The position numbers were made by a program, and so were the translations under genes. 22,038 bases of DNA from a virus. The stretch is taken from IMG/VR virus record IMGVR_UViG_3300036944_000338, positions 1 through 22,038 of that record, one strand, 5' to 3'. The stretch's first letter is position 1; every line of letters starts with the position of its first letter. Positions 1 through 22,038 of this stretch are shown here, one piece after another. A model generated the notes under the pieces. It was not told the DNA's origin. It was given only the letters and a program-made list of their open reading frames with translations, and searched no databases.

Positions 1-1
1 A

Positions 2-301
2 GGAAACTACAGCGAAACGCAAGCATTGTCGCTTATCAGCGATTATGTCAGGCTGCTTAGTGATTGCCCTTATGATTTGCTTAACAAGGCGTGTGATGAA
101 TGCATCCTTGACCCACATATGCAATATTTCCCACAGGTTGGGAGGATAAGGGATAAAATGGCGAGGGAAATGCATTTAAGGCAGCTTTATTTGGGTAGAT
201 TGCGCAAAATACTAGAGCTATCAGAGCCGCAAGAGTTAAGGGAGCAGGAGCGCAATGCTGGGCATTTAGGTGCGCAGTTAGCGGCTAGGTTTAAGGTATG
301 A
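2..301 (+). CDS. C-terminal part of a putative helicase-loader/replication protein
   Basis: This reading frame is open from base 2, so the gene probably begins left of the window and only its last ~99 codons are present. A TTG at 26 could be a start but has no good ribosome site. The visible protein is mostly helical, with a segment (YFPQVGRIRDKM, encoded near 124-159) that resembles the 'FFP.vgeIr' signature of phage replication proteins in the lambda P/helicase-loader class, where a helical domain with a Pro-containing turn is followed by a charged tail. That similarity is from memory and weak. The stop overlaps the next start as ATGA (298-301), so it is translationally coupled to the methyltransferase. 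It could equally be an unrelated small phage protein. Confidence 0.5.
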   Translation, partial: GNYSETQALSLISDYVRLLSDCPYDLLNKACDECILDPHMQYFPQVGRIRDKMAREMHLRQLYLGRLRKILELSEPQELREQERNAGHLGAQLAARFKV

Positions 302-1218
302 AAGTTCTTGATTTGTTTGCTGGTATTGGAGGATTTAGTTTAGGACTTGAACGTGCGGGAATGGAAACCGTGGCTTTTTGTGAGATTGATAAGTTTTGCC
401 AGAAGGTACTAAAGAAGCATTGGCCTGACGTGCCTATTCACGAAGATATAACTAAATTGGATGGTAAGCAATATGCAGGAACAATTGACGTTATTTGTGG
501 TGGATATCCCTGCCAGCCCTTTTCAGTTGCAGGAAAGCAAAAGGGAAGCAAAGACGCAAGGCATTTATGGCCTGAAATGTTCAGAATCATTAAAGATGCT
601 AAACCAAGATGGGTCATTGCAGAAAATGTTGAAGGACATGTTAAACTCGGTTTGGACGCCGTACTCGATGATTTGGAAAGTGAAGGTTACACCTGCTGGA
701 CGTTTATTATACCAGCTTGCGCGGTTGCCGCTCCTCACCAAAGAAATAGGATTTGGATTATTGCCAACCCCAAACACGATGGACAGCTTGCCGCCAAGGA
801 GCCAGGAAGCAAAGGAGCGTCAATTCAGCACGACCAGGAAGGGCAGAACTGCACCAGCAAATTTGAGAGAGTGGGTAAATCCCTTGATGTGGCCCACAGT
901 GACAGCGAACGAAACGAAGGGAGCTGGCAGGAGTCGTTATATAGGTTCAAAGAATTTTCGTGGTGCGAAAGCATCCGAAGGGTTGAGGATTTGCGAGGAA
1001 GACAAGATATACCTGAACCCCTTATTTGCCGAACTGATGATGGGTTTTCCCAAAGGGTGGACAGACTTAAATCGCTAGGAAACGCAGTAGTGCCACAAAT
1101 ACCTGAAATTATTGGTAAGTGTATCATGAAATTCAAACAAACTAATGGAGATGAGTATGGAATGGCAAAAGATAGAGACTGCACCAAAAGATGGCACAAA
1201 GCTTATTTTATGGAGTGA
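298..1218 (+). CDS. C5-cytosine DNA methyltransferase (Dcm-like)
   Basis: The product (306 residues) is a DNA (cytosine-5) methyltransferase that would transfer a methyl group from S-adenosylmethionine to cytosine in phage DNA, probably protecting it from host restriction. Visible motifs in order: motif I DLFAGIGGFS at residues 5-14 (SAM binding), motif IV GGYPCQPFS with catalytic Cys72, motif VI AENV at 108-111, motif VIII QRNRIW at 148-153, and motif X GNAVVPQ at 261-267. The target-recognition stretch between VIII and X (about 155-245) is short and hydrophilic, so specificity cannot be predicted. The last ~40 residues lie beyond motif X and overlap the DUF551-like gene by 62 bases. No restriction endonuclease is next to it, so it looks like a solitary phage methyltransferase. 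An unusual second frame is nested inside it at 461-1078. Confidence 0.93.
   Translation: MKVLDLFAGIGGFSLGLERAGMETVAFCEIDKFCQKVLKKHWPDVPIHEDITKLDGKQYAGTIDVICGGYPCQPFSVAGKQKGSKDARHLWPEMFRIIKDAKPRWVIAENVEGHVKLGLDAVLDDLESEGYTCWTFIIPACAVAAPHQRNRIWIIANPKHDGQLAAKEPGSKGASIQHDQEGQNCTSKFERVGKSLDVAHSDSERNEGSWQESLYRFKEFSWCESIRRVEDLRGRQDIPEPLICRTDDGFSQRVDRLKSLGNAVVPQIPEIIGKCIMKFKQTNGDEYGMAKDRDCTKRWHKAYFME
461..1078 (+). CDS. Overprinted ORF nested in the methyltransferase gene (phage 'LLPTP/GFPxGWTDL' family)
   Basis: A 205-codon frame lies wholly inside the methyltransferase gene, offset by one base. It is not an arbitrary shadow. It contains blocks that I recall as a recurrent phage protein family usually found beside Dcm-type genes: LTLFVVDIPASP (residues 9-20), WKVKVTPAGRLLYQLA (72-87), LLPTPNTMDSLPPRS (100-114), LMWPTVTANETKG (142-154) and LNPLFAELMMGFPKGWTDL (185-203). 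These blocks sit on methyltransferase motif IV (508-516), motif VIII (about 739-756) and the motif X approach (1039-1098). Possible starts are ATG 461 and ATG 473; neither has a clear ribosome site, so initiation is unproven. No catalytic motif is evident and function is unknown. The alternative is that this family is only the conserved shadow of methyltransferase motifs. Confidence 0.5.
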   Translation: MVSNMQEQLTLFVVDIPASPFQLQESKREAKTQGIYGLKCSESLKMLNQDGSLQKMLKDMLNSVWTPYSMIWKVKVTPAGRLLYQLARLPLLTKEIGFGLLPTPNTMDSLPPRSQEAKERQFSTTRKGRTAPANLREWVNPLMWPTVTANETKGAGRSRYIGSKNFRGAKASEGLRICEEDKIYLNPLFAELMMGFPKGWTDLNR

Positions 1219-1345
1219 TGTACATAAAGAATCTTACCACGGCTTGTGGGATATATGGACAAGAAGACCATGTTGGAAGCGGCTTTCAAACACAAAGGCT
1301 GATGCTAAATACTGGATGCCACTGCCCCCACCTCCAAAGGAATAG
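1157..1345 (+). CDS. DUF551-like small phage protein
   Basis: A 62-residue protein beginning MEWQKIETAPKDGTKLILW and ending with a WMPLPPPP segment. This is the characteristic frame of DUF551-type phage and prophage proteins (W.pIe.aPkDGt at the N-terminus, HWMPLP.PP at the C-terminus), whose biochemical role is not established. The start at 1157 is preferred over the in-frame ATG at 1145 because GGAG at 1147-1150 sits six bases upstream, and the family signature begins with the Met-Glu-Trp at 1157. The gene overlaps the 3' end of the methyltransferase in another frame. Confidence 0.8.
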   Translation: MEWQKIETAPKDGTKLILWSDVHKESYHGLWDIWTRRPCWKRLSNTKADAKYWMPLPPPPKE

Positions 1346-1416
1346 AACCACCTAAAAAAGCAATACAAGATAGTTTATTATAATTTATAAAATTAATATC
1401 TAGCTGTAGGAAGTAA

Positions 1417-1614
1417 ATGAAAACCCTAGAAGATTATGAATATAACTATATAGAACGCCTAGGTATAATAACTGAAAGCGGTATATCTGAAGAACTTGCA
1501 CATGCAGAAGCTATTTATCAAGTAAGAGCTGATATGGTAGCTGATGGCATGGGTTTTGGTCAGGCGAATCTTATGGTTATAGGGATCAGGAAAAAGGTAA
1601 ACAAGATTAATTAG
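1417..1614 (+). CDS. Hypothetical small helical protein
   Basis: A 65-residue protein, acidic in its first half and ending in a basic segment (IRKKVNKIN). No membrane segment or recognised motif is seen. The start is supported by AGGAAG just upstream (1409-1414). A 71-base AT-rich gap separates it from the DUF551-like gene. Its stop (TAG 1612-1614) runs into an AGGGGG ribosome-site-like sequence for the next tiny frame. It belongs to the chain of small accessory genes between the methyltransferase and the packaging block. Function unknown. Confidence 0.65.
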   Translation: MKTLEDYEYNYIERLGIITESGISEELAHAEAIYQVRADMVADGMGFGQANLMVIGIRKKVNKIN

Positions 1615-1623
1615 GGGGACAGG

Positions 1624-1662
1624 ATGAAAGTAATAACAAATAGAGGAAATTATGAAAAGTAA
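1624..1662 (+). CDS. Possible 12-codon peptide or gene remnant
   Basis: A micro-frame (MKVITNRGNYEK) begins 5 bases after a strong AGGGGG site (1613-1618) and ends overlapping the next gene. The ribosome site plus first codons (AGGGGGACAGGATGAAAGTA) closely resemble those of the gene starting at 2041 (AGGGGGAAGGATGAAAGTA). It may be a decayed or partial duplicate of that gene's start, or a leader peptide that couples translation to the gene at 1652. Nothing further supports expression. Confidence 0.25.
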   Translation: MKVITNRGNYEK

Positions 1663-1891
1663 AGAAGAGTTAGTAGAGGTGATGGCTAGGGTTATCAACG
1701 ATGTATGGAGGGATGATTTCGAACGTGAATACAATTCCAGCCAAGCAGCAGAAGCAGCTTTAAAAGCATTATGTAGGGCTTTGCCTGCAATGTATCCTAA
1801 TATACCGCCAGAACTTTTAAAAGGCTCTATCCCTACGGAAAATAGATTACCAGATATGCTTTACAACCAGCTAAAACAATGGGGTGAGTAA
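1652..1891 (+). CDS. Hypothetical phage protein, 79 residues
   Basis: The product begins MKSKEELVEVMARVIND and continues with an Ala-rich helix (SSQAAEAALKALCRALP), then a more polar C-terminus. The overall form (short helical protein starting with 'eelve.mAr.i' followed by 'AA.AALkAl') is common among small phage accessory proteins of unknown role. GAGGAAAT immediately before the ATG provides a good ribosome site. The stop overlaps the next start as TAATG at 1889-1893, indicating translational coupling to the membrane peptide downstream. Confidence 0.65.
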   Translation: MKSKEELVEVMARVINDVWRDDFEREYNSSQAAEAALKALCRALPAMYPNIPPELLKGSIPTENRLPDMLYNQLKQWGE

Positions 1892-2025
1892 TGATAGGAA
1901 TGAAATTGAATCATGAACTTGGAACGGTAGATAATATATATCCAAAAGTTAATGTTTGGGTTTTTATTGGATTTGCCATTGCGTTTATAAGTTGGATTGT
2001 TTGGCTGTGGTGGGATTTTATTTAG
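1891..2025 (+). CDS. 44-residue single-span membrane protein
   Basis: A short frame with a polar N-terminal ~20 residues followed by one strongly hydrophobic, Trp-rich segment (NVWVFIGFAIAFISWIVWLW, residues 21-40) and a C-terminal WDFI. It starts in a TAATG overlap with the preceding gene and ends directly before the ATG at 2026. The hydrophobic run, four tryptophans and tight packing support a real inner-membrane peptide. Holin-like, superinfection-exclusion or other membrane roles are possible; no sequence feature decides between them. Confidence 0.6.
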   Translation: MIGMKLNHELGTVDNIYPKVNVWVFIGFAIAFISWIVWLWWDFI

Positions 2026-2040
2026 ATGATAGGGGGAAGG

Positions 2041-2331
2041 ATGAAAGTATTAATTAACTACCGTAAAGCATGTGAGGAAATAGCAAAGGTATTTGTAAAG
2101 AAATATTATCATGATGCTTGCGATTCTTGGTGGATTGATGACGAACCAGGAACGGTATTTTTTGTTGGTGATAGTTTTTATAATATTGACCGTATGATCG
2201 AAGCACTGGAGTTGAATGCAACATATAAGCAATTGTACGAGTATCAAGATGCTGAATTGGAAGCAGGATTACAAGGAAAACAAGTTGGAATTAGTTTTGT
2301 GAATTATATAAAATATGGTTGGATGAAATAA
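2041..2331 (+). CDS. Hypothetical protein, 96 residues
   Basis: A soluble, acidic protein beginning MKVLINYRKACEEIAKVFVKKYYHD and containing an aromatic patch (SWWIDDEPGTVFFVGDSFYNIDRM). This WW-I-D-DEPG arrangement recalls small phage proteins of unknown function that I cannot name with confidence. The start at 2041 is chosen because AGGGGG at 2031-2036 sits four bases upstream. The alternative ATG at 2026, adjoining the previous stop, adds only five residues and has no site of its own. It is the last gene before a promoter-like sequence at 2336. Confidence 0.65.
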   Translation: MKVLINYRKACEEIAKVFVKKYYHDACDSWWIDDEPGTVFFVGDSFYNIDRMIEALELNATYKQLYEYQDAELEAGLQGKQVGISFVNYIKYGWMK

Positions 2332-2335
2332 ATGG

Positions 2336-2364
2336 TTGACGTAATCTATTTTGTTATATATAAA
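2336..2364 (+). promoter_or_regulatory. Sigma70-like promoter
   Basis: TTGACG at 2336-2341, a 17-base spacer, and TATAAA at 2359-2364, lying in the 64-base gap between two genes and pointing at the small membrane-protein gene at 2396. An overlapping TTGTTATATA (2351-2360) also gives an extended -10. The fit to consensus and the position are good, but activity is inferred. Confidence 0.55.
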
Positions 2365-2395
2365 GGGTCCAAGACAACAAAAATAGGTGATTAAC

Positions 2396-2602
2396 ATGAA
2401 AGCGATTTTAAGAAAAGGAATATGCTGTATAGTAATTCTAACAATTATTGGAGCATTTTTTAGTGGGCTATATGCTGGTTTTATTTTAGGAAAGGAATCA
2501 GTCTGCGGTGATATAGCGTTTTATTATAATAATGATTTACCAGTCAAATCTTGTGTAGAAAAAGGAAATAAACATGACAACACCAGCAAGAAAAGCAACT
2601 AA
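2396..2602 (+). CDS. Small membrane or secreted protein, 68 residues
   Basis: The N-terminus has three basic residues in the first seven and then a hydrophobic segment (residues about 8-32) that could be a signal anchor or a transmembrane helix. A polar tail with two cysteines (VCGDIAFYYNNDLPVKSC) and a lysine-rich end follow. The start at 2396 has AGGTGA at 2385-2390 with 5-base spacing; the upstream GTG at 2387 is less likely. The tail would lie in the periplasm or cytoplasm depending on topology. Its last 29 bases overlap the next small gene in another frame. The family was not recognised. Confidence 0.65.
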   Translation: MKAILRKGICCIVILTIIGAFFSGLYAGFILGKESVCGDIAFYYNNDLPVKSCVEKGNKHDNTSKKSN

Positions 2603-2699
2603 TAGGGTTGCACAAGCAAAGTCAAGGGACGGGATTCAGTCTAAGTTAGATGAGATTTTAATATTACTAAAACAGCTAATTAACAAAATAGGGGTATAA
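2574..2699 (+). CDS. 41-residue basic/helical peptide
   Basis: A short frame starting at ATG 2574 after AAAGGA (2561-2566), overlapping the preceding gene by 29 bases. The first half is basic (TTPARKATNRVAQAKSRDG) and the second half is an amphipathic Leu/Ile helix (SKLDEILILLKQLINKIG) that looks able to form a coiled coil. It ends one base before the DUF6948-like gene. The basic-plus-helix pattern suggests a nucleic-acid-binding or protein-binding micro-protein, but that is inference. Confidence 0.5.
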   Translation: MTTPARKATNRVAQAKSRDGIQSKLDEILILLKQLINKIGV

Positions 2700-2700
2700 T

Positions 2701-3030
2701 ATGACTATTGATAATTTAACAATAAAAGAAGCAAGAGAATTAGCTGGATTATTTGGCGGTTCTAATAAAGGCAATCCATTTAAGATTGGTGAAAGTTATT
2801 TAATTAGAACCGTAACTATGATTGTGCTGGGTAAACTCGAATCGGTTTTTGAAACTGAATTGGTTTTATCTTCCGCATCGTGGGTTGCTGATACAGGGCG
2901 TTTCTATGATGCACTTAAAACTGGTAAGCTTAATGAAGTCGAGCCTTTTACTGATGATGTTATTGTTGGTCGCTCCGCTTTAATTGATGCAACAATATGG
3001 ACACACAAACTTCCGAAAGAACAAAAATAA
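2701..3030 (+). CDS. DUF6948-like phage protein
   Basis: A 109-residue protein with the pattern YLIRTVTMIVLGKLESV (about residues 33-49), then LSSASWVADTGRFYDALKTG and a C-terminal VEPF..DVIVGRSALIDATIW.HKLPKEQK. From memory this matches the DUF6948 family, short beta-rich phage proteins of unknown function that often sit upstream of terminase genes. AGGGG at 2690-2694 lies six bases before the ATG. The gene directly precedes the Ser-X repeat gene. Confidence 0.7.
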   Translation: MTIDNLTIKEARELAGLFGGSNKGNPFKIGESYLIRTVTMIVLGKLESVFETELVLSSASWVADTGRFYDALKTGKLNEVEPFTDDVIVGRSALIDATIWTHKLPKEQK

Positions 3031-3041
3031 ATAGGTGTAGT

Positions 3042-3239
3042 ATGAATCAAACAATATTAAGGGCTGGTTGGGACAAGTCGGGGTCGGGGTCGTGGTCGGG
3101 GTCAAGGTCGTGGTCGAGGTCGGGGTCGGGGTCGGGGTCGGGGGTGAGGTCAAGGTCAAGGTCGGGGTCGTGGTCGGGGTCGTGGTCGAGGTCGGGGTCG
3201 GGGTCGGGGTCGTGGTCGAGGTCGAGGTCGGGTTTATAA
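3042..3239 (+). CDS. Low-complexity Ser-(Gly/Trp/Arg) dipeptide-repeat protein
   Basis: A 65-residue protein with a short unique N-terminus (MNQTILRAGWDK) followed to the end by a dipeptide repeat in which Ser alternates with Gly, Trp or Arg (residues 13-64, one Ser replaced by Val35). The codons are almost all TCG alternating with NGG. The start has AGGTG at 3033-3037 with 4-base spacing and lies 12 bases after the DUF6948-like gene, which supports translation. The lack of hydrophobic residues other than Trp, together with the arginines, suggests a disordered chain. No known domain is recognised. Its base composition is far more GC-rich than its neighbours. It could instead be a non-coding repeat that is open by chance in this frame. 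Confidence 0.6.
   Translation: MNQTILRAGWDKSGSGSWSGSRSWSRSGSGSGSGVRSRSRSGSWSGSWSRSGSGSGSWSRSRSGL
3078..3233 (+). repeat. Imperfect hexanucleotide tandem repeat (TCGNGG)n
   Basis: About 26 consecutive six-base units of TCG-GGG, TCG-TGG or TCG/TCA-AGG. Variation is concentrated at one position of the unit (first base of the NGG codon: G, T or A, never C), plus a few TCA for TCG. Because the unit is a multiple of three, gain or loss of units preserves the frame of the encoded Ser-X protein. Confidence 0.95.
3122..3144 (+). other. G-quadruplex-forming motif
   Basis: Four guanine runs (3122-3125, 3128-3131, 3134-3137, 3140-3144) are separated by identical two-base TC loops, fitting the canonical four-tract quadruplex pattern in both the coding strand and the mRNA. 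Three more four-guanine runs lie at 3194-3209. Formation is inferred from pattern only. Confidence 0.65.
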
Positions 3240-3397
3240 AAATGTTACGTGAATTATTGAGAAAAGAATAACTACTATGGGGCAGTGCAGGTTTAAGCGT
3301 TATAAGTGCTATAGCAGACCCGCCGCCTCACCAATGGATGGCCTCTTGATACTGCGTAGCGGGTGGAGAGGCCGTCCACCAAATTAAAGGAATGAAT
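3240..3397 (+). other. Gene-poor spacer with GC-rich hairpin
   Basis: No well-supported gene lies here. A 9-codon frame (3242-3271) and a 36-codon frame (3277-3387) exist but lack ribosome sites. The main feature is an inverted repeat: TGGATGGCCTCT at 3335-3346 pairs with AGAGGCCGTCCA at 3367-3378 (12 pairs, one G-U) around a 20-base loop. A six-base ACCCGC/GCGGGT complement (3318-3323 with 3359-3364) offers a competing fold. There is no U-tract on either strand, so it is not an ordinary intrinsic terminator. It may be a structured RNA, an RNA-processing site or a small palindromic element. Confidence 0.55.
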
Positions 3398-3496
3398 ATG
3401 AAAAAAATAAATGAAACAAATCAGGCAATTAAAGGATTTATGATATTTCAGATAGTTTGGGTTATTATGTTGGCTATTGTTTTAACAATTTATTAG
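3398..3496 (+). CDS. 32-residue single-span membrane peptide
   Basis: The peptide has a polar/basic N-terminus (MKKINETNQAIKG) and a hydrophobic helix (residues 14-32, FMIFQIVWVIMLAIVLTIY) to the C-terminus. AAGGA at 3387-3391 gives a six-base spacing to ATG 3398. It is the first of three consecutive tiny membrane genes upstream of the terminase promoter. Function unknown. Confidence 0.55.
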   Translation: MKKINETNQAIKGFMIFQIVWVIMLAIVLTIY

Positions 3497-3505
3497 GGGA
3501 TAATT

Positions 3506-3604
3506 ATGCATCGTGAAGAAAAGATACAAGTGTTGATAGAGGTGAGTATAGTAATGATAGTTTTGGCAATCGTAATAGGTGGAGCGTATTTGTTATGTTA
3601 TTAA
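3506..3604 (+). CDS. 32-residue single-span membrane peptide
   Basis: The product starts MHREEKIQVLIEV and continues into a hydrophobic helix (VSIVMIVLAIVIGGAYLLCY). AGGGGA at 3495-3500 provides a strong ribosome site with five-base spacing and overlaps the stop of the preceding peptide. Size and topology match its upstream neighbour without obvious sequence identity. Function unknown. Confidence 0.55.
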   Translation: MHREEKIQVLIEVSIVMIVLAIVIGGAYLLCY

Positions 3605-3672
3605 TTTTATGTTTTCTTGCAGGGATGGGAATGGGTGGACTTGGAGCTATAGCATTTTATGGCGAAGATTAA
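3595..3672 (+). CDS. 25-residue hydrophobic peptide
   Basis: A very short frame starting inside the end of the previous gene (10-base overlap). It encodes a hydrophobic, Gly/Met-rich peptide (MLLILCFLAGMGMGGLGAIA) with an acidic C-terminus. The ribosome site (GGAG at 3581-3584, ten-base spacing) is weaker, and translation may depend on coupling. It ends seven bases before the -35 element of the next promoter. Confidence 0.4.
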   Translation: MLLILCFLAGMGMGGLGAIAFYGED

Positions 3673-3678
3673 TATATA

Positions 3679-3706
3679 TTGACAAATATGCAACATGTTG
3701 TAATAT
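3679..3706 (+). promoter_or_regulatory. Sigma70-like promoter for the packaging/structural block
   Basis: A perfect TTGACA -35 (3679-3684) is followed by a 16-base spacer and TAATAT (3701-3706); an alternative -10, TGTAAT at 3699-3704 with an upstream TG, is also possible. A perfect 10-base palindrome CAACATGTTG (3691-3700) fills the spacer, a natural place for a repressor or activator. It lies 31 bases before the gene at 3737, which opens the terminase-capsid-tail series. Confidence 0.6.
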
Positions 3707-3728
3707 CATTGGTAGTTAATCAATGATA
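3704..3728 (+). promoter_or_regulatory. Inverted repeat at the promoter start region / 5' UTR
   Basis: TATCATTG (3704-3711) and CAATGATA (3721-3728) form a perfect 8-base inverted repeat around a 9-base centre, covering the expected transcription start. The right arm abuts the AGGA ribosome site (3728-3731) of the gene at 3737. It could be an operator in DNA or a small hairpin affecting ribosome access in RNA; the two cannot be separated from sequence. Confidence 0.5.
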
Positions 3729-3736
3729 GGAATTGC

Positions 3737-4171
3737 ATGGATAATCTAGTAAAAGTAGAAGGTGAAATGGTTTGTAGGGATGGAACTGGTAGAAGGTTTG
3801 AATTTTTTGAAGAAGAATTTATAATTGATGGTTCAGTAGATACGATCCCAAAAGCCCGCTCCCTTATTCGTAAGGCATTGATAGCTGACAGGCTGCAAAA
3901 GAAAACAGACGGTAAAAACTTAATCTATCCTGACTTTAGAAAGGTAAGGACATTACAAGTTATAAGCATGAACGCTACAGAAGAAAAGGCTGAACATAGC
4001 GATCTAGATAAGGCAATGCTTAAAGCAATTGAACTTGGATGTGTACCTGAGAATCTAGATAATTACAAACGCTCTGATTATAGGCTAAAAGCCTTAGAAA
4101 GAGCAATTGCGGTTGCCGAGAATAGAAAGCAAAGTAAAGATAATGTAACGAATCTAGGTATTGTGGATTAA
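3737..4171 (+). CDS. Hypothetical protein upstream of terminase, 144 residues
   Basis: A soluble protein rich in charged residues. The first half (to ~residue 75) looks beta/alpha with an acidic FEFFEEEF segment; the C-terminal half is helical (LDKAMLKAIELGCVP, then RLKALERAIAVAEN). The start is supported by AGGA with five-base spacing after a strong promoter. As first gene of the late block, 26 bases before the putative small terminase, it could be packaging-associated or a regulator, but no motif supports either. Family not recognised. Confidence 0.7.
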   Translation: MDNLVKVEGEMVCRDGTGRRFEFFEEEFIIDGSVDTIPKARSLIRKALIADRLQKKTDGKNLIYPDFRKVRTLQVISMNATEEKAEHSDLDKAMLKAIELGCVPENLDNYKRSDYRLKALERAIAVAENRKQSKDNVTNLGIVD

Positions 4172-4197
4172 CCCTGAAAACAACAAAGTGTTACAAA

Positions 4198-4524
4198 ATG
4201 GTAGGAACAAGTTCTAGTGGCGTAGGAAAAGGTAAAACCAACAATCCTAATGGACGCAAAGCTGGCGTTCCCAATAAGGTAACGCAAGAAATTAAAGAAG
4301 CTTATCGGAATTTACTTGAGCTTAACACGCCTAATATGATTGGTTGGCTTGAAAGGGTTGCTTTAGTTGACCCTGATAAAGCAATAGACCTTTGTATCAA
4401 GATGAGTGAGTTTGTAATACCAAAACTGGCGCGTGTTGATAGTAATCACTCAGGACAAGTAACTTCGATTCAGGTGGTGTCGGCAATACCAGGTGCGCCG
4501 AATGATAAACCTAACCAGCTTTAA
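4198..4524 (+). CDS. Putative terminase small subunit (DUF5681-like)
   Basis: A 108-residue basic protein. The N-terminal NNPNGRKAGVPNKVTQEIKE (residues 15-34) matches the 'NPnGRpkGs.Nk.t.e' opening of DUF5681-type small terminase-like proteins. A helical region (MIGWLERVALVDPDKAIDLCIKMSEFVIPKLAR) follows, of the kind these proteins use for oligomerisation. It would bind phage DNA and recruit the large subunit for packaging. Location seven bases upstream of the large subunit strengthens the call. No good ribosome site precedes the ATG, so initiation may depend on coupling or the true start may differ slightly. Confidence 0.72.
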   Translation: MVGTSSSGVGKGKTNNPNGRKAGVPNKVTQEIKEAYRNLLELNTPNMIGWLERVALVDPDKAIDLCIKMSEFVIPKLARVDSNHSGQVTSIQVVSAIPGAPNDKPNQL

Positions 4525-4531
4525 CTAAAAT

Positions 4532-5869
4532 ATGTCCACCCAGCAAATAATACACCCATACGTACCACACAAATTACAGATAGATTTACATCAAAGCATG
4601 TTACATAAACGCTTCGGCGTTGTCGTCTGCCATAGGCGTTTCGGTAAAACTTATTGGGCTGTCAACACCCTTATTCATGCTGCACTTACAACCAAGAAAG
4701 CCGAGGCTCGCTTTGCATACATCGCGCCCTTTTATAAACAATCAAAGCAGGTGGCATGGGATTACTTCAAGCAATTCACTCACATGATACCTGGCTTAAC
4801 TTACAATGAGGCGGAATTGCGCCTTGATATGCCCAATGGCGCAAGAATCAGGCTGTATGGCGGTGACAATCCCGATACATTACGTGGAATATATCTTGAC
4901 GGCGTTGTGCTTGATGAGGTCGCGGACATGCGACCGAATGTATGGGGGGAAGTTATTAGACCAACGCTAACGGATCGCCTTGGTTGGGCTGTGTTCATTG
5001 GTACGCCTAAAGGCATTGACTTGTTTTATGAAATATATCAAAAAGCACTAATTGAAAGCGATTGGTTCGCTAAGATATACCGCGCCGATGAAACAGGCTT
5101 AATTCCCAGCGATGAATTGGCGGCGGCACGTAGGGAAATGACTGAGCAGCAATATGCCCAGGAATTCTTGTGTGACTTTAATGCATCAACCGGCAATACC
5201 TTAATACCTATTTCTATTGCTGTTGCGGCTAGCCAGCGCAATATTAACGATGCTAACGTGCGTGGAGCCGTAAAGGTTTTAGGCGTTGATGTTGCAAGAT
5301 ACGGCGACGATAGGAGTGTTATATTTCCGGTTCAAGGCTTAAAGGCTTTTCAACCTATTGTGTTTAATGATATATCAAATATTGACCTTGGCAACGCTGT
5401 TATATCTCAGATAAAAAGTTTTGAGCCTGATTACGTTAGAATAGATGCTGGGCGTGGTGAGGGTGTAATTGATTTTGTACGCTCGCAAGGTTATAAATGT
5501 ACAGAAGTAAACTTTGGGGGCATTCCATCAAGCGCATATTATGCTAACCAACGCGCTGAAATATGGCATGGCATGAAAAAGTGGTTGGAAAGTGGTGGTG
5601 CTATTCCAAATATCCCGGAGCTTGTATCAGAATTATCAGCGCCTGAATTTAGCTTCGGAAGCTCTAACAAGATGACGTTAGAAAGTAAAGAAAAGATGCG
5701 TGCTAGGGGTTTACGCTCGCCGGATTACGCTGATGCCTTGGCCTTAGCTGTTGGCATACCAATGAAACTGCGTAATAACAATACAGCACAAGCGGTAAAT
5801 AAATCAGAAGGACTTCATACAATGCAAAGGTTCAAGAGTAATACAAAGCGGTTGCATAGTAGGCGTTAA
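4532..5869 (+). CDS. terL: Terminase large subunit
   Basis: The ATPase/nuclease motor that packages DNA into the procapsid through the portal. The 445-residue product shows an ATPase domain with Walker A-like CHRRFGKT (residues 33-40), Walker B VVLDEV (125-130) and a coupling-type GTPKG (157-161). A C-terminal RNase H-like nuclease follows, with acidic residues at GVDVARYGDD (D253), RIDAGRGEGV (D305) and SPDYADALAL (D398/D401). The length is typical of compact TerL proteins and shorter than T7 gp19. The C-terminal ~35 residues are basic and polar, probably a portal- or DNA-contacting tail. It is followed by a 33-base gap with a short AAAAC/GTTTT stem too weak to call a terminator. Confidence 0.95.
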   Translation: MSTQQIIHPYVPHKLQIDLHQSMLHKRFGVVVCHRRFGKTYWAVNTLIHAALTTKKAEARFAYIAPFYKQSKQVAWDYFKQFTHMIPGLTYNEAELRLDMPNGARIRLYGGDNPDTLRGIYLDGVVLDEVADMRPNVWGEVIRPTLTDRLGWAVFIGTPKGIDLFYEIYQKALIESDWFAKIYRADETGLIPSDELAAARREMTEQQYAQEFLCDFNASTGNTLIPISIAVAASQRNINDANVRGAVKVLGVDVARYGDDRSVIFPVQGLKAFQPIVFNDISNIDLGNAVISQIKSFEPDYVRIDAGRGEGVIDFVRSQGYKCTEVNFGGIPSSAYYANQRAEIWHGMKKWLESGGAIPNIPELVSELSAPEFSFGSSNKMTLESKEKMRARGLRSPDYADALALAVGIPMKLRNNNTAQAVNKSEGLHTMQRFKSNTKRLHSRR

Positions 5870-5902
5870 GATGTTATCTTAAAAGAAAACTTCGGGGGTT
5901 TT

Positions 5903-6217
5903 ATGGGGGTAGTAACAGCAGCAACGGCAGCAGCGGGACTAGCAGGAACAGTTCTAGCAAAAAAGAAATTTATTGATCAGCCTAAAAAAATGAAAGATGC
6001 TTATGAGGCGGATAAAGCTTCAACGCTTGCAGCTAATAAAATAGCAGCTGATGAATTAGCAAAGAAAAACGCAGAAGAAAAGAAGGCTGCAGCAGGTGCG
6101 TCTGAAAAAACCCTAGCAGATACGCAGCAAAGTGCTAGAGCCTCCGCCTTGAATGATATGCTAATAGGTGAAGGTGATGAAAGCCAACGGCGTAAATTCT
6201 TACGAGGTGCTAAGTAA
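5903..6217 (+). CDS. Small Ala/Lys-rich structural-type protein
   Basis: A 104-residue protein. Residues 2-19 are small and hydrophobic (GVVTAATAAAGLAGTVLA), followed by a long charged helix rich in Ala, Lys and Glu (about 25-85) and a basic end (SQRRKFLRGAK). An Ala-rich apolar start plus coiled-coil-like middle is common in minor virion or ejection proteins. It sits between terminase and portal and overlaps the portal start by one base (TAATG), so it is probably a virion-assembly component. A GGGGG run four bases before the ATG is the likely ribosome site. No family recognised. Confidence 0.65.
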   Translation: MGVVTAATAAAGLAGTVLAKKKFIDQPKKMKDAYEADKASTLAANKIAADELAKKNAEEKKAAAGASEKTLADTQQSARASALNDMLIGEGDESQRRKFLRGAK

Positions 6218-7908
6218 TGAAGCAATACGCTTATTTAAAAGATAACTTCAAGACTATGCAAGCAGAGCGTTCCAATTGGGATACTATGTTTCAAGTTCTT
6301 GGAGAATATGTTTCCCAGATGAAGCAGAACTTCCAAGGTCAGCCTTCATCTGGGGAATTCCTTACGGATACTATATTCGACTCTACTGCCACATTTGCCG
6401 CGTATAATTCAGCATCGGCAATGCTTGGCATGTTATGGCCTGGCACTGCAAAGCAAGCAATTGAAGTTACACCGCCTGACGATATGGAAGAATCAACCGA
6501 GCTGGCAGCCTTTTACGAGAATTTATCAAAGAAATTATTCAGAGCAATGGATGACCCAAAGGCTAATTTAATGTTAGCACTTGACGAATATATGCTAGAT
6601 CAGATTATTTTTAATACATCCGGTGTTGGCGTTGAGAAGGGCTATGAATCTAAATTATTATATAAGCCTTATGGCGTTAAAGAATTATACGTTGATGAAG
6701 GTAGGAACGGCAGAGTAGATAAGATATGCTTGTTTTATGAATGGGAAGCCGTAAGGGTTGTGGCAGAGTATGGCGAAGATAAGGTAAGTGAGAGAGTGCG
6801 TAAAGCTGTAGAAGCTAACAAGCCAGAAAAGATAAAGATTCTTATCACTATACAAAAGAGAAAGGAAAAGAAAGCAGAGAAGGGTAAGCTTGCTATGCCC
6901 TATGAATCAATTCACCTTGAATTTGATTCTTGCACTCCATTAAGAGAAGATGGCTTTCATGAATTCCCTATACCAATTGGCAGATTCCGCAAATTAAATT
7001 ACGAGAAGTACGGACGTGGTCCAGGTATGGCAGCGTTGCCCGACATTAAAGAGGCGAACGCTTTACGTGAAGCTATTATTGTTGCCACAGAAAAGAATCT
7101 TGACCCGCCTTTAGGTGTTATTGACGATGGTATGTTGGGCGGTGGATTTATTGATACATCTGCTGGCGCTGTATCGATATTCAACGCTTCTAATAACGTT
7201 GGCGGCTCTAGCCCTATATTCCCGCTTGTCACAGTTGGCTCGTTGACTGACGCGCTAGCAAGGCTTGAGGACTTAAAAGCTACTATATCACAGCATTTTA
7301 ATATTGATAGACTTCTAGACTTTAACAACCAAAATGAAATGACGTTTGGGGAGGCTCAAATCCGTGAGCAGATTCGCGCGGCTTCATTAGTGGGGTTATT
7401 TTTAAGGCAAATCACAGAAGTATTCACGCCGGTTATAGAGCGTAGTATTGCTATAATGTGGAGAGACGGCGAATTTGGAGTGATTCCAGGCTCTATCCAA
7501 GAGCAGGATATTATATCCCAGGGGAAAGAGCCAAGTTATTTGCCTGATGCAATCTTGAAAAGGTTAGATGATGGTGAAGATGTTTATAAGATAACTTACA
7601 AAACTAAAGCTGCTAACGCTTCCAAGGCTGAGGAATACATGGGAGTACTTGATATTCTTGGTGTAGCTGGACAGATAGCAGGTATAGATCCATCTATAGC
7701 AAATAGAATTAATACGCATGAGGCATTAAAGCAACTTGCAAACATACGCGGAGCTGGGATAATTATTCGCCAGGATGATGAAGTTGAGGCAATGGCGCAG
7801 GCGCAAGCACAGCAAGCGCAACAACAGCAGATGTTGCAAATGGCTGATCAAATGGCAACAGTTGGCGAGAAAGCCGCTAATATTGATGCAACAATGGCAC
7901 AAGCATGA
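6217..7908 (+). CDS. Portal protein (T7-type head-tail connector)
   Basis: Forms the dodecameric ring at the capsid vertex through which DNA is packaged and ejected. The 563-residue protein has the layout of the podoviral head-tail connector family: N-terminal helical segment, FLTDTIFDST (residues 48-57), and the core signature YGRGPGMAALPDIKEAN (265-281) followed by LREAI...EKNLDPPL. The C-terminus is Gln/Ala-rich (MAQAQAQQAQQQQ), as is usual for the portal barrel/crown region. T7 gp8 is of similar size (536). It overlaps both neighbours (TAATG upstream, ATGA downstream), so expression is coupled. Confidence 0.95.
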   Translation: MKQYAYLKDNFKTMQAERSNWDTMFQVLGEYVSQMKQNFQGQPSSGEFLTDTIFDSTATFAAYNSASAMLGMLWPGTAKQAIEVTPPDDMEESTELAAFYENLSKKLFRAMDDPKANLMLALDEYMLDQIIFNTSGVGVEKGYESKLLYKPYGVKELYVDEGRNGRVDKICLFYEWEAVRVVAEYGEDKVSERVRKAVEANKPEKIKILITIQKRKEKKAEKGKLAMPYESIHLEFDSCTPLREDGFHEFPIPIGRFRKLNYEKYGRGPGMAALPDIKEANALREAIIVATEKNLDPPLGVIDDGMLGGGFIDTSAGAVSIFNASNNVGGSSPIFPLVTVGSLTDALARLEDLKATISQHFNIDRLLDFNNQNEMTFGEAQIREQIRAASLVGLFLRQITEVFTPVIERSIAIMWRDGEFGVIPGSIQEQDIISQGKEPSYLPDAILKRLDDGEDVYKITYKTKAANASKAEEYMGVLDILGVAGQIAGIDPSIANRINTHEALKQLANIRGAGIIIRQDDEVEAMAQAQAQQAQQQQMLQMADQMATVGEKAANIDATMAQA

Positions 7909-8228
7909 TTGAAATAGACCAGACTAAATTTGTAACCGCTCTAAATGAAGTAGCGGCAACTGATGCAGGTAAGATAGTTTTTGCAATGCTTAAAGATTCC
8001 TGTAAGTGGGATGCCACTTATGTTGCTTCCGATAACCCACAAGTAACACAATTCTACGCGGCTCAGCGCGGTATATATGGCGGCCTTAGAAAATTAATCA
8101 AGATTGAATACCTAAAAGAGATTGAATTTAACTTTAAGAGAAAACCAGATGACGGACATAGTAAGCCAGCCAGCAAGTCAACCAGCAAGTCAACCAGCAA
8201 GTCAACCAGCAAGCGAACCATCAAGTAG
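7905..8228 (+). CDS. Bbp19-like protein with SKST-repeat tail
   Basis: A 107-residue protein. Residues 8-75 (FVTALNEV...GKIVFAMLKDSCKW...FYAAQRGIYGGLRKLIKI) follow the pattern of the small Bbp19-type phage domain found next to portal genes (hydrophobic helix, conserved Cys, 'GrR..y..l'), known from memory in Bordetella phage BPP-1 relatives; its function is not established. The last ~25 residues are a low-complexity basic tail of SKST units, encoded by a 12-base tandem repeat in the 80-base overlap with the scaffold gene. It overlaps the portal by four bases (ATGA). Confidence 0.7.
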   Translation: MIEIDQTKFVTALNEVAATDAGKIVFAMLKDSCKWDATYVASDNPQVTQFYAAQRGIYGGLRKLIKIEYLKEIEFNFKRKPDDGHSKPASKSTSKSTSKSTSKRTIK

Positions 8229-9018
8229 CTTTACTATACCAGAAGCTTACGCTGATAAAGGCTGGGTAGAAAAGATTAAATCCCCGGATGATTTATGGAA
8301 AACTACCGCTAATCTTCAAGAAATGATTGGCAAAAGACCCGCTGGCATACCATTAAATGATGCGAGTGATGCTGAGTGGGATAATTTCTATAAAGCAGCG
8401 GGCAGGCCGGACAAGCCCGAATATACTCTTAATGATCCCGAAGGAATGCCAGAGGGATTTGATACCGCGTCTTATAAACAAATGGCCAGTGAAATACTTC
8501 ATGCCGCAGGTCTGAATCAAAAACAAGCAGATAAAGTTTATAAAGCATATCTTACTAAGGAATTAGAAAGCGCGGGCAAAGCAAAAGAGCAAACAGCGGA
8601 GCAACAAAAAGCACTTGATGCTGAGTTTGATGCGCTACGTAAAGAGCATTTCGGTGATAATTATGACAGTGTAGTGTCTACTATGAATGAAGCTGTTAAT
8701 AGATATACTCCGCAATCATTAAAGGAGGCTTACCAGGCATTAACTGATCAACCCAAAGTACTTGCGGCTGTTGCATCGACTATAAAAGGTATGCAAGACG
8801 AGATTAACAAAGTGCGTAAAGAGTATGGTGCGGAAGGAACTATCACAACTGGTGGCCAGGCAACCACTCAAAGTATAGAAGAAGTAAGGCGCGAGTTAAG
8901 TAAGTTAAGAACCTCGCCAGAGGCAAGAGATTTCACTAACCGTGGCGTGTACGATAGTACTAACGCTAGAATTAAAGAATTAGATGCAATAGTTGATAGG
9001 CATTACAATAAGAAATAG
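8149..9018 (+). CDS. Capsid scaffolding protein
   Basis: A 289-residue acidic, highly helical protein directly before the major capsid gene, as expected for the internal scaffold that guides procapsid assembly and then leaves. Features: N-terminal SQPA repeats (about residues 5-20), a conserved-type block (YADKGWVEKIKSPDDLWKTT, then NLQEMIGKRPAGIP) and a PDKPEYTL element seen in podoviral scaffolds, a central Ala/Glu/Lys helix, and a charged C-terminal helix (VRRELSKLRTSPEA...HYNKK) suited to capsid binding. Start 8149 is chosen over in-frame 8122 because AAGAG at 8136-8140 precedes it by eight bases. The first 80 bases are shared with the Bbp19-like gene. Confidence 0.85.
   Translation: MTDIVSQPASQPASQPASQPASEPSSSFTIPEAYADKGWVEKIKSPDDLWKTTANLQEMIGKRPAGIPLNDASDAEWDNFYKAAGRPDKPEYTLNDPEGMPEGFDTASYKQMASEILHAAGLNQKQADKVYKAYLTKELESAGKAKEQTAEQQKALDAEFDALRKEHFGDNYDSVVSTMNEAVNRYTPQSLKEAYQALTDQPKVLAAVASTIKGMQDEINKVRKEYGAEGTITTGGQATTQSIEEVRRELSKLRTSPEARDFTNRGVYDSTNARIKELDAIVDRHYNKK
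8170..8217 (+). repeat. 12-bp tandem repeat read in two frames
   Basis: CCAGCAAGTCAA occurs three times exactly (8170-8181, 8182-8193, 8194-8205), with a fourth altered copy (8206-8217) and a partial copy just upstream. In the Bbp19-like frame the unit encodes SKST; in the scaffold frame it encodes SQPA. The unit length is a multiple of three, so expansion extends both proteins without a frameshift. Confidence 0.95.
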
Positions 9019-9184
9019 TTGCAAGCTTGTATATAATATAGTAACATAGTCTAGACGGACACTCTTTTTATAGACCCGTCTGGCATGGGGAAACTCCCTA
9101 GATAACGCCCGCCTCCTATGGTGGATACCGTATCGATTAGTAATTTAATCTTTATTTTATCCATTTAACATAGGAGATTCTACA
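9019..9184 (+). promoter_or_regulatory. Structured leader with TATAAT upstream of the major capsid gene
   Basis: A 166-base gap, the longest between structural genes. TATAAT occurs at 9032-9037 (preceded by TTGTA), but no convincing -35 is placed 16-18 bases upstream. Downstream are three possible hairpins: CTAGACGG/CCGTCTGG (9051-9058 with 9076-9083, one G-U), GGGG/TCCC with an AAAC loop (9087-9098, one G-U), and TATGGT/ACCGTA with a GGAT loop (9117-9132, one G-U). An AT-rich stretch and a strong AGGAG (9172-9176) then precede the ATG. It may boost or regulate capsid expression. Confidence 0.45.
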
Positions 9185-10069
9185 ATGGTAGATTCAATTG
9201 ACAAAGCCCTGATTATACAGTTTTCTGATATGGTGCATGAAGAAGCACAACAGCAAACTTCAAGACTTAAGCCTTACGTTCAGCTAAAACAAATGACTGG
9301 TGATGTATTTGCTTATGACGGTTTAGGCCGTGTAGAAGCAAGAGAAGTTTCTGGCCGTAATGTTGCTGCAACGTTTGACGACATTACACATAATAGGCGC
9401 AAAATTACACGCTCACGTTTCGTTGTTAACCTTCCGGTTGATGCGTCTGACGTTCGTGGCGCTCTAATCAATCCAGAATCACAGTATGCCAAAGCGGTAG
9501 CCGCAGCGGCTTTAAGACAGTATGACCGTACAATATATAATTGCGCGTTTTCTTCTGTACTTACTGGCCGTGATTTCGAAACAACTGTAACTGCCTCTAC
9601 TGATGGCGTTGTTACTGTTGATGCCACGGCTGGCCTAACTTATGAAAAGATTCTCGAAATCAATCAGAACTTCATGGATAATGATGTTGGTACTGATATG
9701 AACGAGAAACTATTCCTAACTGTTACAGGTGACGAGCATACCGCATTAATGCAGGAAGAAGAGCTTATTTCTTCTGACTTTAACCGTGCATTTGCAGTTG
9801 AGAAAGGCCGCATTATGAATGCAGCTGGCCTTGATCTAGTACACTTTGCAGCTTCCGTACCTTCTCCGATTATACCTGTTGTTAGCTCGCAGCGCTTCTT
9901 GCTTGCTGCTTCTTCAAGGGGTATTTGCCTTGGTATTTCTAAAGAAATGTCAATCAAGATTCAGGAACGTACTGACCTTATCGAAACTACTCAGGTTCAG
10001 GTGGTATTCGAGATTGGTGCAGTTCGTACTGAAGGCGCATTGGTTCAGAAAGTAACAGTAACTGCATAG
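9185..10069 (+). CDS. Major capsid protein
   Basis: A 294-residue protein immediately after the scaffold and a strong ribosome site, in the standard position for the main head shell protein. The N-terminal part (LIIQFSDMVHEEAQQQTSRLKPYVQL) and central part (RRKITRSRFVVNLPVDASDV, then PESQYAKAVAAAALRQYDRTI) follow the pattern of the HK97-fold phage capsid family seen in BPP-1-like podoviruses: 'R....d.pvd..D', a Pro-containing 'dP.s.Y...a..a..r..D' helix and beta-rich C-terminus. No N-terminal delta domain is apparent, consistent with a separate scaffold. Its stop codon overlaps the AGGAGG site of the next gene. Confidence 0.88.
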   Translation: MVDSIDKALIIQFSDMVHEEAQQQTSRLKPYVQLKQMTGDVFAYDGLGRVEAREVSGRNVAATFDDITHNRRKITRSRFVVNLPVDASDVRGALINPESQYAKAVAAAALRQYDRTIYNCAFSSVLTGRDFETTVTASTDGVVTVDATAGLTYEKILEINQNFMDNDVGTDMNEKLFLTVTGDEHTALMQEEELISSDFNRAFAVEKGRIMNAAGLDLVHFAASVPSPIIPVVSSQRFLLAASSRGICLGISKEMSIKIQERTDLIETTQVQVVFEIGAVRTEGALVQKVTVTA

Positions 10070-10079
10070 GAGGTATATT

Positions 10080-10559
10080 ATGACCGATACAGTTAGATCA
10101 AGATTAGATGTACTGGAGGGGCTACCATTAAAAGTATCCCTAACAGCAACAGCTTCAATTACAGAAGCTGCTCATGAGGGGCGCGTACTTATTATCACTG
10201 GCTCTGGTTCTGCGGCAGCATATACACTGCCTGAAGCAACTGGCTCTGGTGCAAAGTACATGTTCATTATGGGGCAGGTTAACACTAGCGGCACAACTTT
10301 TGTTGCTGCCGATACTACAAACTGTTCTTATCATGGCTCAATTAACCTACTCGATGTGGATGCAGCGGCGCAAACTGCTTACTTCACAGTAACCGCTGGA
10401 GGCACAGATACTGTGACTTTTAACGGCACTACAACAGGTGGACAAATTGGCGATATAGTTGAGTTTATAGACATAGGTGTTGATAAATGGTCAGTGTTTG
10501 GACAAGCAAGAGTTCCTGCTGGTTCGAATCCTGCGACCCCATTTAGTTCAGCGGCATAA
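10080..10559 (+). CDS. Putative head decoration / capsid-associated beta protein
   Basis: A 159-residue protein, rich in Thr, Gly, Ala and Ser, with beta-strand patterning: GRVLIITGSGSAAAYTLPEATGSGAKYMFIMG, then DTVTFNGTTTGGQIGDIVEFIDI and DKWSVFGQARV. From memory this matches proteins common just downstream of podoviral major capsid genes ('a.TLP.AtGtGa.y.f', 'GD.ve..di....W.V.g'), interpreted as capsid surface or fibre proteins. AGGAGG (10068-10073) six bases before the ATG predicts high expression, as expected for a stoichiometric virion protein. Confidence 0.7.
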   Translation: MTDTVRSRLDVLEGLPLKVSLTATASITEAAHEGRVLIITGSGSAAAYTLPEATGSGAKYMFIMGQVNTSGTTFVAADTTNCSYHGSINLLDVDAAAQTAYFTVTAGGTDTVTFNGTTTGGQIGDIVEFIDIGVDKWSVFGQARVPAGSNPATPFSSAA

Positions 10560-10582
10560 TTAATTTATAGGAGTTTAAGAAA

Positions 10583-11077
10583 ATGGCAGTACAAGATAAA
10601 TATGCAGATACGGCTTTAGCTGCAGGAAAGAAAGGAAGTGGCATGGTTACTTCTGGAAATAATATAGTAGAGCTAGTAGAGACTGTAGAATTAGCGGCAG
10701 CGGATGACGATACAAGTGTTTTCCGTTTCTTCAAAAGTGTACCTTCTAGTTATGTTCCAGTAGAAATTACAATTACTTGCGATGCTATCACAAGCGGCAC
10801 AGATTTCGATTTGGGTTTATATAAAGTAGGTGTTGCTGGTGCTGTAGTAGATAAGGACGTTCTTATGGACGGTCAGACATTAGCTTCTGCTTTAACGCGC
10901 GCAACTGGCCATCAATTAGGTTTGGCAGCCGTTAATATTGCTGATGCTCGTAAGACATTAGGCACATTATCAGCACAAACTGAGATTGATCCTTCTTATG
11001 ATATTTGCTTAACAGCGAATACTATAGGTTCAGCTGCTGGCACAGTAACAATCTATGCTAAATTTATACAAGGCTAA
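10583..11077 (+). CDS. Putative second capsid-associated structural protein
   Basis: A 164-residue Ala/Thr/Asp-rich protein. After a short polar N-terminus, there are beta-strand-like stretches: VELAAADDDTSVFRFFKSVPSSYVPVEI, then DAITSGTDFDLGLYKVGVAGAVVDKDVL, ending AGTVTIYAKFIQG. The 'D.itgGtDyDlGLY....GavvdkdvL' block recurs in phage proteins next to capsid genes (from memory), role unestablished. AGGAG lies nine bases before the ATG. It is the last gene before the terminator at 11084, so the capsid and two beta-rich proteins form one expression unit. Capsid decoration or head completion are both plausible. Confidence 0.65.
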   Translation: MAVQDKYADTALAAGKKGSGMVTSGNNIVELVETVELAAADDDTSVFRFFKSVPSSYVPVEITITCDAITSGTDFDLGLYKVGVAGAVVDKDVLMDGQTLASALTRATGHQLGLAAVNIADARKTLGTLSAQTEIDPSYDICLTANTIGSAAGTVTIYAKFIQG

Positions 11078-11083
11078 TAGGGT

Positions 11084-11112
11084 GGGGGGTGCTTTTAAGT
11101 ACTCCCCTTTCT
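11084..11112 (+). terminator. Intrinsic terminator after the capsid/decoration genes
   Basis: Ten-base stem: 11084-11093 (G-rich) pairs with 11098-11107 (ending CTCCCC), including two G-U pairs, around a TTTA loop, followed immediately by TTTCT. It lies in the 58-base gap between the decoration-type gene and the tail-tube gene. The U-tract is short, so partial termination (attenuating tail genes relative to capsid genes) is likely. Confidence 0.6.
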
Positions 11113-11135
11113 AACGTTATAAAAAGAATGCAATT

Positions 11136-11777
11136 ATGGCAGTTACCTCAAAAACAGATATATGTAACCTTGCATCAGATTTATTGAGTGGCTCGACCAT
11201 TCAAGATATAGATAACCCAACTACTGCAAATGAATCACTTTTCGAGCGTTGGTACGATCAATGCAGAAAGAAAGTATTAAGAGAGCATCCCTGGAACTTT
11301 GCAGCCAAAAGAGCAACGGTAGCAGCTTCATCGGTAGCGCCTGCGTTTGGATACACAGTAGCATTTTCGCTTCCAAATGATTTTATCAGATTATTAACCG
11401 TAGAGAATAGTGACGGTACACAATATAACACAGCAGATTTTCAAGTGGAATCACATGAGGGTGTTAAATCTATATTACTTTCAACGGATGCCACTATTTT
11501 ATATATACGATACATTTACGATATAGAAACGGTTACGAATTTTGACCCTATGTTTATTCAGTATCTTGCTTATGACATAGCTCTGGCAGTAGCATTTAAA
11601 ATGACTGAAAGTAATTCAGATGTAGCTAGGGTCGAGGGTTTACAAAAACAACAAGGAGCAATGGCAAGGGCTATATCAGGGCAGGAAAGGCCGCCAACAA
11701 GAGTGCAGCGTAGTAAAAACAGACAAGCAAGAATGGAAGGTAGTGCAAAAGTATCACATAGGATTCTATTTTCATGA
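11136..11777 (+). CDS. Tail tubular protein A (T7 gp11-like adaptor)
   Basis: A 213-residue head-tail adaptor/tail-tube protein that would bind below the portal. The sequence shows the family pattern: ICNLASDLLSGSTIQDIDNPTTAN at the N-terminus, then FERWYDQCRKKVLREHPWNFAAKRATVA (residues about 36-63), FSLPNDFIRLL, and a C-terminal helix. T7 gp11 is 196 residues, so the size fits. The stop overlaps the next start (ATGA at 11774-11777), coupling it to tail tubular protein B. The ribosome site is weak. Confidence 0.92.
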   Translation: MAVTSKTDICNLASDLLSGSTIQDIDNPTTANESLFERWYDQCRKKVLREHPWNFAAKRATVAASSVAPAFGYTVAFSLPNDFIRLLTVENSDGTQYNTADFQVESHEGVKSILLSTDATILYIRYIYDIETVTNFDPMFIQYLAYDIALAVAFKMTESNSDVARVEGLQKQQGAMARAISGQERPPTRVQRSKNRQARMEGSAKVSHRILFS

Positions 11778-14065
11778 CCAATGTAAATGTGTCATATCCA
11801 GATTTTTCTGCTGGTGAAATTAGCCCAAAAATGTATGGCAGACATGATCTTGCGGCTTTCTATAACGGTGGCCGCAGGGTGCAAAACTTCATTACAGAAG
11901 TTGCTGGCATGGCTAAATATAGAAATGGCTCGGTATATGCCGCAAAAACTAAAGGAAATACAGCTGCATTTTTGTATACATTTAAATTTACTGAAGCTGT
12001 TTCCTTTATATTAGAATTTACAGATTTAAAACTTAGATTCTATCGTAATGAAGGCCGGGTTCATAATACGGCGCAAGCTATAACTGGCGCAACAAAAGCA
12101 AATCCTTGTGTAATTACTTATAGCGGCTCTGATACATTCGCAAATGGCGATCCGATCTATATTGATAGCGTTGTGGGGATGACGGAATTAAATGGAAATG
12201 AATATGTTGTTGCTAACGTAAATACAGGGGCTAACACGTTTGAATTGTCTGGCATTAACAGCACAGCCTACACGACTTATGTATCGGGCGGCACTGTAGA
12301 GGAAATTATAGAAGTTACAACACCTTTTGCGGCAGCTGATTTATTTCAGTTAAAATTTGCACAAGCCGGTACTGTCTTGTACATAGCGCATCCATCTTAC
12401 AACCCGCAGACATTAACTTATACTTCTGCTACTAGCTGGGCTATGGCTAATCATACACCCACAGCGTTAACATTAACGGCTGATAATAGGCCGGGCGCGG
12501 TTGGGTTCTACGAGCAAAGACTTGTTTATGGTGGCTCTAATAATTCACCTAACACATTATGGTTTTCTAAAGATGCTGATTTCGGCAATTTTACAACAGG
12601 TACAGCTGTAAATGATGGAATTGTTTATACTATAGCAGGCGCAGCAAATAAAATATCATGGTTGGTTGGTACTAATAGCTTCCTTGCGATTGGCGGGTTT
12701 GGCGATGTATACCAAGCAACAGGCGGGCAAGATGATGTTATTACGCCTACAAGTATATCAATCAAACCTACAAACTCTTTTGGTGTGGCAAATATAATGC
12801 CAGTATCAAATGGATCGCAGATTTTGTACATGCAGAGTAATAAGCTTATAATGCGCTCTTTTGAATATGATTTACAGACAAATGCTTATAGGCCAGTAGA
12901 TAGAAACACAATCGCTGACCATATTACTTCTTCGGGCATAAACCAAATAACATACCAAGAGGGAAGGCCAAACGTTACATGGGCAGTTAAAAGTAATGGT
13001 GTTTTAGTTGGAATGACAATTGAAGACTCTGAATCAATATCCGGTTGGCACAGACATACAACAGATGGTGAAGTTATTTCAATTGCAACAATGCCGAGAA
13101 GTGGAAATTATAGCCAGCTTTGGCAATGCGTAAAGCGTGATATAAATGGCACAGATAACTATTATATAGAATACACGCCAGACCCGGTTAACTTTGTACG
13201 AAGAGAAGATTATATTACGGATGATGAAGAAACTGATGCAGATATGTATCACAATCTATTATTTGAAAACCAAAAACAATATATTCATTTAGATTCTGCT
13301 ATTTCTTATTATGGCGATGAATTAGGATTAGATGCAAGTGTAACATTAACCCCAGCGGCAGTAACTGGAACTTCTATTAACTTTACAGCAAGTGGGGCAA
13401 TCTTTGATGCTACTATGGTTGGTAGGGAGTTGTGGAGAAAATCAGTTACTGGTGTTGAAACTGGCCGCGCAGAAATTACAGGCTATACGTCAAGTACCGT
13501 TGTTGTTTGTACTATTTTAGAGGATTTTAACTCCACATCCGCTATTCCTGCTGGCGAATGGTTTTTAACTGCCGGCACGTTTGAGAATATATATCATCTA
13601 GAGGGAAAAGAGGTGTCTATTGTAGCGGATGGCGGGCAACATTCAATGGCCACAGTGACAAATGGGGAAATTACACTTGATCGACAAGCTTCCGTTGTGC
13701 ATATAGGATTATCTTATACAGGATTCTTAGAAACAAACGACCTTGAGGGCGGGGGAACTAACGGCGTTTCTCAAACAAAAAGAAAGAATGTATATGCAGT
13801 AGGGTTTAGATTTTTAGATACATTATACGCTAAATATGGTACAAATTATTATAATCTAAACCAGATAGAGATGAGAACGGCAGCTATGCACATGGATAGG
13901 CCACCTCAAATGTTTACCGGAGATATTAAAGAGACATACAGTAATGAAACTATGGATAATAGAGACGGCGGCTGGAGTAGGCAAAAAAGGGTTATAGTGA
14001 GCCAAGATCAGCCGTACCCGTGTAATTTACAATTAATAATCCCTTATGTGAGTGTATCTAATTGA
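11774..14065 (+). CDS. Tail tubular protein B / nozzle (T7 gp12-like) with inserted FCCH-like domain
   Basis: A 763-residue beta-rich nozzle protein; T7 gp12 is 794. The N-terminus has the family signature: PDFSAGEISPKMYGRHDLAAFYNGGRRVQNFI, then GSVYAAKTK (residues 9-60). Between LRFYRNEGRVHNT (87-99) and VEEIIEVTTPFAAADLFQLKFAQ lies an ~77-residue insertion (101-177: ITGATKANPCVITYSG, then SVVGMTELNGNEYVV and TFELSGINSTAYTTYVSGG). It matches a domain annotated in many phage tail proteins as 'ubiquitin-activating enzyme E1 FCCH-like'. A second beta insertion (about 520-605) is present. C-terminal blocks (NNRDGGWSRQKRVIVSQDQPYPCNLQLIIPYV) are typical. It overlaps the following gene by four bases through a TTG start. 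Confidence 0.92.
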   Translation: MTNVNVSYPDFSAGEISPKMYGRHDLAAFYNGGRRVQNFITEVAGMAKYRNGSVYAAKTKGNTAAFLYTFKFTEAVSFILEFTDLKLRFYRNEGRVHNTAQAITGATKANPCVITYSGSDTFANGDPIYIDSVVGMTELNGNEYVVANVNTGANTFELSGINSTAYTTYVSGGTVEEIIEVTTPFAAADLFQLKFAQAGTVLYIAHPSYNPQTLTYTSATSWAMANHTPTALTLTADNRPGAVGFYEQRLVYGGSNNSPNTLWFSKDADFGNFTTGTAVNDGIVYTIAGAANKISWLVGTNSFLAIGGFGDVYQATGGQDDVITPTSISIKPTNSFGVANIMPVSNGSQILYMQSNKLIMRSFEYDLQTNAYRPVDRNTIADHITSSGINQITYQEGRPNVTWAVKSNGVLVGMTIEDSESISGWHRHTTDGEVISIATMPRSGNYSQLWQCVKRDINGTDNYYIEYTPDPVNFVRREDYITDDEETDADMYHNLLFENQKQYIHLDSAISYYGDELGLDASVTLTPAAVTGTSINFTASGAIFDATMVGRELWRKSVTGVETGRAEITGYTSSTVVVCTILEDFNSTSAIPAGEWFLTAGTFENIYHLEGKEVSIVADGGQHSMATVTNGEITLDRQASVVHIGLSYTGFLETNDLEGGGTNGVSQTKRKNVYAVGFRFLDTLYAKYGTNYYNLNQIEMRTAAMHMDRPPQMFTGDIKETYSNETMDNRDGGWSRQKRVIVSQDQPYPCNLQLIIPYVSVSN

Positions 14066-14454
14066 AATATAGATATTATACAGTAGATGATTATGGAACG
14101 CTTAGTAAATGGTGGATAGATTGGGATTGGGCAGTTTTACCACCAGCTTTATTACCTAAGATTGGAATAATTGTTTCTAATGGGGGTGAAGATGTGGCAG
14201 CGGCTTTCCTATATAAAACTGACTCTTGCGTATGTTGGGCGGAAAATTTTATATCAAGTAGAACTTCTAAAAGAGAGAATCGTCAAGGTGCTATCGAGTT
14301 TTTAGTGAAAGTATTATCAGAAGTAGCTAAGGAAAATGGGTTCAGTATCATGATGTCGTCAATTCAACATGAAGGGTTAATCAAGAAATTATTAAATTGT
14401 GGATATAACCCACAATACGAAACCAATATGTCAAATTTAGTAAAGGTATTGTGA
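14062..14454 (+). CDS. GNAT-fold-like protein at the T7 gp13 position
   Basis: A 130-residue protein starting at TTG 14062 in a TTGA overlap with the nozzle gene. The order gp12 > this > gp14-like matches T7 gene 13 (138 residues), an internal virion/assembly protein. The middle and C-terminus (DVAAAFLYKTDSCVCWAENFISS, then GAIEFLVKVLSEVAKENGFSIMMSS and GLIKKLLNCGYN) have the strand-helix-strand plus final 'll...Gf' pattern of GNAT acetyltransferases. The glycine-rich acetyl-CoA loop (R/Q-x-x-G-x-G/A) is absent or degenerate, so it may be a non-catalytic structural version. No ATG is available near the start. Confidence 0.65.
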   Translation: MKYRYYTVDDYGTLSKWWIDWDWAVLPPALLPKIGIIVSNGGEDVAAAFLYKTDSCVCWAENFISSRTSKRENRQGAIEFLVKVLSEVAKENGFSIMMSSIQHEGLIKKLLNCGYNPQYETNMSNLVKVL

Positions 14455-14903
14455 TGGCAGCAACAACGGCATTAATAGCAGCGGCAGCATTGGCGGGGGC
14501 GGGAGCTTCTATTTATGGAGGCATTGAAGGGCAGAAAGCCGGGAAAGAGCAGGCAGCTTTAGCGGAATCTGACGCAGCAGCAGCCGCTAGAGAAACACAG
14601 CGCGTAACTAGTAAAACAGTGGACGCTGAAAAAAAGAATATAGAGAAAACACAAAGGCAGCAGCAAATCGCTTATCTTAAATCTGGCGTTACATTAGAAG
14701 GATCGCCTCTTTTAGTAATGGAAGAAACAAGAAGGCTTGGTGCTGAGAATATAGCGGAGATTGAGGCGGCTGGCAAAGCGCAATCAGAAGCCCAGCTTGC
14801 TGAGGGTAGAAGAACAGCCCAGACAGCTAAGGCAGCGGGCAGGCAGGCAATGTTGCAAGGAATAACAGGAACAGCAAGTTCACTCTCAAGGTTAGTAAAA
14901 TAA
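14454..14903 (+). CDS. Internal virion protein B (T7 gp14-like)
   Basis: An Ala-rich, 149-residue protein with a hydrophobic N-terminal helix (TALIAAAALAGAGASIYGGI, residues 4-23) and a long charged coiled-coil-like remainder, including QQQIAYLKSGVTLEGSPLLVMEE. This 'G...SGV...GSP' element is seen in podoviral gp14-like ejection proteins, which form a pore in the outer membrane during DNA ejection. ATG 14454 is preferred over GTG 14451 because AAAGG (14442-14446) is seven bases upstream and the codon overlaps the previous stop as TGATG. T7 gp14 is 196 residues, so this is a compact version. It overlaps the next gene by one base. Confidence 0.8.
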   Translation: MAATTALIAAAALAGAGASIYGGIEGQKAGKEQAALAESDAAAAARETQRVTSKTVDAEKKNIEKTQRQQQIAYLKSGVTLEGSPLLVMEETRRLGAENIAEIEAAGKAQSEAQLAEGRRTAQTAKAAGRQAMLQGITGTASSLSRLVK

Positions 14904-16585
14904 TGCAGATACCAGGATATAGAGATAGTCTTATATTAGAGCGGGCAACGCCTAACAACGTTAACCTGGGCTTGATTGGCGCGGCTGGTGCGGAAGCAAA
15001 AGCTGCATCACAAGTTTTAGATGTTGGCACGCAAATAGCCCAACGCATGAAAGAGGCCAACGATCTTACAGCGGTAAATGAAGTTATTATCAGGAAGCAA
15101 AAAGAAGATTTAGATTTTCAGACACAATTTCGTAAGCAAAATGAATCTAACCCGATGGGCATGGCTAAAAGAGCTGAGGAAGAATACAAAAAGCGTAATG
15201 AATTATACATGCAGGAATTGCCAAGCGAGGAGGCAAGAACAACTTTTCAACAAACAACTGCTAAGTTGGATCTAAGGAATTATGAAAACGATATAAACTA
15301 CGAGACGAAACGTACCGTAGAAATGTTTAAAAATAAGGCCGATATATCTCAGAAGAATATGGAGTTAATGGCTTATCAGCATGGCATAAAACCAACTGAT
15401 CTGAAAGGCGATATTGATGCTACAATTTATGGTATGAAAGATGTCTTAGCTCCTGATGAGATGGAAAAATATAAATATCAGATGAATGCTGGTGTTGCTG
15501 AAGCGTATGTTCGTGGTGCAATAGAGCGCAATCCTTACGAAGGTAAGAAAGTTGCGGAACAATACGCACCATCTTTAGGTTATGAAAAATTTGCCACTTT
15601 AACAGATAAGGCGGATGCTGGTATAAAACATATAGAAGCACAAGTAGAAACTTTAAGAGTAAAACGCCAAAGGCAAATTTTAGAAGACCCAGCGCAATTG
15701 GCTGTAGATTTGGGGGCTAATTCACCGCAAGAAATTATAGACAAGCAAAGAGAATTAGGCATAAGAGAAGGTAATATTTCTGTTATACCAAAACAACAAG
15801 CGGAGAAATTAGTAAATGACTTTTCCGGCATGACTAGCTCAGATCAATTTATTAGTAGGGTTGAAACTCTTAAGCAGAAAGTGGGTGAAGATAACTTTGA
15901 CACTGCTATGAGCGATTTAGCAAAAGCTAAACTTCCACAGCAAGTTAAATTATTAGCCCTGATGAATCCAACTCAGGATAAGCGTTTAATGGACGCTTCT
16001 TTTGCAATGGCTAAAGATGGGGATATTATTACTAAAAAAGCAACTGCTCAAAAAGATATAACGGTGGCTAAAATAGAAGAATCAGTATCCGATAGGATAA
16101 TTCCTACATTGGATATATTAGCGTCCGAGAATCCTAACGGCGAAGCGGAAACTGCGGGCATGTTGAAAAGTATGTCGTCTATGGCAACTTATTTTGTATC
16201 AAAGGGGTATTCTATAGACGAAGCCTCTGATATGGCTACCACATGGCTTAATAAAAAGTTAGTTGTTGGTGAGGTTAATAATAAAAAGTTTAGAGTGCCT
16301 CCCATAACCACGCCCAATAAAATCGAACCTGCTCTTGAGGAAGCTATATCAACAACAGACTTTAGTAAAATAAAGTTTGAAGATGATTTTAATAGAAGGA
16401 CGGTAAGGCCAGTGCTTCATTCCGATGAGCAAAGATATTATTTATTAAATGATATTGGCCTGCCAGTTGAGGATGATAAGGGCGTTATTTATTTGGATAT
16501 CCAAGATATACTTAAGCAGCGAGAAGTTGGGTTAAAAAAAGTACAGGATAAAGCCGCAATAGATTCTTTTGACATAGGTAATTAA
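14903..16585 (+). CDS. Internal virion protein C (T7 gp15-like)
   Basis: A 560-residue, almost entirely helical, highly charged protein placed between gp14-like and gp16-like genes. In T7, gp15 (747 residues) assembles with gp16 into the periplasmic tunnel for genome ejection; the shorter length here is common among distant podoviruses. The N-terminus (GYRDSLILERATPNNVN) is followed by long heptad-rich stretches and a C-terminal region with YLLNDIGLPVEDDKGVIYLDIQDIL. No enzyme motif is seen. It shares one base with each neighbour (TAATG junctions). The assignment rests mainly on gene order, composition and helical pattern. Confidence 0.78.
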   Translation: MQIPGYRDSLILERATPNNVNLGLIGAAGAEAKAASQVLDVGTQIAQRMKEANDLTAVNEVIIRKQKEDLDFQTQFRKQNESNPMGMAKRAEEEYKKRNELYMQELPSEEARTTFQQTTAKLDLRNYENDINYETKRTVEMFKNKADISQKNMELMAYQHGIKPTDLKGDIDATIYGMKDVLAPDEMEKYKYQMNAGVAEAYVRGAIERNPYEGKKVAEQYAPSLGYEKFATLTDKADAGIKHIEAQVETLRVKRQRQILEDPAQLAVDLGANSPQEIIDKQRELGIREGNISVIPKQQAEKLVNDFSGMTSSDQFISRVETLKQKVGEDNFDTAMSDLAKAKLPQQVKLLALMNPTQDKRLMDASFAMAKDGDIITKKATAQKDITVAKIEESVSDRIIPTLDILASENPNGEAETAGMLKSMSSMATYFVSKGYSIDEASDMATTWLNKKLVVGEVNNKKFRVPPITTPNKIEPALEEAISTTDFSKIKFEDDFNRRTVRPVLHSDEQRYYLLNDIGLPVEDDKGVIYLDIQDILKQREVGLKKVQDKAAIDSFDIGN

Positions 16586-18207
16586 TGAAGTTTTCAACAT
16601 ACTTCGGCACAAAAGAGCCTGTAACATCACCTTTTGCTCGCTCAAGTAATTTGTTCGAGGCTAAACCCACGACTAGCGAAACTATAGGCGCTTATGTTCA
16701 AGAAACGTTTCAGGGTGAAGGTTCTTTCTCGCAAGATATAAGAGCGAAAAACATTCGCGATGACGAAAAAAGAAATGCCCCTATTACACAAGAAGATTGG
16801 AAGGCTAGTGAAAATTATCGCGAGGGCTTAACCTTTCATCCTACTATGACGGAATACTCCGCAAAAACATTAGCAGAAATTAAAGACGATAGGGACAACC
16901 GCCAATTAATCATGGATAAAGCCTCTAAACTACAAACCGTTGCAGGCTTTGGCGTTGGGTTCTTGTCTGGACTGGCAGAGCCTAAAAATCTAGTTTCCGG
17001 TGTTGCTGCGGCGTTAGTAACTGGTGGTGTTGGCGCGGTAGTGCCTTCTATTGGTAGAATGATAGGCGTTAATTCGGTACGTGCAGCAGCTACGAGGGGC
17101 GCGGCGGAAGGTGTTGTCGGCGCGGCAATAACTGAACCATCAAATATAGAATCATCTAAAATAGTCCAAGGTGATTATACTATGGCTGATTCTATGCTTA
17201 ATCTTGCTTTAGGTTCGGTCTTGGGTGCTGGATTAGGTGGTGGTGCAAAAGCTTTAGAATTACGTGCTAGAGGAAAGAAATTAGAGGAAATACAGGCTTC
17301 CCGTGCAGAACGTCCTGTAATGATAAAAGAGTTTGATACCGCTTTATCGCAAGTGGTTCAAGGTGCAGATGTTGATGTTGCGGCAGTAAGACAGCTAGAT
17401 AACGCAGAAGTTAGCGCAAAAGCTAGGCAGGAATTGCCGAGGATAGAGGAAAAAATTGCTGCATTAAGAGAGCAGGAGGGCGTTGCGCCTGATGTGGTTA
17501 TAAAGCCAGTTAGTAACTTAGAATCAATACAAGCGGAATATCCAAGCGTGAAAATGAGCATGTCCGATGGTAAGGCTAATATAACTGTTTCTAAGATTAT
17601 TGTCCCAGAAGAGGCTAGGGGTGGTGGCGTTGGGACAGAAATAATGGGTAAAATAATAGATTATGCCGATGCTAATGATAAACCTATATTCTTAACACCA
17701 TCAACCGATTTTGGCGCGAGTTCAAAGGCAAGATTAACAAAATTCTATAAAAGTTTAGGGTTCGTAGAGAATAAAGGCAAGAATAAAGATTTCACTAGTC
17801 AAGAAACTATGGTGCGTTTACCTAAAAAGCCCAAAGTATCAGAAGATTTACAAAGGTTGGAAAACAAAAGGGCAAAGGCAGAATCAGACGCACGTATACA
17901 AACTAACAACGCCCCAATAAAGAAGTTACAAGACGACCTTGCCAAGCCTGATAACTCGACCGCCTACAACCCTACTGATTCACTGGATATACAGAAATAC
18001 CTTGATGATGCAGGTGACATGGAAGACCAGATAAGAATGGAACAAGAATTTGAAACCATGAAAGAAGAGTTGGCGCAGCTGGAAGAGCAGGGCTTGTTAA
18101 ACGCAGAAGAAATTGCAACACTAGAAAAACTTGCTGATATTGACAAAGAATCTGCTATATTTGATAACGTGCTTTTGAACGCTAAAATCTGTATGACGAG
18201 GGGATAA
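16585..18207 (+). CDS. Ejection protein (gp16-like N-terminal part) with embedded GNAT acetyltransferase-like domain
   Basis: A 540-residue protein with several regions. Residues 1-115 are charged. Residues about 117-222 are hydrophobic, Gly/Ala-rich segments (TVAGFGVGFLSGLAEPKNLVSGVAAALVTG, then SMLNLALGSVLGAGLGGGAK) that could contact membrane. A GNAT-like domain spans about 312-413: strand KANITVSKIIVP, acetyl-CoA loop EARGGGVGTEIMGKII (343-358), and the typical end SSKARLTKFYKSLGF. A coiled-coil C-terminal tail runs ~415-530. Position and membrane-like segments suggest a virion protein injected with DNA, so the GNAT domain could acetylate a host target on entry; that is inference. A single base (TAATG) joins it to the 801-residue gene, and together they are as long as T7 gp16. 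No lytic transglycosylase motif was seen. Confidence 0.78.
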   Translation: MKFSTYFGTKEPVTSPFARSSNLFEAKPTTSETIGAYVQETFQGEGSFSQDIRAKNIRDDEKRNAPITQEDWKASENYREGLTFHPTMTEYSAKTLAEIKDDRDNRQLIMDKASKLQTVAGFGVGFLSGLAEPKNLVSGVAAALVTGGVGAVVPSIGRMIGVNSVRAAATRGAAEGVVGAAITEPSNIESSKIVQGDYTMADSMLNLALGSVLGAGLGGGAKALELRARGKKLEEIQASRAERPVMIKEFDTALSQVVQGADVDVAAVRQLDNAEVSAKARQELPRIEEKIAALREQEGVAPDVVIKPVSNLESIQAEYPSVKMSMSDGKANITVSKIIVPEEARGGGVGTEIMGKIIDYADANDKPIFLTPSTDFGASSKARLTKFYKSLGFVENKGKNKDFTSQETMVRLPKKPKVSEDLQRLENKRAKAESDARIQTNNAPIKKLQDDLAKPDNSTAYNPTDSLDIQKYLDDAGDMEDQIRMEQEFETMKEELAQLEEQGLLNAEEIATLEKLADIDKESAIFDNVLLNAKICMTRG

Positions 18208-20612
18208 TGAGAGATTGCGTACGCAGATTAGTTGAGGCTTCAAAAAACGTGGATGGCGTTGAAACGCTTTCACAAAAGGCAGCTAGTGATTTATTAGATG
18301 AAGTGCGGAAAGCAGCAGAAATTAAGTCAAAAGATGGTTCAGATCTTAATGATAACATTATAGCTGAACTTTCTTCGCAAAAAATACGTGCCAAGATTGA
18401 AGGTGAACTACAGAAGCGCAATGCTGCTATAAATATTTTAAAACAAAAAGAATTAAAAACAAAGATTGATGAGTTTGTTGCTGAAGGTTTGACAATAAGA
18501 AAAGCTATGCAAGCCGTTCTAGTTGGCGTGCAGGGAGTTTATAAGGCTGGTAGATTGTCAGTTGATGCTAAGGTTAAGGCCGTACATAAAAGATATTTAG
18601 GTGGATTCGCTCAAGAATTAGAAGCTAACGATCTACTTGCTATAGTTAATCAAAAAGCATTACAGCCAGAAATTGAAAAAGAACTATACGCACTAGGAAC
18701 TGGAAATGCTGGGGTAACTAAATCCAAAGAAGCTCTACAGATTGCTAAGATTATACATAAATACAATGAAGCGTTAAGATTGCGCCAGAATCGCGCAGGA
18801 GCTTCTATTGATAAATTAGAAAGTTTTACTGCCACACAATCACATGACCGGGTGGAAATGAGGAAGCAAGGTTATACTGCATGGCGTGATAAGATTATAC
18901 CTTTACTAGATAAAGAAAGAACATTCAAAGGCGCGGATGCAGAGGAGTTTCTTAGTAGTGCTTATGAAGTGTTAACTACTGGAATAAGTAGAAAAACAAT
19001 ACAAGACGAAAAATTATTTGAATTCAAAGGCGCGGCGAATCTAGCGAAAAAAGTAAGCCGCGCACGTGTACTGCATTTTAAAGATGCAGAAAGCTCAATC
19101 CAATACCGTAATGAATTTGGCAAGCGTGACTTCATGGAAGGTGTAATGCAAAATATAGAGCATTCATCACGCAATATTGCTCTAATGGAGACGTTTGGCA
19201 CAAATCCTAGAGCCATGTTTGAGAAAGTGTTTGATGACACAAAAAAGAAATATCGTAGTGACGCATCTAAAATAAAAGACGTAATAAACGACAGGGCTAT
19301 CAGAAATTTCTACAACGAAGTTGACGGCTCAACAATGATCCCGGAATCGCCATCAATGGCACAGGTTGGTGCAGTTTTAAGGGCTATACAAACACTTTCT
19401 AAGCTTGGTGGTGTGCTTATATCATCTTTAACCGATATACCAAATAAAGCTGCTGAATTGCAATTTAGGGGTTTTGGTGTTTTAGAGAGTTATGGAATAT
19501 CATTAAGCGACATAAGGGTTAGCGGTTCAGAAAAGAAACAATTAGGTGCTTTACTTGGTGTTGGTATGGATGGCATGGTTGGCTCTATAGCCTCAAGATG
19601 GAGTGCAAGTGACGACCTGCCCGGCTCTATGGCAAGCCTGCAAAGACTATTCTTTAAGTTGAACGGTTTGCAGTGGTGGACTGATGCTCATAAGCGCGGG
19701 ACAGGTATGGCGATGAGCCATAGGCTTGCTACGTTTAAAGATGTGTCGTTTAATAAGTTAGATGCTGATACCAAAAGAAGCTTTGATAATTTTGGCATCA
19801 CCGAAAAAGAATGGGATGTTATACGCAAGACGGCAACCAAGCAAGTAGATGATAGGGAGTATATCACTCCCGACACAATAAGAGATGCGGAAGGTTTAAG
19901 TGAAAAACAAAAAGATATTATAGAAGATAAGCTAAGGGCTTATTTTATAGATATATCAGACGCAGCAACATTAACACCGGACGCAAGAGAAAGGGCGGTA
20001 CTTACGCAAGGTTTAAAGCGGGGTACAGTGGAAGGTGAATTATTCCGTATTTTTACGCAGTTTAAATCTTTTCCGGTTACTATGATTTCTAAAGTATATG
20101 GCAGGGCATTATATGGCAAAGGCAAAGCTGACGTTCCAGCGCTAGTGCAAACAGCAATTATGACAACTTTATTTGGGTATGTCGCAATGTCTGGTAAAGA
20201 TCTGGCAAAAGGTAGAGAGCCGCGCCCGTTAGATAACGTCAATACATGGAAGGCCGCATTTTTACAGGGCGGTGGTGCTGGTATATTAGGAGATTTTGCG
20301 TTAGGTGAGTATAGCCGGTTTGGTAATGATCTAACCACAACCCTTGCAGGCGCTACATTTTCAACGTTAAACGATATAGCAAGATTATATGCAGCTGCAA
20401 AGAATGGAGACGATACAGCGGCAAAAGGATTAAACCTATTACTTAATAATGCGCCTGGAGCTAATCTTATATATTTACGTCCTGCATTAAATTACATGTT
20501 TATTTACCAGCTTCAAGAAGCCCTTAATCCTGGTTATTTGAGAAGAATGGAAAGACGGGTGGAAAAAGAAAATAACCAGAAGTTTTTAATTAAACCATCG
20601 AGCGTGCAATGA
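18207..20612 (+). CDS. Internal virion protein D (gp16-like C-terminal part)
   Basis: An 801-residue protein following the GNAT-bearing ejection protein. Its C-terminal ~250 residues contain FRIFTQFKSFPVTMISKVYGRALYG, AIMTTLFGYVAMSGKDLAKGREPRP and AAFLQGGGAGILGDFAL...SRFGNDLTTTLAGAT, which match (from memory) the conserved end of large podoviral internal core/ejection proteins and related polyvalent phage proteins. The first ~300 residues are helical and charged. The protein probably helps build the trans-envelope channel or motor for DNA entry. Its stop overlaps the tail-fibre start as ATGA. It is separate from its upstream partner only by a TAATG junction, unlike single-chain T7 gp16 (1318 residues). 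Confidence 0.82.
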   Translation: MRDCVRRLVEASKNVDGVETLSQKAASDLLDEVRKAAEIKSKDGSDLNDNIIAELSSQKIRAKIEGELQKRNAAINILKQKELKTKIDEFVAEGLTIRKAMQAVLVGVQGVYKAGRLSVDAKVKAVHKRYLGGFAQELEANDLLAIVNQKALQPEIEKELYALGTGNAGVTKSKEALQIAKIIHKYNEALRLRQNRAGASIDKLESFTATQSHDRVEMRKQGYTAWRDKIIPLLDKERTFKGADAEEFLSSAYEVLTTGISRKTIQDEKLFEFKGAANLAKKVSRARVLHFKDAESSIQYRNEFGKRDFMEGVMQNIEHSSRNIALMETFGTNPRAMFEKVFDDTKKKYRSDASKIKDVINDRAIRNFYNEVDGSTMIPESPSMAQVGAVLRAIQTLSKLGGVLISSLTDIPNKAAELQFRGFGVLESYGISLSDIRVSGSEKKQLGALLGVGMDGMVGSIASRWSASDDLPGSMASLQRLFFKLNGLQWWTDAHKRGTGMAMSHRLATFKDVSFNKLDADTKRSFDNFGITEKEWDVIRKTATKQVDDREYITPDTIRDAEGLSEKQKDIIEDKLRAYFIDISDAATLTPDARERAVLTQGLKRGTVEGELFRIFTQFKSFPVTMISKVYGRALYGKGKADVPALVQTAIMTTLFGYVAMSGKDLAKGREPRPLDNVNTWKAAFLQGGGAGILGDFALGEYSRFGNDLTTTLAGATFSTLNDIARLYAAAKNGDDTAAKGLNLLLNNAPGANLIYLRPALNYMFIYQLQEALNPGYLRRMERRVEKENNQKFLIKPSSVQ

Positions 20613-22038
20613 AAGTAAAGCAATTCTTAAAAACAAAAAAAGAGCTAGCCAAGCCTATTGATGGCAAGAACGGCCTCTCCGCGTACGAAATATGGCTATC
20701 GCAAGGTAATGTAGGCACTGAAAAAGATTTTCTCAATAGTCTAAAGGGGGAGAGTGGCGACACGATAATTAACGAAGTTGTGCACGAGGTAATAAAAGAA
20801 CAGCCAATTATAAAAACCGAAATTATAAAAGAAATTATAAAAGAAGTTCCTATAAAAGCTAAGGATGGTGAGGATGGTGAAGATGGTATTTCTATTAATT
20901 CTGCTAATGTGGACAATCGTGGCGACTTAATTATTAAATATTCTGATGGCAAAGTTGAAAATGCCGGACATGTGCAAGGGCGAGATGGACGCAGTTCAGG
21001 TGGCGGTGGAACATCTAGAATGTATGTTGATGCTGCTGTTAGTAAGGCTACTGATAATTTAGTTCATACTATTGTGGCAGGTTCGAATATAAGCGTAGAT
21101 TCTACCGATCCAGCTAATCCTATTGTTACTGCCACCGCTGGCGGCGGCTCTGTAACTGCCTTCTCTTTCCTTGATGGTAATGGTTTTACTGGCACAGTTA
21201 CTAACTCAACAACTACACCGCAACTGTCATTAACATATGACAGCTCAGGCTTTGTTCCTTATACAGGAGCAACAGGGGATGTTAATATAGGTACGCATTC
21301 TCTAATAACCCACTCAGTTAAAGCTGATGCAACAGATGGTTTAATATTAGAATCTGCAAATGGTACGGATGTTGGTATACTTGGTGCAGCTAATACAGCA
21401 AATGTAACTTGGTACGGCAATCATAATTTTAACAATCAGACGGCAGACACTATAGCTGGATTTAGTTCAAGTAAAACCTTATCTTCGTTAACATTATCTG
21501 ATGGTGTAACTTTATCTACTAATACTATTGGTTTAGGTAATATAACCCCTGACTCTGTTAGTACTGGCTCTGCATCCACATCTTCGGTAACTATTTCAAG
21601 TGTAACAGCTAATAGCCTCATTTATGCAAATGGTTCAAAGGTGCTGGCAAGCGTGACTACATATCAGAATGGTTTAGCATTTTCCGCAGGTACATTAAGC
21701 CTTTATGACCTTATTAATACCTCAGTAGACACCGGCGGTATAACGGCAGTTAATGGGAATATAGGTACATTGGTACTTAATACCACAGCACTGGATGAAT
21801 TGTATGGCGGGACAGGGCAGCTTGGTGGGTACTCTAAAGGAAGCACCCTTGTGGGTAGTGGCATTAATGCGCTAACTATTTTAGCTGGTAATGCTTCAAC
21901 TACTCGCAAATATTTAAGCCAAATAGGGGATGGTTCTTTTAATACTTCTACTTCGTGGGAAGCTTTGACAGGCAGTTCACTAACTGGATTTACTGATACA
22001 CAGATCCCATATGGTAATTCTTCCGGCGGCTTATCTTC
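20609..22038 (+). CDS. Tail fibre protein, 3' end outside the window
   Basis: A frame open from ATG 20609 to the window edge (476 full codons, no stop). The N-terminus has a SAYEIWLSQGNVGTEKDFLNSLKGESGD module (residues 24-51) found beside collagen-like segments of phage fibres, then an Ile/Lys/Glu repeat (about 53-81, EIIKEIIKEV) likely to trimerise. A DGEDGEDG collagen-like stretch and a Gly-rich linker follow. Beyond this are Thr/Ser/Gly-rich beta repeats including FVPYTGATGDVNIGTHSL, a block common in tail fibres, and LYGGTGQ. It would be a trimeric receptor-binding fibre. The receptor-binding tip, and any chaperone domain, lies outside the window. Confidence 0.88.
   Translation, partial: MKVKQFLKTKKELAKPIDGKNGLSAYEIWLSQGNVGTEKDFLNSLKGESGDTIINEVVHEVIKEQPIIKTEIIKEIIKEVPIKAKDGEDGEDGISINSANVDNRGDLIIKYSDGKVENAGHVQGRDGRSSGGGGTSRMYVDAAVSKATDNLVHTIVAGSNISVDSTDPANPIVTATAGGGSVTAFSFLDGNGFTGTVTNSTTTPQLSLTYDSSGFVPYTGATGDVNIGTHSLITHSVKADATDGLILESANGTDVGILGAANTANVTWYGNHNFNNQTADTIAGFSSSKTLSSLTLSDGVTLSTNTIGLGNITPDSVSTGSASTSSVTISSVTANSLIYANGSKVLASVTTYQNGLAFSAGTLSLYDLINTSVDTGGITAVNGNIGTLVLNTTALDELYGGTGQLGGYSKGSTLVGSGINALTILAGNASTTRKYLSQIGDGSFNTSTSWEALTGSSLTGFTDTQIPYGNSSGGLS

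Follow-up and report, generated by a model that had tools for sequence, protein, structure and literature searches.

A nested second frame in a phage cytosine methyltransferase gene very probably encodes a subunit of the same enzyme

The small subunit of the bacterial C5-cytosine methyltransferase M.EcoHK31I is reportedly encoded within the gene of the large subunit, in another reading frame. The enzyme consists of two polypeptides and has the target YGGCCR (Lee et al. 1995, as cited in PMC3404938). Its large subunit carries motifs I to VIII and X together with the predicted target-recognition domain, and its small subunit carries motif IX (PMC3404938). Here, we describe a comparable arrangement in a 22-kb virus record with tailed-phage genes (terminase, head-tail connector, head, tail, and internal virion). 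The whole stretch of DNA that was analyzed, 22,038 nucleotides (nt), is referred to as the window. One of its open reading frames (ORFs; 298-1218, alpha) wholly contains a second ORF (461-1078, beta), which lies in the +1 frame. The features of the locus are as follows.

298 to 1218, + strand: alpha, the outer frame, C5-cytosine methyltransferase (Pfam PF00145 DNA_methylase, 2.5e-50; PHROG 363, 2.9e-86).
310 to 339, + strand: alpha motif I (DLFAGIGGFS), S-adenosylmethionine binding (sequence and alignment).
461 to 1078, + strand: beta, the inner +1 frame, ATG to TAG, 205 amino acids (aa) from the first ATG (ORF list; PHROG 1008, 1.7e-25).
499 to 519, + strand: alpha motif IV (GGYPCQP) with the catalytic Cys72 at 511-513, under VVDIPASP of beta (invariant columns in 50 sequences).
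622 to 630, + strand: alpha motif VI (ENV; E109, N110, and V111 invariant).
730 to 756, + strand: alpha motif VIII (APHQRNRIW; alignment); from about here, the constraint shifts to the beta frame.
758 to 1009, + strand: putative target-recognition region of beta (LLPTPNTMDS..., WPTVTANETKG...; codon-position counts and homology to Spartoi gp40, where it lies in one frame).
1010 to 1069, + strand: putative motif IX of beta (YLNPLFAELMMGFPKGWTDL; M194 and G195 invariant in 50 betas).
1063 to 1095, + strand: alpha motif X (RLKSLGNAVVP; alignment; AlphaFold helix after motif X, residues 267-289).

The initial annotation had described a 205-codon frame inside a cytosine methyltransferase and had regarded both frames as recognizable. 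Both statements were confirmed: the outer frame matches the Pfam DNA_methylase and PHROG 363 profiles, and residues 5 to 203 of the inner one match PHROG 1008, a family annotated as "DNA methyltransferase." Motifs I, IV (PCQ), VI (ENV), and VIII are contained in one alpha chain with the M.HhaI fold, which marks it as a C5 methyltransferase. The recognition domain and motif IX are also present in the enzyme, but they are coded by the beta frame. Thus, the earlier assignment of motifs I, IV, VI, VIII, and X to alpha holds, and it is to be corrected for motif IX, which is absent from the alpha frame and sits in the beta frame. The positions given for the signature blocks of the inner frame over methyltransferase motifs (499-520, 709-772, and 1039-1071) were correct to within one base.

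Additional features were observed around the locus. An upstream frame (2-301) and alpha overlap at ATGA (alpha start at 298, upstream stop at 299-301), which suggests coupled translation of the two. Past motif X, the alpha of the window continues for about 20 residues, a C-terminal tail absent from most relatives. A 66-aa frame (1145-1345, MEWQKIETAPKDG...) begins within the 3' end of the methyltransferase gene; it has no Pfam match and is presumably DUF551-like. Farther downstream, GTCGGG is repeated 26 times in tandem (3077-3232), with two open frames, one rich in Ser, Gly, Trp, and Arg and the other in Val and Gly. A 12-base tandem repeat, CCAGCAAGTCAA, lies at an overlap of two frames (8163-8226), where PASQPASQPAS is read in one and SKSTSKSTSK in the other.

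The number of stop codons expected in the inner frame was estimated by synonymous recoding of alpha, and stops were scored between codon 70 and the point where the match ends. The set comprised 57 nonredundant loci, the window and 56 others, and is unbiased with respect to the inner frame because the outer protein alone served as the query. The +1 frame contained 6 stops, compared to 367 expected, corresponding to an approximately 60-fold depletion, and was fully open in 51 of the 57 loci (0.09 expected). The +2 frame was ordinary (760 stops vs 856 expected). When the window itself was recoded, the mean was 9.1 inner stops, and none of 300 trials left the frame fully open; the real count is 0. 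Moreover, when alpha alone was used to fetch loci, each of the 80 had a beta match in the +1 frame, and the matched stretch was stop-free in 71 of them. These data strongly support that the inner frame codes for a protein and is conserved and widespread. They agree with the earlier view that an open frame of 205 codons is not due to chance; stops in the second frame of homologues, which had been named as a possible refutation, are nearly absent.

The stops were not evenly distributed. In the 57 loci, they were frequent across most of the initial 180 nt of alpha and nearly absent beyond, indicating that the beta frame has its own beginning; its openness starts near the expected beta start and not earlier. 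The ribosome-binding score was -6.8 kcal/mol at ATG 473 and -0.6 at ATG 461, so ATG 473 (residue 5; 201-aa product) is the likelier candidate for the beta start. Ribosome-binding signals precede the inner start codons at 84 of 114 loci, compared to 46% at random positions, and are thus enriched, not universal.

Which frame is constrained was analyzed by simple substitution counts, uncorrected for multiple changes, in 27 independent pairs, with bootstrap over pairs. In this geometry, outer codon position 3 is inner position 2, and outer position 1 is inner position 3. Upstream of beta, 20, 8, and 72% of the changes fell at alpha codon positions 1, 2, and 3, respectively. Over motifs IV to VIII, the values were 28, 13, and 59%, and past the beta stop, they were 25, 11, and 64%. 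Between motifs VIII and IX, they were 60, 20, and 19%, with the 60% at the third position of beta. In this region, beta was conserved (dNN/dNS of 0.27, 0.18-0.34) and alpha was near neutral (dNN/dSN of 1.26, 0.91-1.65), although alpha stops were still avoided. Over motifs IV to VIII, alpha-synonymous change was about halved (0.18 vs 0.335), and alpha-synonymous changes creating beta stops were about tenfold fewer (0.031 vs 0.36). A finer map with 44 pairs showed the same constraint boundaries, near motifs VIII and X. Between the window and its nearest relative (L014), 39, 21, and 18 changes were counted at alpha positions 1, 2, and 3 in the region between VIII and IX, compared to 7, 3, and 22 upstream. 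Three pairs among the relatives L236-L243, used as a single-chain control, gave 43/21/36 between VIII and IX, but this control is not clean because the recognition modules of those rows lie in the +1 frame. In Spartoi, which is truly single-chain, the +1 frame contains 10 stops, and no close relative was available for pairing. These simple frame-specific counts, of the kind that had been proposed as a check on the overlap, are in favor of two coding frames. The switch of constraint from frame to frame within one gene provides an unusually clean natural test case for methods that detect overlapping genes.

The profile of alpha aligned with M.HhaI through motif VIII and then again, weakly, at motif X only. 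In the AlphaFold model, residues 1 to 163 mostly had a pLDDT of >90, residues 165 to 261 were mostly below 50 and predicted to be disordered, and the motif X helix started at a pLDDT of about 94. The best structural matches of the alpha core were M.HhaI structures (E 1.4e-15). In the single-chain enzyme gp40 of Spartoi, the section flanked by motifs VIII and X aligned with beta (E 4e-12; 37% over 104 aa), and the conserved C-terminal half of beta (LLPTPNTMDS..., LNPLFAELMMGFPKGW) corresponds to the same sequence within one frame of gp40. The top solved-structure match to the beta sequence was a DRM-type cytosine methyltransferase at motif IX; at an E value of about 1, this match is only suggestive of the identity of motif IX. 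Modeled alone, beta was predicted poorly (pLDDT 59), and Foldseek against the PDB returned no structural match for this poor model. Based on the gp40 alignment and the weak match at motif IX, the most plausible reading of beta is that it provides the enzyme with target recognition and motif IX.

Taken together, the two nested frames very probably specify the subunits of a single heterodimeric C5-cytosine methyltransferase comparable to M.EcoHK31I. Alpha would bind the cofactor and carry out catalysis (motifs I to VIII) and, past an unstructured connecting stretch, provide the final motif, X. Beta would be translated from its own start codon, about 165 to 200 nt into alpha. Its N-terminal tail would mostly be a shadow of motifs IV to VIII, followed by the target-recognition region and motif IX. 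We infer that alpha and beta assemble into an active, protective enzyme, in which beta would read the DNA target and alpha would flip and methylate the cytosine; methylation presumably shields the phage DNA against host restriction.

The initial annotation had proposed that the family was born by overprinting the methyltransferase. This applies to the N-terminal half of beta, which is overprinted on motifs IV to VIII, and not to the conserved half, whose components are ordinary in methyltransferases and lie in a single frame in Spartoi gp40. An origin of the conserved half by overprinting was rejected, as it is alpha, not beta, that is unconstrained between VIII and IX. A presumed overprinted orphan thereby becomes a readable two-subunit enzyme.

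Could the two frames instead be joined into one polypeptide by programmed frameshifting, with a +1 slip past motif VIII and a return slip ahead of motif X in nested members? The order of motifs I to VIII, recognition region, IX, and X is preserved across the frames, and in L240, Zaka, and Euratis, alpha ends soon after VIII and the remainder is in the +1 frame, as this explanation would have it. However, frameshifting needs neither an open beta over motifs IV to VIII nor an open alpha under the recognition region, and both are kept open. It would also take two slips in nested members, leaves the enrichment of ribosome-binding signals ahead of the inner start codons unaccounted for, and does not fit M.EcoHK31I, which is made of two polypeptides (PMC3404938). 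We therefore regard it as quite unlikely.

Still less probable is that beta is a separate effector, such as an antirestriction factor or a regulator, which merely shares the locus. The N-terminal half of beta, which has matches only inside its own family, would suit such a protein. In contrast, a single-chain enzyme contains a homologue of its conserved half as recognition region and motif IX, the very part that alpha lacks, and beta was never away from alpha among the matches listed. It had been suggested that beta couples the modification enzyme to a partner such as an antirestriction factor; a coupling there is, but the partner is rather the enzyme's own recognition subunit.

An untranslated shadow, conserved only via the overlying methyltransferase, is hardly credible for the inner frame: where beta overlies motifs IV to VIII, in its first half, it is indeed constrained mostly via alpha (beta dNN/dNS of 0.59 vs 0.77 in the nonoverlapping control), but between VIII and IX alpha is near neutral and thus not the cause of the conservation of beta. 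Changes creating beta stops are avoided even where alpha permits them, and the stops themselves are strongly depleted.

The two-subunit arrangement proved to be widespread. Among the matches listed, a methyltransferase lies over beta at 221 of the 222 loci retrieved with beta from viral and bacterial contigs; at the remaining one (L144), alpha is missing because the contig end cuts the locus. No independent copy of the beta gene was found in these 222 loci, among the matches listed. All 12 annotated records obtained from phage tblastn matches to beta also have a methyltransferase over it. The family had been thought to be normally seen as its own gene beside Dcm-type genes, which these counts contradict; the accompanying question of whether beta matches elsewhere overlap a methyltransferase is answered by them in the affirmative. 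Four loci (L175, L222, L292, and L319) have an additional frame change within, probably due to indels. Related stretches number at least 456 in viruses and 178 in genomes, and the bacterial matches include Bacillota, Bacteroidota, Pseudomonadota, Verrucomicrobiota, Acidobacteriota, and others. Thus, the nested arrangement, described for one restriction-modification system, occurs commonly in phages and also in the genomes of bacteria from many phyla.

The annotation of the pair varies: it is recorded as an internal gene (Lily), as two methyltransferases (Bloom), or as one hypothetical protein (R23.9). Often, one frame is called by annotators and the other is lost, so that enzymes are recorded without their recognition subunit. 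For Rhodococcus phage ReT1v-1 (L329), the record annotates the inner frame at 1757-2431 and, of the outer frame, just a late portion (2509-2661). Our literature search returned no paper on point about nested or overprinted cytosine methyltransferases.

When more distant relatives were read in both frames, four layouts emerged, some of them represented by few sequences. In the first, all parts are in one frame (Spartoi). In the second, only the recognition modules are in the +1 frame, and motifs IX and X are back in the outer one (ReT1v-1, 1191A, L236-L239, and L241-L244). In the third, the recognition region and motif IX are in the +1 frame and motif X is in the outer frame (the window and most others). 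In the fourth, the recognition region, IX, and X are all in the +1 frame, as in M.AquI (Zaka, Euratis, and L240). The layout of Filuzino looks mixed. In the tree, layouts 1, 2, and 4 group together and most nested members fall elsewhere, which is compatible with one or more origins; in its labels, L240 and L245 are wrongly given as "nested," and the rows L236-L244 as "single" despite their recognition modules in the +1 frame.

Several of these relatives deserve mention on their own. At L329 (1459-2658), L328, L236-L239, and L241-L244, the methyltransferases are of the actinophage type; repeated LPTPxxxD modules occur only in their +1 frame and motifs IX and X in the outer one, which amounts to a putative nested subunit made of nothing but recognition modules. 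Zaka (L333, 1501-2500), Euratis (L336, 1501-2560), and L240 show M.AquI-like splits with a +1 overlap, annotated as 179 nt in Zaka and 32 nt in Euratis. In Lactococcus phage 4268 (L331, 1501-2083), a +1 frame with a differing C-terminal sequence (SDILEENVDEKYFLSPEKA) lies over a shortened methyltransferase; this may be a second nested-subunit family or a broken gene.

Tentatively, it seems quite possible that the frame boundary moves. The parts keep their order, the +1 stretch starts after motif VIII, and it returns to the outer frame at varying points; compensating frameshifts and inner start codons may have repeatedly redivided the enzyme into overlapping subunits. If so, specificity could be altered independently of the catalytic subunit, through an inner frame made up of repeated LPTPxxxD modules. 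As a lead, the moving boundary offers a testable route for dividing a protein into overlapping subunits.

Compared to single-chain M.HhaI and Spartoi gp40, the locus has all parts in the same order but not in one frame and one chain. As in M.AquI, the enzyme is split after motif VIII into catalytic and recognition subunits (PMC3404938); unlike in M.AquI, where motif X accompanies motif IX in the small subunit, motif X is in alpha here. The out-of-frame HNH endonuclease of ShiLan is also a hidden frame within a phage methylase gene, seen in actinophage methylases, but there it is an inserted homing endonuclease (PMC11855218), whereas here the hidden frame is part of the methyltransferase itself. 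PHROG 1008, gp63 of Lily ("g62 internal gene"), and the paired "DNA cytosine methyltransferase" genes of Paenibacillus phages represent the same nested pair, and in their annotations, the role as recognition and motif IX subunit is not recognized. Like M.EcoHK31I, the locus has motifs I to VIII and X in alpha and motif IX in beta. The small-subunit gene lies inside the large one in another frame, as is reportedly the case there, and both frames are coding here. Unlike M.EcoHK31I, it is phage-borne, and its recognition region is coded by beta, as judged from the constraint between VIII and IX, whereas it is predicted in the large subunit of M.EcoHK31I (PMC3404938), a difference that is not a defining one. 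The locus thus very probably adds a phage example to the nested two-subunit C5 methyltransferases.

Follow-up and report, generated by a model that had tools for sequence, protein, structure and literature searches.

The window, that is, the whole 22,038-bp virus record analysed here, carries a C5 methylase gene, then small genes and then the late genes, with a large terminase and a head-tail adaptor recognised by PHROGs matches and a capsid gene also present. Two adjacent small genes of this window are the subject of our analysis (Table 1). The second of them translates as MNQTILRAGWDK-SGSGSWSGSRSWSRSGSGSGSGVRSRSRSGSWSGSWSRSGSGSGSWSRSRSGL-stop, and a preliminary description had read it as a 12-residue head with a proper ribosome site, followed by about 26 Ser-X dipeptides in which X is only Gly, Trp or Arg. 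The head (MNQTILRAGWDK) and an AGGTG before the ATG are indeed in place, and 26 units with just these partners follow, except that one of the supposed serines is a valine. At the Ser position we count 22 TCG codons, 3 TCA codons and one GTG (Val), giving 25/26 Ser, so Ser is kept across a codon change as had been proposed. The partner codons are 12 GGG, 8 AGG, 5 TGG and one terminal GGT, and the partner is therefore only Gly, Arg or Trp, varying at the first base. At the DNA level the array appears as a period-6 repeat (3077-3232, 26 copies, 84% matches, score 186) in surroundings of 30-40% GC. The second frame of the array has a TTG start and reads V-x throughout; the third reads Arg-Gly, but contains an internal TGA and has no ATG within the window.

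Table 1. Features of the two-gene locus (window coordinates).
Feature	Position	Strand	Basis or remark
Shine-Dalgarno-like AGGGG before the Sm-like gene	2690..2694	+	sequence
Upstream partner gene, 109-aa protein, predicted Sm/LSm fold	2701..3030	+	AF2 model and structural matches
Shine-Dalgarno-like AGGTG before the repeat ORF	3033..3037	+	sequence; 4 nt from ATG
Ser-(Arg/Gly/Trp) dipeptide-repeat gene	3042..3239	+	65 aa, calculated pI 12, net charge about +8.5
12-codon head MNQTILRAGWDK, conserved	3042..3077	+	consensus over 51 heads of 12 residues
Dipeptide array, 26 units of Ser codon + NGG (period-6 DNA GGTCGN)	3078..3233	+	

Just 3' of the repeat gene lies a strong hairpin (3335-3378) with a 13-bp outer stem, GGATGGCCTCT...GGAGAGGCCGTCC, and without a T-run; the 111-nt stretch holding it has a z of -3.1, and such a hairpin was not general among the relatives examined. 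Further along the window, a 12-bp tandem repeat, CCAGCAAGTCAA (8163-8226), is read in two frames, as the Ser/Lys/Thr repeats that close ORF 7905-8228 and as Gln-Pro-Ala-Ser repeats early in the overlapping ORF 8122-9018. A 144-aa neighbour of the pair, used as a search query, returned no relatives.

The AF2 model of the upstream protein of the window (pLDDT 93.5) and a separate model of a divergent second subfamily (pLDDT 92.1) both show an N-terminal helix and a five-stranded Sm barrel. All 50 structural matches listed for the window protein are Sm/LSm proteins, the best of those listed being the archaeal SmAP 1i8f (Z 9.8 over 67 residues, rmsd 1.9), with Foldseek E-values of only about 1e-3; for the second subfamily the best Z is 10.6 and the top 50 listed are again all Sm/LSm. 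The upstream protein is thus predicted to have an Sm/LSm fold in both subfamilies, and, by reading, the 'IIGRGSI' in its last strands resembles an Sm2 motif. Scans with Pfam and PADLOC (91 members), PHROG and NCBIfam gave no family worth naming; specifically, there was no Sm/LSm/Hfq HMM match in Pfam (91 members) or NCBIfam (window protein), and a profile search of PDB sequences with the upstream family gave no Sm/LSm/Hfq match either. The gene shares a predicted fold with the Sm/LSm/Hfq superfamily (archaeal SmAPs, eukaryotic Sm/LSm, bacterial Hfq, Rof), from which it is set apart by an identity of only 10-20% and by its obligate dipeptide-repeat neighbour. Neither Hfq nor 3BY7 is among the 50 structural matches listed, which excludes neither. 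PDB 3BY7 is reportedly an Sm-like protein of putative cyanophage origin, a phage-linked instance of the fold; the profile search of PDB sequences did not find it, and we know of no repeat partner for it.

The upstream gene had been called DUF6948-like, a label that stands at one level and not at another. Pfam HMMs do not reach the protein, with no DUF6948 match in scans of the 91 members (provided the library includes that model). On the other hand, the best viral structural match is A0A6J5MA76, one of the DUF6948 proteins of uncultured Caudovirales (E 7.6e-5, 22% identity), and since this nearest viral model is annotated DUF6948, the label appears right at the level of the predicted fold although the HMM misses it. 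A shared Sm fold alone does not prove RNA binding.

When the upstream protein (2701-3030) was used to search 2.9 million viral contigs, 49 loci were obtained, nearly all of which have a period-6 array directly behind the upstream gene. As an unbiased test, the first ATG ORF after the upstream gene was taken at 57 loci from viral, MAG and deposited-phage sources; it has at least 60% Ser at alternate positions in 45 of them, and several of the other 12 are visibly cut, divergent or GTG-started. The reverse search used the DNA pattern (GGTCGN)7 alone and returned at least 120 loci. Among the 120 listed, the upstream gene lies within 150 nt in 72-74, 28 have too little upstream sequence, and 18 are without an Sm-like gene despite at least 400 nt upstream; most of the non-linked loci are cut off or divergent. 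Other patterns also adjoin the Sm-like gene, namely (GGTCTN)7 in 66/120, (GGTCCN)7 in 6/31 and (GGAGTN)7 in 16/79 of the loci listed. The control pattern (GCTCGN)7, which would give Ser-NGC, had the Sm-like gene in 0/36 loci. With the control (GGACGN)7 (Thr-NGG) it was found in 3/38, and all three proved to be Thr-(Arg/Gly/Trp) repeat ORFs.

The preliminary description had suggested looking for a conserved position beside the DUF6948-like gene, and this is what the neighbourhoods reveal: in a range of 4 kb around the repeat gene, 110 of 135 non-duplicate loci have the pair side by side, and the most frequent real neighbour family after it is seen in only 6 (two further large neighbour clusters are antisense ORFs of the Sm-like gene and were discounted). 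No conserved third gene was found in these 4-kb surroundings of the 135 loci. The lack of any other recurrent neighbour suggests a two-gene cassette moving between otherwise different phages. The gap between the two genes is most often -4, an ATGA overlap. By these counts, the pair is inherited together across unrelated phages.

Some loci have a different arrangement. In L024 (5274-5790) an ORF of about 170 codons, resembling by eye the accessory domains of homing endonucleases, lies between the Sm-like and repeat genes. In L035 the Sm-like gene is followed (at about 5339-5590) by an ORF with a low-complexity [V/T]-x-D-Q repeat, where x is R, S, C or W, and a Ser-X ORF lies upstream, at 4579. 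L021 (5336-9017) has at least 11 tandem paralogous repeat ORFs with heads like MNATLLRAGYVQ, and uses TGT (Cys) and AGT (Ser) as partner codons in addition to NGG.

An ATG within 75 nt of the array is found in the Ser-X frame in 51/59 and 86/109 arrays, compared with 12, 7, 22 and 20 arrays for the two other frames. The preliminary description had named stops or frameshifts inside the repeat, or relatives without the head, as evidence against a protein. The reading frame is open in 56 of 59 arrays, and a change of TGG to a stop occurs in one array only, whereas G-to-A changes in the other NGG codons occur in dozens (GGG to GGA in 16 arrays and to GAG in 12; CGG to CAG in 18 and to CGA in 5). 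Starts in the Ser-X frame together with depleted stops indicate that the repeat gene encodes a translated protein. Relatives also carry the head, usually 12 residues long, with the consensus M-N-[AQ]-A-[ILV]-L-R-A-G-[YF]-[DE]-x, so that in most of them the start codon lies 36 nt before the first Ser. Other head types are [KR]QKYR, GNINT and NYW; the [KR]QKYR heads come mostly from loci with an upstream protein of the second subfamily, and head type appears to follow Sm subtype. Judged by these signatures of selection, the repeat genes form a conserved, translated protein family. Two other coding possibilities were considered and rejected. The Arg-Gly frame (CGN GGT), where the variable base would be a synonymous wobble, has the TGA and lacks a start in the window, starts in it are rare in relatives, and AGC, TCT and AGT arrays encode no Arg-Gly; reverse-strand ORFs (Pro-Thr and others) show no enrichment of starts.

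All six Ser codons are in use at the alternating position, and within one phage the choice is nearly uniform. Among 228 pairs we find TCG in 105, TCT in 79, AGT in 21, AGC in 8, TCC in 6 and TCA in 5, with Thr instead of Ser in 4 (ACG in 3, ACC in 1), these per-codon numbers reflecting which DNA patterns were searched. In L339, L355 and L357, Thr replaces Ser throughout, behind the Sm-like gene. Parsimony on a FastTree tree of the Sm-like proteins requires 22 or more switches among the TCN, AGY and ACN groups, an approximate figure given the short alignment, and two loci with the same head and 82% upstream identity, L047 (AGC) and L048 (TCT), differ in Ser codon throughout. A fixed DNA motif cannot explain such switches. 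This bears out the earlier suggestion that the dipeptide pattern, beyond the DNA repeat, is kept: comparison across phages shows retention of a hydroxyl residue and of Arg/Gly/Trp identity, with codons and order free.

These observations weigh on three explanations in which the peptide itself would matter little. That the array is a DNA- or RNA-level element, such as a binding-site array, a packaging or recombination site or a structured RNA, would fit its strict period of 6 with fixed GG and, in the window, its location before the small terminase gene. We consider it highly improbable, as the other four bases vary freely except for encoding Ser/Thr in one frame, start codons lie in that frame, and the position relative to packaging genes is not kept. 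A structured RNA was also looked for and rejected, with no Rfam match and downstream RNA structure only slightly above control.

The second explanation is that the NGG codons are what matters, by slowing ribosomes, causing peptidyl-tRNA drop-off or titrating tRNAs with CCN anticodons, and that the peptide is a by-product. The partner is NGG almost without exception in homogeneous arrays, and early NGG codons are reported to suppress expression through peptidyl-tRNA drop-off (PMC12204400). However, the other codon is always Ser or Thr whatever its triplet, which a codon effect does not need; the arrays start only after about 12 codons; and the choice between AGG and CGG is set by genome composition, not by rarity. 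Moreover, in the divergent L015, 39 of 40 partner positions remain Arg, Gly or Trp even though some of their codons are GGT or CGA (its Ser having drifted to Ala and Thr). An NGG effect is thus distinctly improbable.

Thirdly, a slippage-prone hexamer might have expanded neutrally behind a functional head, with no role of its own. Tandem hexamers are unstable, and array length and order do differ between cassettes that are 97-99.5% identical upstream; the arrays are almost wholly different despite upstream DNA identity of 99.5% (L065/L137) or 97.2% (L025/L027). Rare within-array variants are also near-neutral, with missense changes in 73 arrays versus synonymous ones in 34 (6:3 sites); missense being about as common as synonymous suggests that single units are under little constraint. 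Against this, unrelated phages share one amino-acid pattern while spelling it with six different Ser codons or with Thr, the shares of Arg, Gly and Trp are close to one third each, stops are depleted, and identical neighbours are rarer than chance (0.90) where single-unit slippage would give an excess. Neutral expansion is already disfavoured, and we regard it as very unlikely.

The partner residues of the relatives, whose comparison had been proposed, are again Arg, Gly and Trp, in a ratio of about 1:1:1 from 35% to more than 60% GC. The units of each phage are of three kinds, for Trp, for Gly and with one Arg codon, which are equally represented and follow one another almost at random, identical neighbours being only slightly depleted. 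The Arg codon is AGG in AT-rich phages and CGG in GC-rich ones (AGG in 116 and CGG in 105 of the 228 pairs), both being present in 10 of 173 arrays, and the spread of composition among arrays is slightly greater than multinomial (median chi-square 2.1 on 2 df, expectation 1.4). Random base choice at the variable position was rejected as an account: besides T and G, an array has A or C but rarely the two together, and Arg, Gly and Trp are nonetheless near one third each. Nearly every partner codon ends in G (for Gly, GGG in 1469/1527), which plain protein-level selection does not predict, so that unit turnover or a codon-level constraint is needed as well. We infer a turnover of three unit types combined with selection on composition. 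Whole arrays seem to have been exchanged while the head stayed as it was, in some cases with a change of Ser codon. It is possible, though doubtful, that a dedicated process actively reshuffles or rebuilds the order of the units, making a diversified or tag-like protein with a three-letter unit alphabet that would work with an RNA-binding Sm-like protein. The fixed A in AGC/AGT Ser codons beside the varying NGG argues against a target of a diversity-generating retroelement.

Among 50,697 deposited phages the cassette occurs in two, MW202573 and MW202825, both from the Manatee Spring metagenome, where its genes are annotated as hypothetical only or not at all. In MW202573, a complete circular record, the pair is UOF78857/UOF78858, the repeat protein being UOF78858 (MNAAIIRAGLDASWSWSWS...); it comes after a repressor gene that points leftward and lies early in the gene block that diverges from it to the right. 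In MW202825 (record 5395-5649; L505 3001-3255) an unannotated Sm-like gene is followed by two repeat ORFs. An upstream-protein query (A2) of 84,980 species genomes found the upstream gene on 9 MAG contigs, 8 of which also have the repeat gene, and one query of plasmids found no cassette. The window repeat protein has no family match in Pfam, PHROG or NCBIfam beyond a sub-threshold composition match in NCBIfam, and we found no paper on the pair, on DUF6948 or with array heptapeptides such as SWSRSWS. In the databases and literature searched, we thus found no description of the pair. It has probably escaped annotation because the repeat protein is short, of low complexity and nearly confined to uncultured phages, so that repeat filters remove it.

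The 183 repeat proteins have a median length of 65 aa, a charge of about +9.5 and 13% Trp, and are low-complexity, Arg-rich, cationic and poor in acidic residues, a composition of SR/RGG type. Arg-rich low-complexity chains occur on Sm/LSm-fold proteins as the RG/RGG tails of SmB, SmD1, SmD3 and LSM14-type proteins. Like the RS domains of SR proteins and RG/RGG tails, the repeat protein has a Ser-Arg or Arg-Gly content; unlike them, it is a separate, short protein with strict Ser alternation, a random ternary partner, one third Trp at the partner position and no recognisable sequence relationship (low complexity makes sequence homology to RS/RGG proteins meaningless). The composition and the predicted Sm-fold neighbour fit the earlier suggestion of a disordered RNA-binding or phase-separating chain.

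We propose that the repeat protein is a cationic, Trp-containing, probably disordered RNA-binding partner of the phage Sm-like protein, the two being made from a translationally coupled two-gene cassette, and we give this reading a probability of about 0.5. The first gene would yield the Sm/LSm-like protein and the second a conserved head of about 12 residues followed by 10-50 dipeptides of the form [Ser/Thr]-[Arg/Gly/Trp]. The head may dock the chain, presumably disordered, to the Sm-like protein; Arg would bind RNA phosphates and Trp would stack on bases or on other chains, as in sticker-and-spacer chains. During infection, both proteins might then act together on RNA of the host, of the phage or of a regulatory kind, coating, condensing or redirecting it. 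Array order would be free because only composition matters, which matches the rapid change of the arrays.

Two other functions for the pair can be weighed against this one. It could be a toxin-antitoxin-like or killer-peptide cassette, in which the Sm-like protein restrains a cationic Trp/Arg repeat protein that would otherwise damage membranes or ribosomes. Trp/Arg-rich cationic peptides are often antimicrobial, and an isolated cassette spread across phages, with a small first gene and a small, very basic second gene often in ATGA overlap, would suit such a role. Yet PADLOC recognised no toxin-antitoxin or defence family among the 91 Sm-like proteins, only single weak matches, the head is by inspection neither a signal nor a membrane segment, and the array sequence is free to vary, unlike that of most toxins; we think this function rather unlikely. 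Alternatively, the pair could act in antitermination or Rho control and keep phage transcription going, the Sm-like protein playing the part of Rof and the Arg-rich chain that of the RNA-binding, likewise Arg-rich, arm of lambda N. Rof is an Sm-like inhibitor of Rho (PMC11018626), and the place of the pair in MW202573, near the start of the rightward block, would be apt. In the window, on the other hand, about 1.1 kb separate the pair from the packaging genes that follow, and its neighbours are not conserved, so antitermination also seems unlikely.

In the repeat protein, Ser-Arg, Ser-Gly and Ser-Trp units make up a near-random ternary copolymer that many unrelated phages maintain, each with codons of its own. 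To our knowledge, nature here offers a case in which selection acts on composition and spacing and not on the sequence itself, and the strict link of this copolymer to a protein of predicted Sm/LSm fold suggests that phages have a system for handling RNA that is as yet undescribed.
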